Shown one piece after another: positions 1-64,000 of a stretch of 64,000 nt of DNA. A program made the translations under genes and the position numbers. This DNA comes from Candidatus Methylomirabilis sp. Lineage in GTDB: Bacteria; Methylomirabilota; Methylomirabilia; Methylomirabilales; Methylomirabilaceae. The stretch is taken from positions 1 through 64,000 of the forward strand of contig NZ_JAQUOY010000010.1 of NCBI RefSeq assembly GCF_028716865.1, read 5' to 3'. The notes under the pieces are model-generated. The model saw only the letters and a program-made list of their open reading frames with translations, was not told where the DNA came from and did not search any database. How positions within the stretch are numbered: the first letter of the stretch is position 1; the number at the start of each line of letters is the position of its first letter.

Positions 1-1
1 G

Positions 2-97
2 GCGCTCAAGCTCTACATCCGCTTCTACAACCACCACCGCCTGCACTCTGGCATTGACTACCACACGCCGGAAGAGTATGAGGGATTGGTGACGTGA
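2..97 (+). CDS. IS3-family transposase, C-terminal fragment (cut by window edge)
   Basis: The first 31 codons visible read as the end of an integrase-core transposase. They carry the signature FYNxxRxHSGIDYxTPEEYE, which closes the DDE domain of IS3-family OrfB proteins. The start and the catalytic residues lie outside the window. The stop at 95-97 is followed within 6 bases by a terminal-repeat-like sequence, as expected for the right end of an insertion sequence. Whether the full element is intact cannot be judged from here. Confidence 0.8.
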   Translation, partial: ALKLYIRFYNHHRLHSGIDYHTPEEYEGLVT

Positions 98-102
98 AGT
101 CG

Positions 103-128
103 TGTCCACTTTTTCGGGGGAAGATCCA
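103..128 (+). mobile_element. Probable right terminal inverted repeat of the IS3-type element
   Basis: The sequence starting TGTCCACTTTTTCGGGGG and ending in AAGATCCA sits just after the transposase stop. Read on the other strand it begins TGGATCTTCCCCCGA and contains AAAAGTGGACA, the usual shape of IS3-family ends. The partner repeat and target duplication are outside the window, so the exact boundary is inferred. Confidence 0.65.
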
Positions 129-184
129 CGCCTCCTAACGTCGGCGCCCCTCAGCTTGGTTCGTTCGACGGAAGAGTCGCCGTA

Positions 185-213
185 TTGACAAGGATATCGT
201 CGCAGGCTATGGT
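185..213 (+). promoter_or_regulatory. Sigma-70-type promoter of the toxin-antitoxin pair
   Basis: A perfect -35 box TTGACA (185-190) and a -10-like TATGGT (208-213) are separated by exactly 17 bases. The predicted transcription start falls at about position 220, which is the ATG of the antitoxin gene, so the message may be leaderless. A weak GGTGA lies just before the ATG but would be outside such a transcript. Confidence 0.55.
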
Positions 214-219
214 GAAGCC

Positions 220-435
220 ATGAGCAAAACGATAGAATTTGAAACCGAATTGACTGGCGGTCCCACTCTGAGCATACCTCCGGAGATTGCCGCCGCTTTG
301 CCGTCAAAGGGAAAGGTGACAATTGTGGTTGTTGTGGACATGGATCCCGAGGACACCACATGGCGCAAGGCGGCCTATGAGCAGTTTCTGAGTGATGACT
401 CAGAGGACGACGCAGTCTATGACAAGTACCGTTGA
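220..435 (+). CDS. Putative antitoxin of a PemK/MazF-type pair
   Basis: A 71-residue acidic protein with no family I recognise by sequence. The middle (LTGGPTLSIPPEIAAALPSKG) resembles an AbrB/MazE-like 'set the strand, proline, helix' pattern, and the C-terminal half is rich in Asp/Glu (DDSEDD), as expected of an antitoxin that wraps round a basic toxin. The assignment rests mainly on position: its stop codon overlaps the start of the downstream toxin-like gene by 17 bases, so the two are translationally coupled. It would normally bind and neutralise that toxin and repress their shared promoter. It could also be an unrelated small protein. Confidence 0.6.
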   Translation: MSKTIEFETELTGGPTLSIPPEIAAALPSKGKVTIVVVVDMDPEDTTWRKAAYEQFLSDDSEDDAVYDKYR

Positions 436-748
436 ACTCGGCGACGTGTATGTCTGTGTGTTCCCTTTCACCTCCGGGCAAGGGGCCAGGGCCAGACCTG
501 TTCTGGTCTTGATGGACCTCGGTCCCGATTGCCTCGTCTGTCGAATCACCTCTGTCCCGCATCGCGGTTTCCTCGACCTGCCAGTAACCAATTGGCAAGA
601 AGCCGGTCTAGAGAAACCATCCACAATCAGGCTGTCTCGTTTGGTCACGGTGGAAAAGCCTCTCCTCAAGGTCCGTATCGGAAGATTGGCCCGCGCGGAT
701 TTGGATCGGGTGAGAACGCTGTGGAACGAGAAGTTCCGTCTGGAGTAA
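419..748 (+). CDS. PemK/MazF-like toxin (mRNA endoribonuclease family)
   Basis: A 109-residue protein starting MTSTVELGDVYV. The N-terminal GDVYVCVFPFTSGQGARARPV matches the hallmark of the PemK/MazF fold (G-D-[IV]-x-x-x-x-F-P-[FY] followed by a basic R-P-[AV]-[LV]-V-L strand); a second strand, CLVCRITS, follows. Family members are sequence-specific endoribonucleases that stop translation when their antitoxin is lost. I chose the ATG at 419 over an in-frame ATG at 392 because the alignable domain starts only at GDVYV and the shorter start gives a normal overlap with the antitoxin gene. Length is usual for the family. Specific RNA target unknown. Confidence 0.75.
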   Translation: MTSTVELGDVYVCVFPFTSGQGARARPVLVLMDLGPDCLVCRITSVPHRGFLDLPVTNWQEAGLEKPSTIRLSRLVTVEKPLLKVRIGRLARADLDRVRTLWNEKFRLE

Positions 749-830
749 TCGTCGACCCGCAGAGTGAAGGCGATGCGGGCACGCCACGCGCCTCACTTTG
801 ACCGTTTGGCGCCAGACGTTTAGTCGCGGT

Positions 831-842
831 GAGGAATTCCTC
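831..842. promoter_or_regulatory. 12-bp palindrome over the ribosome-binding site of the next gene
   Basis: GAGGAATTCCTC is a perfect palindrome ending two bases before the ATG at 845. Its left arm GAGG is also the only Shine-Dalgarno candidate. It could be an operator for an autoregulating antitoxin or a small hairpin that masks the ribosome-binding site; neither is proven. Confidence 0.35.
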
Positions 843-844
843 CT

Positions 845-1108
845 ATGAAGACAGTGACTATTTCTCCACGTTCTCAGAGTATTCGAGGGCTGCTCGCGCA
901 AGCAAGTCACGATAACCTGATTCTCCGTGCACCGGATGGGCGAGAGTTCATCCTGGCAGAAATCGATGATTTTGATCGCGAGATTGAATTGACTCGCCAA
1001 AACAAAGCGTTAATGAAATTGTTGGCGGCTCGTTCCAAGCCCAAGAAGCGAATTCCCCTCGCTCAGGCGCGGAGACAGTTGGGATTGACCAAGTCGGCAG
1101 CGGCGTAA
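845..1108 (+). CDS. Antitoxin-like small protein without a visible toxin partner
   Basis: An 87-residue protein of the small Phd/antitoxin-like type: an N-terminal beta/helix unit (SIRGLLAQASHDNLILRAPD), a GREFILAEIDDF strand, then a basic Lys/Arg-rich tail. Such proteins usually precede a PIN or RelE-type toxin, but the 107 bases downstream hold no open frame and purU lies beyond on the other strand. It is therefore an orphan, either the survivor of a lost pair or a member of the neighbouring pair's defence cluster. Function is inferred from size, fold-like pattern and neighbourhood only. Confidence 0.5.
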   Translation: MKTVTISPRSQSIRGLLAQASHDNLILRAPDGREFILAEIDDFDREIELTRQNKALMKLLAARSKPKKRIPLAQARRQLGLTKSAAA

Positions 1109-1215
1109 GCTGCCGCCTCACTCAGCCACTGCACCTAACCGCCGCTCGCTTGGGGTTCGGAATGAACCTGAGAGGACGCGGTGGGGGGGAGGACGGCAGC
1201 AGATAACTGGTAACG

Positions 1216-2076
1216 TTAGGCAAACACTACGGTTTTGTTGCCGTGCACCAGCACCTTGTCCTCCAGGTGCCAGGTGACGGCCCGCGCCAGCACCATCCGC
1301 TCCACGTGGCGGCCAATCCGCTTCAGGTCCTCCACGCTGTGACGGTGATCCACCCGCTCCACATCCTGCTCGATGATCGGCCCGGCATCCAGCGCGTCGG
1401 TCGCGTAATGCGCCGTGGCGCCGATCAATTTGACCCCGCGTAGGTACGCCTGCGCATAGGGATCCGCCCCGACAAAGGCCGGTAAAAAGCTGTGGTGGAT
1501 GTTGATAATTCGGTTGGGAAACCGGCCGATGAAAGCCGGCGAAAGGATTTGCATATAGCGAGCCATGACGATCAGGTCAACCTTGCCCTCGACCAGTTGA
1601 AGCTGTGCGGCCTCGGCCTGATCGTATCTTTCCCGCGTGACCTCGATGTGGTGAAAAGGAATGCCGTAGGCCTCTACAAGTCCGCGCAGGTCGGTGTGAT
1701 TGCTCACCACCATGGCAATGTCTGCCGCCATGTCGCCCGCCTTCCACCGCCAGAGTAGCTCCAGCAGGCAGTGGTCCTCCCTCGACACAAAGATAGCCAG
1801 GGGTTTGACACGGGCTGCGTACGCCAGCCTCCACTCCATCCGGAACCGATCGGCAACCGGCTCGAAGGCTCGCGTGAGTGAAGCGCCACGACTGTCCAGC
1901 TCCGGGAGGTCGAACTCGATCCGCATGAAAAAGACGCCCCCCTCCGGGTCGGTGGTATGCTGGTCCGAGTGCACAATATTGGCGCCCTGTTCAAACAAGC
2001 ACTGCGACACTGCCGCCACGATGCCTGGACGGTCAGGACACGAGATCAGCAGGCGGGCACGCGCGCTCAACGTCAT
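1216..2076 (-). CDS. purU: Formyltetrahydrofolate deformylase
   Basis: PurU hydrolyses 10-formyl-tetrahydrofolate to formate and tetrahydrofolate in the cytoplasm, balancing one-carbon units and supplying formate for purine synthesis. Residues 1-80 form an ACT-type regulatory domain starting [19 protein letters not shown]. The rest is a formyltransferase-type domain with [18 protein letters not shown] (catalytic His region) and the closing [17 protein letters not shown] containing the conserved His and Asp. At 286 residues it is full length. The ATG at 2076 was chosen because GGAGGAG lies about 6 bases upstream and the ACT domain starts right after it; a longer frame upstream has no family match. 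It is transcribed alone. Confidence 0.93.
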
Positions 2077-2194
2077 GGGCTCTCCTCCATTCAGAATCGC
2101 TCCAGAAGAAGCGTAGTCCGAATTCGAGGACAAGGCAAGGTGAATGACAAGGAACGTCACTGAAGCGCTTGTCTGACACGGTAAGCGTGGAACG

Positions 2195-2211
2195 CTATAC
2201 TATCCGTATAG
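2195..2211. promoter_or_regulatory. Inverted repeat in the gap between purU and the flavoprotein operon end
   Basis: CTATAC-tatcc-GTATAG is a 6-bp inverted repeat about 120 bases upstream of purU. Each arm is also -10-like, so it may be an operator or part of a promoter for purU. Nothing else convincing was seen in the gap from 2077 to 2444 apart from the doubtful frame listed next. Confidence 0.3.
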
Positions 2212-2283
2212 AGCCACCTTGAGAAGCGACGAAGGTGCCCGAGCCAGGGCATGAGATGAATTGGTTGAGTTCCAGGGCGATAA

Positions 2284-2527
2284 CAGAGCAGGAAGTCTGG
2301 GGATGGCCTATACGCGTGAATCGATACGTGAAGCGGTCGAACGCGCCGGGGATGAGCACTGGCAGGCGCTCATCGCGCACCACGTAGACGCCTATCCCGC
2401 GAGTCGGCCCACGCCTGGTGATGTCTATCGATTAGAAGCGGAGTCTATCGCTTCGCCTTGGCAAAGCGCCCTTCCCACTGTACGCCGGGGGCGTTGGGAT
2501 CAGTGGGGATATTCAGTTCGTAGTTGA
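2284..2527 (+). CDS. Doubtful small open reading frame
   Basis: About 80 codons starting MAYTRESIREAVERAG. The first 55 residues have a protein-like composition (two amphipathic helices, then PASRPTPGDVYRLEA), but the frame runs 83 bases into the 3' end of the flavoprotein gene on the other strand. I recognise no family. It may be a small real gene or a decayed remnant. Confidence 0.22.
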
Positions 2528-3947
2528 ACTGGTCCGTAAGGTATTCATGAATATGCCTGGCAGCCTGCTTCGCTTGTCCCATGGCCAGGATCACCGTGGA
2601 GCCGCCAGTAACGACGTCGCCGCCGGCGAAGACACCCTTCTTACTTGTATAGAAGGTCGTGGGATCCACCATGACAATGCCCCACTTGTTCGTGCGGAGC
2701 TCAGGCGTCATGCTGGGGATGATCGGGTTCACGTCGCATCCCAATGAGAACACCACCGTGTCCACCTCATCGATGAAATACTCGCCGGTGGGCAGCGGCT
2801 TTCGTCTGCCGGATTCATCCGGTTCAGACAGCTTCATCACCTCACACTTGACGCCTTTGACGAAGTGGCGCTCGTCACCGATGAACTCCACGGGGTTGGA
2901 CAGCCATTTAAAGTTGATAAACTCCTGCTCGGCGTGCTCCAGCTCCTCCGTCCTGGCTGGGGCCTCCTCGTGAGAGCGGCGGTAGTAACAGGTGACATCC
3001 GCCCCAAGCCTCTTGCCGGTACGAAGTACGTCCATGGCGGTATTGCCGGCGCCGATGACCGCCATCTTCTTGCCTTGGTAGAGGGGCGTGGGATAGTGGG
3101 GGAACTGGTTGGCGTTCATGAGATAGATTCTGGTGAGATATTCGTTGGCAGAATAGACACCATTCAGATTTTCGCCGGGAATGCCCAGCATCTTCGGTAG
3201 GCCGGCGCCGGTGCCGATGAACACCGCATCAAATCCTTCCTTTTCCAGCAGGTCATCGATGGTCAGGATCTTGCCGATGACCATGTTATAGACGAACTCG
3301 ACCCCCATATCTTCAAGCAGCTTGAGATCTTCGTCAATGACCTCCAGCGGCAGGCGAAACCGAGGGATGCCGTATACCATCACACCCCCGCCCCGGTGGA
3401 ACGCCTCGAATACCGTCACCTCATGGCCGCGGGTGCGAAGCTCGTAGGCGCAGGTCAGCCCCGCGGGACCGGAGCCGATAACGGCCACCCGCTTGCCGGT
3501 CAAGGGTGGCATGTCCGGAATCCGGTCCAGCTTGTGCTCCCGCTCGTAGTCCGCCACAAACCGTTCCAGATTGCCGATGCCCACCGGATCATTCTTCTTG
3601 CCCACAACGCACACCGCTTCGCACTGCTTGTCCTGAGGGCAGACCCGGCCGCAGGCGGCTGGAAGGAAGTTGGTCTCTCGAATCTTTTTTGCCGCGGCGC
3701 CGATGTCCCCCTCCTCAACCAGCTTAATGAAGGCAGGGATGTTAATGCCTACGGGGCACGCGGGCACGCATTCGGGCTTCTTGCACTGAATGCACCGTAT
3801 AGCCTCGTCCATGGCCTGCTCCTGTGAGTAGCCGACAGGCACCTCCTCCCAGGTGTGAATGCGCAGCCCTGCCGAATGCAACGGCATGACGTTACGCGGC
3901 TTCTTCATCCGCTCCTTCGAGCTTAACCCCTTCGTGACTTCTGCCAT
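2445..3947 (-). CDS. gltA: NfnB/GltA-like NADPH-dependent flavoprotein (glutamate synthase small-subunit family)
   Basis: A 500-residue soluble oxidoreductase of the GltD/NfnB family. The N-terminal 130 residues carry two [4Fe-4S] sites: CIQCKKPECVPACP and the later CGRVCPQDKQCEAVC. Two Rossmann folds follow: FAD-binding VAVIGSGPAGLTCAYEL and NADPH-binding MAVIGAGNTAMDVLR, with the family motif GGDVVTGGSTVILAMGQAK near the end. No glutamate synthase large subunit lies nearby. Instead it sits 15 bases downstream of an NfnA-like gene on the same strand, so it most likely forms a two-subunit ferredoxin:NADP transhydrogenase (NfnAB/SudAB type) rather than a glutamate synthase. Ferredoxin coupling is inferred from family and pairing. 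Confidence 0.88.
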   Translation of the reverse strand: MAEVTKGLSSKERMKKPRNVMPLHSAGLRIHTWEEVPVGYSQEQAMDEAIRCIQCKKPECVPACPVGINIPAFIKLVEEGDIGAAAKKIRETNFLPAACGRVCPQDKQCEAVCVVGKKNDPVGIGNLERFVADYEREHKLDRIPDMPPLTGKRVAVIGSGPAGLTCAYELRTRGHEVTVFEAFHRGGGVMVYGIPRFRLPLEVIDEDLKLLEDMGVEFVYNMVIGKILTIDDLLEKEGFDAVFIGTGAGLPKMLGIPGENLNGVYSANEYLTRIYLMNANQFPHYPTPLYQGKKMAVIGAGNTAMDVLRTGKRLGADVTCYYRRSHEEAPARTEELEHAEQEFINFKWLSNPVEFIGDERHFVKGVKCEVMKLSEPDESGRRKPLPTGEYFIDEVDTVVFSLGCDVNPIIPSMTPELRTNKWGIVMVDPTTFYTSKKGVFAGGDVVTGGSTVILAMGQAKQAARHIHEYLTDQFNYELNIPTDPNAPGVQWEGRFAKAKR

Positions 3948-3962
3948 GTTGACGTCTCTCCC

Positions 3963-5609
3963 TTATCGATGCATCGCCTCAAAGGCGATCTTTTCCTGTT
4001 CCACGAACATCTGCTGGCGCTTCACCAACTCGTTGAAGTCCACCTGGTGCGCGTTGAAATCCGGCCCGTGATAGCAGGCGAACCTGGTTTTGCCGCCTAC
4101 CGTCACCCGACAGGCGCCGCACATACCGGTGCCGTCCACCATGATGGCGTTCAGCGAGACCCATGCCTCGATCCCCTTCCCCTCCGTCATCTTGGCGACG
4201 GCCATCATCATCGGCACGGGGCCGACCGCCAACACCATGGACACCTTCTCCCGCGCCATGATCTTCTCCAGCGCGTGGGTGACGAAGCCTTGAATGCCGA
4301 CCGACCCGTCATTGGTGGTGACGAACACCTCGTCGCACACCGCCTTGAGCTCGTCCACCAGTATCAGCAGGTCCTTCGTGCGGGCGCCCACCACGCCGTA
4401 GACCTTGTTGCCGAGCTGCCTCAAATCCCGCGCCGTGGGGATGACGGCGCCCGTGCCGTAGCCGCCACCGAGCACCACGCAGGCGCCCTCGTATTTGGTC
4501 ACATGGGAGCGCTGGCCCAGCGGCCCCACAACGTCCTGGAAGCTGTCGCCCACGTTTTTCTGTGTGGCCTCGGTGGAGGTCCTGCCCGCCGCCATGATGA
4601 CGATTTCGATGTACCCTTTGTCCCTGTCCCATCCGGCAATGGAGAGGGGGATGCGCTCGCTGTCAGAGTTGGGCCGCATGATGATGAACTGCCCGGCCTG
4701 TATCTTTTTAGCCAGAAGCGGCGCGTTGACCTTGAAGTAGTACGTGTTGGCGCACAGCTCCCGCTTTTCAAGTATCGAAAAATCCTGGTGGTATCTGCCC
4801 CTGGATAGGTTCTCGCTTGCTTGCGAGCTATGCTGGCAGTAGTGAAGCTGATATTCGGCTTCACTACGGACGATAAAGGCACTGTCCCAGTCGAAGTGAT
4901 CCATCCCGAGGATGGCACGGAAGGCGTTGTGACTTTTCTCCACCTGCTCCGGCGTGAAATAGGAGTGGCGAACGCCTTTGCCTATGGCGCGCACGGCGTG
5001 CCTGCGGACAAGGGGCGACGGATCCGCAAGACCGGCGAACAGCCTGTCAAACAGCATCGTCCGGTCCGCATCGCTGATCGTCTCAGGGGGGATGCGGTTG
5101 AAGATCCGCCCCACACAGTACAAGGCGGCGGACTTCACCTGTTTATTGGAAGACTCTGCGCATCTGACGGCCTCAGGCAGGATCCTGGCAATGGCCGGAT
5201 CGGTGAAATGTCCCGCCGCCAACAGAAGGTTTATTTGCGCGTAGTCGTCGCTCCTGCTCGTATCGAACCAGGAGCGAAGCAGATCGACGACAGGAGCGCC
5301 GACCTGCCCCAAGGCGCCCGCGAAATGCTCCGCCGATTCCGCATCAGCCTCAACGAGTTGCTCGATCATCCACTCAGCCACCTCTGCGCCAAGAGAGGCC
5401 AGGACCGACTCGCTCTGATCAATGAGTTGAGACAGTTCCGCATCGTCGCCGGGATCGCGGTAGAAGGTAGTGGAGATCGCCGCCGCCAGTTCCTGCTTCT
5501 CCTCGGAAGAGAGGTCGGAAAGCGTCGACACCTCCGCTAAGGCGGCCTTTAGCTGGTCAGTGTTCTGGGATGAGATGTTCGCTGTGATGTTGTTGATCCT
5601 ATTTGTCAT
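3963..5609 (-). CDS. HEAT-repeat / NfnA-like ferredoxin-NADP reductase fusion
   Basis: This 548-residue protein joins two parts. Residues about 30-270 form a helical-repeat (HEAT-like) domain, with repeats such as DPSPLVRRHAVRAIGKGVRH. Residues about 275-548 are an NfnA/PyrK-type reductase: a flavin-binding barrel (QAGQFIIMRPN, ERIPLSIAG), an NAD-binding fold (VVLGGGYGTGAVIPTARDL) and a cluster-binding end with VDGTGMCGACRV and a later Cys. In Thermotoga NfnA one Asp and three Cys hold the [2Fe-2S] cluster; the same Asp and three Cys are visible here. NfnA subunits are normally near 280 residues, so the HEAT extension is unusual. The ATG at 5609 follows AGGAGG; an in-frame GTG at 5639 is possible. 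Confidence 0.82.
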   Translation of the reverse strand: MTNRINNITANISSQNTDQLKAALAEVSTLSDLSSEEKQELAAAISTTFYRDPGDDAELSQLIDQSESVLASLGAEVAEWMIEQLVEADAESAEHFAGALGQVGAPVVDLLRSWFDTSRSDDYAQINLLLAAGHFTDPAIARILPEAVRCAESSNKQVKSAALYCVGRIFNRIPPETISDADRTMLFDRLFAGLADPSPLVRRHAVRAIGKGVRHSYFTPEQVEKSHNAFRAILGMDHFDWDSAFIVRSEAEYQLHYCQHSSQASENLSRGRYHQDFSILEKRELCANTYYFKVNAPLLAKKIQAGQFIIMRPNSDSERIPLSIAGWDRDKGYIEIVIMAAGRTSTEATQKNVGDSFQDVVGPLGQRSHVTKYEGACVVLGGGYGTGAVIPTARDLRQLGNKVYGVVGARTKDLLILVDELKAVCDEVFVTTNDGSVGIQGFVTHALEKIMAREKVSMVLAVGPVPMMMAVAKMTEGKGIEAWVSLNAIMVDGTGMCGACRVTVGGKTRFACYHGPDFNAHQVDFNELVKRQQMFVEQEKIAFEAMHR

Positions 5610-5675
5610 CGGGGCAAGCTTCCTCCTAAAATCCTTCACCTCTTACGCTTTTGCTTGAGCAGAAAATACGCATTT

Positions 5676-5704
5676 ATGATACACAATATTTCACCAGTTC
5701 ACAA
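5676..5704 (-). promoter_or_regulatory. Candidate promoter of the NfnA-like/NfnB-like operon
   Basis: Read on the minus strand: -35 TTGTGA (5699-5704), a 17-base spacer, then -10 TATCAT (5676-5681). It points at the HEAT-NfnA gene and leaves a leader of about 60 bases. Confidence 0.45.
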
Positions 5705-6002
5705 CCAAATCTGCAATCCCCCAGCAGTTTCAAAACTTTTGTCCGGATGTTGTTGATCCGCACCCTGCTCGCGGCGCCAGCAAGGCGGTTTATCGGAATC
5801 GAACGTCAAGTCGTTTTTGCGGACGCGGCAAGAGTGCGGTCCTTCCAGGAAAGCGTCGCCTCCCCCTGAACAGTCTCCAACCCAGATGCCGACCACCCAC
5901 TTATTTAGATCCTTTCGAAATTGCTGTCAATCATCTGATGTCTTCAATGGGAGGACACGACAGAGTCACCTGTCGAGTTGCACCCAACCTCGGAGAAAGC
6001 GC

Positions 6003-6031
6003 TTGACATCCCGCGCGTTCCGCATTGATAT
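6003..6031 (+). promoter_or_regulatory. Candidate promoter of the methyltransferase gene
   Basis: A perfect TTGACA (6003-6008) is followed after 17 bases by TGATAT (6026-6031), a moderate -10. The leader to the ATG at 6096 would be about 58 bases and contains the tandem GGATAGGATTTAGGATTAAGG, whose last copies supply the ribosome-binding site. Confidence 0.45.
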
Positions 6032-6095
6032 TGCACGTAGCATGCGGTTGAGTCCTGCGGTCAGCGGGTGCGGAGGATAGGATTTAGGATTAAGG

Positions 6096-6812
6096 ATGGG
6101 TTATAAGAAGGCAGGATATATCCCGGCGCTGGGCTGGAATTTCCTCACCCCACTCTACGATCCCCTCGTTCGCCTTACCACACGCGAGATGAGCTTCAAG
6201 AGTCGCCTCCTGGATGAAGCAGGCCTCGATGAAGCCGCTCGGATTCTGGATGTGGGGTGCGGCACGGGAACACTACTGTTGTTGCTGAGGCGCAGGTTAA
6301 AATCTCTGTTGGCTATTGGCCTGGATGGTGATATGAACGTGCTGGGCATTGCGAGGTCAAAGGCCCACAGGCATGTCGAGGACATTGCGTTCGTTCAGGC
6401 GTTCTGCTTTGCGATCCCTTTTGCCGATGGCGCGTTCGATCGAGTCCTCTCGAGCCTGATGCTGCACCATCTGACACGATCCGAGAAGACCCGAACGCTG
6501 CAGGAGATCTTTCGCGTTCTGCGCCCCGGGGGAGAGTTGCACGTCGCCGACTGGGGGCGACCCCACAACCTGCTGATGCGCGCGTTGGCTTTTTCTGTGC
6601 GTCTCGGTGACAGTTTCGCCAGAACTGCTGATAACGTGGAGGGACGCCTGCCTCTGCTTTTCCGGGACGCCGGATTTGAGGACGTGGCGGAGACAGCGAG
6701 GTATGCGACGCTATTCGGTACATTGTCGCTATACAGGGCGCGCAAGCCACCTACGACTGCCGCTCAGCGGCACGCAGGCAGTTTCTCTGCGCACTCGCTA
6801 ACCGGCGTATGA
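6096..6812 (+). CDS. Class I SAM-dependent methyltransferase
   Basis: A 238-residue protein with the Rossmann-type SAM-binding motif ILDVGCGTGTLLLLL (about residues 50-64), an acidic motif II region (AIGLDGDMNVLGIAR), and the post-motif FDRVLSSLMLHHL and FRVLRPGGELHVADWG. The pattern is closest to the UbiE/COQ5-like group that methylates small lipophilic or quinone-like substrates, although the substrate cannot be read from the sequence. The first residues, GYIPALGWNFLTPLYDPLVR, are hydrophobic and could lie on the membrane. It stands alone, followed by a 218-base gap. Confidence 0.85.
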   Translation: MGYKKAGYIPALGWNFLTPLYDPLVRLTTREMSFKSRLLDEAGLDEAARILDVGCGTGTLLLLLRRRLKSLLAIGLDGDMNVLGIARSKAHRHVEDIAFVQAFCFAIPFADGAFDRVLSSLMLHHLTRSEKTRTLQEIFRVLRPGGELHVADWGRPHNLLMRALAFSVRLGDSFARTADNVEGRLPLLFRDAGFEDVAETARYATLFGTLSLYRARKPPTTAAQRHAGSFSAHSLTGV

Positions 6813-7030
6813 GGCCACGGCGCAAGAGTCGCCCGGTAAACACATCAGATCAGAGCGGGCAAAGGATAGGCCGTTCCGGCACGTACGTTGTAACCCTTCG
6901 CGCTTCGCGTGTCGAGCAGTACCTGCGTAGTGGACGCAACGCTCTTTTGACGGCTGGACCCTTGCAGGCCAGGCTGTGGCCGCGGTGGCGGGAGGCCGGG
7001 TCATGGGGGGAGGAATCATAGGAGGGAAAA

Positions 7031-7462
7031 ATGGCCCCTGTATTGGCTGTGATCTTTGTCGTGATGGCTTTATTTGGTTTAGCGTGGCCCTTTCTCCACG
7101 CGTATCGAATGAAGAAGAGAAGAATCAATCTAGATAAGGAGATCCAGATTTATCAGAATCGGATTACTATAGTTACCTCAGACTCCATCTCGGGACGAGT
7201 AACGGAACAGGTACTGGGTCCCGTCACAGGAACATCGCAAATACCCGCCTCGAATGATGAGGAGCGAAAGCTGGCCGAGCGGGAGGCGATGCACAGTCTG
7301 ATCAAACAAGCGTACCAGATGGGGGCTAACGCAATTATTGGTCTGAATACGGCTACAGAAAGTTTTGAGTTTACAGATCCGAAGAAGTTCGTCGTCTTCC
7401 CCGCTGTCAAGTTTACGGCCACGAAGGTGATCTATACGGGAACGGCTGTGAAACTGACCTAG
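7031..7462 (+). CDS. Membrane-anchored YbjQ-like (UPF0145) protein
   Basis: A 143-residue protein. Residues 3-22 (VLAVIFVVMALFGLAWPFL) form one membrane anchor followed by a KKRR stop-transfer cluster. Residues about 35-143 match the YbjQ/UPF0145 heavy-metal-binding-like fold: ITIVTSDSISGRVTEQVLG, a helix AEREAMHSLIKQAYQMGANAIIGL, and a closing beta strand. In the family the fold forms pentamers of unknown function. The anchor is an addition to the usual soluble protein. GGAGGG precedes the ATG. No operon partner. Confidence 0.75.
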   Translation: MAPVLAVIFVVMALFGLAWPFLHAYRMKKRRINLDKEIQIYQNRITIVTSDSISGRVTEQVLGPVTGTSQIPASNDEERKLAEREAMHSLIKQAYQMGANAIIGLNTATESFEFTDPKKFVVFPAVKFTATKVIYTGTAVKLT

Positions 7463-7517
7463 TCCGATTCCAGAAGAAAGAAACCGGGAGGCATCTTATA
7501 ATAGTGGGTTCAGGGGT

Positions 7518-7565
7518 ACCAGTGCCGGCGAGCCCTGCCGTGCGGCACCTCGCCGGTGGGGCTGG
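7518..7565 (+). other. Strong stem-loop in the gap before the outer-membrane protein gene
   Basis: CCGGCGAG (7525-7532) pairs with CTCGCCGG (7549-7556); an inner TGCCG-tg-CGGCA and an outer ACCAG/CTGGT can extend it. There is no U-tract, so it is not a simple intrinsic terminator. It could be an attenuator or part of the leader of the next gene. A -35-like TTGACT lies downstream at 7608-7613 with only a weak -10. Confidence 0.4.
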
Positions 7566-7745
7566 TGACCATAAGCTTGGATTGTTCTGCCACCCCCTGA
7601 AAATGACTTGACTCTGTTTTCTCTGGTATGGTATCGGTTGCACGATTTCTGCTAGGTTTCTTTCCAGGTTCGTCTGTGTGCCCCACCCTACGCGACAACA
7701 AGGCAAGGGGGCGATCGCCGTTGTGCTTATCCTGGGAGTTTTTGG

Positions 7746-9029
7746 ATGACCTTGCGCCTCCGAGCCACCACAACCCTTTTGCTGATCCTCTGGATTGGAT
7801 GGTTCGCCCGTCCCGCCGAGGCTACGGATCTCAAGAATACCATCAGGAATCTCTATGGCAGCAAGGGGATCCTCCTCGAACCAATCGGCCTCCCCTTTTT
7901 CACCCAGGAGTCCCGTTTTCAGGCATCATCGCTTCAGGGACTTGACCAGCTCAATACCCAGTTGACCTCCTCAATAGGGCTTCCCTCGTTTAGCTCCTCG
8001 GTGACCGGTTTCACCTTCGACTTGGATCGCGGGATTCCGGTTCGAACCACTGAAAGCCTCGGTCCCTTACTGACGGAGCGCGCCACGACCCTTGGCGCGC
8101 ACAAGCTCGATGTGACCTTCACGTACACTCGGCTGAGCTTCACCAAGCTGCAAGGCAAAGACCTCGATAACTTGGAGCTTGTGTTCCTGCGGGACGATGC
8201 TAACGGAAACGGGATCCGAGATACGAGCGGCCCGTTCAGCTTTGAGAGTGACATCATCCGCGCCAAGCTCAAGGTCGATCTCAATGAAGACATTTTTGCC
8301 TTCATCGCGACGTACGGTTTCACCTCAGCATGGGACGTGGGACTCGTCGTCCCCTTCATCCATGTTCGACTCACTGCCAGGGCTTCTGCTGCCATCTTCG
8401 ATCAGTTTGGCAATCCCGGTGGCACCATAAGCGGCAGCCTCCCGATCCACCGGTTCGGGCCCAACTCCAACTGTAACCCTTCTGTCGTCCCACGCAACTC
8501 TACCGCCACCTGCAGCGCCTCCGGAGGTGGTGATGAGACCGGCCTCGGGGATATCATCCTTCGAACGAAATATAACTTCTTTCGCAACTCCAATAGCTTC
8601 GCCCCTGACCTGGCGTTTCTGGTCGAAGTGAAGCTTCCGACGGGGGATGAGGGACGACTCCTGGGAACCGGCGGGACGAACCTAGCCGGCCTCCTTATAG
8701 CGTCCAAAACCTATGGGCGATGGTTCACCCCTCACGTCAATGTCGGCTACGAGATCGACACCAAGGACCTTGAGCAGAACACCATCAGGTATGCTCTTGG
8801 TTTCGACGCGCGTCTCCTGTCAAAGCTGTCGTTTGATGCGGACGTGATCGGTCGACAGAAGCCTGAAGGAAACGGAACCGGGAACCATACCGTGGACCTA
8901 TCCCTCGGCGTGAAATGGAATCCTCTCAATTCCTGGATACTCCGGGCGAACGTCCAGATTCCACTGGACAAAAATAGCGGCCTCCGGGCCGATTTTATTC
9001 CGACAGTAGGGGTCGAGTATCTTTTCTAA
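7746..9029 (+). CDS. Outer-membrane beta-barrel protein (Phenol_MetA_deg-like transporter)
   Basis: A 427-residue protein with a clear signal peptide (TTLLLILWIGWF...PAEA, cut near residue 26). The mature part is made of alternating polar/hydrophobic strands and ends in a C-terminal Phe (VGVEYLF), the outer-membrane assembly signal. Strand motifs such as LGDIILRTKYNFF, LVEVKLPTGDE and WFTPHVNVGYEID are typical of the MetA-pathway phenol-degradation family of predicted porin-like proteins. GGGAG lies before the ATG. It is followed after 18 bases by a periplasmic binding protein, then by a kinase and two regulators, suggesting it delivers or senses the same ligand. Confidence 0.75.
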   Translation: MTLRLRATTTLLLILWIGWFARPAEATDLKNTIRNLYGSKGILLEPIGLPFFTQESRFQASSLQGLDQLNTQLTSSIGLPSFSSSVTGFTFDLDRGIPVRTTESLGPLLTERATTLGAHKLDVTFTYTRLSFTKLQGKDLDNLELVFLRDDANGNGIRDTSGPFSFESDIIRAKLKVDLNEDIFAFIATYGFTSAWDVGLVVPFIHVRLTARASAAIFDQFGNPGGTISGSLPIHRFGPNSNCNPSVVPRNSTATCSASGGGDETGLGDIILRTKYNFFRNSNSFAPDLAFLVEVKLPTGDEGRLLGTGGTNLAGLLIASKTYGRWFTPHVNVGYEIDTKDLEQNTIRYALGFDARLLSKLSFDADVIGRQKPEGNGTGNHTVDLSLGVKWNPLNSWILRANVQIPLDKNSGLRADFIPTVGVEYLF

Positions 9030-9047
9030 TGTCGTAGGATCTCCTGA

Positions 9048-9995
9048 ATGTCATTCCTGACAATTCGTACCGCCTCCCTCGTCTGTATGGCCTATATCGT
9101 CGTTGGAGCAATTGTCTTCTCCTCGACGCCGACAGAGGCAGCAAAGATCATCGCGCTCAAGAGCGCCGATGTCGATGTCTACAATGAAGCGCTGGAGGGG
9201 TTCAAGAGCGCTTTGCAGGAATCTACCATCGTCGAGTACGATATGGAGGGAGACCTCCAGAGAGGGAAGAAGTTCCTGGCGCGACTCAAGTCCGGTCCCA
9301 AGCCGGATCTCATCCTTGCGGTAGGGATCTGGGCCTTACAGGTTGTGGTCGAAGAAGTACAAGATATCCCGGTTGTCTTTGCTATGGTGCTGAACCCCAC
9401 CACAGTGATCGGGCAAGAGGCTCGCAATATCACCGGGGCGAGTATGAATGTTCCGATTGAACAACAACTTGCCCTGCTGAAAAAAGTCTCGCCCCAGGTG
9501 AGGAGAATCGGCGTCATTTATGATCCCTCTCAGACCGGCTTTTTGGTGAGACAGGCTGAACGACTCGCCAAGGATCTTGGCCTCAGACTCGTGACAAAGG
9601 CTATCACCTCACCAAAGGACTCGTTTGCTGCCCTCGATGCCATACAGGATGAGATCGACGCCCTCTGGATCTTGCCGGATCTGACCGTTCTGACGTCGGA
9701 ATCGGTCCAGTACATGCTGCTCTTCTCCTTCAGACATAAGATTCCCGTTCTAGGTCTCTCAGAAAATCAGGTTCGAATGGGCGCTCTGTTCGGTCTCTCT
9801 TTTGAAAGCGGGTGGGATATCGGAAGCCAGGCCTCTGAGTTGGCGAACGGGATTCTTTCCGGCAGGAGCGTCGAACAGATCCCGTTTACGACAGCAAGAA
9901 AGGTGCGGTTGGCGGTGAATCTGAAGATCGCCGGCAAGCTCGGTGTGCACATCCCGAAGGAGATCCTTGACCGGGCAGCCGTGGTGATTCGATAG
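9048..9995 (+). CDS. Orphan periplasmic ABC-type substrate-binding protein
   Basis: A 315-residue protein of the ABC_sub_bind (TrpX/DUF534-like) family. A signal peptide (VCMAYIVVGAIVFSSTPTEA) is followed by the two-lobe binding fold: IIALKSADVDVYNEAL, KPDLILAVGIWALQVV, IPVVFAMVLNP, VRRIGVIYDPSQTGFLV and GALFGLSFESGWDIG. Members normally feed ABC transporters for amino acids or similar solutes. Here no permease or ATPase gene is nearby; the next gene, 36 bases on, is a sensor kinase with a periplasmic domain. I infer a ligand-sensing rather than transport role, which remains to be shown. Confidence 0.82.
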   Translation: MSFLTIRTASLVCMAYIVVGAIVFSSTPTEAAKIIALKSADVDVYNEALEGFKSALQESTIVEYDMEGDLQRGKKFLARLKSGPKPDLILAVGIWALQVVVEEVQDIPVVFAMVLNPTTVIGQEARNITGASMNVPIEQQLALLKKVSPQVRRIGVIYDPSQTGFLVRQAERLAKDLGLRLVTKAITSPKDSFAALDAIQDEIDALWILPDLTVLTSESVQYMLLFSFRHKIPVLGLSENQVRMGALFGLSFESGWDIGSQASELANGILSGRSVEQIPFTTARKVRLAVNLKIAGKLGVHIPKEILDRAAVVIR

Positions 9996-10031
9996 CTCAA
10001 GAGAGACCATGGGTAGCGGAAGGATAAGCAG

Positions 10032-12224
10032 ATGGTAATCAGACGGATGACCAGATTCAGGACGAAGGTCTTGTGGTCGATCATTCCGATGATCCTGGCG
10101 CTCTGCGTCCTCTTTGGTGGGATGTCGCTCTATCAGCACAACAGATTGCTGCGTCGAGAGTTTGCGAAACAGGGAAAGGCTCTCGCCAGTAATCTGGCCG
10201 CCAGCGGCGAGCTGGGCGTGTTTAGTGAGGACGAGCGGTTTCTGAACGCCTCGTTGCGCGGGATCACCGGTGAAGAAGATGTTGCCTACGTCTTTATTTA
10301 CAACGACACTGGAAAGCGCCTGATCGGCGGAGGCAAGGCCCTAGCCCAATCCGGTCCAGCATCGATCATCGAACCCTTGAGCGATGAGATCCGCACACGG
10401 ATCCTAGCCACCCGCCAACCTGTCAGCAGGACCCTCAAGGACGCCGCGGGCGAGTCGTTCTTGGAGTTCTACGCCCCGATCCTCTCTGCCGAAGTCCGCC
10501 TGATTGAGGAACAATTCTTCGGGATGCCCGGGTCCGATCGAGGTCCCGGTGAGAACCGAACTCGAGTCATCGGGATTGCAAGAGTCGGCCTGTCGATGCG
10601 AAACATTGATGCCCACTCAGCCTACTTGATCAAACTCTGGGCCATTCTGTCTATTATCTTTTTGGCTGCCGGCACCCTTGCCGCATACGCTCTCTCCCGG
10701 AGGATCACACAGCCGATTACCCGATTGACGGAATCTGCCGCGCGGATGGCCGAGGGACAGATCGACCAGGAAATCCCGGTCGATTCTCGGGATGAGATCG
10801 GGACATTGGCAACAACCTACAACGAGATGGCCAAGGCATTGAAACGAACCCTCGATGAGCGGACGAGGGTTGCCACGGAGCTCCGGGACTTGAACCGGAA
10901 CCTGGAAGATCGGATCCGCGAACGGACCTCTCAACTACGCCACCTGCACCAGCTCGGCGTGTCCATGCAGGAACCACTCCCCCTGTCAGAACGGCTGAAC
11001 TTAATTCTGAAAGGGGCGCATGAAGTTATTGGGTTTGATCGAATTATTATCTGGCTACCGGATCGCGAGGATCTTTTTCTTGAGATGGCTGCCGCTGTCG
11101 GTTTTTCATCAGCGTCAGGGACAGTTCAGGTGCCAATCTCCGACGAGGTGCCCACGTTAGCGCGGGCCTATCGAGATCGAGTCGAGATCATCATTGAGGA
11201 GAGACATGGGGTTCCCCCGGAGCTTCGGGTGCAGCCCCCGTACGATAAGGTAACAGCCCTGCGCTCTCGCAACTTCGTGGTCTTGCCGCTGATCTCTCGA
11301 AGACGTTCTGTTGGAGTCCTTGCCGCCGACAACGCGGTTAGCCGAAAGCCGATTGCGCCGCAGTTCGACCTGCTCCGCATCTTCGCCTCTCAGGCGGCAG
11401 TGGCTATAGAGAACGCCCAGCTTTTCCAGGAGGTGGAAGAGACGAACCGTCAACTCGCGCGGGCGAGTCGCCACAAATCAGAGTTTCTGGCCAACATGAG
11501 TCATGAGTTACGGACGCCTCTGAACGCGATCCTGGGATTTACCGAGTTGATCATCGATGAGGTCTACGGCAAGGTTCCAGACGAGTTGCGCGAGTCGATC
11601 GAAGATATCCACACAAACGGCCGGCATTTGCTCAGGCTCATCAACGATGTGTTGGATCTCTCAAAGATCGAAGCCGGACAAATGCAGTTGAATTTGGGTC
11701 AATACTCCATTCAGTCATTTATCGACTCTGTAATCTCAGCAACGCGATCCCTCGCTGCAGAAAAGCAACTGGAGTTGGTCAGCCGAGTTGAGGCGGGTCT
11801 GCCGTCGGCGGTCAGCGATAGCAAGCGCATCACCCAGATCCTGATGAATCTGGTAGGCAATGCCATCAAGTTCACCCCGGCAGGGGGATCGATTATCGTC
11901 ACCGCCCGATGTGTACGTGTTAAGGAGTGTGAGGTACCGGGGGCGAGGCGGGAGGAGGAAGAGGCGAAGCCCTGGAACCCCGGCGATCAGATTGAGATCA
12001 CCGTGGCAGACACGGGAATCGGCATTCCGGCCGAGGAGTTACAGAGTATTTTCAGCGAATTTCGCCAGGTTGATAGCTCCATCACCCGGGAATACGGCGG
12101 AAGCGGGTTGGGACTGAGCATCGCCAAGCGGCTGGTCGAGATGCATGGGGGGTCCATCTGGGCGGAAAGCCAGGTCGGAAAGGGGTCAATCTTCTACTTC
12201 AGGATTCCGCTCCGAATCCAGTGA
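10032..12224 (+). CDS. Membrane sensor histidine kinase with HAMP and GAF domains
   Basis: A 730-residue kinase. Order: transmembrane helix (about 16-33), periplasmic sensor region of about 160 residues, second helix (about 196-220, LWAILSIIFLAAGTLAAYAL), HAMP linker, coiled coil, GAF domain (about 310-470), HisKA with the phospho-acceptor in FLANMSHELRTPLNAILGF, and an HATPase domain with N box NLVGNAIKFTP, G1 DTGIGIP and G2 GGSGLGLSIAKRL. All catalytic boxes are intact and no receiver is fused. GGAAGGATAAGCAG precedes the ATG. It lies between the orphan binding protein and two regulators, so these probably form one signalling chain. Confidence 0.92.
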   Translation: MVIRRMTRFRTKVLWSIIPMILALCVLFGGMSLYQHNRLLRREFAKQGKALASNLAASGELGVFSEDERFLNASLRGITGEEDVAYVFIYNDTGKRLIGGGKALAQSGPASIIEPLSDEIRTRILATRQPVSRTLKDAAGESFLEFYAPILSAEVRLIEEQFFGMPGSDRGPGENRTRVIGIARVGLSMRNIDAHSAYLIKLWAILSIIFLAAGTLAAYALSRRITQPITRLTESAARMAEGQIDQEIPVDSRDEIGTLATTYNEMAKALKRTLDERTRVATELRDLNRNLEDRIRERTSQLRHLHQLGVSMQEPLPLSERLNLILKGAHEVIGFDRIIIWLPDREDLFLEMAAAVGFSSASGTVQVPISDEVPTLARAYRDRVEIIIEERHGVPPELRVQPPYDKVTALRSRNFVVLPLISRRRSVGVLAADNAVSRKPIAPQFDLLRIFASQAAVAIENAQLFQEVEETNRQLARASRHKSEFLANMSHELRTPLNAILGFTELIIDEVYGKVPDELRESIEDIHTNGRHLLRLINDVLDLSKIEAGQMQLNLGQYSIQSFIDSVISATRSLAAEKQLELVSRVEAGLPSAVSDSKRITQILMNLVGNAIKFTPAGGSIIVTARCVRVKECEVPGARREEEEAKPWNPGDQIEITVADTGIGIPAEELQSIFSEFRQVDSSITREYGGSGLGLSIAKRLVEMHGGSIWAESQVGKGSIFYFRIPLRIQ

Positions 12225-12234
12225 GGGATAGACG

Positions 12235-12606
12235 ATGAGCGGAAAACTGATCTTGCATGTCGAGGACAACGAATATAATCGGAAAATCATCAGGGACCTT
12301 CTCTCCAAAAACAACTATGAAATCGTGGAGGCTTACAATGGGGAGGCAGCGCTCGTTGCGCTGGCTCGGCAGCGCCCTGATCTCATCCTGATGGATGTTC
12401 AGTTGCCTAAGCTGTCCGGTCTCGAAGTAACTCGCACGATCAGGGCGGATCCCTTGCTCGCCCAGATTCCGGTCATCGCCATCACCTCGTTTGCCCTGAG
12501 CGGGGATGACCAGTTGGCGCGCGATGCGGGTTGTAACGCTTATATCGCGAAGCCCTTCCGGCCACGGGACCTCTTGGAGATGATTCGACGCTTCATCGGT
12601 CCATAA
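12235..12606 (+). CDS. CheY-like single-domain response regulator
   Basis: A 123-residue stand-alone receiver domain. The acidic pocket is VEDNEYN, the phospho-acceptor Asp54 sits in LILMDVQLPKLSG, the switch Thr/Ser in IAITSFALSG, and the conserved Lys in YIAKPF. It starts 10 bases after the kinase stop. With no output domain it most likely acts as a phosphate relay or by protein contact between the kinase and the following sigma-54 activator. The sequence style (DNExNRKI) is that of DivK-like receivers. Confidence 0.9.
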   Translation: MSGKLILHVEDNEYNRKIIRDLLSKNNYEIVEAYNGEAALVALARQRPDLILMDVQLPKLSGLEVTRTIRADPLLAQIPVIAITSFALSGDDQLARDAGCNAYIAKPFRPRDLLEMIRRFIGP

Positions 12607-12689
12607 GTACCCGCATCGGCAAAAGATTGTTGAAACCGGCAGGAAAAGGTTGCCGGTGAGTGTGGAAGAGGACTTCTGCTGGAGGAGAG

Positions 12690-14072
12690 ATGGAAGGGTA
12701 TCGCGCAAAAGTTCTGATTGTCGACGATGATCCATCGGCCAGGAAAATTCTCCAGAGCCGGTTGCGGGTGATGAACGCGCAGGTTCTTGTCGCATCCAGC
12801 GGCTCTGAGGCCTTAGAGCAGATCCGGCGGGAGATGCCCGTGGTTGTCCTGCTTGATCTGCAGATGCCGAAGATGTCAGGGATCGACGTCCTGAGATCAT
12901 TGAAGCGCGAAGGATTAGACGCGACGGTCATCGTTGTGACTGCGCACGCAAGCATTGAAAACGCTGTGGAGGCCATGAAGGAGGGCGCCTACGACTTTAT
13001 CACCAAGCCTGTCGATTCACAGTACCTGGAAATCGTCCTGCGCAAGGCGTTCGAGCGGGAGTCCCTGCGAGCGCAAAATCGCTTCTTACAGACAGAGATG
13101 GAGGGTCGCCTCGTCCAGGTCGTAGCGGAAAATCCGGCTATGAAGAATCTGCTGCAGCTTGCCCGCCGCGCCGCCGACAGCAACTCAACCATCCTGCTCC
13201 TTGGCGAAAGCGGAACAGGGAAAGAGGTCTTGGCCAGAAGCATTCACCGGTGGAGTCCTCGAGCCAACCATCCGTTCACTGTCGTCAATTGCGCGGCCAT
13301 CCCGGACCAGTTGCTGGAAAGCGAGCTCTTCGGCCACGAAAAAGGGGCCTTCACGGGCGCGCATCAACTCAAGAGAGGGAAGTTCGAAATTGCGGATCGC
13401 GGCACGGTATTTCTCGACGAAATCGGGGAGGTCCCGGCAAGTATCCAAACGAAACTACTCCGTGTCCTGCAGGACCATGAGTTTGAACGGGTTGGGGGAA
13501 CCCGTACGATCAAGGCCGACATCCGCGTCATCGCGGCTACCAACGGCGATCTCGAGCGAGCTGTGCGGGATGGCGGCTTTCGCGAAGATCTTTTCTATCG
13601 ACTGAACGTCGTCAGCATAAAGCTGCCGCCGCTGAGAGAGCGGAAAGAGGATATCCCGGTTTTGATCGATTACTTCCTACGAAAGTACGCGGGCGCGTTG
13701 AAGAAGCCTATGAAGCTCCTCGCCTTCGGTACGCTGGACGACTTGATCGCGTATCACTGGCCAGGAAATGTGCGCGAGCTAGAGAACGTGATCGAACGGG
13801 CGATGGTCTTGAGCACAGGGGACCAGATCGGCTCGGAGGACCTGCCGCCTCAAGTTACCGCAGGCCCGCGCCGCGAAACGTTCAGAGAAAAGGAGTTCCA
13901 TGAGGCTGTCAAGGAGTTCAAGCGGTGGACGATTCAGGATGCCCTCAAGCGTTCGCACGGCAATCAGACGAAGGCGGCAGAGATCCTTGGACTTCAGCGT
14001 ACCTATCTGGCCAAGCTTATCCGGTTACTTGAGATTAAGATTCCGAGTCTCACCGAAAAAGATCACTCTTAA
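12690..14072 (+). CDS. Sigma-54-dependent response regulator (NtrC type)
   Basis: A 460-residue activator: receiver (1-120; phospho-Asp in VVLLDLQMPKMSG, Lys in ITKPV), AAA+ domain (about 140-380; Walker A GESGTGKE, sigma-54 contact loop GAFTGA, Walker B GTVFLDEIGEVP, arginine-finger region FREDLFYRLNVV) and a Fis-type helix-turn-helix (HGNQTKAAEILGLQRTYL). All parts needed to open sigma-54 promoters are present. I chose the ATG at 12690, preceded by GGAGGAG, over an upstream GTG at 12660. It completes the binding-protein/kinase/receiver set. A consensus sigma-54 promoter lies about 190 bases downstream of its stop. Confidence 0.93.
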   Translation: MEGYRAKVLIVDDDPSARKILQSRLRVMNAQVLVASSGSEALEQIRREMPVVVLLDLQMPKMSGIDVLRSLKREGLDATVIVVTAHASIENAVEAMKEGAYDFITKPVDSQYLEIVLRKAFERESLRAQNRFLQTEMEGRLVQVVAENPAMKNLLQLARRAADSNSTILLLGESGTGKEVLARSIHRWSPRANHPFTVVNCAAIPDQLLESELFGHEKGAFTGAHQLKRGKFEIADRGTVFLDEIGEVPASIQTKLLRVLQDHEFERVGGTRTIKADIRVIAATNGDLERAVRDGGFREDLFYRLNVVSIKLPPLRERKEDIPVLIDYFLRKYAGALKKPMKLLAFGTLDDLIAYHWPGNVRELENVIERAMVLSTGDQIGSEDLPPQVTAGPRRETFREKEFHEAVKEFKRWTIQDALKRSHGNQTKAAEILGLQRTYLAKLIRLLEIKIPSLTEKDHS

Positions 14073-14125
14073 TTCAACCAAAAGGTTACATTCTGCGTAC
14101 CTTTTCTGATTCTATATTGTATCTA

Positions 14126-14185
14126 ATTCGGTACTATCGTCTGGTGCATCGCTTGCATCTACCAGATTTCACTCTCTTACCGAAT
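14126..14185. promoter_or_regulatory. Nested inverted repeats, candidate activator site or terminator
   Basis: ATTCGGT (14126-14132) pairs with ACCGAAT (14179-14185), and inside it TCTGGT (14140-14145) pairs with ACCAGA (14161-14166). The block lies 79-138 bases before the sigma-54 promoter at 14264, the usual distance for an enhancer bound by an NtrC-type activator. It could instead fold at the 3' end of the activator message. No U-tract follows. Confidence 0.4.
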
Positions 14186-14263
14186 CCTTCCTGAAGCCAA
14201 TAAATCAATAAGATTGCGCCTTATTCTTTGTTGCATACGAGGTTCAGCCGCCGAGATATGATG

Positions 14264-14279
14264 TGGCACGCTTGTTGCT
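14264..14279 (+). promoter_or_regulatory. Sigma-54 (-24/-12) promoter
   Basis: TGGCACG (14264-14270), four bases, then TTGCT (14275-14279) matches the sigma-54 consensus TGGCACG-N4-TTGCW in every fixed position. It points rightward, away from the sigma-54 activator gene just upstream, into a stretch with no convincing gene. Confidence 0.75.
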
Positions 14280-14280
14280 T

Positions 14281-14623
14281 TCTAAACATAGCAGTGTTGC
14301 AGTTTTTCCTCTGATCGTTGGTAGTGGTCGTTGCGATCGACTGTCTGAAGCGGCAGCAAAGTCGCAGGGTCGCTCAGCCGGCGATCGCTTCCCAAACACG
14401 GACGTCGCGTCCAATGGGTTAAAGCTGGAGAGCTCTCCGCTACCCCCCGGAGAGCTCTCCGCTATCCCATCCTCTCATGCATCCGCCGACTTTCTCCTCA
14501 TAACTGGTCCAACCGCCTGCTGGGTTCTCGCTCTACCGACCTGATAGGGTAAAAACATTATTCAGGGGTAACCTCTCCTTCTTCTTTGACTAACGTAGCC
14601 GGAATTCGTTAAAATAATTTTTG
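14281..14623 (+). other. Gene-free stretch downstream of the sigma-54 promoter
   Basis: About 340 bases that would be transcribed from the sigma-54 promoter. The only frame of any length (about 90 codons from 14263) overlaps the promoter and has low-complexity, Ser/Pro-rich content with no ribosome-binding site, so I do not call it a gene. The stretch contains the duplicated palindrome listed next and could encode a small RNA; no clear terminator is seen. Confidence 0.4.
14427..14464. repeat. Duplicated 16-base unit containing a perfect palindrome
   Basis: GGAGAGCTCTCCGCTA occurs at 14427-14442 and again at 14449-14464. Each copy contains the 12-bp perfect palindrome GGAGAGCTCTCC; centres are 22 bases apart, two helical turns. 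The spacing suits cooperative binding of a dimeric regulator. Alternatively each copy could fold as a small hairpin in an RNA. Confidence 0.55.
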
Positions 14624-14641
14624 TACTAACCGGTCGGTTTA
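14624..14641. promoter_or_regulatory. TetR-type operator
   Basis: TACTAACCGGTCGGTTTA contains the inverted repeat AACCG-GT-CGGTT, the form often bound by TetR/AcrR-family repressors at their own promoters. It ends 12 bases before the ATG of the broken tetR-like gene, so autoregulation was likely in the ancestor. Confidence 0.55.
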
Positions 14642-14653
14642 AATGGAGCAATC

Positions 14654-14975
14654 ATGTCTGGCGCTAAAGACCACATTATTGAGATCGCATCTCGTTTGGT
14701 GCATCTGAGGGGTTTTAATCATACGAGCATTGGGGGGATTCCGAAGGAAAGCAGCGTCGGAAAAGGGAATTTCTAACTATTTTAAAAGTAAAGAAGAGTT
14801 GGGCTATGCGATTATAGAAAACAACTTCAAGCGATTTTCAGAAGAGGTGACGGGAAAAGCCTTCGGAAATGACAGGGATGCTGCGGCGCAACCGGATGAC
14901 CTTCTGGATATACTGCTTGACGCAGTAGTGTCCCAACGTTATTCAACGTTGGGACACTACTGGAAACGTATATAA
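14654..14975 (+). pseudogene. TetR-family repressor, frameshifted and truncated
   Basis: Translation from the ATG at 14654 (GGAG upstream) reads MSGAKDHIIEIASRLVHLRG, a TetR helix-turn-helix start, but stops at 14774-14776. The next frame continues without a gap as SNYFKSKEELGYAIIENNF, which is the classic 'FYxxFxSKEEL' recognition-helix end. A two-base loss (or one-base gain) near 14771 explains the shift. The ligand-binding domain stops after about 107 codons in total, against about 190-200 normally, and the cut coincides with a perfect inverted repeat. The gene is therefore doubly broken unless the frameshift is a sequencing error. Confidence 0.8.
14923..14962. repeat. Perfect 18-bp inverted repeat with a 4-base loop
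   Basis: CAGTAGTGTCCCAACGTT, then ATTC, then its exact reverse complement. It lies at the truncated end of the tetR remnant, 32 bases before the glycosyltransferase start. It looks like two terminal repeats of an insertion element left face to face, or a minimal mobile hairpin. It lacks a U-tract. Confidence 0.75.
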
Positions 14976-14993
14976 GAGGAGGTCTTGGTTTCT

Positions 14994-16346
14994 GTGCCGG
15001 AAGGGAAACACGAAGCGCATGAAGTGTATAAAGCTATTACCTCTGAGCTCAGTCGAAGCACCTCATTCAGCCTCCACTCACCACCTTGTCCTCCTGCGAC
15101 GCATCCCGCGATCGTGAACCCTGACGAACTACGCACTCGTAACGAGGTCGTGCGAGCAGGCCCATTAGTGTCCATCATCACGCCTTCCTATAACCAGGGC
15201 CACTTCATCGAGGAAACAATCTTAAGTATCTTAAATCAGGATTACCCTCACATTGAGTATATCGTCGTCGATGGTGGCTCGACTGACAATACTCTAGAAA
15301 TCTTAAAGAGGTACGAGGGTCGGCTCACCTGGCTCTCTGAGCCGGATCGCGGACAATCTGATGCCATCAATAAGGGCTTTTGGCTGGCCAAGGGCGAACT
15401 CCTGGCCTGGCTCAACTCGGACGATACCTATTTGCCAGGCGCGGTGCGAAAAGCAGTCGCCCACCTTGTGGAGCATCCCGATACCATGATGGTGTACGGA
15501 GAGGGATATCAGATTGACGAAACAAGTCGGGCGAAGGGACGCTTTCCGTGGACAGAACCCTTCGATCTTTGGAGACTGGTCTACCTTTCGGACTATATCC
15601 TGCAGCAGACTACCTTCTTTAGACGAGAAGTGTTCGAGTCCATCGACATGCTGGACGAAACGCTTCACTGGGGGATGGATTGGGACCTCTGGATCCGCAT
15701 CGCGAAAAAGTTCAACGTGGAGTACCTTCCTGAGTATTTTGCAAACTTGCGCCAGTACCCGGAGGCGAAAACCTATTCTGGAGGGGTCAAGCGATTCCGC
15801 GAGCTGGTCACCATAATGCGAAGGCATGGGACAAGGATGTATCCTCCGGCCTACATCATCTATGGGTTAGAAACTGTTTGGAAGAGTCTTCGGACCCTTG
15901 TAAAGCAGCTCCTCCCAGGCGGTGTGGACGGGCTTGGTGTCCTATCGCGGCTTATAAGTCCCCTACTGGGAAGCATCACCGGCGGCATTGTTCTACATGC
16001 GCAAGGCTATTATCCCGACGGCTGGGCTTCGCGGAAGGCGCATTTTCTACTGGTCAACCCTGGCCAGGCCACTTGCCTTCGCCTTGAAGGCGAACTCCCA
16101 ACGCTACCCCGGGACGGCTTCAGGACGGCGATCCATGCCCAAGTCAACGGGCGGCTTCTGGACGGCCCGTTCACCGTCAAGCCCCGCTCGTTTACCTTAG
16201 CATGGCAGATCCCGGACGTGATGCGATCTTCAGCGCTCTTTGAAGTGACCCTGCTCTCGACCTCCTGGTTCGACCCAACCGATTTAGGAATCAAGAATGA
16301 TCGGCGCCGGCTCTGCTATAAAATTCGCAAGCTCGCAGTCGAATAG
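14994..16346 (+). CDS. Family 2 glycosyltransferase
   Basis: A 450-residue enzyme. Residues about 55-270 form a GT-A fold: VSIITPSYNQGHFIEETI, VVDGGSTDNTLEIL (nucleotide binding), WLSEPDRGQSDAINKGF, and LNSDDTYLPGAV with the metal-binding DD. The motif GMDWDLWIRIAKKF is the acceptor-side signature. The 170-residue C-terminal part has no match I recognise but resembles a beta-sandwich. Such enzymes add sugars to surface polysaccharides or lipids. The GTG at 14994 is preferred because AGGAGG lies 11 bases upstream; a TTG at 14985 is too close. Near residue 20 the reading frame runs through a copy of the dispersed repeat (CTGAGCTCAGTCGAAGC), so the N-terminus may be recent. Confidence 0.8.
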   Translation: MPEGKHEAHEVYKAITSELSRSTSFSLHSPPCPPATHPAIVNPDELRTRNEVVRAGPLVSIITPSYNQGHFIEETILSILNQDYPHIEYIVVDGGSTDNTLEILKRYEGRLTWLSEPDRGQSDAINKGFWLAKGELLAWLNSDDTYLPGAVRKAVAHLVEHPDTMMVYGEGYQIDETSRAKGRFPWTEPFDLWRLVYLSDYILQQTTFFRREVFESIDMLDETLHWGMDWDLWIRIAKKFNVEYLPEYFANLRQYPEAKTYSGGVKRFRELVTIMRRHGTRMYPPAYIIYGLETVWKSLRTLVKQLLPGGVDGLGVLSRLISPLLGSITGGIVLHAQGYYPDGWASRKAHFLLVNPGQATCLRLEGELPTLPRDGFRTAIHAQVNGRLLDGPFTVKPRSFTLAWQIPDVMRSSALFEVTLLSTSWFDPTDLGIKNDRRRLCYKIRKLAVE

Positions 16347-16700
16347 ACCCAGAGAGCAACCAGATCCCGCACGTCTGGCGACGAAGGGCGCGGGGGTGGC
16401 GTACGGGGAGTCCGGACGGAGCGTTCCCCGTGAGAACTGAAACGATAGCAGGGAGAGAATGTCGAACCGGTCTCATTGGTTGCGGCCGGTGGGGACGGGT
16501 CCTCTTGCAGAACTTTCGCCGCCTTGCGCGAGACGTTCTCACCAGATGACGAGAGGCTTTTCCGACAACACGACCCTGGCTTGCTCACCAGATATGGTTA
16601 TGTTCGAGACGAGGATGACACATCAGCGCCCACTGCGCGCCGCGAGCTTCCTGCAATTGAGCTGAGAATTGAAATAACCCCGCAGCCAGAGCGACGGCCA
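16347..16700 (+). other. Intergenic stretch with an open frame of uncertain status
   Basis: About 350 bases between the glycosyltransferase stop and the methyltransferase ATG. The methyltransferase frame stays open back to 16476 and yields text such as DDERLFRQHDPGLLTRYGYV, but no standard start with a ribosome-binding site is visible. It may be a genuine N-terminal extension or a remnant of a lost gene. Nothing else was seen. Confidence 0.4.
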
Positions 16701-17897
16701 ATGTCTTTCTCTCCCCGTCCGGTTTTTCAGAAGGTCGAACTCCTCGCGGACCTCCCGGGAAAAGTGTTCAGTCACAAGACCGCCATTTACGAGCAGCATC
16801 TCGCGCCCTATTCGACGATCATGGACGCTCAGATCGGGGAGGGAACGATCCTCGGGAAGAGCTATCTCTCTAGGAGATACGCAGATATTATACGTTGGCC
16901 GATTCGGAGACTCGAATACTCCTTTGTATTGCATCATGCGCTTCCCGTACTGGAAAGAGGGCGGCGCCAGAAGGTCCTAGGTGCGGGCTGCGGAGTTACT
17001 CCCCTCCCCCATTTCTTTGCATCGATGGACGCTGAAGTAGACGCGGTTGACTTTGACGAAGGAGTGATCGAGACGTTGAAAACGGCAAGAGTGAACGAGG
17101 TCTACGGCTCTCGCGTGAACCATCAGTGGATGGACTTACGCCGATTGGCATTTAGCGATTCGACATTTGACCTTGTCACGTGCGCATCGGTGATCGAAAG
17201 TCTTGCCAACGGGGATGAAGCGCTGGTTTTGTCAGAACTCGTCCGCGTCCTGAAGCCCGGTGGGACGGTTATCCTGACCACATATGTTGGCGCCAGCGAT
17301 GATCGTCTCGCGAATCTCAAGGATCGCAAATACGATGAGCCGTTTCATTGGCGTACGCTTGATGGCCTCTTGGCCCCCTATGTAGAGATGCTTGAAGGAG
17401 GCCTGGACAGTCTTAAGATCCTGAGCGGACTGCAAGGTGGCGACATCGAACGATTCTGGACTGCTCACAGGGATGTAGGGTCATCATGGCAAGGGATTCG
17501 GGGCTATGTCGCCATGGGGATCGTGCTTTCAAAAACAGCTCAGGCCGATTGCGCGCAGCGCGCTGCAGATGTGCATTCGCGGAGCGGAAAGTCAGTAGAA
17601 GGAGAGGACCGTCATCTTGAATCCTGGAGGTCGGACGCGGCTGATGCCATGCTAAAGTCCCAAATCCACCGAACCATCGAGCTTAAACGTGCCCTGGAAG
17701 AGAAGGAGGCGGTCATCCAGGAGCAGAAGCGAGCGATCGAAGCGTATAAGGCACACATGGAGAACTGTCAACACCTACAGATTACTGGTCAAGGACACGT
17801 CATCCACAGGTCTGAGCTGTCACGACTTGTGGCGGCCCTCAAACAGCTCTTTGGGCGAAAGTCCGTCCGTGACAAGGGGGAGAAGCGGCAGCCATGA
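16701..17897 (+). CDS. SAM-dependent methyltransferase with C-terminal coiled coil
   Basis: A protein of about 398 residues. Residues about 80-260 form a class I methyltransferase fold: VLGAGCGVTPLPHFFASM (motif I, with Gly where Asp is usual), VDAVDFDEGVIETL, LVTCASVIESLANGDEALVLSELVRVLKPGG. The last 100 residues are charged and helical (MLKSQIHRTIELKRALEEKEAVIQEQKRAIE...), a predicted coiled coil. This architecture is seen in enzymes that modify or cap surface polysaccharides, where the coiled coil sets chain length, but that role is inferred from the neighbouring glycosyltransferase. The start is uncertain: the frame is open upstream and the ATG at 16701 has no good ribosome-binding site. 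Confidence 0.65.
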   Translation: MSFSPRPVFQKVELLADLPGKVFSHKTAIYEQHLAPYSTIMDAQIGEGTILGKSYLSRRYADIIRWPIRRLEYSFVLHHALPVLERGRRQKVLGAGCGVTPLPHFFASMDAEVDAVDFDEGVIETLKTARVNEVYGSRVNHQWMDLRRLAFSDSTFDLVTCASVIESLANGDEALVLSELVRVLKPGGTVILTTYVGASDDRLANLKDRKYDEPFHWRTLDGLLAPYVEMLEGGLDSLKILSGLQGGDIERFWTAHRDVGSSWQGIRGYVAMGIVLSKTAQADCAQRAADVHSRSGKSVEGEDRHLESWRSDAADAMLKSQIHRTIELKRALEEKEAVIQEQKRAIEAYKAHMENCQHLQITGQGHVIHRSELSRLVAALKQLFGRKSVRDKGEKRQP

Positions 17898-18547
17898 GAT
17901 GATTTCAAACTGGACTCACTATAATTCTGGCTCAGCCGTGTGTTCCGACATGTTTGAGCAGAGTCCCGAGCAACGGTTGATTGTGACCTGCAATCCCGTG
18001 CGGCCCCTGAAATTCGGCGTGCCCAATCGCCGCCAACTGGGCCTGCCGATATTCTCGATCGCATTCAGGCCCTTAGGGGACGCTACGGGATCGTCAGGAC
18101 TCCGACGCCGCTGAATCGGCTTTGCTTAAGGAGCTGAAGAGCGTGATTGGCCTCATCCAGGGGTCGGACTCATGGTGATGCCGGCAAGTGAGATCGTGCC
18201 GCCCTTCCTGAGGACCCGAAGCGCCTGCAGCACCAGCCGTCCAACAGGCGCAAAGATGACCGCGCTATCGAGCAGTCCAGGCGGGTCGTCCTCAGCCTGA
18301 CCCGTCGAGGGGGCGATACTGCTCGCGAAGGTGAAGAAGGATATTACCATTCTGGAGCGCTGCTTTAAGGAGTTGAAAAAGTACATCCGGATGTATGTTG
18401 ATTGCAGCGAACCGCTCCGCGTCTAAACGAATACGCCGAGCGTCAAGTCATAGTATGTACAAGGTTAAAACCTAACAGACCAGGGGCGACATGTAATGAG
18501 TCTATAGAACACACGGACGACAGTCCATGCTGCGAGGATGAAAGAAC
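17898..18547. other. Degenerate region with gene remnants
   Basis: About 650 bases with no intact gene. Besides the alcohol dehydrogenase remnant listed next, short protein-like stretches are visible on the plus strand: ADILDRIQALRGRYGIV near 18035 and VKKDITILERCFKELKKYI near 18335. They are in different frames, lack starts, and belong to no family I can name. The region looks like decayed genes. Confidence 0.5.
18160..18300 (-). pseudogene. Remnant of a zinc-type alcohol dehydrogenase
   Basis: The minus strand reads DSAVIFAPVGRLVLQALRVL followed by RKGGTISLAGITMSP. This is the segment after the nucleotide-binding fold in zinc-dependent alcohol dehydrogenases of the type whose members have 'DAAVIFAPxGxLVPxALRAxxxGGxxxxAGIHMS'. 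Both flanks are missing: the frame ends 15 bases after MSP and the upstream part does not resemble the family. Only about 40 of 340 residues survive. Confidence 0.6.
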
Positions 18548-18817
18548 ATGGCGACAATCATCGAATACACCGATCAGAAAAGGCCGACCAATAGCTATCC
18601 AAAGCGGATTATCTCACCGCTCACGCCTAGCCCATGCTGTTACTCAAAAATGGAACAGATCGGAGTGGAACAGCACGAAGAAGGCTGGAGTTTCATTTAT
18701 AAACGTTGCAAGAAGTGCGGTTTTGCTGTCCGCCACGTAACCGCACGGGACCCACAACTCCTCACGAAGAAAGGTCCTCGCTTCGATCACCAGGAGTTGA
18801 TCGGTTTCCACAACTAG
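18548..18817 (+). CDS. Small hypothetical protein with a CxxC pair
   Basis: An 89-residue basic protein I cannot assign. It has a CCYSK at about residue 30 and KRCKKCGFAVRHVTARD at about 52-68; the cysteines (CC and CxxC) could hold a zinc ion in a ribbon fold, which would suit nucleic-acid binding. GAGGATGAAAGAAC precedes the ATG, giving a good ribosome-binding site, and the frame is compact and complete. It precedes nadA by 87 bases, but a separate promoter lies between, so it is probably not part of the NAD operon. Confidence 0.6.
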   Translation: MATIIEYTDQKRPTNSYPKRIISPLTPSPCCYSKMEQIGVEQHEEGWSFIYKRCKKCGFAVRHVTARDPQLLTKKGPRFDHQELIGFHN

Positions 18818-18856
18818 AGCTGCCCGAAACTTGCCTCCCGCATTATCCTCCACCTG

Positions 18857-18865
18857 TGGTATACT
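18857..18865 (+). promoter_or_regulatory. Extended -10 promoter of the NAD biosynthesis operon
   Basis: TGGTATACT matches the extended -10 form TGnTATAaT. No good -35 is visible, as is common for extended -10 promoters. The start would be near 18872, about 33 bases before nadA, whose ribosome-binding site GGAG is at 18894-18897. Confidence 0.5.
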
Positions 18866-18904
18866 TTTTGATCAAAGGAGAAATCGCAATCGCGGAGCCC
18901 AGAG

Positions 18905-19867
18905 ATGAAAACCGATAGTCTTGTTGCAGAAACTGAAGTGAGCGCTCTGCTTGATCTTGAAGGAGAGATCGAGCGGCTGAAAAAAAATTTACATGCGGTG
19001 GTGCTGGCACACTATTACCAGGAGTCTGAAATTCAGGATGTCGCCGATTTCGTCGGCGATAGCCTGCAACTCTCCCAGCAGGCGGCAAAGACGAGCGCTG
19101 AGGTGATTGTCTTTGCCGGCGTCCACTTTATGGCGGAAACGGCGAAGATCCTGAATCCCTCGAAGCAGGTACTGCTCCCCGACCTGGCGGCCGGATGCTC
19201 ACTGGCGGAGGGGTGCCCGGCGCCTCTCTTCGAACGCTTCCGGCAAAAATATCCGGACCACATCGTCATCAGCTACATCAATTGTACTGCTGAGATCAAG
19301 GCGATGAGTGACATCATCTGCACCTCAAGTAACGCAGAAAAGATCATCAACCAGATCCCAAAGGAGCAGCCGATTCTTTTTGCGCCCGATCAGAACCTGG
19401 GTCGCTATCTGATCAAAAAGACCGGCCGTAACCTGGTGCTATGGCCTGGCACCTGTGTGGTGCACGAGACGTTTTCTGAGAAGAAGCTCGTGCAGCTTAT
19501 GCTGCACCATTCTCATGCTAAGGTGCTCGCGCATCCCGAATGCGAAGCCGGCGTACTGCAGCATGCCGACTATATCGGCTCGACGAGCGGAATCCTGAAT
19601 TACGTGAAGCAAAGCGCGGACACCGAATTCATCATCGCAACCGAGCCCGGCATCATTCACCAGATGGAGAAGGCCTGCCCGGACAAAATATTTATTCCGG
19701 CCCCTCCGGATGGGGATTGCGCGTGCAACCAGTGCCCCCACATGCGACTCAATAGCCTAGAAAAGCTGTACCTATGCATGAAACGCCGTGCGCCGGAAAT
19801 TACGCTGAATGAAGAACTGCGACTGCTTGCGTTACGGCCAATCCAGCGTATGCTGGATATGAGTTAG
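18905..19867 (+). CDS. nadA: Quinolinate synthase
   Basis: NadA condenses iminoaspartate (from NadB) with dihydroxyacetone phosphate to make quinolinate, in the cytoplasm. This 320-residue protein has the family's three-domain repeat and the three Cys ligands of its oxygen-sensitive [4Fe-4S] cluster: [19 protein letters not shown] and [15 protein letters not shown]. Substrate-binding LAHYYQ and the [21 protein letters not shown] segment are present. Length is normal for the long bacterial form. First gene of nadA-nadC-nadB; the gap to nadC is 21 bases. The ATG follows GGAGCCCAGAG. Confidence 0.96.
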
Positions 19868-19888
19868 GACTGCCTCTCTCTTACCCCC

Positions 19889-20752
19889 ATGCCCCTATCC
19901 CTCGTCCGGATCAACCGCCGAGAAGCTCTCAAGAGGTTTCTTGAGGAAGACATCGGTCAGGGTGATGTGACGACCCTCGCGATTGTCCCGCCCGATCAAA
20001 AGGCCATCGGCCATTTTGTAGCCAAGGCGCCTCTCGTGCTGGCGGGGATCGAGTCGGCTATCGAGATCCTCACCCTTTTAGATGAAGGCGTAGTGATTGA
20101 GAGCCGGCATCGTGATGGTGATGCGCTGTGTGAAGGCGATCGGGCAGCGTCCGTTCGTGGTCAGGCCCGGGCGTTACTCAGCGGTGAGCGTGTGGCTACA
20201 AACCTGCTGCAGCGACTCTGCGGAATCGCCACGCTGACAAGACGGTTTGTTGAGGCTGTCCGCGGGACACAGGCGAAGATTCTCGACACTCGAAAAACCA
20301 CGCCGGGGCTGCGGGCGTTTGAGAAGTACGCGGTGACCGTCGGCGGCGGGATCAATCACCGCTTTGGACTTGATGACGCGATCCTGATCAAGGACAACCA
20401 CATCAGGCTGGCAGGCGGTGTTCGTCCAGCCATTGAAACAGCCAGGCAACATGAGAGCCGCCGGCATCGGTTTGAGGTCGAGGTCACCACGCTCGAAGAG
20501 TTGCAGGAGGCCCTCCGGTACGACCTTGACGCCGTTCTCCTCGATAACATGAACCCGGACATGGTTCGACAGGCGGTGACGTGCGTGCGCGCTCACGAGA
20601 GCGGCGGTAAGATCATCGTCGAAGCGTCAGGTGGAATGACCCTCGACAATGTTCGGGCATTCGCAGAGGCCGGTGTCGATTGGATCTCCATCGGGGCCTT
20701 GACGCATACCGCCTCAGCCGTTGACATGAGTTTCAAAATTCACCCCACGTAA
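19889..20752 (+). CDS. nadC: Nicotinate-nucleotide pyrophosphorylase (quinolinate phosphoribosyltransferase)
   Basis: NadC converts quinolinate and PRPP to nicotinate mononucleotide with loss of CO2. The 287-residue protein has the N-terminal EDIGQGDVTT motif, the RTLLSG-like loop ARALLSGERVATNLLQRLCGIAT, the PRPP/quinolinate-binding ILDTRKTTPGLR, GGGINHRFGLDDAILIKDNH, and the C-terminal barrel VLLDNMN...IIVEASGGMTLDNV...ISIGALTHTA. All expected Arg, His and Lys ligands are visible. It is the middle gene of the NAD operon. No clear Shine-Dalgarno is seen before the ATG at 19889, so it may depend on coupling to nadA. Confidence 0.96.
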   Translation: MPLSLVRINRREALKRFLEEDIGQGDVTTLAIVPPDQKAIGHFVAKAPLVLAGIESAIEILTLLDEGVVIESRHRDGDALCEGDRAASVRGQARALLSGERVATNLLQRLCGIATLTRRFVEAVRGTQAKILDTRKTTPGLRAFEKYAVTVGGGINHRFGLDDAILIKDNHIRLAGGVRPAIETARQHESRRHRFEVEVTTLEELQEALRYDLDAVLLDNMNPDMVRQAVTCVRAHESGGKIIVEASGGMTLDNVRAFAEAGVDWISIGALTHTASAVDMSFKIHPT

Positions 20753-20759
20753 TCCGGCC

Positions 20760-22313
20760 ATGAAGACGGATGCCCTAATTATCGGCAGCGGCCTCGCAGG
20801 ATGTGCCGCGGCGCTGGCGGCGGCCAAACAGGGTGTTGAGGTCACGCTGCTCACGCGATCGCCCCACCCGGAGGAAAGCAGCACCTTCTGGGCCCAAGGG
20901 GGGATCATCTATCAGGGGACGGACGACTCTCCTCAAAAGCTGGTGGCCGATATTCTTGCGGCCGGCGCAGGCCTGAGTTCGCCTGAGGCGGCGTTACTGG
21001 TCAGTCGCGAGGGCCCAAAGCTGGTGAAGGAGATCCTCATTGATGAGCTTGGGGTTCCGTTCGACGAATCTTCGGAAGATTCAACCCGATGGGACCTGAC
21101 TGCCGAAGCCGCGCATTCACTTCCACGTATCCTACATCAGAAAGATCGGACAGGATCGGCGATCCAGCGCGCGTTTATCGAAAAGATGGCTTCGTATCCG
21201 AGGGTGAAGCTGCTCTGCGGAGCCACCGCAGTCGATCTACTCACGATTTCTCACCATTCGGTCGAACCGCTTGATGTCTATAAGCCCCAGACGTGTATTG
21301 GGGCGTACGTGCTGGACCAAGCGAGCGGCGAGATCTTTCCCATCCTCGCGAAGGAGACGATCCTGGCGACCGGCGGGCTCGGTCGCGTCTATCTGCATAC
21401 CACCAATCCTGCCGGCGCACGCGGCGATGGCATCGCGATGGCCTATCGGGCCGGGACCCGTTGCATCAATATGCAGTACGTCCAGTTCCACCCCACAACA
21501 TTCTTCCATCCCAGCGGCCGATTCCTGATCTCTGAAGCGATGCGGGGCGAGGGGGCCCGCCTGGTGAATAGCCGGGGCCGAGAGTTCATGACTGATTATC
21601 ACCCCGATGGATCGCTGGCCCCGCGAGATATTGTCGCCCGCGGGATTCATCAGATGATGTTGGAATCGGGCGAGCCGTGTGCGTATCTCGACATCTCCCA
21701 TAAGCCGGCCGATCTGGTCCGTGAACGGTTTCCCGGGATTTATGCGCACTGCCTGAAGTACGGAATTGATATGACCAAAGAGCCCATCCCCGTCGTCCCG
21801 GCCGCGCACTACAGTTGCGGCGGCATCGCCGTTGATGAGTGGGGACAATCAAATCTGCATCGCCTGCGCGCCGTTGGTGAGGTCGCCTGTTCGGGGTTAC
21901 ACGGCGCCAATCGCCTGGCCAGTACGTCCTTGTTGGAATGCCTGGTGTGGGGAACCCGGGCAGGCGCGCAGGCTGCAGCGTCTATCGCGCGGGGTGAGGA
22001 GTATTATTTTCCCCAGATTGCGCCCTGGCGGTATGAGCGTGAGCCGGTCGATCCGGCGCTGATCGCACAAGACTGGCTCAGCATCCAACAGACCATGTGG
22101 AATTACGTGGGCCTCGTTCGCAGCGAAAAACGGCTGAACCGAGCCCACGAGATCCTGCGAGAATTGCACCTTGAGATCTTAAGGTTCTACGAAAAGGCCG
22201 AGGTGACTGACGCAATGGTTGGCCTTCGTAACGGCATTCAGACCGCGCTGGCCATCTTGCTGGCTGCTCTGGAATGCCGCCAAAGCCTGGGCTGCCACTA
22301 TCGCATCGACTGA
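20760..22313 (+). CDS. nadB: L-aspartate oxidase
   Basis: NadB is an FAD enzyme that oxidises L-aspartate to iminoaspartate, the first step of de novo NAD synthesis. The 517-residue protein has the FAD-binding IIGSGLAGCAAALAAAKQG, the SSTFWAQGGI stretch, YVQFHPTTF, the active-site region LISEAMRGEGARLVN, PAAHYSCGGIAVD and the C-terminal GANRLASTSLLECLVWG. It lies 7 bases after nadC and closes the operon. Length and motifs are normal for the succinate dehydrogenase/fumarate reductase flavoprotein group; the nad context separates it from its paralogues. Confidence 0.95.
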   Translation: MKTDALIIGSGLAGCAAALAAAKQGVEVTLLTRSPHPEESSTFWAQGGIIYQGTDDSPQKLVADILAAGAGLSSPEAALLVSREGPKLVKEILIDELGVPFDESSEDSTRWDLTAEAAHSLPRILHQKDRTGSAIQRAFIEKMASYPRVKLLCGATAVDLLTISHHSVEPLDVYKPQTCIGAYVLDQASGEIFPILAKETILATGGLGRVYLHTTNPAGARGDGIAMAYRAGTRCINMQYVQFHPTTFFHPSGRFLISEAMRGEGARLVNSRGREFMTDYHPDGSLAPRDIVARGIHQMMLESGEPCAYLDISHKPADLVRERFPGIYAHCLKYGIDMTKEPIPVVPAAHYSCGGIAVDEWGQSNLHRLRAVGEVACSGLHGANRLASTSLLECLVWGTRAGAQAAASIARGEEYYFPQIAPWRYEREPVDPALIAQDWLSIQQTMWNYVGLVRSEKRLNRAHEILRELHLEILRFYEKAEVTDAMVGLRNGIQTALAILLAALECRQSLGCHYRID

Positions 22314-22337
22314 GAAGAGTTTGAAGGAGCGCACCGC

Positions 22338-23369
22338 ATGAAAGCAGTTCGATTTCATGAGCACGGCGAGCCGGAGGTCCTGAGGTACGAGGATGCCCCC
22401 GATCCTACGATCGCCCCGCATGAGGTGCTGGTGAAGGTAAAGGCCTGCGCCCTGAATCACCTGGATCTCTGGTGCCGAAAAGGGATGCTGGGGATACAGA
22501 TCCCCCTGCCCCACATCTCCGGTTCGGACATCGCCGGTGAGGTGGCAGCGGTGGGGAGCATCGTGACCCGCATCAGGCCCGGTCAACGGGTGGTCGTGTC
22601 GCCAGGGGTGAGCTGTGGCCAGTGCGTCCACTGCCTGTCCGGCCGTGACAATCTCTGTCGCTCGTACGAGATCGTCGGTGGATACCGGATCAATGGCGGC
22701 TACGCGGAGTACGTCAAGGTCCCGGAGGTCAACATCCTGCTCATGCCGGAAGGCATGTCCTTCGAAGCCGCGGCGGCGTTCCCGCTCACGTTTCTCACCG
22801 CCTGGAACATGCTGGTCAATCTCGCGCACGTGAAAAGGGGCGATGAGGTGCTGGTGATGGGGGCGGGGAGTGGGGTTGGAAGCGCCGCCATCCAGATCGC
22901 CAAGCTGTTCGGCGCTCGCGTGATCGCCGCCGCCGGCAGTGACGAGAAGCTTGACAAGGCCAAGGCGCTTGGCGCTGACGACGGGGTCAACTATGCCGAC
23001 CAGGATCTGGTCGCCGAGGCGCGGCGCCTCACGGCCAGGCGAGGGGCGGACGTGATCTTCGAGCATGTGGGGGGCGCTGTGTTCGAGAAGCTGATTCCGG
23101 TCCTGGCCACCGGGGGCCGTCTGGTGACCTGCGGCGCTACAGCCGGCCACCTGGCTCAGACCGATATCCGGTACCTCTTCATGCGGCAGGCATCGATCAT
23201 GGGCGGCTTCATGGGACCGAAGGCCGACCTGCTACAGATCATGCGGGAGATAGCGCGCGGGACGCTCAAGCCGGTGGTGGATCGCGCCTTTCCGCTTCGG
23301 GAAGCTGCAGCCGCTCAGCGCGCGATGGAGGATCGCAAGCTGTTCGGCAAGCTACTGCTGGTGACCTGA
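22338..23369 (+). CDS. Zinc-binding alcohol dehydrogenase / quinone reductase-like protein (MDR superfamily)
   Basis: A 343-residue medium-chain dehydrogenase. It has a GroES-like domain with four Cys of a structural zinc site (CGQCVHCLSGRDNLC), the cofactor-binding loop VMGAGSGVGSAAIQIAKLFG (NADPH type), and the QOR-like AGSDEKLDKAKALGAD. The N-terminal NHLDLWCRKG is the pattern of MDR enzymes acting on enals or quinones rather than simple alcohols. The substrate is not readable. It lies 24 bases after nadB with a good ribosome-binding site (GAAGGAG), so it may be co-transcribed, although no link to NAD synthesis is obvious. Confidence 0.85.
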   Translation: MKAVRFHEHGEPEVLRYEDAPDPTIAPHEVLVKVKACALNHLDLWCRKGMLGIQIPLPHISGSDIAGEVAAVGSIVTRIRPGQRVVVSPGVSCGQCVHCLSGRDNLCRSYEIVGGYRINGGYAEYVKVPEVNILLMPEGMSFEAAAAFPLTFLTAWNMLVNLAHVKRGDEVLVMGAGSGVGSAAIQIAKLFGARVIAAAGSDEKLDKAKALGADDGVNYADQDLVAEARRLTARRGADVIFEHVGGAVFEKLIPVLATGGRLVTCGATAGHLAQTDIRYLFMRQASIMGGFMGPKADLLQIMREIARGTLKPVVDRAFPLREAAAAQRAMEDRKLFGKLLLVT

Positions 23370-23454
23370 GATGAGCATGCGCTGTGACTGTCGCCATGCT
23401 ACGGTTAGTGGGTTGTTAGAAAGATAGCAAGCGGTTCCCATTCTTATAATCCAC

Positions 23455-24252
23455 TCATTTATCTGTTGATCCACCGAACCTTATCCTGAGCATAAGCCTG
23501 AGCGTTGCCAGAGCGGTCCGGAACACCTTCATTTTGGATTCCCCCCCCTTGCGATCGTACCGAAGAATCATAGGCACCTCGCCGAAGCTCAGGTTCATTG
23601 GTCGGAGTTTCAGCAGAATATCAACCATGCATTGGAAGCCCTGCTGGTCCAGAAAGCGTTGCCCATACCTGGCAAACGCGCCTTTAATGACCTGGGCGCG
23701 GTAGGCTCGGTAACCGCTGGTGAAGTCTCTGACGCCAGGTATCGGGAATAGAATACGGAATACGATAGAGGCGGAGCGGCTCAAAAGCGCTCGTAGAAGC
23801 GGGACGCCGACCGTCCTTGCGCCATGTTGATATCGAGAGGCTATGACGACATCGTGGCCTTCGGAGATCATTTGTACCATCTCTGCAATCAGACCCGGCG
23901 TATGGGTATCATCCGCATCCATGGTCACAACGATGTCCTGATCCTCTGCCAACTGTGTTGCTGCAGTGAGTCCGTCCCGGACGGTGGGTCCGAGACCGAG
24001 ATTGTGCAGGTGTTGTTCTAAGACGATGGGCATTCGCCTGGCGCACTCCTTCACGATCGCCACCGTCGCATCTTGACTACCATCATCCACAAGGATCACC
24101 TGATAGGGGAGTGCGGCCTCACGCATAGCCTCGCCAATACGATGGAGTAGCGATCCGATCGCAGCCTCCTCGTTATAAGCCGGGAGCACAACATATATTG
24201 TCCTCCGGTCCCTCGGCGGCATTTCGCCCTGAGGGGAGCGGCGATCCGTCAT
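23455..24252 (-). CDS. Family 2 glycosyltransferase, polyprenyl-phosphate sugar transferase type
   Basis: A 265-residue GT-A enzyme resembling dolichyl-phosphate mannose synthase: VVLPAYNEEAAIGSLLHRI, VILVDDGSQDATVAIV, IVVTMDADDTHTPGLI (metal-binding DADD) and ASRYQHGARTVGVP, then FTSGYRAYRA. It has no clear C-terminal membrane helices, so it is probably peripheral, charging a lipid carrier with a sugar at the inner membrane. Its ATG overlaps the stop of wecB by 4 bases (ATGA), so the two are translated together and probably serve one surface-glycan pathway. Confidence 0.88.
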   Translation of the reverse strand: MTDRRSPQGEMPPRDRRTIYVVLPAYNEEAAIGSLLHRIGEAMREAALPYQVILVDDGSQDATVAIVKECARRMPIVLEQHLHNLGLGPTVRDGLTAATQLAEDQDIVVTMDADDTHTPGLIAEMVQMISEGHDVVIASRYQHGARTVGVPLLRALLSRSASIVFRILFPIPGVRDFTSGYRAYRAQVIKGAFARYGQRFLDQQGFQCMVDILLKLRPMNLSFGEVPMILRYDRKGGESKMKVFRTALATLRLMLRIRFGGSTDK

Positions 24253-25367
24253 CGCCTGTCGCCCAACATAATCTGGACAATCCGCTCTGCGCTATGACCA
24301 TCGCCGAACACCGCGCTCGGAACCGCTCTGTTGCGATAGACATGTTCATCTGTTAAGAGTCGATATGCCGCCTCAACGATCTTGTTCTTGTCGGGCCCAA
24401 CTACCTCTGACACACCTATCTCAACCGCCTCCAAACGCTCACACGTTTGGCGAGTGACAAGCACCGGAATGCCCAACGCGGCGGCCTCTTCCTGAACTCC
24501 CCCGCTGTCCGTGATGATCAGCTTGGAACGGAGCATGACTTCGACGAATCTCGCATAAGACAGTGGTTCGGTCAGCCGAATGTTCGTCACCGAAGAAAGA
24601 ATCGGCCGGACCTCTCGTTGAACATTCGGGTTCAAATGAACGGGATAAATGATCTCGATAGAGCTGGAGAAGGCGTTTGCCAGCTCGCGGATTCCTCTAC
24701 AAATCGAGGCCAAATCAGTCCCGAAGCTTTCGCGCCGATGTCCGGTCACCAATACAATCTGGCGCCCCCGAGCTGCTATCTGTTCCAGCAGAGGATCGGG
24801 CGCCATGCTGTCGAGCAAATGGTCTCGTACATAGAACAGCGCGTCGATCACGGTATTGCCCACGACGTGAATCCGGCCAGATGGGACCCCTTCTTTCAGA
24901 AGATTCTCTCTGGCTTGTGTTGTCGGAGCGAAGTGGAGATCCGCCAGGCACGCGATCAACCTCCGGTTCATCTCTTCGGGAAAAGGGTTGCGGCGAGACC
25001 CGGTCCGTAATCCCGCTTCGATGTGTGCCACCGAGACATTCTCGTAAAAGCCGGCCAGTGCGCTCATGGCGGCAGAGGTGGTATCCCCCTGAACCACAAG
25101 CAGGTGGAGCTGATGACGCCGTAACACCTCCTGCACGCGGGCTAGAACCCTGGCTGAAAGGTCGCCTAACGATTGGTCATCTTCCATCAATCGCAGGTTT
25201 TCTACATGAACGATGTTGAGTTCACTGAGGATCGGTTCCAGAAGCTCGCGATGCTGCCCAGTCACAAAGACCTTCGGGTTCACGCCAATATGTTCGAACG
25301 CCCGAATGACCGGCATCAATTTAATGGCCTCCGGGCGTGTCCCTATCAATATCCCTATAGTGTGCAT
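24249..25367 (-). CDS. wecB: UDP-N-acetylglucosamine 2-epimerase (non-hydrolysing)
   Basis: WecB interconverts UDP-GlcNAc and UDP-ManNAc for surface polysaccharides. The 372-residue protein (from MHTIGILIG) has GTRPEAIKLMPVI, TGQHRELLEPIL, VQGDTTSAAMSA, AHIEAGLRTG, PFPEEMNRRL and the nucleotide-binding DSGGVQEEAAALG with TRQTCERLEAVEIG. All match the non-hydrolysing class. The ATG at 25367 begins exactly where the family starts; an ATG at 25385 would add six residues. It is the first gene of a two-gene unit with the downstream glycosyltransferase. Confidence 0.95.
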   Translation of the reverse strand: MHTIGILIGTRPEAIKLMPVIRAFEHIGVNPKVFVTGQHRELLEPILSELNIVHVENLRLMEDDQSLGDLSARVLARVQEVLRRHQLHLLVVQGDTTSAAMSALAGFYENVSVAHIEAGLRTGSRRNPFPEEMNRRLIACLADLHFAPTTQARENLLKEGVPSGRIHVVGNTVIDALFYVRDHLLDSMAPDPLLEQIAARGRQIVLVTGHRRESFGTDLASICRGIRELANAFSSSIEIIYPVHLNPNVQREVRPILSSVTNIRLTEPLSYARFVEVMLRSKLIITDSGGVQEEAAALGIPVLVTRQTCERLEAVEIGVSEVVGPDKNKIVEAAYRLLTDEHVYRNRAVPSAVFGDGHSAERIVQIMLGDRR

Positions 25368-25729
25368 TGGGTCACCGAGCATCATTGCCTAAGTCACGCT
25401 GGGCAGTCTTCAAGGACGATAGCGTTGATGAGCCCTAGACCGCAAGCATGTACCGGCTAATCGTGAGGAGTCAATACTATTTTTATTGAGAATTGTGAAG
25501 CGGTCTGACATGGAAGTATGTGTGCAACCACCTGCGGCAAACCTGGCCCCAAAGGCAAGACTCCGGACCCGAGTGTTTTGCTTGACACCCCCGGCAGCGA
25601 TGCGCTAGAAACGTGCGAATGCGTCCACGACAAACTCATCCTTTTGGGTCCGGTCGATCGTCCTTCACGTTGTACGTCCTCGGCCTGAGAAGGCAAGCGG
25701 GGCGGTAATACATCTTTCACAGGCGAGAC
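25368..25729. other. Divergent intergenic region between wecB and a membrane protein gene
   Basis: About 360 bases with no gene. A candidate rightward promoter is listed next. On the minus strand TTGACT (at 25469-25474) lies at a suitable distance for wecB, but its -10 is poor. No repeat or RNA structure stands out. Confidence 0.5.
25582..25611 (+). promoter_or_regulatory. Candidate promoter for the large membrane protein gene
   Basis: A perfect TTGACA (25582-25587), an 18-base spacer and TAGAAA (25606-25611, four of six -10 bases). The leader to the ATG at 25730 would be about 110 bases. Confidence 0.35.
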
Positions 25730-27919
25730 ATGAACCTCCTGGCGCGGCTGAATCCCTTCTCAAAAGTCCACGGTGAGCCGTTCGTCGAATCCGGGAGACT
25801 AGCCGGTGATTCGCCCGGCCGCTGGGCGACGGCGGTACTGCTGGTTCTGGCTCTTATTCCCAGCGCGCTCAACGCGATCGCGCTCCTGCCGGAGTTGCGA
25901 CTTGACGTCCCAAGTCTGAACGATGACGCCTTCCATTACCTGATGATCCAGCGAGCCAGCGAGGCCCTGGCGAACGGCGAGAACCCCTTCGATCACTGGG
26001 GGCCAGAGCTGGATCTTGGATTTCCGCAGTTTTTCTACTACCAGCATCTGCCACACCTCGCGGTGGTTCTCCTGCATCGCCTGCTGCTGAAACAGGTGGA
26101 CCTCTTCACCATCTTCAACCTCGTGCGATATCTGCTCCTGATCGGGTTTCCGCTGACCGTATACTGGTCAATGCGCCAACTAGGGTTCTCCGCCGTGGCT
26201 GGGGCTATCGGGGCCGCTGCCGCCACGCTCCTCTCGTCAAATAACCGCTCTGGCTTCGAGTACGATAGCTACGTCTGGCGCGGCTTTGGTCTGTACACCC
26301 AACTCTGGGCGATGCATCTGTTCTTCATCACGCTGGCCTGCCTGCATCGCGTCCTGACTAGAGGCGCGGGGTACGCCGCGGCTGTTGTCGCAGGCTCGTC
26401 GCTGGTCCTAGCGCACCTGATTTATGGCTACATGATGGCGCTCATGGCGCTCGTACTTTTCGTCAATGGGCTCAACCGAGCGAACGCGCGCAGACGCGCG
26501 GCCCGGTTCGCCGTTCTTGGCATCTTGGTCGCGCTGACCACCGCCTACTTCTGGCTCCCCTTCCTCCTTTTCAAAGCCTACCTGAACGCCAGCCCGTATC
26601 TTGAACGCTGGAAGTACGACTCGTTCGGAGCCAGAGACATCCTCACATGGCTGATGAACGGCGATCTGCTGGACTATGGGCGGCTTCCGGTCCTGACGGT
26701 GCTGCTCGCCCTTGGGATCGCCTCGGCCCTCTTCGCGCGCACCCGGCCTGAGCGCCTGGCGCTTGTCCTGCTCCTCTTTTCGCTGGTGCTCTTTTTTGGG
26801 CGTCCTACTTTGGGCAGGTTGGCGGACCTCTTGCCGATGCACGAAGGGCTCCAGTTCGTTCGCTTTAACGCTGGCGTCCACATGGCGGCCATCCTCCTGA
26901 TGGGCGTGGGTGGTGAGTGGGTCTGGCATCGGTTAGCGCGGCTTCCGGGACACTCCCATACAGTAGCCGCAGGGCTGCTCCTGCTTGTCCTAATGGCCCC
27001 GGCCCTTCGCGAACGATGGGAGTACTACGCCTTCAACGCCCAGTGGATGAATCGAACGAAGCAGGCGCTCGATACGGATCAGGATGCGCGCACGATTCTC
27101 GCCGCACTCGCTGAGTTACCGCCGGGCCGAACCTATGCCGGTCTGCCGAGCAACTGGGGACGGGGGATACAGGTGGGCGATCTGCATTTCTATGACCTGT
27201 TGACCCTCCACCGGATTGTGACAACCTCGCCCCAACATGCAAGTTTCTCGCTGAACGCCGATCTGACCTGGGAATTCGATGACCGGAACCCGGCTCACTA
27301 TAATCTTTTCAATCTGAAGTATGTGGTGGCGCCACACGGCCTAGCCATGCCCCCGTTCCTGCGCCGCGTCAGGGAGACGCCGCGGTACATCCTTTATCAG
27401 GCCGAGACCAGCGGCTACGCCCAGTTTGCCAGCATCAGCGGGTTCAAGGACGTCAGCTCGCAGTCGAGTCTTTTATCCGAAAACCGAAGCTGGCTGGTAA
27501 GCCCGAATCCCGGAGCCGGGCGATTCATCCGCTATGGCTACCCTTCTGGAAGCGACGGATCAGAGCGGTCTGCGACAGGGGGTTGCCCTGGTGGCGGGGC
27601 CATCAGCGAGGAGCGTATATTGCCGGGCCAGGTCGAGTTGCGGGTCGAGTGTTCTGAAGCTTCGGCCCTTGTCCTCAAAATGACGTACCACCCGAACTGG
27701 CGGGTCGCCATTGACGGCCGGCCGCAGCGTCCGTTCATGGTATCCCCCAGTTTTATTGGCATCGACGTGCCTGCCGGTAGGCATCAGGTCCGCATGGAGT
27801 ATCACTCCCCCTGGTACAAGACCGCATTGCTCCTCCTCGGCGTTTGTACGCTGGTCGCAACGATCCGGTTTCGACGCCGGTTTATCCAGCTCGACGCGCT
27901 CGTCTCTTCGCAGCCCTGA
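25730..27919 (+). CDS. Large multi-pass membrane protein, GT-C/YfhO-like
   Basis: A 729-residue protein. Residues about 30-420 contain roughly ten hydrophobic helices. An early luminal loop holds SLNDDAFHYLMIQRA with an acidic pair, the kind of first-loop DD/DE motif found in GT-C glycosyltransferases that use lipid-linked sugars. After the last block, residues about 440-690 are soluble and end in YHPNWRVAIDGRPQRPFMVS and the beta-rich PAGRHQVRMEYHSPWYK, a YfhO-type C-terminal fold, followed by a final membrane helix. I infer sugar transfer onto an extracytoplasmic glycan or protein, in line with neighbouring glycan genes. Substrate unknown. Confidence 0.65.
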   Translation: MNLLARLNPFSKVHGEPFVESGRLAGDSPGRWATAVLLVLALIPSALNAIALLPELRLDVPSLNDDAFHYLMIQRASEALANGENPFDHWGPELDLGFPQFFYYQHLPHLAVVLLHRLLLKQVDLFTIFNLVRYLLLIGFPLTVYWSMRQLGFSAVAGAIGAAAATLLSSNNRSGFEYDSYVWRGFGLYTQLWAMHLFFITLACLHRVLTRGAGYAAAVVAGSSLVLAHLIYGYMMALMALVLFVNGLNRANARRRAARFAVLGILVALTTAYFWLPFLLFKAYLNASPYLERWKYDSFGARDILTWLMNGDLLDYGRLPVLTVLLALGIASALFARTRPERLALVLLLFSLVLFFGRPTLGRLADLLPMHEGLQFVRFNAGVHMAAILLMGVGGEWVWHRLARLPGHSHTVAAGLLLLVLMAPALRERWEYYAFNAQWMNRTKQALDTDQDARTILAALAELPPGRTYAGLPSNWGRGIQVGDLHFYDLLTLHRIVTTSPQHASFSLNADLTWEFDDRNPAHYNLFNLKYVVAPHGLAMPPFLRRVRETPRYILYQAETSGYAQFASISGFKDVSSQSSLLSENRSWLVSPNPGAGRFIRYGYPSGSDGSERSATGGCPGGGAISEERILPGQVELRVECSEASALVLKMTYHPNWRVAIDGRPQRPFMVSPSFIGIDVPAGRHQVRMEYHSPWYKTALLLLGVCTLVATIRFRRRFIQLDALVSSQP

Positions 27920-27927
27920 CCGACCAG

Positions 27928-28608
27928 TCACTGCTTGTGGCGGTTCAGCTCAGCGGCCTTCGCCAGCGCCGCCTGGGCTTCCGCATGGCGTCCCTGCCGC
28001 GAGAGCGCCAGGCCAATATAGTAGTGAGTGTCGGCTCGCTTCGGATCCTCGCGCAACGCCGCCTCAAGCCACCGGATTGCCTCATCGACCTGGCCCAGCT
28101 CAAGCAGCGTGACGCCGAGGTTGAACAGGCCCATCGGGTGCGTGGGAGAGGCCTGGAGGACCTGCCGGAAGGCCTCGGCGGCCGTCGTGAACTGCCGCTG
28201 CCTGTACAGAACGACCCCAAGGTTCAGCCGGGCATCCAGGAACTGCGGGTCGGCCCTCAGTACCGCTTCGTACTCGCGCTGCGCCTCGGCGTACTGTCCC
28301 CGCTCGTTATAGATCTGGGCGATGTTGTAATGGGCATGAGGATTCGTGGGATCACGCTGAAGTACCTGTTTGTACGTCGTCAGCGCCTTGTCATATTGCC
28401 GGATCGCTTGCAGGCGAATGCCAAGAGTCAGAAGCGAGTCAGTGAGTCCCTGGATGGCGGCTCCACTGGGAGCGGTTTCCCTGGATTGGGGAGGTGTGGG
28501 GGTCGGCCGGACCTTGAGCCAGTACGCCCCGCTCACCAGGCTCACGAGGAGCGCCGCCAGCAGCAACTGGCCCCAGGAAGTGGGATTACTCGGACTTGCG
28601 CTGTTCAT
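27928..28608 (-). CDS. Membrane-anchored TPR protein
   Basis: A 226-residue protein with one N-terminal membrane helix (LLLAALLVSLVSGAYWL, about 15-31) followed by a Pro-rich linker and about five tetratricopeptide repeats from residue 58 on, e.g. PHAHYNIAQIYNERGQYAEAQREYEAV with the usual Trp/Leu/Gly/Tyr/Ala/Pro spacing. Such proteins act as extracytoplasmic or cytoplasmic scaffolds. It follows a larger TPR/GT-C-like gene after 21 bases on the same strand; the repeat content of the two is similar, suggesting partner or duplicated scaffolds. Confidence 0.8.
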   Translation of the reverse strand: MNSASPSNPTSWGQLLLAALLVSLVSGAYWLKVRPTPTPPQSRETAPSGAAIQGLTDSLLTLGIRLQAIRQYDKALTTYKQVLQRDPTNPHAHYNIAQIYNERGQYAEAQREYEAVLRADPQFLDARLNLGVVLYRQRQFTTAAEAFRQVLQASPTHPMGLFNLGVTLLELGQVDEAIRWLEAALREDPKRADTHYYIGLALSRQGRHAEAQAALAKAAELNRHKQ

Positions 28609-28629
28609 GCTAGTGGCGATCAGATCGGA

Positions 28630-30633
28630 TTAGCCGGGTTTGGCTTTGTCGCCGGCTATCTCCCGGTTGATCATCTTCAGAAAAGCCTTGGCCTCCGGGA
28701 AGTTACCCTTGAGACTCAAAGCCCGTGTGAGTTCGGCTGCGGCCCGGTCTTTCCGTCCCAGACGATAGTAGACCTCTCCAAGCAGGGCGTGCAGATCGGC
28801 ATCAGGCCCTTTGTAACGAAGGGTTTCCTCAAGCTGCGTGGCCCCCTCCGGAAGCATCCCATTTTCAAGGTAGAGCGCCGCCAGCTCCATCCTGGCACTC
28901 ACATTCTTCGGGTTGATGTTCAGGCTCTCCGCGAGGACCCTTTCAGCCTCCGCGGGCCTCCCTGTCTTGGCATACACCAGACCCTGATTGTGGAGGGCCG
29001 CAGCCCGCTCCAACCCGGATAGCAGCGGGGAGCGGAAGGCTTCGCTGAGCTCCTGTTCGGCCTGGTGGAACTGTGATCGTCCGAGGTAGGCCAGCGCGAG
29101 GTTCACTCTCAGGCCGGGAGACGGCGAGGCCGAGAGCCGTATCGCTTCGCGAAACTCCCGTTCAGCTTCGTCAAAGCGACGAAGCGTCAGCAGCACGACG
29201 CCCAGGTCGCTGTGGGTGCCCACACTGTGTGGCTGGATGCGCAGGGCCTCGACGAGTTCCTGTCTGGCCGGGTCATAGCGGCCCTGTCGGAGGTGCATCC
29301 CTGCAAGGGCGATATGCGCTCGCGCCGATTGGGGGGAGGTCTGAACGGTCCTGGTCCAGAGGGTCAGCTCATCCTTCCAGTCACGATTACGCGCGACGGT
29401 TCGGAGACCAAGCAGCAGGACGATCAGGGCGAAGGCAGCCGCAATGGCGCGTGGGTTCCTGCTCCGGGTAAGGAGCCGCTCCACCAGGACGGCGGCCGCG
29501 AGGCAGAAGCCGGCGGATGGCAGGTACAGGTAGTGCTCAGCTACTATCTCATGGTGTGGGATGATCTGGGAGACCGGCAGGAGCGTGACGAAAAACCAGA
29601 GGCCGCCAAAGGCCGCCCAGCGATCTGAAGCCAACAGGCGATAGAGCCCCCACCAGACCCCGCCGAGGATCGCGAATGCGACAATCACTCTTATCTCAGT
29701 GAATGAGTAGGAGATGGGGAAGGCGTTGAAGGAGTAATCGGCGCTGAGCGTCATGGGAAAGACCATCAGCGTGAGGTAGTGGGCAAAGATCCTCACGCTG
29801 GTGAGCAGGGTCGGCCAGATCCCTCCGCCCCACATCTCAACTCTGAGGCTTCTGGGAAGCACAAAGACCTTCGTGTAGTAGTAGGCAGGGATACTCAACA
29901 ATATACCGACAAGCAGATAAAACCACGCATGCCGTCTCAACAGGGTACGCGTTCCATCGCGCAGGGCTTTCCATGGGGAAGAACGGCCTTCTGTGTCGGC
30001 GAATGGGATCGACCGTATAAGATCGTAGCAGAGCCAGAGCAGCGGTAAGGTGATGGCCATCTCTTTCGTGAGCAGGCTGAGCAGGTACGAGAAGCCGGCG
30101 AGACAGAGATAGCGAATTCGACTCGTCTCCCGGTACCGGATAAATCCGTACAAGCCTGCCAGGTAGAACAGGGTGAAGAGGACGTCTCGTCGGCCGGAGA
30201 TGTAGGCGACCGACTCGGTCTGGATCGGGTGGACGATGAACAGGACGGCGGCAAGCAGGGCGAGCCGCGATTGCTTCAGCACAGCTCGGACAATAGTAAA
30301 GAGCAGAGCACCGTTCAGGACATGATAGAGGATGTTGAAGGCCCGAAAGCCGGCCGGATTCAGCCCGAAAATGGCGTAGTCAATCGCGTACGATGCAGTC
30401 CGAAGCGGCCGGTAGGTCAGCAAGTGTCTGTTCCGAAGATCATCAAACAGCCACTGCAACTGCTCGGACAGGTTGGAGAGGCTCTTATCGTCGAAGACGA
30501 AACTGTTGGGGAGAGCGTTGACGTAGGTGAGGCCGGCCAAGGCGGCCAGGAGCAGCATGACCGGGAAGGGACGAAGCCACACAGGGCTCTTCGCTTCCGC
30601 CATCCATCCGGACCACCGGGTGTGCTGCTCCAT
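28630..30633 (-). CDS. TMTC-like membrane protein: GT-C-type N-terminus plus TPR repeats (DUF1736)
   Basis: A 667-residue protein. Residues about 20-420 form some ten membrane helices with NSFVFDDKSL in the first loop and HPIQTESVAYISGRRDVLF, the signature shared with eukaryotic TMTC proteins (O-mannosyltransferases) and bacterial DUF1736 proteins. The remaining 250 residues are tetratricopeptide repeats (SARAHIALAGMHLRQGRYDPA and following units). In TMTC proteins the membrane part transfers mannose from a lipid carrier; the same chemistry is possible here but not shown. It is the first gene of a pair with the smaller TPR protein. AGGATCATTC precedes the ATG. Confidence 0.82.
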   Translation of the reverse strand: MEQHTRWSGWMAEAKSPVWLRPFPVMLLLAALAGLTYVNALPNSFVFDDKSLSNLSEQLQWLFDDLRNRHLLTYRPLRTASYAIDYAIFGLNPAGFRAFNILYHVLNGALLFTIVRAVLKQSRLALLAAVLFIVHPIQTESVAYISGRRDVLFTLFYLAGLYGFIRYRETSRIRYLCLAGFSYLLSLLTKEMAITLPLLWLCYDLIRSIPFADTEGRSSPWKALRDGTRTLLRRHAWFYLLVGILLSIPAYYYTKVFVLPRSLRVEMWGGGIWPTLLTSVRIFAHYLTLMVFPMTLSADYSFNAFPISYSFTEIRVIVAFAILGGVWWGLYRLLASDRWAAFGGLWFFVTLLPVSQIIPHHEIVAEHYLYLPSAGFCLAAAVLVERLLTRSRNPRAIAAAFALIVLLLGLRTVARNRDWKDELTLWTRTVQTSPQSARAHIALAGMHLRQGRYDPARQELVEALRIQPHSVGTHSDLGVVLLTLRRFDEAEREFREAIRLSASPSPGLRVNLALAYLGRSQFHQAEQELSEAFRSPLLSGLERAAALHNQGLVYAKTGRPAEAERVLAESLNINPKNVSARMELAALYLENGMLPEGATQLEETLRYKGPDADLHALLGEVYYRLGRKDRAAAELTRALSLKGNFPEAKAFLKMINREIAGDKAKPG

Positions 30634-30657
30634 GAATGATCCTGTTACTGTAAAAAG

Positions 30658-30691
30658 AAAAGCCCCCGGGGAAAGCTGCCCGGGGGCTTTT
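30658..30691 (-). terminator. Rho-independent terminator of the collagen-like gene
   Basis: AAAAGCCCCCGGG (30658-30670) and CCCGGGGGCTTTT (30679-30691) form a perfect 13-bp stem with an 8-base loop. T-runs on both sides make it usable in both directions. It sits 17 bases beyond the stop of the collagen-like gene and ahead of the TMTC-like gene, insulating the two. Confidence 0.85.
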
Positions 30692-30707
30692 CTGACAATT
30701 GAGGCGC

Positions 30708-31790
30708 TTACGGCCTGTGAGTCAAGGAAAAGGTTGCCGTGGCTGCGGCTGGGCTGCCAGCAGGCTGAATTTGGATGGACATCAAATCGTCGGCATTAAA
30801 GCTGGCTGCGCCTGTACCACTATTACAGGCAGTTGAAAGGCCCGAAATTAGGCAGGTGAGGAGGGCGGAGCTAGCGATATCCTCGCCTCTTCGGAGATTA
30901 AAGGTCCACGACCTGCTTGTCCCAGGCGCTATGTTGACGTGCACCCGCAGGTTCCCGACACCGCCAGACGCCGATGCCGGTACCATGGTCTGGGCGAGGG
31001 TGATATCCGTAGGGCACGCAGCACTCCCCAGACCCCAGCCGGGCGACACGAAGCTATCAGTCCCAGTAGGTGGCGCACAGGAACCCGTGAGGATCGAGGC
31101 GACGTTCGGGCCGCTCGGGCCGCTGGGACCGGAAGGCCCACTTGGTCCACTCGGGCCGGAGGGGCCACTGGGGCCGGAGGGACCGGAAGGCCCGGAGGGG
31201 CCACTGGGGCCGGAGGGACCGCTCAGCCCGCTCGGGCCGGAGGGACCTGACGGCCCACTCGGGCCGCTGGGGCCGGAGGGACCACCGCTCGGGCCGCTCG
31301 GACCACTGGGGCCGGAAGGGCCACTGGGGCCGGAGGGACCTGCGCCGGTCAGCGTGGCCTTCGTCATGGTCATGGCGACGGTGCCTGGAGGAGTAGTAAT
31401 ATCTCCCGTAACGTGAAGCGCATTACACACATCACCGGTACCCAGTTGCGAGCAGAGCCCTCCGAGCGTGCCGCTGGCACCGCTTGTCGCGGTGATCGTA
31501 ATGGTCGTATCGGACGCAACGGAATAGGTCCCTGATATTGTGAGGGTAGTCTGCGTGCCCCCATCAGTCTTGTACGTAATACTGCTGGTAAAGGTTCCAG
31601 CCGCCGTACATGTGCCAGGCTTGGTAAACGTCGCGGTACCCTGTACCCGTGTATTGCCCTCTGCGTACCCGTCCAGATTATGGAGCCCGTCCACGCTACA
31701 CGTGTTTACCGTCGCTTCGCTGGAGCGAGGGCCCAGGAGGAGCCCAAACGCCGCCATGAGCCCGATCAGCACGACCATCGATTTTCGCAC
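30708..31790 (-). CDS. Secreted collagen-like protein with Gly-Pro-Ser repeats
   Basis: A 360-residue protein with a signal peptide ([15 protein letters not shown], cleavage near residue 26). Residues about 27-150 are a beta-rich, Thr/Ser-rich domain with several Cys. Residues 151-229 are about 25 Gly-Pro-Ser triplets with one register slip (an extra Gly) and one Leu-Ser-Gly. Residues 230-360 form a second beta-rich domain ([22 protein letters not shown]) resembling the trimeric heads that cap bacterial collagen-like stalks. Collagen-like repeats assemble as triple helices, so a trimeric surface or matrix fibre is likely. It has its own promoter and a strong terminator, so it is a single-gene unit. 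Confidence 0.85.
31103..31340. repeat. Nine-base tandem repeat encoding Gly-Pro-Ser
   Basis: Tandem copies of a GGN-CCN-AGN/TCN-type 9-mer within the collagen-like gene (seen on the plus strand as GGGCCACTGGGGCCGGAGG-like units). Because the unit is partly self-complementary, the other strand also reads as a Gly-Pro-Leu/Glu collagen-like frame. Length variation by slippage is expected. Confidence 0.85.
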
Positions 31791-31858
31791 CGCTCATCCC
31801 TCCTTCTCGCCTGACAACGTTTGCTCAGAATGGTTAGGATCTGTGTTGCCGCCTTATA

Positions 31859-31892
31859 GCGTAAGCCGACAGTGACTTATCGGCACTTACGC
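31859..31892 (-). other. Hairpin in the leader of the collagen-like gene
   Basis: GCGTAAG (31859-31865) pairs with CTTACGC (31886-31892), with CCGA/TCGG pairing nearer the loop. It lies between the candidate promoter and the ATG at 31790, so it would be in the 5' untranslated RNA and might affect stability or translation. Confidence 0.4.
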
Positions 31893-31915
31893 GATGCTAC
31901 CATAATTTTAGCGAT

Positions 31916-31944
31916 CTTATCGTACATCTTACGGTTCATGTCAA
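31916..31944 (-). promoter_or_regulatory. Promoter of the collagen-like gene
   Basis: On the minus strand: perfect TTGACA (31939-31944), 17-base spacer, GATAAG (31916-31921; four of six). The leader to the ATG is about 120 bases. Confidence 0.5.
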
Positions 31945-32039
31945 GAAAAATCTTTAGGAGTCCTAATCTTCAGCAGTTCTGAGGATAAAAGAGTAGCACG
32001 AGATAGCTTTGATCGAGCGGACGTTTCGCGTGGATGGGG

Positions 32040-32069
32040 TTGACTCGCTTCTTGACTGTTCGTTATAGT
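32040..32069 (+). promoter_or_regulatory. Promoter of the glycerophosphodiesterase gene
   Basis: TTGACT (32040-32045), an 18-base spacer and TATAGT (32064-32069). Both boxes are five of six. The start would be near 32076, about 78 bases before the ATG. Confidence 0.55.
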
Positions 32070-32153
32070 ATGGAGGCTATCGAGCAGCGTCAGGCCATCC
32101 GGTTGGCTAGGCGCCTGATGATCTGCAGAAGGGGGGGGGTGAGTTCCTTTAGC

Positions 32154-32894
32154 ATGACACTGAATATCGCGCATCGAGGGGCCTCGGCGCTTGCGCCGGA
32201 GAATACGATGGCGGCCTTTGAAAAGGCGGTCGAGCTGGGAGCCGACGCCATCGAGTTGGACCTCCACGTCAGCCGCGATGGCGAACTGGTCGTCATTCAT
32301 GATCACACGCTGGATCGGACCACGGATGGCCGGGGGCCGGTCGATGCGCGCAGCCTGCAAGAGCTCAAGCGCCTGGATGCCGGCCGCTGGTTCGGTGAGA
32401 GTTTTGTCGGTCAACGTATCCCGACGCTCGCGGAGGTCCTCGATCGTTTTGCCGGAAAGGTTCCGCTCGCGCTTGAGGTCAAGGCAGGATCGGCCTTCTT
32501 TCCCGGCATCGAGGAGCGGGTGGTGTCGGCCTTGCGCAAGCATCAGGTCTTCTCACAGGTAGCGGTCGCGTCCTTCGATCATCATGCGCTACTCAGACTG
32601 AAGGAACTAGAGCCCCGCCTTCGGACCGGGGCTTTGCTCGTGGGGCGACCGGTATCACTGCCAACGGTGGCCGGCCCCAGCAAAGCGGATGCCATGGCCC
32701 TCGAGTGCAGCCTTGTCACGAAGACAGAGGTCGATGCCTGCCGCGCCGCCGGGCTTCAGCTTGTTGTCTGGGTGGTGAATGCGCCTGCTCAGATGCGCTA
32801 TTTTATCGATCTCGGGGTAGACGGGATCATCACCGACAGCCCGGACCTGTTGCATCAGGTCCTGAGCGAGCGGCGCGAGTCCCTTCCAGCCTGA
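32154..32894 (+). CDS. Glycerophosphodiester phosphodiesterase
   Basis: A 246-residue enzyme of the GDPD/UgpQ family, which cleaves glycerophosphodiesters from lipid turnover to glycerol-3-phosphate and an alcohol. Catalytic and metal-binding residues are visible: IAHRGASALAPENTMAAF (general base His, Arg and metal Glu), IELDLHVSRDGELVVIHDHTLDRTTDG (Glu, Asp and second His) and ALEVKAG. No signal peptide, so it acts in the cytoplasm. I start at the ATG at 32154 because the barrel begins at once; an in-frame GTG at 32139 directly after a G-run is a real alternative. Confidence 0.92.
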   Translation: MTLNIAHRGASALAPENTMAAFEKAVELGADAIELDLHVSRDGELVVIHDHTLDRTTDGRGPVDARSLQELKRLDAGRWFGESFVGQRIPTLAEVLDRFAGKVPLALEVKAGSAFFPGIEERVVSALRKHQVFSQVAVASFDHHALLRLKELEPRLRTGALLVGRPVSLPTVAGPSKADAMALECSLVTKTEVDACRAAGLQLVVWVVNAPAQMRYFIDLGVDGIITDSPDLLHQVLSERRESLPA

Positions 32895-32931
32895 TGCGCC
32901 GAATGCGGGCGACCGCAATCTACAGGTAACC

Positions 32932-33045
32932 ATGGCTATCGGTCCAGCGCCCATCGATCCAGACCGAACCTATTGGCCCTTTATGCTCTTGATCGTGGCG
33001 ATTGTCGCCGTGATAGTCGCCGCGCTCCTGGCGTTAGTCGTGTGA
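32932..33045 (+). CDS. Small single-span membrane protein
   Basis: A 37-codon frame: an N-terminal polar part MAIGPAPIDPDRTYWPF, then one hydrophobic helix MLLIVAIVAVIVAALLALVV running to the stop. The start lies 38 bases after the phosphodiesterase stop. The composition is that of a real bitopic miniprotein rather than chance, but there is no strong ribosome-binding site (ACAGGTAACC only) and no family I know. Confidence 0.45.
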   Translation: MAIGPAPIDPDRTYWPFMLLIVAIVAVIVAALLALVV

Positions 33046-33335
33046 TTGCGGAGCCCGGAACGTGAAGCCGCAAAACACAACGCGCACCGGGCAACGACGA
33101 AGATTTTCCGGTTGCGAACCCGCGCTGCTTTACGATATGCTTTGAGGCTACGGATTGACGACAACCCTATCCTGAGTTTGTCGAAAGGTTCGTATGATCG
33201 TAGACGCCGCTGGCCGCTTCTGAGGGTCCTCAATAATTCCAATGCGGCATCAACTGCTAGTCAGAGGCTTCGTGTCGCGGGTGCAACCATCTCGCCAGCA
33301 GGAGAAGAGGTCACTGGAAGTTGAAGGAGTACGGA
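33046..33335. other. Intergenic stretch carrying one dispersed repeat
   Basis: About 290 bases between the small membrane protein and the CoA ligase. It holds one copy of the dispersed repeat (next entry) and no convincing gene or promoter. Confidence 0.5.
33166..33192 (+). repeat. Dispersed repeat, copy in an intergenic region
   Basis: CCTATCCTGAGTTTGTCGAA followed by AGGTTCG. It matches the common core CCTGTCCTGAGC-N3-GTCGAAGG with two changes. The same family occurs at 15043, 34095, 36499, 38682, 45466 and 59185. Confidence 0.75.
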
Positions 33336-35078
33336 ATGGCGGGCGCAGTGGCTGCCACGAACCAGGACCTTGACCGACCATGGTTCGCCCACTATGACCC
33401 GTGGGTTCCACCGCGCCTCGAGTACCCGGATATTCCGCTCCATCGCTTCCTCTCAGCCTCCGCCCGGCAGTACCCGGATCGGGACGCGATTATCTTCTAT
33501 GGCAGGAGGCTCACGTATCGCGCCCTGGACGAGGCCGCCACACGGTTTGCTGCAGCCCTTGCAGACCGCGGGCTGGCGAAGGGCGACCGGGTCTCGCTCT
33601 TTCTCCCGAACTGCCCTCAGATGGTCATCGCCTACTACGGCACACTGCGCGCTGGAGGTCTCGCGGTCTCAACCAGCCCGCTCTACTCCACAAGGGAGCT
33701 TACACACCAACTGAACGACTCCGGCGCCGAGACCATCGTCGTGTTGTCGAAGCTCTACCCGCTCGTCAGGGAGGTCGCCTCACAGACCGGCCTGAAGCGG
33801 ATCATCGTCACGAATATCAAAGAGTACTTCCCGCCTTTGCTCCGAATACTCTTTACCCTCCTGAAGGAGAAACGCCAGGGGCACCGACCTCACGTGGGAC
33901 GAGGGCCTGGAACGGAGTGGTTCTCGGAGATGTTGACCTCCGCGCCCGCGGAGCCCCCCGCCACTACAGTCGGCCCTGATGACCCGGCGCTGCTGCAGTA
34001 CACCGGCGGCACGACAGGATTGGCCAAGGGGGCCGTACTGACACACAGGAATCTGGTGGCCAACACAATGCAGATCGGCGCGTGGCTGGTAAAGCCTGTC
34101 CTGAGCTCAGTCGAAGGAGAGAACGGCGGACACGAGATCTTCCTGGGGGCGATCCCCTTTTTTCACATCTATGGGATGACGGTGGTAATGAATCTGTGCA
34201 TCTCGCTGGGTCATACGATGGTGCTCTTGCCGCAATTCAAGGTACAGGAGGTCCTGGAGACGATCGCCAAGTACCGCCCCACCCTCTTCCCCGGTGTCCC
34301 GACGATGTACGTGGCCATCAATGATTACCAGGAGGTGGGCAGGTACGACCTCCGTTCGATCAAAGCCTGCTTGAGCGGGGCCGCGCCGTTACCGGTCGAG
34401 GTACAAACCAGGTTCGAGGCGCTCACCGGCGCTCGCCTTGTCGAGGGGTACGGCCTGACCGAGGCCGCGCCGGTCACGCACGCGAACCCGCTCTATGACA
34501 AGAGGAGGATCGGGACGATCGGTCTGCCGCTACCCGACACCGACGCCAGGATTGTCGATCTGCAGACCGGTGAGCGCACCCTGCCGCCAAAGGAGATCGG
34601 CGAGGTGGCGGTCAAGGGGCCCCAGGTAATGGCAGGCTATTGGAATCAGCCGAGCGAGACCGCCATGGTATTACGGAATGGATGGTTGTATACGGGCGAT
34701 ATCGGCTACATGGATGAGCAGGGCTACTTCACCATCGTCGACCGCAAAAAAGAGATGATTATCGCCGGCGGCTTTAACGTCTATCCCCGGGAGGTTGAAG
34801 AACCGCTGTATGAGCATCCACAGGTCAAAGAGGTGGTAGCGGTGGGCCTGCCTGACCCATACCGTGGGGAGACGGTGAAGGTCTATGTTGTCCTGAAAGA
34901 GGGGGAACGCGCCACCGAGCAGGAGATCATCGACTTTTGCAAGCAGAGGATGGCAAAACACAAGGTGCCCACCCTGGTGGAGTTCAGGCAGGAGCTACCG
35001 AAAACGCTTGTGGGTAAGGTGCTCCGACGCGCCTTGCGCGAAGAGGAGATAGCCAAGCGGACGTCGCAAGCCGCTTGA
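33336..35078 (+). CDS. Long-chain acyl-CoA synthetase (AMP-forming)
   Basis: A 580-residue ANL-superfamily ligase that activates a carboxylic acid with ATP and CoA. Motifs: AMP-binding YTGGTTGLAKGAVLTHRN, GYGLTEAAPVTH, YTGDIGYMDEQGYFTIVDRK, the hinge and catalytic-lysine end PKTLVGKVLRRAL. Overall it resembles fatty-acyl ligases (FadD-like). The ATG at 33336 follows GAAGGAG; a TTG at 33321 is less likely. Near residue 255 the frame reads through a dispersed repeat (encoding PVLSSVEGENG), inserting about eight residues between two conserved blocks. It precedes hpnN by 76 bases, hinting at lipid metabolism. Confidence 0.9.
   Translation: MAGAVAATNQDLDRPWFAHYDPWVPPRLEYPDIPLHRFLSASARQYPDRDAIIFYGRRLTYRALDEAATRFAAALADRGLAKGDRVSLFLPNCPQMVIAYYGTLRAGGLAVSTSPLYSTRELTHQLNDSGAETIVVLSKLYPLVREVASQTGLKRIIVTNIKEYFPPLLRILFTLLKEKRQGHRPHVGRGPGTEWFSEMLTSAPAEPPATTVGPDDPALLQYTGGTTGLAKGAVLTHRNLVANTMQIGAWLVKPVLSSVEGENGGHEIFLGAIPFFHIYGMTVVMNLCISLGHTMVLLPQFKVQEVLETIAKYRPTLFPGVPTMYVAINDYQEVGRYDLRSIKACLSGAAPLPVEVQTRFEALTGARLVEGYGLTEAAPVTHANPLYDKRRIGTIGLPLPDTDARIVDLQTGERTLPPKEIGEVAVKGPQVMAGYWNQPSETAMVLRNGWLYTGDIGYMDEQGYFTIVDRKKEMIIAGGFNVYPREVEEPLYEHPQVKEVVAVGLPDPYRGETVKVYVVLKEGERATEQEIIDFCKQRMAKHKVPTLVEFRQELPKTLVGKVLRRALREEEIAKRTSQAA
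34095..34118 (+). repeat. Dispersed repeat inside the acyl-CoA ligase gene
   Basis: CCTGTCCTGAGCTCAGTCGA followed by AGGA. Read in frame as PVLSSVEG within the ligase. It is the best match to the family core. Confidence 0.85.
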
Positions 35079-35154
35079 AACGCTTTGGGCGCCACAGATC
35101 GAAGTGAACCCTGGACAAGAGGCGAATGATCGCACACTGCTTGAGGCCTGATCG

Positions 35155-38025
35155 ATGAGCATCCGGAAACTTCTCTCTTCTACAGTCCTCGCCTACCCGC
35201 GGACCGCACTGGTTCTGGCGGTGATCGTGACCATCCTGTCGGTCCAGGCAGCGATGCAGCGGTTGAGCTTCACCTCCACCCATGAGGCGCTGTCCTCCCT
35301 CAACGGGAGGGTGGGCCAGGTTCAAGAACAATATAACCAGGCGTTTGGCGACCCGGATAGGGCGGTCATCGTCATCGAGACCAAGAATCGGGAAGAGGCC
35401 AAGCGCTTTGCCGCCGCACTCGCCGGTCGGCTGAAGGCCCTGGCCCCGGATATCGAGGAGGTTCTTTACCGCTTCGACCTCAAGTCATTGGAGGACCGAT
35501 TCCTCATGTACCTCTCCCCCGAGGAGTTGGCCGACCTGAAAAGTAAGCTCCAGGAGCATCGCTCGCTGCTGGACGAGTTGTCTATCGAGCCGGGCTTAAA
35601 CCGCCTGTTCCAACTGATCCATCGGGAGATCAGTAAGGCGTTGGTCGGTCACCTGTTCACCGGCTTTCTGGACGAGCAAGAGGGTGAGGCCAAGCATCCC
35701 GTTGAACTGACCCCGCTGTTGAAGCTGCTCACGCAGTTGAACGCCTGGGCTTCCGCCCCACGGACCTACACGTCACCATGGAGTCAGTTCTTCGTCGAGG
35801 CCGACGAGGAAGGTGATCGGGAAGGGTACCTATGGTCCAAAGACAAGCGGTTCCTGTTCGTCCTGGCCACCGTGAAGGCGGACTCCAAGAGCTTGCTCAA
35901 ATTCGAGCGGCCGATTAAGGGGATCCGCAACGAGATCCGGTTGCTGCAGTCACAGTATCCCGGAGTCCAAGCCGGCGTGACCGGGGGTCCGGCCCTCGAG
36001 CATGATGAGGTCACTGCCGCCCAGCGGGATTCCGGCCTGATGACCGCCATCTCACTCGGCGGCGTGGCCTTACTGACAGTGCTGGTCTTTCGCGGTGTGG
36101 CAAGACCCCTGATGGGGACCCTCGCGCTCGTTATGGGTGTCTGCTGGGCCTTCGGGTTTGCCGCCGTCACGGTGGGCCACCTGAATATGCTGTCGATGGT
36201 CTTGGCGCCGATGCTGATCGGGATCGGGATGGACTATGGAATCCACCTCCTGGCCCGGTATGAAGAGGAGCGAGGCGCGGGCCATTCCATCCAGCAGGCA
36301 TTGGAGCGGGCCTTCGAAGGCGCCGGTCCCGGCATCCTCCACTCGGCCGTGACAACCTCTGTGGGTCTTTTTGCGCTCATCCTCACGGGAATTGGCGTAT
36401 TGCAAGAGCTGGGTTTGATTACCGGGTGTGGCCTGCTGCTTACGCTGATCTCGACCTTCGTGGTCCTCCCACCACTCCTCATATTATGGGACAAGCGACC
36501 TGTCCTGAGTCATTCGACGGGATTCGCTACAGGCCCCGTCGAAGGACACCCCATTGAAGGGAAGGCAGGTATAGCCCACTGGCATATCCCGCACTTACCG
36601 AAACCTCCGGATTTTCTGGAATTCTGGTATCGCCGACCTCGAATGGTCCTTGCGTTATCAGCCGTCGGCACACTGGCCGCCCTGTACGCGATGAGCGGTC
36701 TGGAATTCGACGGCAACGTCCTCCGCCTTCAAGCGGAAGGAACCGAGTCGGTGACCTGGGAACTGAAGATCATCAGGAACTCTGAGCGCTCGACCTCCTA
36801 CGGCGTCATCCTGGCCAAAAGCCTCGAAGAGGTGCGAACGAAGACCAAGGCGATCGAGGCCTTGCCTTCAGTGAGCAAGGTCGAGAGCCTCGCGTCGGTC
36901 ATACCGGAGGATCAGGAACGGAAGCTCGGGCTGGTTCATGAACTGAGACCTATGCTGGTTGGGGTGAACCTCGCGCAACTGCCCACACCGGCGCCGGTCG
37001 ATCTCGATGAGCTGCTGAGTACGCTGCAGCGGATCAAGGCAAAGATGCTGACGGCTGATGACGCCAAGAAATGGACTGGAAAGGATGCGCCGCCCCTGAA
37101 AATGATGACGCAGGCAAGAAGCCTGATCGGTCAATTCGAGCGACTGCTCCAGCAGCGCGACCATGAAGAGATCCGCCAGCGACTTTCTATCCTTCAGACT
37201 AAACTGTTTCAGGATTTCCATGACAAGGTAGCGCTCCTCGCCAGAGCCATGACTTCAGGTCCGGTCCGGCTCGATGATCTGCCGAGCGATCTGAAAAAGC
37301 AGTTCGTAGGGCGGGATGGTTCGTATCTGCTCCGCGTGTACCCACGAGGCGACCCGTGGGAGCTTGCCTCGCAGACGACATTCGTCAATGACCTGAGAAA
37401 GGTTGATCCTGACGTCGTCGGCGACCCGGTGAAGGGGTACGAAGTCATCACCGCGATGAAACGAGGGTACCAGCAGGTGGCAATCTATGCCTTGATCGGG
37501 GTGGCTGCGCTGTTTTTGCTGAACCTGCGCGACCTGCGCTATTTCCTTCTGGCCAAGGTCCCGCTGCTGGTTGGGGCTGTCTGGACCGCTGGTCTGATGC
37601 ATCTCTTTCAGTTGAAGTTCAATCTGGCCAACCTGATTATTATCCCGCTGATCGTGGCGCCTGGGGTGGAGAACGGTCTGATGATCATCCACCGCTTTCG
37701 GGAGGAGGCGGAATCCGCCGTGCTGCCGCGGAGCATCGGGAAGGGTGTGGCGCTCTCATCTCTGACGACCATGGTCGGCTTCGGCAGTTTGATGATTGCC
37801 CATCACCGCGGCGCATCCAGCATCGGTCTCCTGGTGACGCTGGGCGTCGGGGCTGTTCTGGTCGTCTCTGTGATCGTGTTGCCGGCTCTCCTCACCGTTG
37901 TTGCAAGGCGGTTATCAAAAGCGGTCCCGAGTTCCGTGATCCAGGTTGATAGCCCCCCTGGGCATATTGAACCGGGTACTCGGAACATAGAACAGGAAAC
38001 GGTACTCAACACAAAGGAGAAGTGA
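35155..38025 (+). CDS. hpnN: Hopanoid transporter of the RND/MMPL superfamily
   Basis: A 956-residue inner-membrane protein. Two similar halves each have one helix, a large periplasmic loop and five further helices: first half about 20-440 (TVLVFRGVARPLMGTLALVMGV, VLAPMLIGIGMDYGIHLLARYEEE), second about 500-930 (LANLIIIPLIVAPGVENGLMII). The acidic/His relay typical of the MMPL group (GMDYGIHL) is present. HpnN homologues move hopanoids to the outer membrane. Pairing with an HpnM-type protein one base downstream supports this. A dispersed repeat at 36499-36547 extends the loop between the halves (VLSHSTGFATGPVEG). Confidence 0.88.
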   Translation: MSIRKLLSSTVLAYPRTALVLAVIVTILSVQAAMQRLSFTSTHEALSSLNGRVGQVQEQYNQAFGDPDRAVIVIETKNREEAKRFAAALAGRLKALAPDIEEVLYRFDLKSLEDRFLMYLSPEELADLKSKLQEHRSLLDELSIEPGLNRLFQLIHREISKALVGHLFTGFLDEQEGEAKHPVELTPLLKLLTQLNAWASAPRTYTSPWSQFFVEADEEGDREGYLWSKDKRFLFVLATVKADSKSLLKFERPIKGIRNEIRLLQSQYPGVQAGVTGGPALEHDEVTAAQRDSGLMTAISLGGVALLTVLVFRGVARPLMGTLALVMGVCWAFGFAAVTVGHLNMLSMVLAPMLIGIGMDYGIHLLARYEEERGAGHSIQQALERAFEGAGPGILHSAVTTSVGLFALILTGIGVLQELGLITGCGLLLTLISTFVVLPPLLILWDKRPVLSHSTGFATGPVEGHPIEGKAGIAHWHIPHLPKPPDFLEFWYRRPRMVLALSAVGTLAALYAMSGLEFDGNVLRLQAEGTESVTWELKIIRNSERSTSYGVILAKSLEEVRTKTKAIEALPSVSKVESLASVIPEDQERKLGLVHELRPMLVGVNLAQLPTPAPVDLDELLSTLQRIKAKMLTADDAKKWTGKDAPPLKMMTQARSLIGQFERLLQQRDHEEIRQRLSILQTKLFQDFHDKVALLARAMTSGPVRLDDLPSDLKKQFVGRDGSYLLRVYPRGDPWELASQTTFVNDLRKVDPDVVGDPVKGYEVITAMKRGYQQVAIYALIGVAALFLLNLRDLRYFLLAKVPLLVGAVWTAGLMHLFQLKFNLANLIIIPLIVAPGVENGLMIIHRFREEAESAVLPRSIGKGVALSSLTTMVGFGSLMIAHHRGASSIGLLVTLGVGAVLVVSVIVLPALLTVVARRLSKAVPSSVIQVDSPPGHIEPGTRNIEQETVLNTKEK
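36499..36547 (+). repeat. Dispersed repeat pair inside hpnN
   Basis: CCTGTCCTGAGTCATTCGAC (36499-36518) and, 15 bases later, CCCCGTCGAAGGACA (36533-36547). Both are read in frame in the cytoplasmic linker between the two transporter halves, where extra residues are tolerated. Confidence 0.7.
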
Positions 38026-38026
38026 C

Positions 38027-38674
38027 ATGTCAGGTGCGATGAGGTTGACTGTGCGAACAGGAGTAGTAAGCGGAGTCATAACCCTGATGTGGCTGGTCGT
38101 TGCGGCGTCCGCCTTTGCGAGCGAAACAACCGATCAGGTCAAGACCGAACTGGATCACCTTACGGGGATCGTGAAGGACCCGGCCTTACAGGAGAAGGCA
38201 AAGGAAGAGGCGCGGAAGTCGATGGTCAAAGAGCGGATCGTACGCTGGTTCGACCTGCAGGAGATGGCGCGCCGTTCTCTGGCCGGCTACTGGGCGAAGC
38301 GATCCGGACAGGAGCGAAAGGATTTCGTTGAGCTGTTCGGGGACCTGTTCGTCGAGTCCTATACGACGTTAGTGGTCGATCATCTCGGCGACCAGCGGGT
38401 TGCCTTTCTCTCGGAGAAGACCGATGACCGAGACGCCATCGTCAGGACCAAGTTCCTCTCGAAACGGAATGAGCCGACCTTTGTTGACTTCGCCCTCCTT
38501 CGTCGAGGCAACGCTTGGATTCCCTACGATGTGGTGATCGACGAGGTGAGCATCGTGGGGAATTACCGAATCCAGTTCGATAAGATCATCCGAGACCAGT
38601 CGTACGAAGCCCTCGTCAAGAAGATGCGTCTCAAGCGGGAGGCGGAGGGGTTAGGAACAACGGCAAAGAAGTAG
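38027..38674 (+). CDS. hpnM: HpnM/MlaC-type periplasmic lipid-binding protein
   Basis: A 215-residue protein of the MlaC/Ttg2D family. The signal peptide (GVVSGVITLMWLVVAASAFA) is followed by the helical/beta fold: MVKERIVRWFDLQEMARRSL, YWAKRSGQERKDFVELFGDL, SYTTLVVDHLG. MlaC-like proteins ferry lipids across the periplasm. Next to HpnN this one matches the hopanoid-associated HpnM. AAAGGAGAAGTGAC supplies a strong ribosome-binding site that overlaps the end of hpnN, so the pair is co-translated. Confidence 0.88.
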   Translation: MSGAMRLTVRTGVVSGVITLMWLVVAASAFASETTDQVKTELDHLTGIVKDPALQEKAKEEARKSMVKERIVRWFDLQEMARRSLAGYWAKRSGQERKDFVELFGDLFVESYTTLVVDHLGDQRVAFLSEKTDDRDAIVRTKFLSKRNEPTFVDFALLRRGNAWIPYDVVIDEVSIVGNYRIQFDKIIRDQSYEALVKKMRLKREAEGLGTTAKK

Positions 38675-38681
38675 CCGCGCT

Positions 38682-38756
38682 GCCCTTTCGACGGGGCCTG
38701 TGGTGAGTCATGTCGAACCACTCAGGGCAGGCCCTTCGACACAGCTCAGGGCAGGC
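38682..38756 (-). repeat. Tandem dispersed repeats between hpnM and the inositol cluster
   Basis: Read on the minus strand: GCCTGCCCTGAGCTGTGTCG-AAGGG, then CCTGCCCTGAGTGGTTCGAC, then a more decayed unit ending GGCCCCGTCGAAAGG. Two to three copies in a row fill the whole gap between two convergent genes, directly abutting the stop of the inositol phosphate synthase. Confidence 0.8.
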
Positions 38757-40130
38757 TTACGCCCCGCCCATGCCGGCTCGATAGGCATCCCCGGATTCGT
38801 AATAATCAAGCCCGGAGTGGTCAAGCACCTCTTCCCCAACCAGGATGCGCAAGGTGTTTGTCAGCTTCAGATGCTGGATGAACAGGTCGTGTTCCGGCTT
38901 CAGGTCCGCTCGGGCCATCGGGGACTTGAAGTAGAACGAAAGCCACTCCTGAATGCCCGACAATCCGGCCCGTTGGGCCAGGTCCAGAAACAGCGTGAGG
39001 TCGAGCGCCACCGGCGCTGCCAGGATGGAATCCCGACAGAGAAAATTAATCTTGATCTGCATCGGCTGACCGACCCAGCCGAAAATGTCGATGTTATCCC
39101 ACCCCTCCTTGGCATCGCCCCGTGGCGGATAATACTCAATTCGGACCTTATGGAAGACCTGGCCATACAGCTCCGGGTAGAGCTCCGGCTGCAGGATCGC
39201 GCCCAGGACCGAGCCCTTACTGACCTCTTTCGTTCTGAACGATCCCTGATCATCCAACACTTCGCCATCCCGGTTGCCCAGGATGTTGGTGGAAAACCAG
39301 CCGGTCACCCCCAGCATCTTGGCCTTCAGTCCTGGCGCGACGACGGTCTTCAGAAAGGTCTGGCCGGTCTTAAAGTCCTTCCCGGCGATCGGAACGCGCT
39401 TTTTGCTGGCGTACTCTACCAACGCCGGGATATCCACAGCAAGATTGGGTGAGCCATTCGCAAAGGGCACGCCGGCCGAGATAGCAGCATAGGCATAGAT
39501 CATACACGGGGAGATTTCCGGGGCGTTCGCCTTCAGACCGGCCTCAAAGGCCTCGATCGTCTCATGTACGGGAGCCGGCTGTGTGAAGACCTCCGTTGAT
39601 CCACACCAGATCATCACGGCCCGCGCGACCCCCTCCTTCCGGCGGAATGCCTCGATGTCCTCAATCAGCATGTCCGCCAGGTGCTTCTTGCTCGGGCCGG
39701 ATTTGAGGTGCGGTCCAGACAACCTCCGGACATAGGCCTGCTCAAAGACCGCCGGCCACGGCCTGACAGATTCCAATTGGCCTTTGACCTGGTCCAGCAA
39801 CTCCCTGGGTAGAACCCCGGCATGGCACGCGGTCTGATAGGCGTTCTCGGGGAAGATGTCCCAGCCACCGAAGACCAGATCGTTGAGATCGGCAAGTGGG
39901 ACCACCTCCTTGATCAGGGCGAACCGGGGGTGAGTCCGCTTGCCCAGGCGCATCCGCTGCATCTGCGTAAGAGAACCGTGCGGTTGGGCAAGCCCTTTAT
40001 TGATCAGATGGACGCCTGCGATCAGGGTCGTGGCCACCGCCCCCAACCCCGGGAGCAGCACCCCGAACGGACCGGTGGCCGGCTTGATCGTCCTGGTCAG
40101 TTCCGGATAAAAAGAACTCTTGTCGCTCAT
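38757..40130 (-). CDS. Inositol-3-phosphate synthase
   Basis: Converts glucose-6-phosphate to myo-inositol-3-phosphate using NAD. The 457-residue protein has the family blocks GVLLPGLGAVATT (NAD-binding), FGGWDIFPENAYQTA, GVPFANGSPN, GKDFKTGQTFLKT (catalytic Lys region), GWFSTNILGNRDGEVL and DSILAAPVALDL. The ATG at 40130 overlaps the stop of the CDP-alcohol phosphatidyltransferase gene by 4 bases (ATGA) and is preceded by AGGGAAAGGG; a longer frame to 40214 lies inside that gene and is rejected. It is the last gene of the inositol cluster and supplies its cyclitol. Confidence 0.93.
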   Translation of the reverse strand: MSDKSSFYPELTRTIKPATGPFGVLLPGLGAVATTLIAGVHLINKGLAQPHGSLTQMQRMRLGKRTHPRFALIKEVVPLADLNDLVFGGWDIFPENAYQTACHAGVLPRELLDQVKGQLESVRPWPAVFEQAYVRRLSGPHLKSGPSKKHLADMLIEDIEAFRRKEGVARAVMIWCGSTEVFTQPAPVHETIEAFEAGLKANAPEISPCMIYAYAAISAGVPFANGSPNLAVDIPALVEYASKKRVPIAGKDFKTGQTFLKTVVAPGLKAKMLGVTGWFSTNILGNRDGEVLDDQGSFRTKEVSKGSVLGAILQPELYPELYGQVFHKVRIEYYPPRGDAKEGWDNIDIFGWVGQPMQIKINFLCRDSILAAPVALDLTLFLDLAQRAGLSGIQEWLSFYFKSPMARADLKPEHDLFIQHLKLTNTLRILVGEEVLDHSGLDYYESGDAYRAGMGGA

Positions 40131-41320
40131 GCTGTTACCCTTTCCCTGTGTGAGGTCCACAGTAATACGAAGAAAAAGATCGGCGCGCCGAAGGCGGCCA
40201 GAACCAAAAACCATTGAGCCTTCCCGAAGGCTGAGAGAATAACAACGAGATAGATGAAATCCCGCCTTGTGAGGGAATCGGCAAGGGCAGTAAGGCGAGA
40301 TGGGGCCTCGGAGGTGGTGATGGAGGTAAACAGCGGCCCCTCGGCGGTCTTATTCCGCATGGTCTGTCGGTAGACAAAACCGGCCGACAGGAGGGTTCCG
40401 ATCACCGCGGAGGTCGCGAAGGCCAAAGGGAAGGGAGCCTTAATAGCCATCTGCCATCCCAGACCGATACACATAAAGACCGCCGAGTGTACAACATTAT
40501 CCCCCCAAAAGTCCAGGATGCCGCCCAAACGGGATTCCAGATACTTGAGCCTGGCGATCTCTCCATCGCAGCCGTCCAGGATCGAATGCAGGAGAAACAG
40601 GAGCGCGCCAGTCAGTTGATACGCGGGCGTGAACGAGAGAAAGAATAGGGCCCCCAGTAGACCTATCGCCACGCTCACGGCCGTCATCTGGTTCGGGGTG
40701 ATGTCCGTGCGCACGAGGCGCCGGGTGACCGCCAGTGAGATCTTCCGCTCGAAATGCCTCGACATGAAACCTTCCGTGTCCTTGATCAGGCCCCGCAGAA
40801 GCCACCACTCGGCGTGACGAAGGTCCGCCTGATTCGAGATCCGGACCCAGTCCCCCCCACCTATGAGGGTGCCCGCTTTTTGGTAGGTCCGCTCCAGTGC
40901 GGAGAACAGCGACAGATCATCGTGAGCGCGCCCAACCATCGACAGAAAGGCAGGGGGATCAGCCGTCTCAACGACAGCGATTCCGTCTGTGGGGATATGC
41001 ATCGTCTCAGCGCGTAACGGCATCCCGGTCAGATGCGTGAGCAGCGAAGGGCGTGGGAGGAGGTTCCCGGCAAGCACCAGGATGCGGTTGGAGTACGAAT
41101 GTTCGGTGAGCTTATCCGGAGAAAGCAGCACCGCCCGCGTTCCTGTCAACAGCCTCGTGAGCCCGGGCCGGCCGGTATCCACTACCAGGATCTCGTGGCA
41201 GCCCACGCGGGAGGCGGCCATCACAATGCGGCGAAGCAACGGGATCCCGGCCACAACGGTGTCCGGGGGGATCTCTCCTGAGCCTTTCGTCATCATGATC
41301 AGGACCGTGGCTCCCTTCAT
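40127..41320 (-). CDS. CDP-alcohol phosphatidyltransferase fused to a degenerate nucleotidyltransferase-like domain
   Basis: A 397-residue protein. The C-terminal half (about 190-397) has six hydrophobic helices and the full CDP-alcohol phosphotransferase motif D-x2-D-G-x2-A-R-x8-G-x3-D-x3-D as LDGCDGEIARLKYLESRLGG then ILDFWGDN. The N-terminal half has the VAGIPLLRRIVMAASRVGCHEIL stretch of sugar-phosphate nucleotidyltransferases but lacks their Gly-rich L-A-A-G-x-G-x-R loop. The layout copies archaeal and Thermotoga IPCT/DIPPS proteins, which make CDP-inositol and join it to inositol phosphate; here the first activity is probably lost. The ATG at 41320 is preferred over a TTG at 41338. Confidence 0.85.
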   Translation of the reverse strand: MKGATVLIMMTKGSGEIPPDTVVAGIPLLRRIVMAASRVGCHEILVVDTGRPGLTRLLTGTRAVLLSPDKLTEHSYSNRILVLAGNLLPRPSLLTHLTGMPLRAETMHIPTDGIAVVETADPPAFLSMVGRAHDDLSLFSALERTYQKAGTLIGGGDWVRISNQADLRHAEWWLLRGLIKDTEGFMSRHFERKISLAVTRRLVRTDITPNQMTAVSVAIGLLGALFFLSFTPAYQLTGALLFLLHSILDGCDGEIARLKYLESRLGGILDFWGDNVVHSAVFMCIGLGWQMAIKAPFPLAFATSAVIGTLLSAGFVYRQTMRNKTAEGPLFTSITTSEAPSRLTALADSLTRRDFIYLVVILSAFGKAQWFLVLAAFGAPIFFFVLLWTSHRERVTA

Positions 41321-41345
41321 GACTATCTGAAAAAGCAATCAGTCA

Positions 41346-42398
41346 TCAGCCCTTCAGTTGACCGCTGACGGCTAAATGCTGACCTCCTCCGGTGTGCGAT
41401 TCCTTGGCGAGGTGCAAAAGCTGCGCGCAGAGTGAAGCCGTGGCAAGGTTCTCTCCATTCCGCTCAGTATCTGAAATCTCCCGCAGAAAATCGTTTCTGA
41501 CGTGACTGAACCAATCCGGATGGTGGGAGCCCTGCGAGAGCGGCTGCTCGAATGTCCAGCGCTGCTCGCCCCCTTCACTTTGCAGAATCAGGGCGCCGTC
41601 CTCTAATCGGATGACTCCACGGGTCCCCTCGATCACGGCGCTGTTGTCCCGTGAAGACGCGGCCCACGTCAGAAAGATATCGGCCACTGCCTCCGGAAAG
41701 TTCAACTGAACGGTGGCGGTATCCTCAACGGGCCATTCCGGATGGGCTCGCTTCTCGAGGGAGGCAGCGATCGTTTTCGGGTCGGTACCAAGCCAGCGTA
41801 ATATGATGTACAGGGCGTGCCACCCATGGTCCAACAGGATGCCGCCCCCTGCCATAGTCGGATCGAGCCGCCAGTTGCCGGGTACTGCCCCCTCAGTGGA
41901 GTCCAGGACGAGCCCAACCGCGACCGATGGTTCGCGACGGAGCACCTGCCAGCGTATGTGCCGTACTGTCCCGATCTGCCCCGTTATGATCAGGTCTGTC
42001 GCTTTCAGGATGATCGGCGCATACAGCCAGTTATGGACGGTATGCAGGACCCGCCCGCTTTCTGCCTGCGCATGCCTCACCAGTCGCAACTCATCGGGAG
42101 AGAGGACGAGGGGCTTCTCGCACAACACATGGAGTCCACGACGAAGGGCCATCAGGGTAAGGGATGCGTGGGTTCCCGGAGGTGTGCAGATATCGAGAAA
42201 GTCGAGAGGTTCGGAGGCAAGCAGCGCTTCGACCCCGGTGTACAATCCGGCTCTTGGAAGACGCTGCCGGGCCTCGACAAGCCTGGGCTCAAGGGCATCA
42301 GCGGCGGCAACGATCCGGGCGCGCTCGCATCCTTCCCATCCGGGCAGATGCCCATTCACCGCCACATTCCCCAGGCCGATGATGGCGCCTCTCAACAT
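41346..42398 (-). CDS. Gfo/Idh/MocA-family oxidoreductase
   Basis: A 350-residue NAD(P)-dependent dehydrogenase. N-terminal Rossmann motif AIIGLGNVAVNGHLPGW, the family's LHVLCEKPLVLS (catalytic Lys), and the C-terminal sheet with GGGILLDHGWHALYI (substrate-binding Asp and His). The family includes inositol 2-dehydrogenases and sugar dehydrogenases. Beside an inositol phosphate synthase and an aminotransferase, oxidation of a cyclitol to a keto-inositol is an attractive guess, but specificity cannot be read. It lies 26 bases upstream of the phosphatidyltransferase gene. The last residues (HLAVSGQLKG) are encoded by repetitive spacer-like sequence. Confidence 0.85.
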   Translation of the reverse strand: MLRGAIIGLGNVAVNGHLPGWEGCERARIVAAADALEPRLVEARQRLPRAGLYTGVEALLASEPLDFLDICTPPGTHASLTLMALRRGLHVLCEKPLVLSPDELRLVRHAQAESGRVLHTVHNWLYAPIILKATDLIITGQIGTVRHIRWQVLRREPSVAVGLVLDSTEGAVPGNWRLDPTMAGGGILLDHGWHALYIILRWLGTDPKTIAASLEKRAHPEWPVEDTATVQLNFPEAVADIFLTWAASSRDNSAVIEGTRGVIRLEDGALILQSEGGEQRWTFEQPLSQGSHHPDWFSHVRNDFLREISDTERNGENLATASLCAQLLHLAKESHTGGGQHLAVSGQLKG

Positions 42399-42405
42399 AG
42401 CATTG

Positions 42406-42474
42406 TAGGCTGAAGGCTAAAGACTGAAGGCTTAAAGCACACTACAAGTCTTCAGTCTATCTACCTTCAGCCTA
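42406..42474. repeat. Long imperfect hairpin between oxidoreductase and aminotransferase genes
   Basis: TAGGCTGAAGG (42406-42416) pairs with CCTTCAGCCTA (42464-42474), and inside it AGACTGAAG pairs with CTTCAGTCT. The whole 70-base gap folds back on itself. It may act as an RNA stability element between the two genes or be a mobile palindromic repeat. The aminotransferase stop codon lies within its edge. Confidence 0.65.
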
Positions 42475-43800
42475 TTCCCCTTTGTACCCTGTCTTTTCTA
42501 ATTCGGCAAAGGCCTCGTCAAGAATGTCGAGGCCTTCTAATGCCTGGTCCTCGGTAATAACCAGCGGCGGGTTGATCCGGATGTTGTAGGAATAGCACAT
42601 GGCAAGCAATCCCCTTCGGAGGCAGGCCTGAAACAGTCTTTGCGTGATTGGCTTTGACAGCGGTTCCTTGGTCTGTCTATCCTTGACCAGTTCCACCCCC
42701 AGCAAGAGCCCTCTGCCCCGTACATCACCTACAAACGGGTATTTCTCCTTCATCGCTTCCAGCCGCTTCAGCATGACCGCGCCGACGCGCTTGGCATTCG
42801 CCACAAGCTGATCCTTTCGAATCACCTCGAGGGTAGCCAGCCCCGCTGTTGCGGCGAGCGGATTACCTCCATAGCTTGATGAGCTTCCGCTCGGATTGCC
42901 AAAGGGCTTGCTCGCCATCAGTTTTTGCGTCGAGATCACCCCGCTGACCGGGAACCCCCCGCCCATTCCCTTGCCGACTGTCATCACGTCCGGCAGAATC
43001 GGCTCGTGGTCGCACCCCCACATCGATCCTGTGCGTCCGAAGCCTGTGAGCATCTCGTCGGCGATCAGCAGGGCGTCGCACTCCTTCGCTATTGCCTGCA
43101 CCGCGCTCAAGAATCCCTGGGGCGGAATCACATTCCCTGCGGTCCCCTGGATCGGTTCCACGATGATCGCGGCGATCTCGCCCTGCGTCTGATACCGGAT
43201 CACCTGACGCAAGGAATCCGCACAGGCAATACCGCAGTCGGGATAACGGAGCTTCAAAGGACAGCGATAACAGTTCGCGTATGGGGCGCTGTAGAGGCCA
43301 GGCATGAAAGGTCCCAACTGCTTCTTAAAATCATCCCCCAACAGCCCAAGAACCCCGCCGGTCTTGCCATGGAACCCGCCCCAGAAGCCGACAAACTCGA
43401 ACCTCTTCGTCGCCGACTTGGCGAGTCTGAAGGCAGCCTCGACCGCCTCCGCCCCACTAGAATACATCTGGATCCGCTTGAGTCCTTTCGGCGTGACCGA
43501 TGCCAACAACGCTAGGAACCGGGCCCGGTTCTCGGTGACGAAGCTGCCGAACGTCAGCCGCTCAATCTGGGCCTGCATCGCCTCGACGTAGTGCGGATGC
43601 GTATGTCCGATGCTCCCCACACCGATCCCGGCCATGAAATCGAGGTACCGGTTGCCGTCCTCATCGATCAGTGTGCACCCTTGACCGCCGGCCATCGCCA
43701 GCCCGGAATACAACGCGATCGACTGCAAGCCCGGCGCCATGTGGCGCGCCTCACGGGCGAAGATCGCCTTCGACCGTTTTCCAGGAATGTTTCGTTTCAT
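42472..43800 (-). CDS. Class III PLP-dependent aminotransferase
   Basis: A 442-residue fold-type I aminotransferase of the GabT/ArgD group: DFMAGIGVGSIGHTHPHYVEA, MYSSGAEAVEAAFRLAK, FWGGFHGKTGG, IVEPIQGTAGNVIPP, ADEMLTGFGRTG and the PLP-binding Lys in TVGKGMGGGFP. An unusual four-Cys segment (CYRCPLKLRYPDCGIAC) is present, as in some omega-amino acid transaminases. In this cluster it may aminate a keto-cyclitol made by the neighbouring oxidoreductase, though amino-acid substrates are equally possible. Its ATG at 43800 overlaps the ATP-grasp stop by 4 bases; an ATG at 43836 lies inside that gene. Confidence 0.88.
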   Translation of the reverse strand: MKRNIPGKRSKAIFAREARHMAPGLQSIALYSGLAMAGGQGCTLIDEDGNRYLDFMAGIGVGSIGHTHPHYVEAMQAQIERLTFGSFVTENRARFLALLASVTPKGLKRIQMYSSGAEAVEAAFRLAKSATKRFEFVGFWGGFHGKTGGVLGLLGDDFKKQLGPFMPGLYSAPYANCYRCPLKLRYPDCGIACADSLRQVIRYQTQGEIAAIIVEPIQGTAGNVIPPQGFLSAVQAIAKECDALLIADEMLTGFGRTGSMWGCDHEPILPDVMTVGKGMGGGFPVSGVISTQKLMASKPFGNPSGSSSSYGGNPLAATAGLATLEVIRKDQLVANAKRVGAVMLKRLEAMKEKYPFVGDVRGRGLLLGVELVKDRQTKEPLSKPITQRLFQACLRRGLLAMCYSYNIRINPPLVITEDQALEGLDILDEAFAELEKTGYKGE

Positions 43801-44660
43801 GGAAGCGCCTCCTGTGTGAGGCGATGCAGCAGCCATCCGGCAATCTGGGCAGCAGCCTCCTCGCGAAATAACGCAAACGAAGGCCAGGCATTAAGATCGA
43901 TGAGGATGATCTCCCCGTGAGAAGTGACGATGGCATCGCCTCCGTACACCTCAAGGCCGAGGGCGGAAGCCGCCCGCTGGGTGAGGGTCTGTAACGTCTC
44001 CTCAGAAAAGGGATACCGAGCCAGATCCTGATCCCGGTGATAGAACCACCTGAACCACGCATCTTTTCGGTTGCCTGCGAGTGGCTTCCCTATCCCGTAG
44101 AATTTAAGCAAATCCCCAGGAATGTGCTGCTGCAGCACCACGCGGGGGATTCCCCTGTCGTGGAGGGCTGCCAGAGTCTTCCGGAGATCCTCCGGAGATG
44201 GTGTGCGCTCGACATCCCCGGATTGGGTATTGTGAACGTCGGCTCGCTTGACCCAGATTGGGAAAGGGCCTGTCGGAAGCTGTGACGCAGGACGACCATG
44301 ATCGGACGAGTTGCTCGAGATGATCTGGCTCCTGGGGATTGGAATCGCTGAGGCCGCAAGAAGCGGGATCATTCGATCCCGATAGGTGTTCATCACAGCC
44401 TGCGGAGAATTGACATGCGGGATGCCTTGCATCTCCATCGGTTCAAGCAAGCCGAGGGCTTCGATCCGCTCGCACATCAAAAACACGAGCGACGGCCAGG
44501 GGGTATCGGCCACAGAAAGCTCCTCCGGCGTCTTGAGCTGTACCTGGTAGCCGGCCGCTTCGACATGTTTGGCTACGAGCCTCAGGATCTCAGTATCATC
44601 AAACTCCCGGCCCGGCGAGTGCTGCTGCTCACGATAAATTCCCCACAGGTGTGGCATCAT
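43797..44660 (-). CDS. ATP-grasp-fold ligase or kinase
   Basis: A 287-residue protein with the ATP-grasp pattern: a central strand PFPIWVKRADVHNTQSGDV (nucleotide-binding Lys), VVLQQHIPGDLLKFYGIG, and the metal-binding GLEVYGGDAIVTSHGEIILI followed by DLNAWPSF. The N-terminal domain (EILRLVAKHVEAAGYQVQL) fits the pre-ATP-grasp fold. The family includes RimK-like amino-acid ligases and inositol phosphate 5/6-kinases; both would make sense in this cluster. The D-L-N-x-W-P-S-F end is like that of small-substrate members. Coupled by a 4-base overlap to the aminotransferase gene. Confidence 0.72.
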   Translation of the reverse strand: MMPHLWGIYREQQHSPGREFDDTEILRLVAKHVEAAGYQVQLKTPEELSVADTPWPSLVFLMCERIEALGLLEPMEMQGIPHVNSPQAVMNTYRDRMIPLLAASAIPIPRSQIISSNSSDHGRPASQLPTGPFPIWVKRADVHNTQSGDVERTPSPEDLRKTLAALHDRGIPRVVLQQHIPGDLLKFYGIGKPLAGNRKDAWFRWFYHRDQDLARYPFSEETLQTLTQRAASALGLEVYGGDAIVTSHGEIILIDLNAWPSFALFREEAAAQIAGWLLHRLTQEALP

Positions 44661-44740
44661 CAGGAACTGCCTCCGCTTTTAAAGCAGGGTTTGGGGGGTA
44701 GGGGTTGGGGTTTCGGGAAAAGCCGGTAATTGTGCGTAAT

Positions 44741-44780
44741 CCCCATACCCCATACCCTAAACCCTATACCCTGTCTTTTC
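44741..44780 (-). repeat. G-run repeat at the end of the nucleotidyltransferase gene
   Basis: On the minus strand GACAGGGTATAGGGTTTAGG and then GTATGGGGTATGGGG: five G-runs of three to four bases with short loops, a G-quadruplex-type motif. The stop codon lies within it. The first 14 bases (GAAAAGACAGGGTA) recur exactly at 42485-42498 in the 3' end of the aminotransferase gene, so both proteins end in E-K-T-G-Y. A C-rich counterpart (AAACCCCAACCCC) follows about 25 bases on and could pair with it. Confidence 0.6.
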
Positions 44781-45506
44781 ATGTTCTTGTACAAGGGTTT
44801 CGGCCAGGTGAAGATCCTCTGCACGATCGACGTCAATGACCTGGTCAATGCCTACCCCATAGATCGGAACCCTGCGGTCAACCATCCAGAATAGGAAGTC
44901 GCGAAGCCGGTCGAGTGTAGATGGGTGAGGGGCTTGGGCAAAGATTGAGCCAGATACAAGGTAGAGTCCAGCGGTCACGACGTCACCCGAATCGCCCCCT
45001 ATTCCCGTCACCCGCCCTGACGGATCGAGGGTCACCCAGAGCGGCTTCTCGTCGGCTACGAACGGCGTCACGGCCAAGACGACGGAAGCCTGACGGCAAC
45101 GCCGGGCCTCATCGACGAACCGGCGAAACGCCGGTTCCGGGCAGATCCAGTCCACGGTAGACATGAGGGTGAGGCCCGGACCCGATCGCCCACCGATTTC
45201 CCAGAAGCTTTCGTACGATGAGCGTGTGGTTTTTACGATGCATCGGATGTCGAGGTCCGGAAAACGCTCCCGGATGAACGTGGCACACTCCCGGTTGTCC
45301 TCGTTGAAGATGATCCGTAGCTGTGTGATGCCGACCTTTACAAAATTGTTCACCACCCGCTCGATCAGCGGGACGCCTGCAACCGGCACCATCGGCTTCG
45401 GTATCCCCAAGCCGTCCCGTTTCAACCGGGAACCTTCCCCGGCCGCAATAATACCTCCCGTCAGGGCCTGTCCTGAGCCGGGTCGAAGGGTTGTGGGCGC
45501 ACTCAC
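44757..45506 (-). CDS. Sugar/cyclitol-phosphate nucleotidyltransferase
   Basis: A 249-residue GT-A-fold nucleotidyltransferase with a complete activation loop GGIIAAGEGSRLKRDGLGIP, KPMVPVAGVPLIERV (Lys and substrate loop) and a metal-binding STVDWICPE region. It would supply the CDP-activating step missing from the fused phosphatidyltransferase, e.g. CTP plus inositol phosphate to CDP-inositol; this is inference from the gene set. Residues 1-18 (SAPTTLRPGSGQALTGG) come from a dispersed repeat inserted ahead of the original start. The GTG start overlaps the HAD gene stop by 4 bases (GTGA). Confidence 0.8.
   Translation of the reverse strand: MSAPTTLRPGSGQALTGGIIAAGEGSRLKRDGLGIPKPMVPVAGVPLIERVVNNFVKVGITQLRIIFNEDNRECATFIRERFPDLDIRCIVKTTRSSYESFWEIGGRSGPGLTLMSTVDWICPEPAFRRFVDEARRCRQASVVLAVTPFVADEKPLWVTLDPSGRVTGIGGDSGDVVTAGLYLVSGSIFAQAPHPSTLDRLRDFLFWMVDRRVPIYGVGIDQVIDVDRAEDLHLAETLVQEHEKTGYRV
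45466..45490 (-). repeat. Dispersed repeat forming the N-terminus of the nucleotidyltransferase
   Basis: On the plus strand GCCTGTCCTGAGCCGGGTCG followed by AAGGG. Read on the minus strand it encodes LRPGSGQA, immediately before the conserved activation loop. Confidence 0.85.
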
Positions 45507-46225
45507 AGGAGCGCCTCCCGAAGATCTGTCAAGGACCTTATCGTGGGGTCATCCGGGCAACAGGGCGCGAGAGGGCCGGAGTGGTCTGAAACCAGCCAGA
45601 TATGGGGCATCCCGAGACGCTTTGCCCCCTCCATGTCACGAGGCAATGAGTCTCCGACGAATACCGCCTCTCGTGGGTCGAGTTGCAACTGCGTCAGCGC
45701 GATCTGAAAGATCCGGGGGTCCGGCTTGATGAACCCGACGCACGCCGAATCAACCAACACACTCATGAGCGGGGCAAGTCCACTCTCGAGGCAAACGCGT
45801 TCGAGGTTGCCATAGAAGTTCGAGATGATGCCGAGCCGGAATCGTGCTGACAACTCTTGCAGGATCGCAAGGTTAGAACGAATCTTGTCTAATGAGTCCT
45901 GGAGAAACCGGTCACACAGACGCGACGCCAACCCTGAATCGGCCACATCCAGCGCTTCCAGTACACCCGTGATCTGGAGCAGGAGGCTCTCTCTGAACGA
46001 GCAGCTCGAGAGCCTCCTGGCCACCAGCGCATCATCGCCGACATAATAAGCTCGCTCGTATCGATCCCAGTCTACCTCTACGTGCTCGGCCAGATAGAGT
46101 GGATAGAATCTGTCTTTCCAGGTGATCCCATCGGCATCAAGGGTTCCCCCAAAATCGAAGAGAACAGCTTTCGGAGGCTCTACGCACCTCCAGCTTGAGG
46201 CGATCGTCTGTGACTCTGCAGCCAT
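45503..46225 (-). CDS. HAD-superfamily hydrolase-like protein
   Basis: A 240-residue HAD-like protein: motif I AVLFDFGGTLD, motif II LGIISNF, motif III FIKPDPRIF (Lys), motif IV VFVGDSLPRDMEGAKRLGM. The nucleophile Asp is present but the usual second Asp of motif I (D-x-D) is replaced by Gly, which in some members weakens phosphatase activity. In the cluster it might remove a phosphate from an inositol-phosphate intermediate, as the phosphatase does in known inositol-lipid pathways. The ATG at 46225 overlaps the flippase stop (TGATG), and its own stop overlaps the next start by 4 bases. Confidence 0.82.
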   Translation of the reverse strand: MAAESQTIASSWRCVEPPKAVLFDFGGTLDADGITWKDRFYPLYLAEHVEVDWDRYERAYYVGDDALVARRLSSCSFRESLLLQITGVLEALDVADSGLASRLCDRFLQDSLDKIRSNLAILQELSARFRLGIISNFYGNLERVCLESGLAPLMSVLVDSACVGFIKPDPRIFQIALTQLQLDPREAVFVGDSLPRDMEGAKRLGMPHIWLVSDHSGPLAPCCPDDPTIRSLTDLREALL

Positions 46226-47244
46226 CAACCGGTAACCTCCCCGGGCGCTCCGACGATTCCCGTCTTCATCGCGAGCAGGATGAGCAGACCGGGGATTGCC
46301 CACGTAACCTCTCTCCCGCGGCGAATAATACTGTACACGGCGCCTTGCGCGGCGGGCAGGCCTAACACTGAAAAGACGGCAACCCGCACCGTTTCAGCAC
46401 TCCCGACCCGCCCCGGGATAAAGAAGATAATGCTGTTCAGCGCCATCGCCAGGCTCTCCACGGCTATCGCCGTCCCGAGGCTCGGATTCGTTGAAAGCCA
46501 CTGGAGTACAAGGTAGGTCTCGAGCAGGCCCCCACACCATCCAAGCAGACACCAAAACGTCGCCCAGTAGAACACCGACATACGTGTCTTGTAGAAAAGG
46601 GCAAGCCATCGATCCAGCGATGCCGTGGCGTGCCATTGGGGGTCGATATGCTCCGGCTTGATCCCGATCTTCATCAACCCACGCAGCAGGGTCCCGAAGG
46701 CTCGCCTCTTCAGTGCCCAGAAGGCGATGATGACGACGGCTCCCATCCCCCCTGCAAGCCCAAGCGCGGCAGCCCGTATTCCCGCAGGCAACGCGAACTG
46801 CGCTACAGCAATGCTCAAACCCAGGCTGAGAAATACAACCTGCGCCACGATTTCCGCATGCTTGTGAACCATGATCGAGGTCACCGACCGGCTGAACCCA
46901 ACCGACCTGCTCAGCAGGTGCGCTTTCACAGGCTCTCCCGTCAGGTTTGCGGGCGGGACAAAATAGTTGATGGAATCTCCGACCAGGTAGACGCCAAACA
47001 TTCGCCAATATCCGATCTGTCTAGCCCTGGAGCCGATCAGGACCCACCACCCGGCCATGAAGGCCATTTGCGCAAAAAGGTAGAGAACGACCAGCAGAAA
47101 GAACCCTTTCCCGATTAACCCGATGTTCGTTCGTATCGCCGGCCACCCGATCCTCCCGCAAAGCCAGACTATCCCTGCAAGTCCGGCAAGGATGAGCAGG
47201 GGTTGCAGAATAGACTTGGACAGTTGCAGGCTTCTTTTCAACAC
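46225..47244 (-). CDS. LPG_synthase_TM/HpnL-like flippase-type membrane protein
   Basis: A 339-residue protein with about eight membrane helices of the UPF0104/lysylphosphatidylglycerol-synthase TM family (AglD2/HpnL-like). Family landmarks include the polar DSINYFVPPANLTGEPVKAH, a helix with IMVHKHAEIVAQVVFL, and SIIFFIPGRVGSAETVRV near the end. Relatives flip or transport lipids with large head groups. It is the first gene of the overlapping inositol-type cluster, so it is a good candidate to move the product across the inner membrane. The start is a GTG at 47244 with a poor ribosome-binding site. Confidence 0.8.
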   Translation of the reverse strand: MLKRSLQLSKSILQPLLILAGLAGIVWLCGRIGWPAIRTNIGLIGKGFFLLVVLYLFAQMAFMAGWWVLIGSRARQIGYWRMFGVYLVGDSINYFVPPANLTGEPVKAHLLSRSVGFSRSVTSIMVHKHAEIVAQVVFLSLGLSIAVAQFALPAGIRAAALGLAGGMGAVVIIAFWALKRRAFGTLLRGLMKIGIKPEHIDPQWHATASLDRWLALFYKTRMSVFYWATFWCLLGWCGGLLETYLVLQWLSTNPSLGTAIAVESLAMALNSIIFFIPGRVGSAETVRVAVFSVLGLPAAQGAVYSIIRRGREVTWAIPGLLILLAMKTGIVGAPGEVTG

Positions 47245-47294
47245 TCAAGAACGCCATATATGTCGCATCACATCACGGCAGGCCACGATACGAC

Positions 47295-48848
47295 TTAGAG
47301 TTGTTCCATGAAGGAGGCAATCTCATCAAGCTTGACGCCCCGAACGGCGATCTCTGGTGTATAGACAACCTCGTCTGCCGCCCAGACTAAGGTTCCCTTG
47401 ACCTCCTTGCCAACCGCCAATATGTTGGAGAGGATCGCGTGGATATTGTCGTTGATCCGCACCGTATTCGGTTTCAGCGGCGCCGCGATCCGTCCGTCCT
47501 TGATGATGTATGAGTCGCCGACCACCGTGCAGGTGAAGTCTCCCGCCCGCAGCCCATTGATGGGATACGTATACCAGATTCGGCCGATCAACAGGCCGTC
47601 TTTTACGGTGGCGATCAGCTCATCGAGACCCTGGTCTCCACCCTGCACGACAGCATTGGTGGAGGCAATGCCGGCCTGGACGCCGAACTGTCGGCCGCCA
47701 CCGGCCCAGAACCGGAAACCGTTCCGTGGCACGATCGCGCTGCCGTGCTGGTTCGGATCCACCCCCAGCTTCTCTGCGCCCCTGGGATCTTTCAGAATCC
47801 GCTGCCCCTCATAATAGTTGGTGAGCAGTCCCACCAATTTCCCACGCTGGATCAGGCGTGTTTTCCCGGTCGGCAGTCCCTCGCAGGTAATCCCCTTGCT
47901 CCCCATCAACCCGCGCTGCGCACCGTGATCGTAAAGCGTCAAATGCTTCGACGCAACTCGCTTCCCAAGTCGTCCCATGAACGGCGAACTGTCGCTGTAG
48001 AAGTTGCTGAGACTGAGAGAAGGCAGGATCAGATTGTTCAGGAGGTCGGCCACGGGCTGACGTCCGAAGATGACGGTATACTCCCCACTCTTAATCCGCT
48101 CCCCGCCAATCGCCGCGAGGGCGTTCTGTGCGGCTTCCACACCGGCGTCATCAGTGAACTGATCCAGGCGGGTGCCGGCGGAGCAGCCGCTGCCTTTGGA
48201 GGCCTTGGCCTCGACCATTGCGGTGACGAAGGCCATAATCAACGTCGATTCGTCGGTCTGGACCTCGGGCATGGCCGTCGAGGCGATGGCGATCCGCTCC
48301 TGCTGGATGGTCACATCGCCACCGACGATGAGGCCTAATGCTTTGATCTGCTCTTTGCCGCCCGCCAACTCGGCAAGCCTGGGGGAGGCTGCAAAGGTTT
48401 TCAGTCCCCCCTGCAACACTCTCCAGCCGACCTCGACCAGCTCCTCGTCTCGAATCTTCATCAGTCTAGGGTCGTGGTAGCGGCGGAGCCTTCGCCGCTC
48501 ACCTGTGGCTCTCGGCAGCGACGAGAATTCGGGGTCGATGACGGCGCCGCGCCTGGCCTTCTCGAGGGCTCTTTTGACCCCATCGAGACTTAGGTCGCTC
48601 GGTTCACTGCCGAACCCGATCGTGGTGCCGGCCTCTGTCTTGAAGGCCGCCGAAATTCCAAGGCCGTACGATTCGCTCGATTTCGGCTCCTCGACGCCAT
48701 TACAGGGGATGTGCGAGGTGTAGTTCAGCCGGGCCAAGAGGTTGCCGTTGCTCGATGCGAACACCTCGGCCTCGGCCACCTGCTCGGCCGACTTTAGATA
48801 CGCCAAGGCCTGTTCGACAGCCTTTGTAAGTTCAGCGGTTGAGATCAT
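47295..48848 (-). CDS. pmbA: TldD/PmbA-family protein, PmbA (TldE)-like
   Basis: A 517-residue protein of the metal-free partner type. TldE/PmbA forms a dimer with TldD, a zinc protease that opens peptide substrates. Visible features: VEEPKSSESYGLGISAAFK, the QPVADLLNNLILPSLSLS stretch with no HExxxH, the PmbA-like LYDHGAQRGLMGSKGITCEG and GLRAGDFTCTVV end. The ATG at 48848 follows GGAGGCG; upstream frame to 49004 is rejected because it overlaps tldD. It lies 16 bases after tldD and 50 bases before the flippase gene. Confidence 0.88.
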   Translation of the reverse strand: MISTAELTKAVEQALAYLKSAEQVAEAEVFASSNGNLLARLNYTSHIPCNGVEEPKSSESYGLGISAAFKTEAGTTIGFGSEPSDLSLDGVKRALEKARRGAVIDPEFSSLPRATGERRRLRRYHDPRLMKIRDEELVEVGWRVLQGGLKTFAASPRLAELAGGKEQIKALGLIVGGDVTIQQERIAIASTAMPEVQTDESTLIMAFVTAMVEAKASKGSGCSAGTRLDQFTDDAGVEAAQNALAAIGGERIKSGEYTVIFGRQPVADLLNNLILPSLSLSNFYSDSSPFMGRLGKRVASKHLTLYDHGAQRGLMGSKGITCEGLPTGKTRLIQRGKLVGLLTNYYEGQRILKDPRGAEKLGVDPNQHGSAIVPRNGFRFWAGGGRQFGVQAGIASTNAVVQGGDQGLDELIATVKDGLLIGRIWYTYPINGLRAGDFTCTVVGDSYIIKDGRIAAPLKPNTVRINDNIHAILSNILAVGKEVKGTLVWAADEVVYTPEIAVRGVKLDEIASFMEQL

Positions 48849-48864
48849 CGGTACGCCTCCGAAG

Positions 48865-50439
48865 TTACTTGGTGACGCCGGTGAGAAGGGCGCGGCTGCG
48901 CATGGTGGGACCCCCATTGCCCAGCCGCTTGGTCTGCATCGGCTGGCCCTTGCCGCAATTGGGGATCGGGTAGAGGCGGAAGTCCTTCCCCACTGCATCC
49001 ACATTCATCAGATAGTCCTTGGTATCGGCCATGATCCCGCCGTTACAAAACAGCTCTCCGATCTGCCCCTGCTTGATCTCGTAGACCTTCATTGCGGAGA
49101 TCTGGAAGTTCTCACGCGATTCAGAGATCGAGGGAGTCCGGTGCCCCACGAGGTAGTAGCCGTGGGGGATCTCCCGGATGATCTCCTGAGGGTCCCGTTC
49201 GCCAGGACCGAACACCGTATTCGACATCCTGATCAAAGGAACCAGCGAGGCATCAGCGGCCTTGTATGACCCGTTCGGGGGGATACCTAAGATGGCGGCG
49301 GTCTGGCGGCTGTTCATGAAACCGGTGAAGATCCCATGGTCGATGTGCATCACCCTTCTCCCTGGTGTGCCTTCATGGTCATACCGATAATGGCCGTACC
49401 CGGGAAGAGAGGGATCGGAGAAGGCTGAGACGAGGGAGGAAGCGATCGGTTTACCCAGTTGATGCTCCTGGAGGTTCCGGAAGAGCCAGCTTCGGCCGGC
49501 GTAAGAGGTCTCCATCTTCAATGCGCGGTCCAGCTCGGTCGGATGGCCGACAATCTCGTGAACCTTTAAGGTGTTGTAGTGAGGATCGGTGACGACCACT
49601 ACCTCGCGGTCAGTGGGCTTGAGCGGCCTGGCATGACACAGGCTCACCGCGTCTTTCGCGAGGCCGGTACAGAAGGCCCGGAAGTCCGGGAACTGAATGT
49701 ACTCCTCTTGTACGCCTCGGGTTAAGACCTCCCAGCCACGCTGATGGCCCATGTAATCGTACAGCTCCTGCGTACCCGATTTGCCGTGGGCGACAATGAA
49801 ACAGGTGCCCTGAGTCAGGGCGAAGCACTGGTCGATGTTGGCCCCCTCAGAGCTGCAGAACAGTTCCCGGCTCAACAGGGTGAAGGCCGAGATGAACGTA
49901 TACTTGACATGAGGGTCGAGCGCAAGCGCACTCCTGGAGATCTCGGTCGTCAGCGTCGTGATCTCGTCCAGGGGGACGGAGCGGGGATCGACCTCGAAGC
50001 GAGCAGGAACGGTATCCTGATGGATGTCGATGGGCGCAAGGGTTGTGCTGATCAGGGCATCGCCCAGGGAGCCGAACGCCTCCCGTGTCGCGCTCTTGCG
50101 CAGGGCGTTGGCCAAGGCCCGATGATGCGCGTGGCGGAGCCCGTCCTTGATGATCTGCGCCAGCCGATCCAGGTCAGCTGTTCCGAGCGATTGCCCGAAA
50201 TAGCCCGGCGCGACCATCCCGTCACCGGACAGGGCGCGGATACCAACCGCAAAGGCATAGTCCCTGGTGCTATGTTTACTCCCGCCATTCTCTGCCGCAG
50301 CCGATTGTCCTTCATCGACCTGCACGCGAATGTCGGCGTAGCGGCAGCCGCGAAGACTCTTCCGGTAGCGTGTGGCAAGATCGAAGATCATCGGTTTGAT
50401 CTGATCGATGATCTGTACTGTCATCGATTGTGACGGCAT
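48865..50439 (-). CDS. tldD: TldD-type zinc metalloprotease
   Basis: A 524-residue catalytic subunit. The zinc-binding HEIVGHPTELD (H-E-x-x-x-H) is intact, followed by a conserved Tyr-rich loop and the GGIMADTKDYLMNVDAVGKD and SRALLTGVTK ends. TldD/TldE pairs cut leaders from peptides such as microcins and degrade misfolded antitoxins. No precursor peptide gene was found in the window. It is first in the operon that continues with pmbA. The ATG at 50439 has AGAGGAAG upstream; an in-frame ATG at 50424 is an alternative. Confidence 0.92.
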   Translation of the reverse strand: MPSQSMTVQIIDQIKPMIFDLATRYRKSLRGCRYADIRVQVDEGQSAAAENGGSKHSTRDYAFAVGIRALSGDGMVAPGYFGQSLGTADLDRLAQIIKDGLRHAHHRALANALRKSATREAFGSLGDALISTTLAPIDIHQDTVPARFEVDPRSVPLDEITTLTTEISRSALALDPHVKYTFISAFTLLSRELFCSSEGANIDQCFALTQGTCFIVAHGKSGTQELYDYMGHQRGWEVLTRGVQEEYIQFPDFRAFCTGLAKDAVSLCHARPLKPTDREVVVVTDPHYNTLKVHEIVGHPTELDRALKMETSYAGRSWLFRNLQEHQLGKPIASSLVSAFSDPSLPGYGHYRYDHEGTPGRRVMHIDHGIFTGFMNSRQTAAILGIPPNGSYKAADASLVPLIRMSNTVFGPGERDPQEIIREIPHGYYLVGHRTPSISESRENFQISAMKVYEIKQGQIGELFCNGGIMADTKDYLMNVDAVGKDFRLYPIPNCGKGQPMQTKRLGNGGPTMRSRALLTGVTK

Positions 50440-50507
50440 CGCCGTGTCTTCCTCTCAATTCCTATCAATGGTTGAGATCTTTTCAAGAACACAAAGCCAG
50501 AACCGAA

Positions 50508-50536
50508 ATTATACTCCATTAGGGTGAGAACTGGAA
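50508..50536 (-). promoter_or_regulatory. Promoter upstream of tldD
   Basis: On the minus strand TATAAT (50508-50513), perfect, with TTCCAG (50531-50536) 17 bases upstream as a weak -35. Transcription would start about 60 bases before tldD and could run on through pmbA into the flippase/inositol cluster, as no terminator was seen before it. Confidence 0.5.
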
Positions 50537-50573
50537 AGCACTTTTGCACGGGACTGCGCTACTGTAAGGTATC

Positions 50574-51134
50574 TCAGCCGAGCGGAAAGCTTTGCAGGAT
50601 GGAGTAGCGTGCGCCCCCAACACTCAGGTCGCTCTTCATCAACTCGATCCGGTCAAGCACCATCTCGCCCAGCGCCTCGACAGGCGCCAAGGTGAGGGCA
50701 CGCGCTAACTGCTCTCGATGGGCAGGGCTCCGCACCCGACCCAGCGTGAGATGCGCGGTGAACGGCCGCATCTCCCGTGCAAATCCAAGCGGCTCGAGCC
50801 CCGTCTCGACCCTCGACTGAAGCGCTGTCAGCGCCTGCGCGCCATGGGAGACGCCGACCCAGACGATCCGGGCCGCGCGGGGACGGGGAAAGGCACCGAG
50901 ACCCTCAAAGACCAGGCGAATCGGACCACACCCGGCAGCCGCTGCAGCGACCACCTCTCCGATGGCGCCAAGGCGACCCTCCTCGACCTGTCCAAGGAAT
51001 TTGAGGGTAAGATGGAGGTTCTCCGGCCGCACCCACCCGACGTCGGCGCGGGTAGTCTTGAGCTGATCCTGCACCCTGGCCAGGGCTGTTTTGAGATCGG
51101 AATCCAGGTTGGCGGCAACAAAGACGCGAATCAT
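50574..51134 (-). CDS. thpR: RNA 2',3'-cyclic phosphodiesterase
   Basis: A 186-residue 2H-phosphoesterase that opens 2',3'-cyclic ends of RNA. The two H-x-T-x motifs are HLTLKFLG and, later, HLTLGRVRS; the fold starts IRVFVAANLD. Length is usual. The ATG at 51134 gives the standard start, 17 bases after the cinA stop; a longer ATG at 51167 overlaps cinA and has no better ribosome-binding site. cinA and thpR are often neighbours, which supports the call. Confidence 0.9.
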   Translation of the reverse strand: MIRVFVAANLDSDLKTALARVQDQLKTTRADVGWVRPENLHLTLKFLGQVEEGRLGAIGEVVAAAAAGCGPIRLVFEGLGAFPRPRAARIVWVGVSHGAQALTALQSRVETGLEPLGFAREMRPFTAHLTLGRVRSPAHREQLARALTLAPVEALGEMVLDRIELMKSDLSVGGARYSILQSFPLG

Positions 51135-51150
51135 CGAGCCGGGTTGGGAA

Positions 51151-52425
51151 TCAGGCCGGTCCGGCATGTCGATGCGAGAGCAGGTATCGACGAAGGACGT
51201 CGAGGGCCTCCTGGGAGGCGAGCAGTTTATTGGTCTCACGATCCCCCGGGAACCGGTACTCACGGCAGGTGACGCTGTCGTGTGAGGCAATTGCAATATA
51301 GGTCAGGCCGACCGGTTTCGTGGCGGCGCCCCCGCCCGGCCCAGCGATGCCGGTGATACCCAGCGCCAGATCCGTTTCGGCCGTCCGCCGCATCCCCGCA
51401 GCCATCGCCAAGGCAACGGGTCGGCTGACAGCGCCATGCGCTTCGATCAGCTCGCGGGGGACCCCGAGTAGACGTTCTTTGGCGTAGTTGCTGTAGACCA
51501 CCTCGCCGCGAATAAAATAGGCGGAACTTCCCGGGAGATTCGTCAGCCGGTGACACAGCAATCCTCCGGTGCACGACTCGGCGACGGCAACGGTCTGCTT
51601 CGTCTCGAGCAGCAGCCGCCCCACCACCTCCTCGAGTCGCTCCGCATCCCGTCCGAAGAACAGCTCGCCCAACCGCTCACGAATCCGAGCCTCAAGATCG
51701 TCGAGCAGTCGGTCGCCCTCCGTCTCCGACTCGGTTTTCACGGTCAGCCGAATATGGATCTCACCCGGGTAGGCCAGCAACCCGATCATCGGGTTTCGTG
51801 AATGGCGAATGAGGTCGCCGATCATCTCATCGAGTGCCGATTCGGTGATCCCGCACGCTTTGAGCGTACGCGAGCGAATCCTCAACTTCACGTCGAACGC
51901 CTCGCGAAGACGTGGGATCACCTGCTCCTTCAGCATCGCCCGCATCTCCGATGGGACTCCCGGCATCACCATCACCATCTTTTCATCCCCAAGGCGGATG
52001 GCGAGACCTGGGGCGGTCCCGTGAGGGTTGGGCAGCACGGTGGCGCCTTCCGGAATCATGGCTTGCCGCTCGTTATTCCTGGGCATGACGAGGGCCCGCT
52101 TGGCAAATCGGCGGCGGATCGAATCCAAGACCGTCTGATCGAGGTGAAGCGTCCGACGCAGTTCAGCAGCAATGGCCCGACAGGTCAGATCGTCCTCCGT
52201 GGGACCAAGGCCCCCCGTCGCAATTACAATCTCGGATCGTGCGAGCGCTGTACGAAGCGCCTCCCTGATTCTGGTCTCATTATCCCCGACAGTACTCTTC
52301 CAATTGACCTCAATCCCCGCCGCTGCAAGCGCTTCGCCGATGTAGACCGAATTGGTATCGATGGTCTGACCCATGAGCAACTCGGTCCCAATCGTGAGGA
52401 TCTCAGCCCGCGCCTCCTTCTTCAC
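51151..52425 (-). CDS. cinA: CinA-family nicotinamide-nucleotide amidohydrolase / competence-damage protein
   Basis: A 424-residue two-domain protein: N-terminal MoCF-like domain (AEILTIGTELLMGQTIDTNS, ATGGLGPTEDDLT) and C-terminal PncC-type amidase domain (VAVAESCTGGLLCHRLTNLPGSS, GITGIAGPGGG). The second removes the amide of NMN for pyridine salvage; the first is an ADP-ribose pyrophosphatase-like domain. I start at the GTG at 52425, with GGGAGGG 8 bases upstream, where the domain begins; a frame to 52611 is rejected. Confidence 0.92.
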   Translation of the reverse strand: MKKEARAEILTIGTELLMGQTIDTNSVYIGEALAAAGIEVNWKSTVGDNETRIREALRTALARSEIVIATGGLGPTEDDLTCRAIAAELRRTLHLDQTVLDSIRRRFAKRALVMPRNNERQAMIPEGATVLPNPHGTAPGLAIRLGDEKMVMVMPGVPSEMRAMLKEQVIPRLREAFDVKLRIRSRTLKACGITESALDEMIGDLIRHSRNPMIGLLAYPGEIHIRLTVKTESETEGDRLLDDLEARIRERLGELFFGRDAERLEEVVGRLLLETKQTVAVAESCTGGLLCHRLTNLPGSSAYFIRGEVVYSNYAKERLLGVPRELIEAHGAVSRPVALAMAAGMRRTAETDLALGITGIAGPGGGAATKPVGLTYIAIASHDSVTCREYRFPGDRETNKLLASQEALDVLRRYLLSHRHAGPA

Positions 52426-52453
52426 AGCAGGACCCTCCCGACGATTGAACAAC

Positions 52454-53668
52454 TCAGGCAATGGAGGTCTGATTGCCGCCGGCCCCCTTGGAACGGTACA
52501 GAGCCTGATCCGCCGCCCGGACCAGATCTTCGACCTGGCGCATGTCGGGTCCGAGGCAGGCAACACCGAGGCTCGCAGTGAGCCTCTCGCCACCGGACGC
52601 CCCCTGTTCATCCAAGGGGTCGCGTTCTATCGCAAAGCGGATCCGTTCCGCCTGCACCCAGGCCTGTCGCAGATCGGTCTCCGGAAGAATGAAGCCGAAT
52701 TCGTCCCCCCCGTATCGCGCGACAATGTCAACGCCTCTCGTATTGCTTCTTAACCGGCCGGCAATGAGGCGAAGGGCCTTATCGCCGGCCAGGTGACCGT
52801 GGAGGTCGTTATACCGCTTGAAGAGATCGATATCCAGCATGATCAGCGCGAGCGGGTGACCGTAGCGTTGGGTTCGCTTAAACTCGTGATCGAGTTGGTG
52901 ATAAAAGTGGCGATGGTTAAAGAGGCCCGTCAACTCATCGGTTATTGCCAACCTGTTAATCTCCTGAAACAGGCGTCCTTGTTCAATCGCGATGGCCAAC
53001 TGCTCACTCAACGGCAGCAGGAGATCGATTTCCCGCTCCCCATAACAGTGAGGCGTCATACTGTCCAGGCAGAGACCGCCGATGGTTTCCCCTTTCGCGA
53101 TGAGCGGCAGGCGAATGCAGGATCGGATCCCCCCTGTGAGCAGTGTCTCATCCTCCAGGAATTGCTTCGATTCCGCCAGATCCTGCTCGGCATGGGGACG
53201 CTGCCGGGACATGACCCACTCGATGCCGGTCCCTTCTTCCTGGGCATAGACGCCTTCAGGCCATCCGCTGGCAGGCTGGTCTGGCGCCAACCGGAGCACC
53301 CTCCACCCGCGACCCGCATCATTCTGCAGTACGAGGGCCATCCGATCGTAATGAACGAGGCATCCCACCTCTTTGGCGAAGGTCTGATAGACCTCATTGA
53401 GATCGAATGATGCGCCGATGACACTGGTCAACCGATGAACCGCCGCCAGCCGATCAGCCCGTTGCTGCAGCGCAACGTATAATCCGGCATCCAGGACCAC
53501 CAGCTTAGTATGGCCAACAGCAAGGGCATCCAGCGCCTCCTGCTTGGATGAGACTTGCAGAACGGAGCATCCTTGACGCGTGAGCAGCTCATGAAGTCGG
53601 GGAATCAGACCGATACCGTCCCCGACAATCAGGACCGTCTCGCTTTCATCTTCACGATGTTCGGACAT
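52454..53668 (-). CDS. GAF-GGDEF diguanylate cyclase
   Basis: A 404-residue cytoplasmic signalling protein. The N-terminal 70 residues resemble a receiver domain (VLIVGDGIGLIPRLHELLTR, VVLDAG), residues about 80-230 a GAF domain (DLNEVYQTFAKEVGCLVHYDRM), and residues about 240-404 a GGDEF domain with RYGGDEFGF and GLFNHRHFY, DIDLFKRYND. The GGDEF signature is intact, so c-di-GMP synthesis is expected. No RxxD inhibitory site is obvious five residues before GGDEF (it reads RGVDIVARYGGDEF, RGVD). The ATG at 53668 is preferred to a TTG at 53680. Confidence 0.88.
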   Translation of the reverse strand: MSEHREDESETVLIVGDGIGLIPRLHELLTRQGCSVLQVSSKQEALDALAVGHTKLVVLDAGLYVALQQRADRLAAVHRLTSVIGASFDLNEVYQTFAKEVGCLVHYDRMALVLQNDAGRGWRVLRLAPDQPASGWPEGVYAQEEGTGIEWVMSRQRPHAEQDLAESKQFLEDETLLTGGIRSCIRLPLIAKGETIGGLCLDSMTPHCYGEREIDLLLPLSEQLAIAIEQGRLFQEINRLAITDELTGLFNHRHFYHQLDHEFKRTQRYGHPLALIMLDIDLFKRYNDLHGHLAGDKALRLIAGRLRSNTRGVDIVARYGGDEFGFILPETDLRQAWVQAERIRFAIERDPLDEQGASGGERLTASLGVACLGPDMRQVEDLVRAADQALYRSKGAGGNQTSIA

Positions 53669-53762
53669 GCTATGACTCAAGGCCGGAAGGATCTCTTCAC
53701 GTGATGAACACTACACGATGTCGTTTGCCTGACCAGGGGAAACCGGGCATCAGGCGTTCGCG

Positions 53763-54254
53763 TTACCGATAGTTGCCGAACTGCAGATCGATGCCAAGAT
53801 CGTGCGCTCGAAGCGCTTGCATGACCGCCTGCAGATCGTCTTTACTCTTGGCCGAGACCCGTATCTGGTCGCCTTGAATCTGCGTAGCCACCTTCAGACC
53901 AAGTCCCTTGATGACCTTGACGATCTCTTTAGCCTTGTCGACAGAGATCCCCTGCTGCAGCGTTGTCCGCTGCCGAACGGTCCCTTTCGCTGCCGGCTCA
54001 GGGGTTTCATAGACAAGAGCCTTCAGCGACACCTTTCGCCGTACCAGCTTCGCTTCCAGCAGATCCACCACAGCCTTGAGCTTGTAGGTATCGTCAGCGT
54101 AGAGCAGGAGGCCCTGCTCATCCCGGACGACGCGACAGGCTGTCCCCTTGAAATCGAACCGCTGCTGGATCTCTTTCATGGCCTGCTGGACGGCGTTGTC
54201 TACCTCCTGCAGATCAACCGTTGAGCTGATATCGAAGGACGCTTCGTTAGACAC
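53763..54254 (-). CDS. YajQ/UPF0234-family nucleotide-binding protein
   Basis: A 163-residue protein of two ferredoxin-like domains: ASFDISSTVDLQEVDNAVQQ, IQQRFDFKGT, QGDQIRVSAKSKDDLQAVM, LGIDLQFGNYR. Known members bind c-di-GMP or GTP in some species. It lies 95 bases upstream of a diguanylate cyclase, so a c-di-GMP role is plausible. The GTG at 54254 is chosen because AAAAGGAG lies 7 bases upstream and family members start within a few residues of SFDI. Confidence 0.92.
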   Translation of the reverse strand: MSNEASFDISSTVDLQEVDNAVQQAMKEIQQRFDFKGTACRVVRDEQGLLLYADDTYKLKAVVDLLEAKLVRRKVSLKALVYETPEPAAKGTVRQRTTLQQGISVDKAKEIVKVIKGLGLKVATQIQGDQIRVSAKSKDDLQAVMQALRAHDLGIDLQFGNYR

Positions 54255-54272
54255 GTGCAATCTCCTTTTGGC

Positions 54273-54989
54273 TTATGGAACGAGAGGCTTTAAAGGGGCC
54301 ACAATATCCGTCCCTGGCGGGGGCGAGAATTGAAACAGCTCGTCTTTTAGACCGCTGTTGACCTTCTGTTTGGAGAGCTCGATCTCCGTGGTGTTGCCGT
54401 ACAGGTCAAACACCGTCAGTCGTTGAATGAAGAAACTTTCCCGATCTACCCCCAGGATCACCCGCTTGAAGGACAGGCCCTTCCCCTTGGGGGTGAGTTC
54501 CAGGAGGGACTCCGGACTGTCCCTGGTCCCCGCATGAACGATAGGCCGAACCTGGAAGTCGCGCCGGAGACTGCTCATCCCGAACAGGATCCCAATGGGA
54601 CCCGTTGTGAGCGCGCCGCTCATATCTTGCTTCATGGCTTGTCGTTCGGATGGGCTATAGCTCCAGAGGATCTTGCCGTCGATCAGGAACAGCCTCGATT
54701 CCGGCTTCTCATACTCCCAGCGCATCCTCCCTGGCCACTTGAGGAAGAGTCGGCCTGAAGCCTCTTGCGTCATCCCGCTCAGTTTATTCGTGGCGCGCTG
54801 GAGGAAGATCCCCTGGAGGTCCGAAAATCCCTGGTAGGTCGCCTGGACCTTGTCAGCCAACTCATCGGCGGTGAGCGCGGACACAGGAACGGGTATGGGG
54901 TCCGTTGCCGCCTGGGATAAACCGCCCAACACAATGACACCCAGCAGGACCAAAGCCACGCCCGATACCCCGCACCTCGCACTACGCAC
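54273..54989 (-). CDS. lolA: Outer-membrane lipoprotein carrier protein LolA
   Basis: A 238-residue periplasmic chaperone that carries lipoproteins from LolCDE to LolB. A signal peptide (ALVLLGVIVLGGLSQA) is followed by the half-barrel fold: VQATYQGFSDLQGIFLQR, GRLFLKWPGRMRWEYEKPE, FLIDGKILWSYSPSERQAM and FFIQRLTVFDLYGNTTEIEL. The start codon GTG falls inside a tandem 7-base repeat, so the N-terminal residues RSARCGV are encoded by repeat DNA. Downstream is yajQ, 18 bases away; ftsK is upstream. Confidence 0.9.
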   Translation of the reverse strand: MRSARCGVSGVALVLLGVIVLGGLSQAATDPIPVPVSALTADELADKVQATYQGFSDLQGIFLQRATNKLSGMTQEASGRLFLKWPGRMRWEYEKPESRLFLIDGKILWSYSPSERQAMKQDMSGALTTGPIGILFGMSSLRRDFQVRPIVHAGTRDSPESLLELTPKGKGLSFKRVILGVDRESFFIQRLTVFDLYGNTTEIELSKQKVNSGLKDELFQFSPPPGTDIVAPLKPLVP

Positions 54990-54998
54990 TTCGCACCT
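54971..54998 (-). repeat. Four tandem 7-base repeats over the lolA start
   Basis: On the plus strand CGCACCT-CGCACTA-CGCACTT-CGCACCT. The lolA GTG is the complement of a CAC in the third unit. Just upstream (55008-55030) lies a GGGTTTAGGGTCAGGG run related to the G-run repeat at 44741. Confidence 0.75.
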
Positions 54999-55186
54999 TA
55001 GAATCAGGGTTTAGGGTCAGGGATGGAACAGGGTGTGGGCGGAGGTGTGCGACGCGTCGTCGATGGCAGGCGCAGCATGGACAGCGCAGCCTGCCGGCGT
55101 CGATTCGAGCCGTACACGGATGTACGGCGAGATTAAGCGGAGTGCGCCGCCGTCCACACCATGAACCATTACGCCTCGCACCGTAG

Positions 55187-57451
55187 CTATGGATTCCGTT
55201 GTTCAATGAGAACCTCTCGCGGCCCGCCCCCTTCAATACGACTCACAATTCGTTCGTGTTCCATCCGCTCGATCATTCGTGCCGCTCGGTTAAACCCGAT
55301 CCTGAGTCGCCGCTGAATCAGAGAGATCGAGGCCTGACGGGTAGTAACGACAACCTCGACCGCCTGCCGGTACAACTCGTCGTCCTCATCCCCAGCCGAT
55401 TCCTGCTCCTCCTCGGCCGGCAACAGCGACCACGGAAACTCCTCAGCCTTCCCCTGCGCTTTGAGAAAATCGACGATGCGCTTAATCTCGATATCGGACA
55501 CGAACGATCCGTGAATCCGGTGCGGCTTTGAGCTCGCAGGCGGAATGAACAGCATGTCGCCATCACCCAACAGTTGCTCGGCGCCATTCATGTCGAGGAT
55601 TGTCCGGGAATCGACCTTGGAGGAGACCTGGAAGGCGAGTCTCGCCGGGAAATTGGCCTTGATGATCCCGGTTATCACATCAACCGAAGGGCGCTGCGTG
55701 GCCACGATCAGATGGATGCCTACCGCCCGAGCCATCTGCGCCAGCCTGGCGATAGCCCGCTCGACGTCGGCAGCGGCGGTCAGCATCAGATCAGCCAGTT
55801 CGTCGATGACCACCACCAGGTAGGGGAGCGGTTGAAAGACCTCGCCGCCTCCTTCCCGCCTGGCGATCCGAATGAGCCGGTTGTAGCTGGCAATATTTCT
55901 AGCCCCGAGCCTGGCGAACAGTTTATATCGCCCTTCCATGTGGATCACAAGGCGCTGCAGCCGCTTCGCCGCCTCCTTCGGATCGCATACGACACGTTCA
56001 GCCAGATGCGGCGTCCCATCAAAGACGGAGAGCTCCACCCGCTTCGGATCGATCAGCAACAGGCGAATGTGCTCTGCGGTGGCCTTGTACAGCAAGCTGA
56101 CAATCAGGGCATTGAGGCACACGCTTTTGCCCGAACCTGTCGCTCCGGCGATAAGCAGGTGCGGCATCTGGCCCAGGTCGACCACATAGGGCTCGCCGGC
56201 GATGTCCTTCCCTAGGGCGAGGGGAAGATGTGCGGCAGATCCTTCGAATGCTTTGGACGCCAGCACCTCGCGCAGGTGCACGACGGCACGACGGCGGTTC
56301 GGAATCTCCACGCCGACCACCGCTTTCCCGGGAATCGGCGCCACGACGCGCACGCTCAGCGCCCGCAGGGCCAAGGCCAGATCGTCAGCCAAAGCAACAA
56401 TCCGGTTGATTTTGATCCCTGGCCCTGGTTCAATCTCGTATCGGGTAATGACAGGTCCGGGCTGTGCCTGCGTCACCCTCCCCTCGACCCCGAAGTCCAG
56501 CAGCTTACGCTCGAGGATCTGCGCGTTCGCCTCCCGCTCTTCATCGCAGAGCCCGCTCTCCACCCCTGTCGGCAGATCGAGCAATGAGAGCGGTGGGGTC
56601 TGAAAACCCTCTTTTGAAACGACAAAGGGAAAGGAGGGTTGGGGAGGGGGATCGATCGCGGGCGCTTCGGACTCTACCGTAGGCACCACCGGGGAAAGCT
56701 CCACCAGAACGGGAAACGATCGGCTCTCGACTCGAGGTTCTTCCTCATCTGGGGGGGTATAGGGGGGTCGGATTCGGCCAGGCAGTTGCGCCTTCGCCGC
56801 TCGCCGTTCCCTCACGCGAGTCACTACCCGCTCGATCACACCCCGGCACCCGAATGAAAAGCCTGCCAGCGGCCGACTGCTCAGGCACGCTGCAGCAAGG
56901 GCGAGGGTCGTCAATCCTAAGAGCGGCAGGCCTACGCGGCCTACCAGCGGGCTGAAGATCTGGTGCAGCTCTTCGCCAACAAAGCCGCCGGGGCGTTCCC
57001 AGATTCGGCCACCAGGCAGCCCCGTCCTGGCAAAGAGCTGAGCCAGTAGTCCGAGACCCGCCAGGAGCAGGACGCACCCGACCAGCTTCCAGATGACAAA
57101 TGGAGTGGCCTTCGCGCTGAGAAACCTCCAGCCCAACAGGACCAGGAAGAATGGTAAGACCAGCGCGCCGACACCTAACAGTTCCAGAAAATCACCCGCA
57201 AGTTCTGCCCCCCACCGCCCCCCATAATTATGCACCTGATGTCCGGGGCCGCCTCCGGAGTTGAAAAACGAGGGGTCGAGGGAATCGTAGGACAGCAGAC
57301 TTGCCAGGAGGAAGAGCGCGACGGCAATCCCGAGGATGCCCAACGCCTCGTGAGTCTTGGGATGTGTGAGGAACTGAGTCCCAGGCGATCGATCTCCTCC
57401 GCGTGACTCCCCTTGGGTCGCCATCGGCTCCGGTATGCCTTCAGTCGCCAT
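55187..57451 (-). CDS. ftsK: DNA translocase FtsK/SpoIIIE
   Basis: A 754-residue septal DNA pump. Four N-terminal membrane helices (about 35-185) anchor it at the division site; a linker of about 120 residues rich in Pro/Glu follows. The motor has ITRYEIEPGPG, Walker A GATGSGKSVCLN, Walker B LVVVIDELADLML, and RPSVDVITGIIKANFPAR. The C-terminal gamma domain (VVVTTRQASISLIQRRLRIG...RMIERMEHERIVS) reads KOPS sites. The linker is short compared with E. coli, as in SpoIIIE-sized proteins. GGAGGAGGCGGTTG precedes the ATG at 57451. Downstream of rnj by 15 bases. Confidence 0.94.
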   Translation of the reverse strand: MATEGIPEPMATQGESRGGDRSPGTQFLTHPKTHEALGILGIAVALFLLASLLSYDSLDPSFFNSGGGPGHQVHNYGGRWGAELAGDFLELLGVGALVLPFFLVLLGWRFLSAKATPFVIWKLVGCVLLLAGLGLLAQLFARTGLPGGRIWERPGGFVGEELHQIFSPLVGRVGLPLLGLTTLALAAACLSSRPLAGFSFGCRGVIERVVTRVRERRAAKAQLPGRIRPPYTPPDEEEPRVESRSFPVLVELSPVVPTVESEAPAIDPPPQPSFPFVVSKEGFQTPPLSLLDLPTGVESGLCDEEREANAQILERKLLDFGVEGRVTQAQPGPVITRYEIEPGPGIKINRIVALADDLALALRALSVRVVAPIPGKAVVGVEIPNRRRAVVHLREVLASKAFEGSAAHLPLALGKDIAGEPYVVDLGQMPHLLIAGATGSGKSVCLNALIVSLLYKATAEHIRLLLIDPKRVELSVFDGTPHLAERVVCDPKEAAKRLQRLVIHMEGRYKLFARLGARNIASYNRLIRIARREGGGEVFQPLPYLVVVIDELADLMLTAAADVERAIARLAQMARAVGIHLIVATQRPSVDVITGIIKANFPARLAFQVSSKVDSRTILDMNGAEQLLGDGDMLFIPPASSKPHRIHGSFVSDIEIKRIVDFLKAQGKAEEFPWSLLPAEEEQESAGDEDDELYRQAVEVVVTTRQASISLIQRRLRIGFNRAARMIERMEHERIVSRIEGGGPREVLIEQRNP

Positions 57452-57466
57452 CAACCGCCTCCTCCG

Positions 57467-59131
57467 TTACACCTCCATGATCACCGACAGGATCATAGGC
57501 CGTCGTTCGATCTCCTTCTGCAACTGCTTCTTGACCGCCGTCTTGATTCGTTGCTCCATAAGACGCGGATCGGTCCGGTCCGCTTCAGACGCACTTTCCA
57601 GTACGGAACAGACCAGGGTTTTGATGCCATCCGCAAGGGCCTTCGAATCCTGTGCATGGACGAATCCACTGCAGATGATCCGGGGTCCTGTCACCAGCTT
57701 GCCGCACTGTTGATCGACGGCAAGGACCACGACCACGACCCCCTCCTCCGCCAACCGCTGTCGATCGCGAATGACGGCATCCCCAACATCCCCAATCCCC
57801 TTCCCGTCGACAAAGATCCGACCGACTGGCGCCCTGCCTACGACCCCGGCGTTGCCGCTATTCAACTCCAGGACGTCGCCGTCATCGATGACGAGGGTCC
57901 GGGCTTCCGATACCCCGACCTCCCGTGCAAGCTGAGCGTGCAGGTGCAGGTGGCGGTACTCTCCATGAATCGGCACAAAGAAGGTGGGACGGATCAGATT
58001 CAGCATCAGCTTCAGCTCTTCCCGGCTGGCATGTCCCGAGACATGGACCCCCGCCACCTCCTCGGTGATGACACGGGCCCCCTGCCGGTAGAGACCGTTA
58101 ATCGTTCGAGCGATCGATTTTTCGTTGCCGGGGATGACGCGCGCCGAGAAGACAACGGTATCGCCGGGCGACACCTGGACCTGTTTGTGCTCCGCAGCAG
58201 CCATTCTGGCGATGGCGGAGAGCGGTTCGCCCTGGCTTCCAGTGGTCACGATCACCCGTCGGGCAACCGGGAGGCGCTCCAACTCGTCCAGGCTGACGAG
58301 CGTGTCATCGGGGATCCTGAGGCACCCCAACTCTCCGGCGATCCGCGTGTTGGCCACCATACTCTTGCCGCACACCGCCACCCGCTTTCCCATGGCGGCG
58401 GCCGCATCGAGGATCTGTTGGACACGGTGGATGTTTGAGGCGAAACAGGCCACGATCACGCGCCCCTGAGCCTCTCGAAAGATTGCGTCGAAGGCCTGCC
58501 CCACTACCTGCTCCGAAGGCGTGAATCCATCCCGGCCCGCATTCGTGCTATCCGACAGAAGAGCCAGCACGCCGCCATCCCCGAGCTCGGCCAGCCGCCG
58601 GTAATCGGTAAGCTGGAGATCCACCGGGCTCTGGTCGAACTTGAAATCGCCGGTGTGCACAATTATACCACCTGGGGTCCTGATGGCCAGCGCCACGCCG
58701 TCGGGAATACTGTGGCAGACCTGCAGAAACTCAACCTCGAAGAGGCCGAACTGAAGGCGATCGCGGGGGCGAACGGGCTTCAGGTCGGCATCGGACAGGA
58801 GATTCGCTTCCTTCAGTTTTTCGGCCGCCAGCCCCAGTGAGAGGCGCGTGCCGTAGACCGGCGCCTTGATCTTGCTCAGCAGGTACGGGAGTGCGCCGGT
58901 GTGGTCCTCGTGGCCATGGGTGAGCAGCACTGCCCGCACCTTCTCCCGATGCGTAAGCAGATAGCTCATATCCGGGATGACGTGGTCGATCCCAAACATC
59001 TCCTCGTCCGGAAACATCAACCCGGCATCGATCACCAGCAGGTCGTCTGCTGCTTCGACGACCATCATGTTCAATCCGATCTCCCCCAAGCCTCCTAAGG
59101 GGATGATCCTGACCGTTCGATCGTCAGACAC
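57467..59131 (-). CDS. rnj: Ribonuclease J
   Basis: A 554-residue metallo-beta-lactamase/beta-CASP ribonuclease with 5'-exonuclease and endonuclease activity. Zinc motif [27 protein letters not shown], beta-CASP blocks [15 protein letters not shown]-like ([17 protein letters not shown]) and GSQGEPLSA, and the closing HVSGHAS and IPIHGE-like [12 protein letters not shown]. The C-terminal region contains the usual small domain. The GTG start lies within the last 8 bases of lon (GGTGTCTGA). RNase J instead of or beside RNase E is a feature of several Gram-negative phyla outside the gamma group. Confidence 0.94.
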
Positions 59132-61661
59132 CGAGTTGCGTCTCCCGTGCAGGGGGCCTGAGGTTCAGGCGCCTCGGCGAGCATGTTCTGAGCCCCGTCG
59201 AAGGGGTCGCCCCGCGCTTGGCGTTGAGAGCCACCGCAAGGCGACGCTTGGCCCCTGTCCGCTTGGCCAGGGTGATTTCAAGCACCTGGTCCATATGGTC
59301 CACGAACACGAACTCCATGCCCCGCTTGACATTGGCGGGAAGCTCTTTGATGTCCTTATCGTTGCGCGCCGGGACCACCACCGTGTGGATTCCCATTCTT
59401 CTCGCCGCCAACGCCTTTTCTTTGATCCCACCAATCGGCAGGACCTTGCCGCGAAGGGTCACCTCGCCGGTCATCGCCACGTCCCTTCTCACAGGCACCT
59501 TGGTCAGGGCGGACAGCAGCGCGACAGCCATCGTGATGCCGGCCGACGGACCATCCTTGGGGATCGCGCCGGCCGGGACGTGGATATGGATGTCATGTTT
59601 GGTAAAAAATTCATCCTTGATCCCCAGATCGGCAGACCGCGAGCGCGCATAGCTCAAGGCGGCCTGGGCCGACTCTTTCATCACCTCACCCAGATGTCCC
59701 GTGAGGGAGAGGCTGCCCTTCCCGCGCAGGATGCTGCACTCGATGTAAATAATGTCTCCGCCTGTCTGCGTCCACGCGAGACCCGTGGCGACACCAACCT
59801 CATCGGCCTCCTGTTCAGGGTCGGCCAGAAACTTCGGTGCGCCCAGGAACCGCTGCAGGGCCGCTACAGTCACCTTGGTCTGCTCCTTTTGTCCTTCCGC
59901 GACAAGGCGGGCTACTTTCCTGCAGATGGCGGCGATTTCTCGCTCCAGGTTCCGGAGCCCGGCCTCTCGGGTATATTCGTTGATCATCTTCAGAATCGCC
60001 TCGTCGGTGATCAGTAGGCGCTTCTCGTCGATCCCATGTTCTCGGTATTGTCGAGGAACCAGATAGCGCTTGGCGATAGAGAGCTTCTCCTCCTCGGTGT
60101 ACCCGGAGATATCGATGATCTCCAGTCGATCGCGCAGCGCTGAGATGATCGGGTCAGCCAAGTTGGCTGTACAGATGAACATCACGTTGGAGAGATCAAA
60201 GGGAACGCCGAGGTAGTGATCGCTGAAGCTGTAGTTCTGCTCCGGGTCCAGCACCTCCAGCAAGGCCGAGGAAGGGTCGCCACGAAAATCGGTCCCGACC
60301 TTATCCACCTCGTCGATCATGAAAACGGGGTTATTCGATCCGGCCTGTTTGATCCCCTGGATGACGCGACCGGGCAGGGCCCCGATGTACGTCCGTCGGT
60401 GCCCTCGGATCTCCGCCTCATCGCGAACGCCGCCCAATGAGATTCGGATGAACTTGCGTCCCAGGGCGCGAGCGATGGAGCGGCCAAGGGAGGTCTTCCC
60501 AACCCCCGGCGGGCCGACGAAGCAGAGGATCGGCCCCTTCATCTTCTTTTTCAACTTGCGAACAGCCAGGTATTCGAGGATCCGCTCCTTCACCTTTTCA
60601 AGATCGTAGTGATCCTCGTTAAGGATCTTCGATGCCTGCTTGATCGACAGCTTGTCCTTGGTCGGCCGACTCCAGGGCAGCTCGATCAACCAGTCAAGAT
60701 AGGTCCGGATGACCGAGGCCTCCGCCGCATCGGGGTGCATCCGACTGAGCCGTCCCAACTGCGCCTTCGCCTCGGACTCGACCGCTGCGGGCATCTTGGC
60801 CTTCTGGATTTTCTGCTCCAGCTCCTGCAGTTCCTGGCTTCGGTCGTCGGTCTCGCCCAGCTCTTTCTGAATGGCCTTCAACTGCTCCCGGAGGTAATAC
60901 TCCCGATGAGTCTTGTCCATCTCCTCGCGAGCCTGGCTCTGGATCCGGTGCTGAACCTCAAGCACCTCGAGCTCCTTACTCAGCAACTCACTCACCCGCT
61001 TCAGGCGCTGGGTCGGATCGAATAGTTCCAGCACCTCCTGGGCCTGCTCCATCTTCAGATCCAGGTGGCTGGCCACGAGGTCAGCCAGACGGCCCGGGTG
61101 ATCGAGGTTATTGATAATCACCACCACATCCGACGAGATCTGCTTGCCGAAGGCTACGCCCTTGCTCACCAACTCCTTGACCGAACGGATCAAAGCCTCC
61201 ACCTCAACGGCCGACGCGACCAGATCCGCTTCGTGGACTTCGGCGATCCTCGCCTCGAAGTAGGGTTCCCGCCGCTCAATCCCGATGACCCTGGCACGGG
61301 AAAGACCCTGAACAAGCACCTTGACCCGCCCGTCCGGCATCTTGAGCATCCGCATGATCATCGCCACGGTCCCGACCGGATGGATCTCATCGGCGCCGGG
61401 ATCCTCCTTCTCGGCATCCCGTTGCGCCACCAGCAGGATGAGGCGGTCCCTCGACAGCGATTCGTCCACCGCTCGAACCGATTTCTCCCGCCCTATAAAG
61501 AGAGGCAAGATCATAAAGGGGTAGATCACCACGTCTCGCACCGGCAGGAGCGGGATCGTTTCAGGCACCTTTCGAGCCTGTGCCTCGGTTTTGGTTTCGG
61601 TGATCTCAGCGTTAGGGACCGACGTCTCTTCTGTATTTTCTATCGTCTTCTCGTCCGCCAC
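59124..61661 (-). CDS. lon: ATP-dependent protease Lon
   Basis: An 845-residue LonA protease: N-terminal LON domain ([20 protein letters not shown]), coiled middle, AAA+ domain ([27 protein letters not shown]) and protease domain with Ser in [11 protein letters not shown] and Lys in [16 protein letters not shown]. The last about 30 residues (from [14 protein letters not shown] on) are not Lon-like and are encoded by a dispersed repeat. The GTG start overlaps nothing but lies 5 bases after the galU stop, with AAAGGAG within galU's end. It overlaps rnj by 8 bases, so galU-lon-rnj-ftsK are probably one transcript. Confidence 0.95.
59185..59207 (-). repeat. Dispersed repeat at the 3' end of lon
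   Basis: On the plus strand GTTCTGAGCCCCGTCGAAGG followed by GGT. It encodes, on the minus strand, the non-homologous C-terminal tail of Lon (TPSTGLRT). Confidence 0.75.
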
Positions 61662-61666
61662 GACTC

Positions 61667-62572
61667 TCAGTTCTCCTTTCGGTCCCGTTCCACAACCGCT
61701 TCCACTTCACCCAGGTTGAGTGTTCTCAGGTATGTCTGTAACCCTGACGCCAGGTCCGGACGCTTGAGCGCAAACTGTACGGTCGCCTTCAAAAAGCCCA
61801 GCTTGCTCCCGGCATCATACCGGCGCCCGCGGAACGCGAGCCCATACATCGTTTGCGTCCTCAGCAGTATCCGCAGGCCGTTCGTGAGTTGAATCTCTCC
61901 GCCTTCGTCCGGAGGGGTCTGCTCAAGGGCCTCAAAGATCTCCGGCGTCAGAATGTAGCGCCCGATAATGGCCAGGTCAGACGGAGCCACCTCCGGAGAC
62001 GGCTTCTCCACCAGATCCAGGATCTGATAGATCGAATCCTCAGCCAACTTTGGGTCGATGATCCCGTAGCTGCTGGTTTCCTCCTTGCTGACCTGCTGCA
62101 CAGCAATGATCGAGGACTGATACCGCTCGAACGTTGAGATCATTTGCTTGAGACAGGGGACCTCGGCATCGATAATATCGTCTCCAAGCAGGACGGCGAA
62201 AGGCTCATTCCCTACGAGGGCTTTGGCGACCAGGATCGCGTGCCCCAAGCCGAGGGGCTCCTCTTGACGGACATAGCAAAACGACGCCAACTCGGAGATC
62301 CGCTCGATCTCCCGCAACTGCTCCTCCTTGCCCTGCCGCCCAAGAGCAATCTGCAACTCCAGCGATCGGTCAAAGTGGTCCTCGATCGCGTCCTTCCCAC
62401 GCCCGGTCACGATAATGATGTCCTCGATCCCCGACGCAGCGGCTTCCTCCACCACATATTGGATGGTAGGCTTATCCACGATCGGGAGCATCTCTTTCGG
62501 CTGCGCCTTCGTTGCAGGGAGGAACCGCGTCCCCAACCCCGCAGCAGGTACAATTGCCTTACGAATCCGCAT
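61667..62572 (-). CDS. galU: UTP-glucose-1-phosphate uridylyltransferase
   Basis: GalU makes UDP-glucose for surface glycans. The 301-residue enzyme has [65 protein letters not shown] and [20 protein letters not shown], all standard. Length is usual. First gene of the galU-lon-rnj-ftsK run; a strong promoter lies about 290 bases upstream. Confidence 0.95.
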
Positions 62573-62859
62573 TGGTCACGCCCATTCTGAGTCTATTTGA
62601 ACTGTATGAGAGCGGTGTAATCTCAAGGGAAGATCTTAGGGGAACCTGCAGAGGGATCATGTCTGCAATGATCGCTCTGGAAAAGTCGGCACTGAGGCTG
62701 GTGACCATCATGTCCAGGCGCATTCCTTTCCCGCCCAACTGGGCAAGAATAGGCACAGGCAACCACAAACCGCACGATCGGATTTCGCTCTTGCGAACGA
62801 TCCTTAGCTCTTTCGACTCCTACACCTTTTGAATGATCTTCGTTGTTTTATACAGTTGT
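62573..62859 (-). other. Long leader region upstream of galU
   Basis: About 290 bases between the promoter pair and galU. A 69-codon minus-strand frame (to 62768) runs into galU, but its text (RAIIADMIPLQVPLRSSLEI) matches nothing and it has no good start signal, so it is not called. No riboswitch pattern was recognised. Confidence 0.4.
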
Positions 62860-62888
62860 TTTATATAGCTCTTTTGCCAAAAAGTCAA
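62846..62888 (-). promoter_or_regulatory. Promoter pair upstream of galU
   Basis: On the minus strand TTGACT (62883-62888), 17 bases, TATAAA (62860-62865). An 11-base direct repeat TATAAAACAAC (62855-62865 and 62842-62852) offers a second -10 box 13 bases on. A likely strong promoter for galU and the genes behind it. Confidence 0.65.
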
Positions 62889-63050
62889 GCACAGGTGGCG
62901 GGACCGATAGCAGTTCAGTGCGAAAAATTTTCCTGCATTGCAGCACTATCAAGATGCCGGGGTACCGACAATCAGGTGTCCAGCCTCTGCCGTCAGCCCG
63001 GAGGACTCTTAGCCTATGACGGACATCCCCTTGCTGCCATAGGGCTCAGC

Positions 63051-63080
63051 TTGACGCTTTACTCGTCTTTCCAGTATGAT
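63051..63080 (+). promoter_or_regulatory. Promoter of the lipoprotein gene
   Basis: TTGACG (63051-63056), an 18-base spacer, TATGAT (63075-63080), both five of six. The start would be near 63087, only six bases before the ATG at 63093, so either that ATG is used almost leaderless or translation starts further in. Confidence 0.55.
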
Positions 63081-63092
63081 GAAGTTGTCTAT

Positions 63093-63704
63093 ATGTTTAT
63101 CCGCGGTTATGCCTCACCTGAGAGTGTATGCGTCGAAAGGGGGCGTATCTCCCTGAATGCCTGGCGCCTTGAGGGTGTTGCAACCCTCGTCCTGCTCATG
63201 CTCACGGCCTGTGCTTCCAGTTACGTCGTGGACGGCATCTTTGTTGATGAGGCCAGAGGTTTCACGATCCCGCTGTTGCGCGAGGGTTGGCAACGGTTCG
63301 AGTTGGAAGGGGCTGACCTCGCGTTCCGGGCGGAGCCTGGCGGCCAAGTTGCCGCATTGCTAGTCAGTTGCGAAGGCAAGCAGCCGATCCCCCCCCTCCG
63401 AATCCTGGCCAGACGCCTGTTTTTTGGGATTGGCGCAAAGCGGGTAATGGCGCAGGAGTCCGTTTCGCTGAACGGCACGGAGGCGATCCACATACTGCTG
63501 GAGGGGCGACTGAAGGACACCGAGGTGAGAGTCAGTAGTTATGTCGCTAAGGATGGTGATTGCGCCTACGATCTGGTCTACGTAGCTTCTCCTGAACTTT
63601 TTCAGGACCGGCTGCCGGAATTTGAGCGGTTTGTCAAGGGGTGGGTCTTGACTGAAAAGGGTTCAGAGTTCAAAGTTCAAAGTCGAGGTAAAGCACCGCA
63701 ATAG
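63093..63704 (+). CDS. Putative lipoprotein upstream of an Mla-type permease
   Basis: About 203 residues from the ATG at 63093. A hydrophobic stretch VATLVLLMLTACASS contains a lipobox (L-T-A-C), so the mature protein is probably a lipoprotein from the Cys on. The remaining 160 residues fold like a PsbP/Mog1-type beta domain (GFTIPLLREGWQRFELEGADLAF, VSLNGTEAIHILLEGRLKDT) but I cannot name a family. The start is uncertain: the promoter's start site is only 6 bases before 63093, and a G-rich ribosome-binding site (AAAGGGGGCG) precedes an in-frame CTG at 63153. It lies 9 bases before the permease gene, suggesting a role in lipid transport. Confidence 0.65.
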   Translation: MFIRGYASPESVCVERGRISLNAWRLEGVATLVLLMLTACASSYVVDGIFVDEARGFTIPLLREGWQRFELEGADLAFRAEPGGQVAALLVSCEGKQPIPPLRILARRLFFGIGAKRVMAQESVSLNGTEAIHILLEGRLKDTEVRVSSYVAKDGDCAYDLVYVASPELFQDRLPEFERFVKGWVLTEKGSEFKVQSRGKAPQ

Positions 63705-63713
63705 GGACAGATC

Positions 63714-64000
63714 ATGCGGAATGTCGCTGTAGCTCTTGGAGGCCGGTCGATTCGACTGCTCGAATTGCTGGGCGGGCTCTCGCAGCTTACCTATGACACC
63801 ATGCATTGCGCCTTCACGCCCCCCATCAACCCCCGCGCGCTTATTCAGCAGGTCGATCATATCGGCGTGAAATCGATCTCGATCGCCGCCGTGGCCGCGG
63901 TCTTCACCGGCCTTGTCCTGGCGCTGCAGACCGCGTACGGCCTGAGCCGATTCGGGGCGAAGGCGTATGTGGGGATTATCGTCTCGCTCTCAATGGTCCG
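63714..64000 (+). CDS. MlaE-family ABC transporter permease (N-terminal part, cut by window edge)
   Basis: The first 95 codons of an inner-membrane permease of the MlaE/YrbE family: GGRSIRLLELLGGLSQLTYD, a surface helix NPRALIQQVDHIGVKSISI, and the first membrane helix AAVAAVFTGLVLALQTAYGL. In the Mla system MlaE moves phospholipids between membranes with MlaF, MlaD and MlaC. The rest lies beyond position 64000. Confidence 0.85.
   Translation, partial: MRNVAVALGGRSIRLLELLGGLSQLTYDTMHCAFTPPINPRALIQQVDHIGVKSISIAAVAAVFTGLVLALQTAYGLSRFGAKAYVGIIVSLSMV

Follow-up and report, generated by a model that had tools for sequence, protein, structure and literature searches.

What does a sigma-54 promoter serve when it lies close behind the gene of a sigma-54 activator and fires into a region with no convincing gene? 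This question was raised by a locus in the window, as we call the whole 64,000-nucleotide stretch analysed here, which comes from a Methylomirabilis-type (NC10) genome of 2.54 Mb in 53 contigs. Members of Methylomirabilis are nitrite-dependent methane oxidizers, and a literature search returned no publication on small RNAs of this group and no described small RNA for the phylum. A first, sequence-only reading of the locus had offered two answers, a sigma-54-dependent small RNA or the promoter of a gene since lost. Comparison with related genomes strongly supported the former, since the promoter, an upstream element and the structure of an RNA are conserved together in 12 species, with compensatory changes. 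We propose, with a probability of about 0.8 and from comparative sequence analysis, that a sigma-54-dependent structured small RNA, previously uncatalogued and presumably trans-acting, is encoded together with its regulatory region at positions 14097–14470. For Methylomirabilis, this provides a concrete and testable small-RNA gene together with its candidate promoter, activator and structure.

A signalling operon precedes the RNA locus

The operon preceding the RNA locus carries genes for an outer-membrane-type protein (7746–9029), an ABC-type substrate-binding protein (9048–9995, + strand; PF04392), a membrane histidine kinase with HAMP, GAF, HisKA and HATPase_c domains (10032–12224, + strand), a receiver-only response regulator with an ATG start and REC-like sequence (12235–12606, + strand) and a further response regulator (12660–14072, + strand). 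The substrate-binding protein, whose synteny is maintained among relatives, is probably the partner of the sensor. As initially proposed, the gene ending at 14072 encodes a sigma-54-interacting response regulator, with the Pfam domains Response_reg, Sigma54_activat and HTH_8 (Fis-type DNA-binding); its start codon is uncertain, with homology beginning at about residue 6. Among NCBIfam families it resembles AtoC, NtrC and PEP-CTERM regulators, scoring below the cut-off of each. Of the 14 other genus genomes, 11 have an ortholog of the activator (77–89% identity), and the closest orthologs in the genome collection, at 77–85% identity, belong to Candidatus Methylomirabilis/Methylomirabilota assemblies. 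The 12 genomes with the activator are also those with the histidine kinase, both being missing from G012; the receiver-only gene has orthologs in relatives, with none found at loci L008 and L009.

Two side observations concern this operon. Kinase orthologs of five genomes (G001, G005, G006, G007 and G010) lack residues ~303–466, which hold the GAF domain, so that the genus appears to have two sensor types with the same output RNA. Moreover, a sigma-70-like motif (TTGACT ... TATGGTAT) lies 5' of the operon, within 7590–7745, and by eye looks conserved in L004, L008 and L009, which suggests that sigma-54 probably does not drive the operon itself.

The sigma-54 promoter and a single-copy upstream element are conserved

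The exact sigma-54 consensus noticed at 14264 was confirmed: the -24/-12 promoter TGGCACGCTTGTTGCT occupies 14264–14279 on the + strand and is the sole exact match in the window, where mononucleotide shuffles gave an expectation of 0.03. RpoN is encoded in this genome, and only two exact sites were found in its whole 2.54 Mb. The other one (L001, G000:C2:60052) immediately follows another activator gene and lies 5' of flgB-like flagellar basal-body genes. Conservation in related genomes, which had been suggested as a check, was found, the promoter being placed closely 3' of the activator gene in 12/12 activator-bearing genomes of the genus, with a mean pairwise identity of 88%; it is also kept in G012, in addition to these 12 orthologous loci.

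Between the activator gene and the promoter lies a conserved 38-bp element (14097–14134, + strand; GTACC...GGTAC in the window, with GTAYC/GGTAC ends across genomes). Its centre is ~174 bases before the predicted transcription start (171–176 across all 12 genomes), a distance that is usual for sigma-54 enhancers. Mean pairwise identity was 76% for the element and 45% for the 128-base spacer that separates it from the promoter. We searched the 15 genus genomes with a degenerate 38-bp pattern, GTAYCNNNTTNGATYCTNNNNYGTAYNNNNTYNGGTAC, written from the 12 sites and allowing up to two mismatches, and found exactly one copy per activator-bearing genome (12/12), none in the three activator-free genomes and none with the reversed control pattern. 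Presence at the sites from which the pattern was written holds by construction; the informative part is that no genome has a second copy. On sequence grounds, this element is the best candidate for, and probable, binding site of the activator. It overlaps the region in which nested inverted repeats (14126–14185) had been taken for the enhancer. The outer repeat, ATTCGGTA/TACCGAAT, is indeed present in this genome, but it has no counterpart in ten relatives, and the enhancer role thus found no support for the repeats; the conserved block is the 38-bp element instead.

A predicted structured RNA follows the promoter

We placed the predicted start at 14290, 12 bases past the GC of the -12 element (14277–14278). 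The predicted 5' part of the RNA (14290–14365, + strand) differs in length between genomes, being short or missing in G005 and G010, and has a mean pairwise identity of 30%. It is followed, on the same strand, by a small hairpin (14368–14386, with 14368–14373 pairing with 14381–14386; 94% of cells paired, one compensatory pair), by a single-stranded linker with CGUCGCGUCC (14387–14415), whose columns are nearly invariant in the 12-species alignment, and by a large hairpin (14416–14468). The latter has a base (14416–14421/14463–14468) with only 82% of cells paired, a main stem (14427–14439/14448–14460) with 97% of cells paired and compensatory changes in 8 of 14 pairs, and the apical loop CUACCCCC (14440–14447). 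This loop is the same in 11/13 genomes (UUACCCCC in G009 and AUUCCCCC in G002), and the linker sequence is conserved almost as strictly, G012 being the exception. The duplicated 12-bp palindrome GGAGAGCTCTCC noticed at 14427 and 14449 exists, although not as two separate motifs: the copies form the opposite arms of a single 13-bp hairpin, with CTACCCCC as its loop.

The RNA core (~14366–14470) has a mean pairwise identity of 68%, against 30% for the following 150 bases. Together with the values for the spacer, these identities point to selection acting on three parts, the upstream element, the promoter and the RNA core, rather than on the region at large. Both hairpins are borne out by the 12-species alignment and by a model alignment of 13 genomes. 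In the latter, both-sided changes were found in 11 of 26 pairs, a number reached by 0/500 shuffles, and the covariation score of the core was 0.224 compared with 0.149 in shuffled alignments; sliding the partners by 1–3 columns lowered paired cells from 93% to 45–57%. Since a model-fitted alignment leans towards the structure, we note that an independent MAFFT alignment gave 7 both-sided pairs, reached by 2/500 shuffles. Folding energy was far below that of shuffled sequences in seven of seven species, with a z-score of -5.2 in the window and of -3.8 to -6.5 in six relatives. Rfam gave no match at the gathering threshold in the window, nor at E≤5 for 14074–14660.

One RNA copy is found in most genomes of the genus

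A search with the RNA model recovered one full-length copy of the RNA in 13/15 genus genomes and in 0/80 genomes from other families of the phylum, under stricter filters that could miss remote relatives. No further full-length paralogous copies were found; two weak reverse-strand matches correspond to the palindromic hairpin itself. Two genomes, G004 and G011, are without the RNA, the activator and the element, G004 being only 83% complete.

The thirteenth genome, G012, had been left outside model building and was recovered by the model at E 7e-16. It has the RNA and a perfect promoter, while its activator operon is gone except for a remnant of the C-terminal coding part and its upstream element is altered. 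Decay of the element together with loss of the activator fits the element as the activator's binding site. A strict one-to-one dependence between RNA and activator does not predict this case, and the persistence of the RNA there points either to a recent loss of the activator or to the action of another one. G012 offers a natural test of activator dependence. Its RNA (L129, G012:C29:16000-32000; 7541–7669, minus strand) has an extended hairpin and a diverged linker.

Relation to known activator–small RNA systems

In Pseudomonas and Azotobacter, the genes of the kinase CbrA and the sigma-54 activator CbrB are followed on the same strand by that of the small RNA CrcZ, which has an activator-controlled, sigma-54-dependent promoter (PMC6292655). 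The same order of kinase, sigma-54 activator and small RNA on one strand is found here, but our RNA is unrelated to CrcZ in sequence (no Rfam match), and the role of CrcZ as an Hfq-Crc decoy has no counterpart, Hfq being found in none of the 15 genus genomes in a search whose controls were detected. An account in PMC6296734 puts the genes directly controlled by CbrB in P. putida at a minimum of 61; unlike this, each genome here has one candidate binding element.

In Enterobacteriaceae, the QseE/QseF system drives the sigma-54 small RNA GlmY through upstream sites bound by the adjacently encoded activator (PMC6075780). Here too, a small RNA would be made from a sigma-54 promoter beside an activator gene, with a candidate upstream site. 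However, glmY precedes its operon and has an overlapping sigma-70 promoter as well as three TGT-N12-ACA sites, whereas the RNA gene described here lies downstream and has one different 38-bp element. In Vibrionaceae, a qrr gene adjoins luxO in the opposite orientation (PMC10162802); this likewise places a small-RNA gene beside that of a sigma-54 response-regulator activator, with an arrangement opposite to ours and an unrelated sequence. None of the covariance models for CrcZ, GlmY/GlmZ, Qrr and 6C gave an Rfam match to our RNA, with E values up to 5. The action of Qrr RNAs is Hfq-dependent.

What the locus shares with CrcZ, GlmY and Qrr as sigma-54-dependent, activator-adjacent small RNAs is an exact -24/-12 promoter conserved in 13 genomes, an activator of matching domain architecture encoded next to it in 12 genomes, a conserved single-copy candidate binding element upstream, and a product that appears to be structured and non-coding, judging from covariation and the lack of a shared ORF. 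The design in which a sigma-54 activator sits beside its own small RNA, described for the gammaproteobacterial CbrB-CrcZ, QseF-GlmY and LuxO-Qrr, would extend to a phylum that is distant from them and gave no Hfq match in the genus genomes searched.

Alternative readings of the locus

Loss of a formerly sigma-54-controlled gene would account for the lack of a convincing gene downstream in the window. This lack was borne out: no ORF downstream of the promoter is common to the species. The same structured RNA, however, lies 3' of the promoter in 13 genomes, and because this conserved product, rather than a decayed gene, follows the promoter in every species, we consider that a lost gene is scarcely credible. 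A 93-aa ORF (14263–14544) was rejected as a downstream protein gene, as it starts upstream of the predicted transcription start and has no Pfam or NCBIfam match; in the window, just a 34-codon ORF with a TTG start is left after that start.

It is also improbable that the RNA is a coding or dual-function one, giving a small hydrophobic protein of ~50 residues in at least some species. Such a product is hinted at by ORFs of 49 codons in G003 (L094) and 58 codons in G008 (L093), which overlap the 5' part of the RNA and encode a hydrophobic stretch and then a basic tail, and by a similar frame that stops near the same point before the hairpin in several species. Yet most other species lack these ORFs. 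Past the predicted start, no reading frame reaches 20 codons in G005, G010 or G007, and elsewhere the frame is disrupted by 2- and 4-base indels and by in-frame stops. Conservation peaks in the hairpins and the linker, where it tracks base pairing.

If the block were an untranslated leader, terminator or attenuator of tetR instead of a free small RNA, its large, terminator-like hairpin and the presence of tetR on the same strand a few hundred bases downstream in G007, G012, G013 and G014 would be explained. This is very improbable, given that tetR is broken in the window, is not beside the RNA in G005, G006 and G010 and lies ~4 kb off in L009, that no U-tract follows the hairpin, and that a sigma-70-like site with a weak consensus match (14586–14615) separates the hairpin from tetR. 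Variability of the downstream gene across species argues against a leader of tetR. The tetR remnant itself (14655–14972) agreed with its first description as broken, as it has a frameshift and is truncated near residue 84; an intact tetR occupies the same place in G013 (L004), G007 (L006) and G012. The break coincides with a perfect 18-bp inverted repeat with a 4-base loop (14923–14940/14945–14962). Glycosyltransferase and methyltransferase genes (14985–17897) stand between this remnant and a conserved 89-codon ORF (18548–18817), which encodes a small protein 70–90% identical in relatives and always located before nadA. In relatives, tetR is directly followed by this ORF and nadA, which marks 14985–17897 as a lineage-specific insertion.

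A further reading accepts the small RNA and takes it for a protein-binding decoy like CrcZ or CsrB, whose repeated UACCCC-type single strand and C-rich loop would sequester an RNA-binding protein. The CbrB-CrcZ layout speaks for it, CrcZ being a decoy for Hfq-Crc (PMC6292655), as does the almost invariant loop, which is what a protein site would lead one to expect. We regard a decoy as unlikely, since the RNA, present in 13 genomes, has a single loop in place of the repeated motifs typical of sponges, and since no genus genome had a detectable Hfq and only 4/15 had CsrA. On these counts, Hfq dependence explains the genus as a whole poorly, and so does a CsrA sponge, a reading that was rejected.

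Proposed mechanism

For the trans-acting small RNA, we propose the following pathway. The histidine kinase, probably aided by the periplasmic substrate-binding protein, would phosphorylate the sigma-54 activator, which would bind the single 38-bp site (14097–14134) and, by DNA looping, activate the sigma-54 polymerase at 14264–14279. Transcription from ~14290 is predicted to yield an RNA of ~170–190 nt, consisting of the small hairpin, the single-stranded linker with CGUCGCGUCC and the long GC-rich hairpin displaying CUACCCCC in its loop. Its most likely action would be an antisense one, in which the C-rich loop pairs with the G-rich ribosome-binding regions of target mRNAs without the help of Hfq; as Hfq was not found in the genus, any such pairing would be Hfq-independent.

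This last step draws on an analogy with the mycobacterial 6C/B11 small RNA, whose C-rich loops pair with ribosome-binding sites and bring about repression (PMC10470900). The two have in common a stable hairpin with a cytosine run in the loop and organisms without detected Hfq; pairing to G-rich ribosome-binding sites is proposed here by analogy and not from homology: 6C has two C-rich loops compared with one here, no Rfam match to 6C was obtained, and 6C is not known as sigma-54-dependent. Across the genus, sites complementary to the loop were not enriched just before ATG over a reversed-pattern control, which leaves the antisense step without target support, and a scan for the linker complement (TTGGACGCGAC) returned a handful of matches, several of them the RNA gene itself, with no conserved candidate. 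We therefore hold the antisense step as tentative, close to even odds but short of them.

From the sequence comparisons, the signalling pathway probably acts mainly through making one small RNA. The fuller proposal, in which the two-component pathway in its entirety (outer-membrane protein, periplasmic binding protein, kinase, receiver protein and sigma-54 activator) has one Hfq-independent C-rich-loop small RNA as its single direct output, is a possibility to which we give somewhat less than even odds. Were the single-output reading true, signalling would run through one promoter and leave gene control to an RNA, and with one upstream element per genome, whether the pathway works through a single RNA becomes a question that can be asked.
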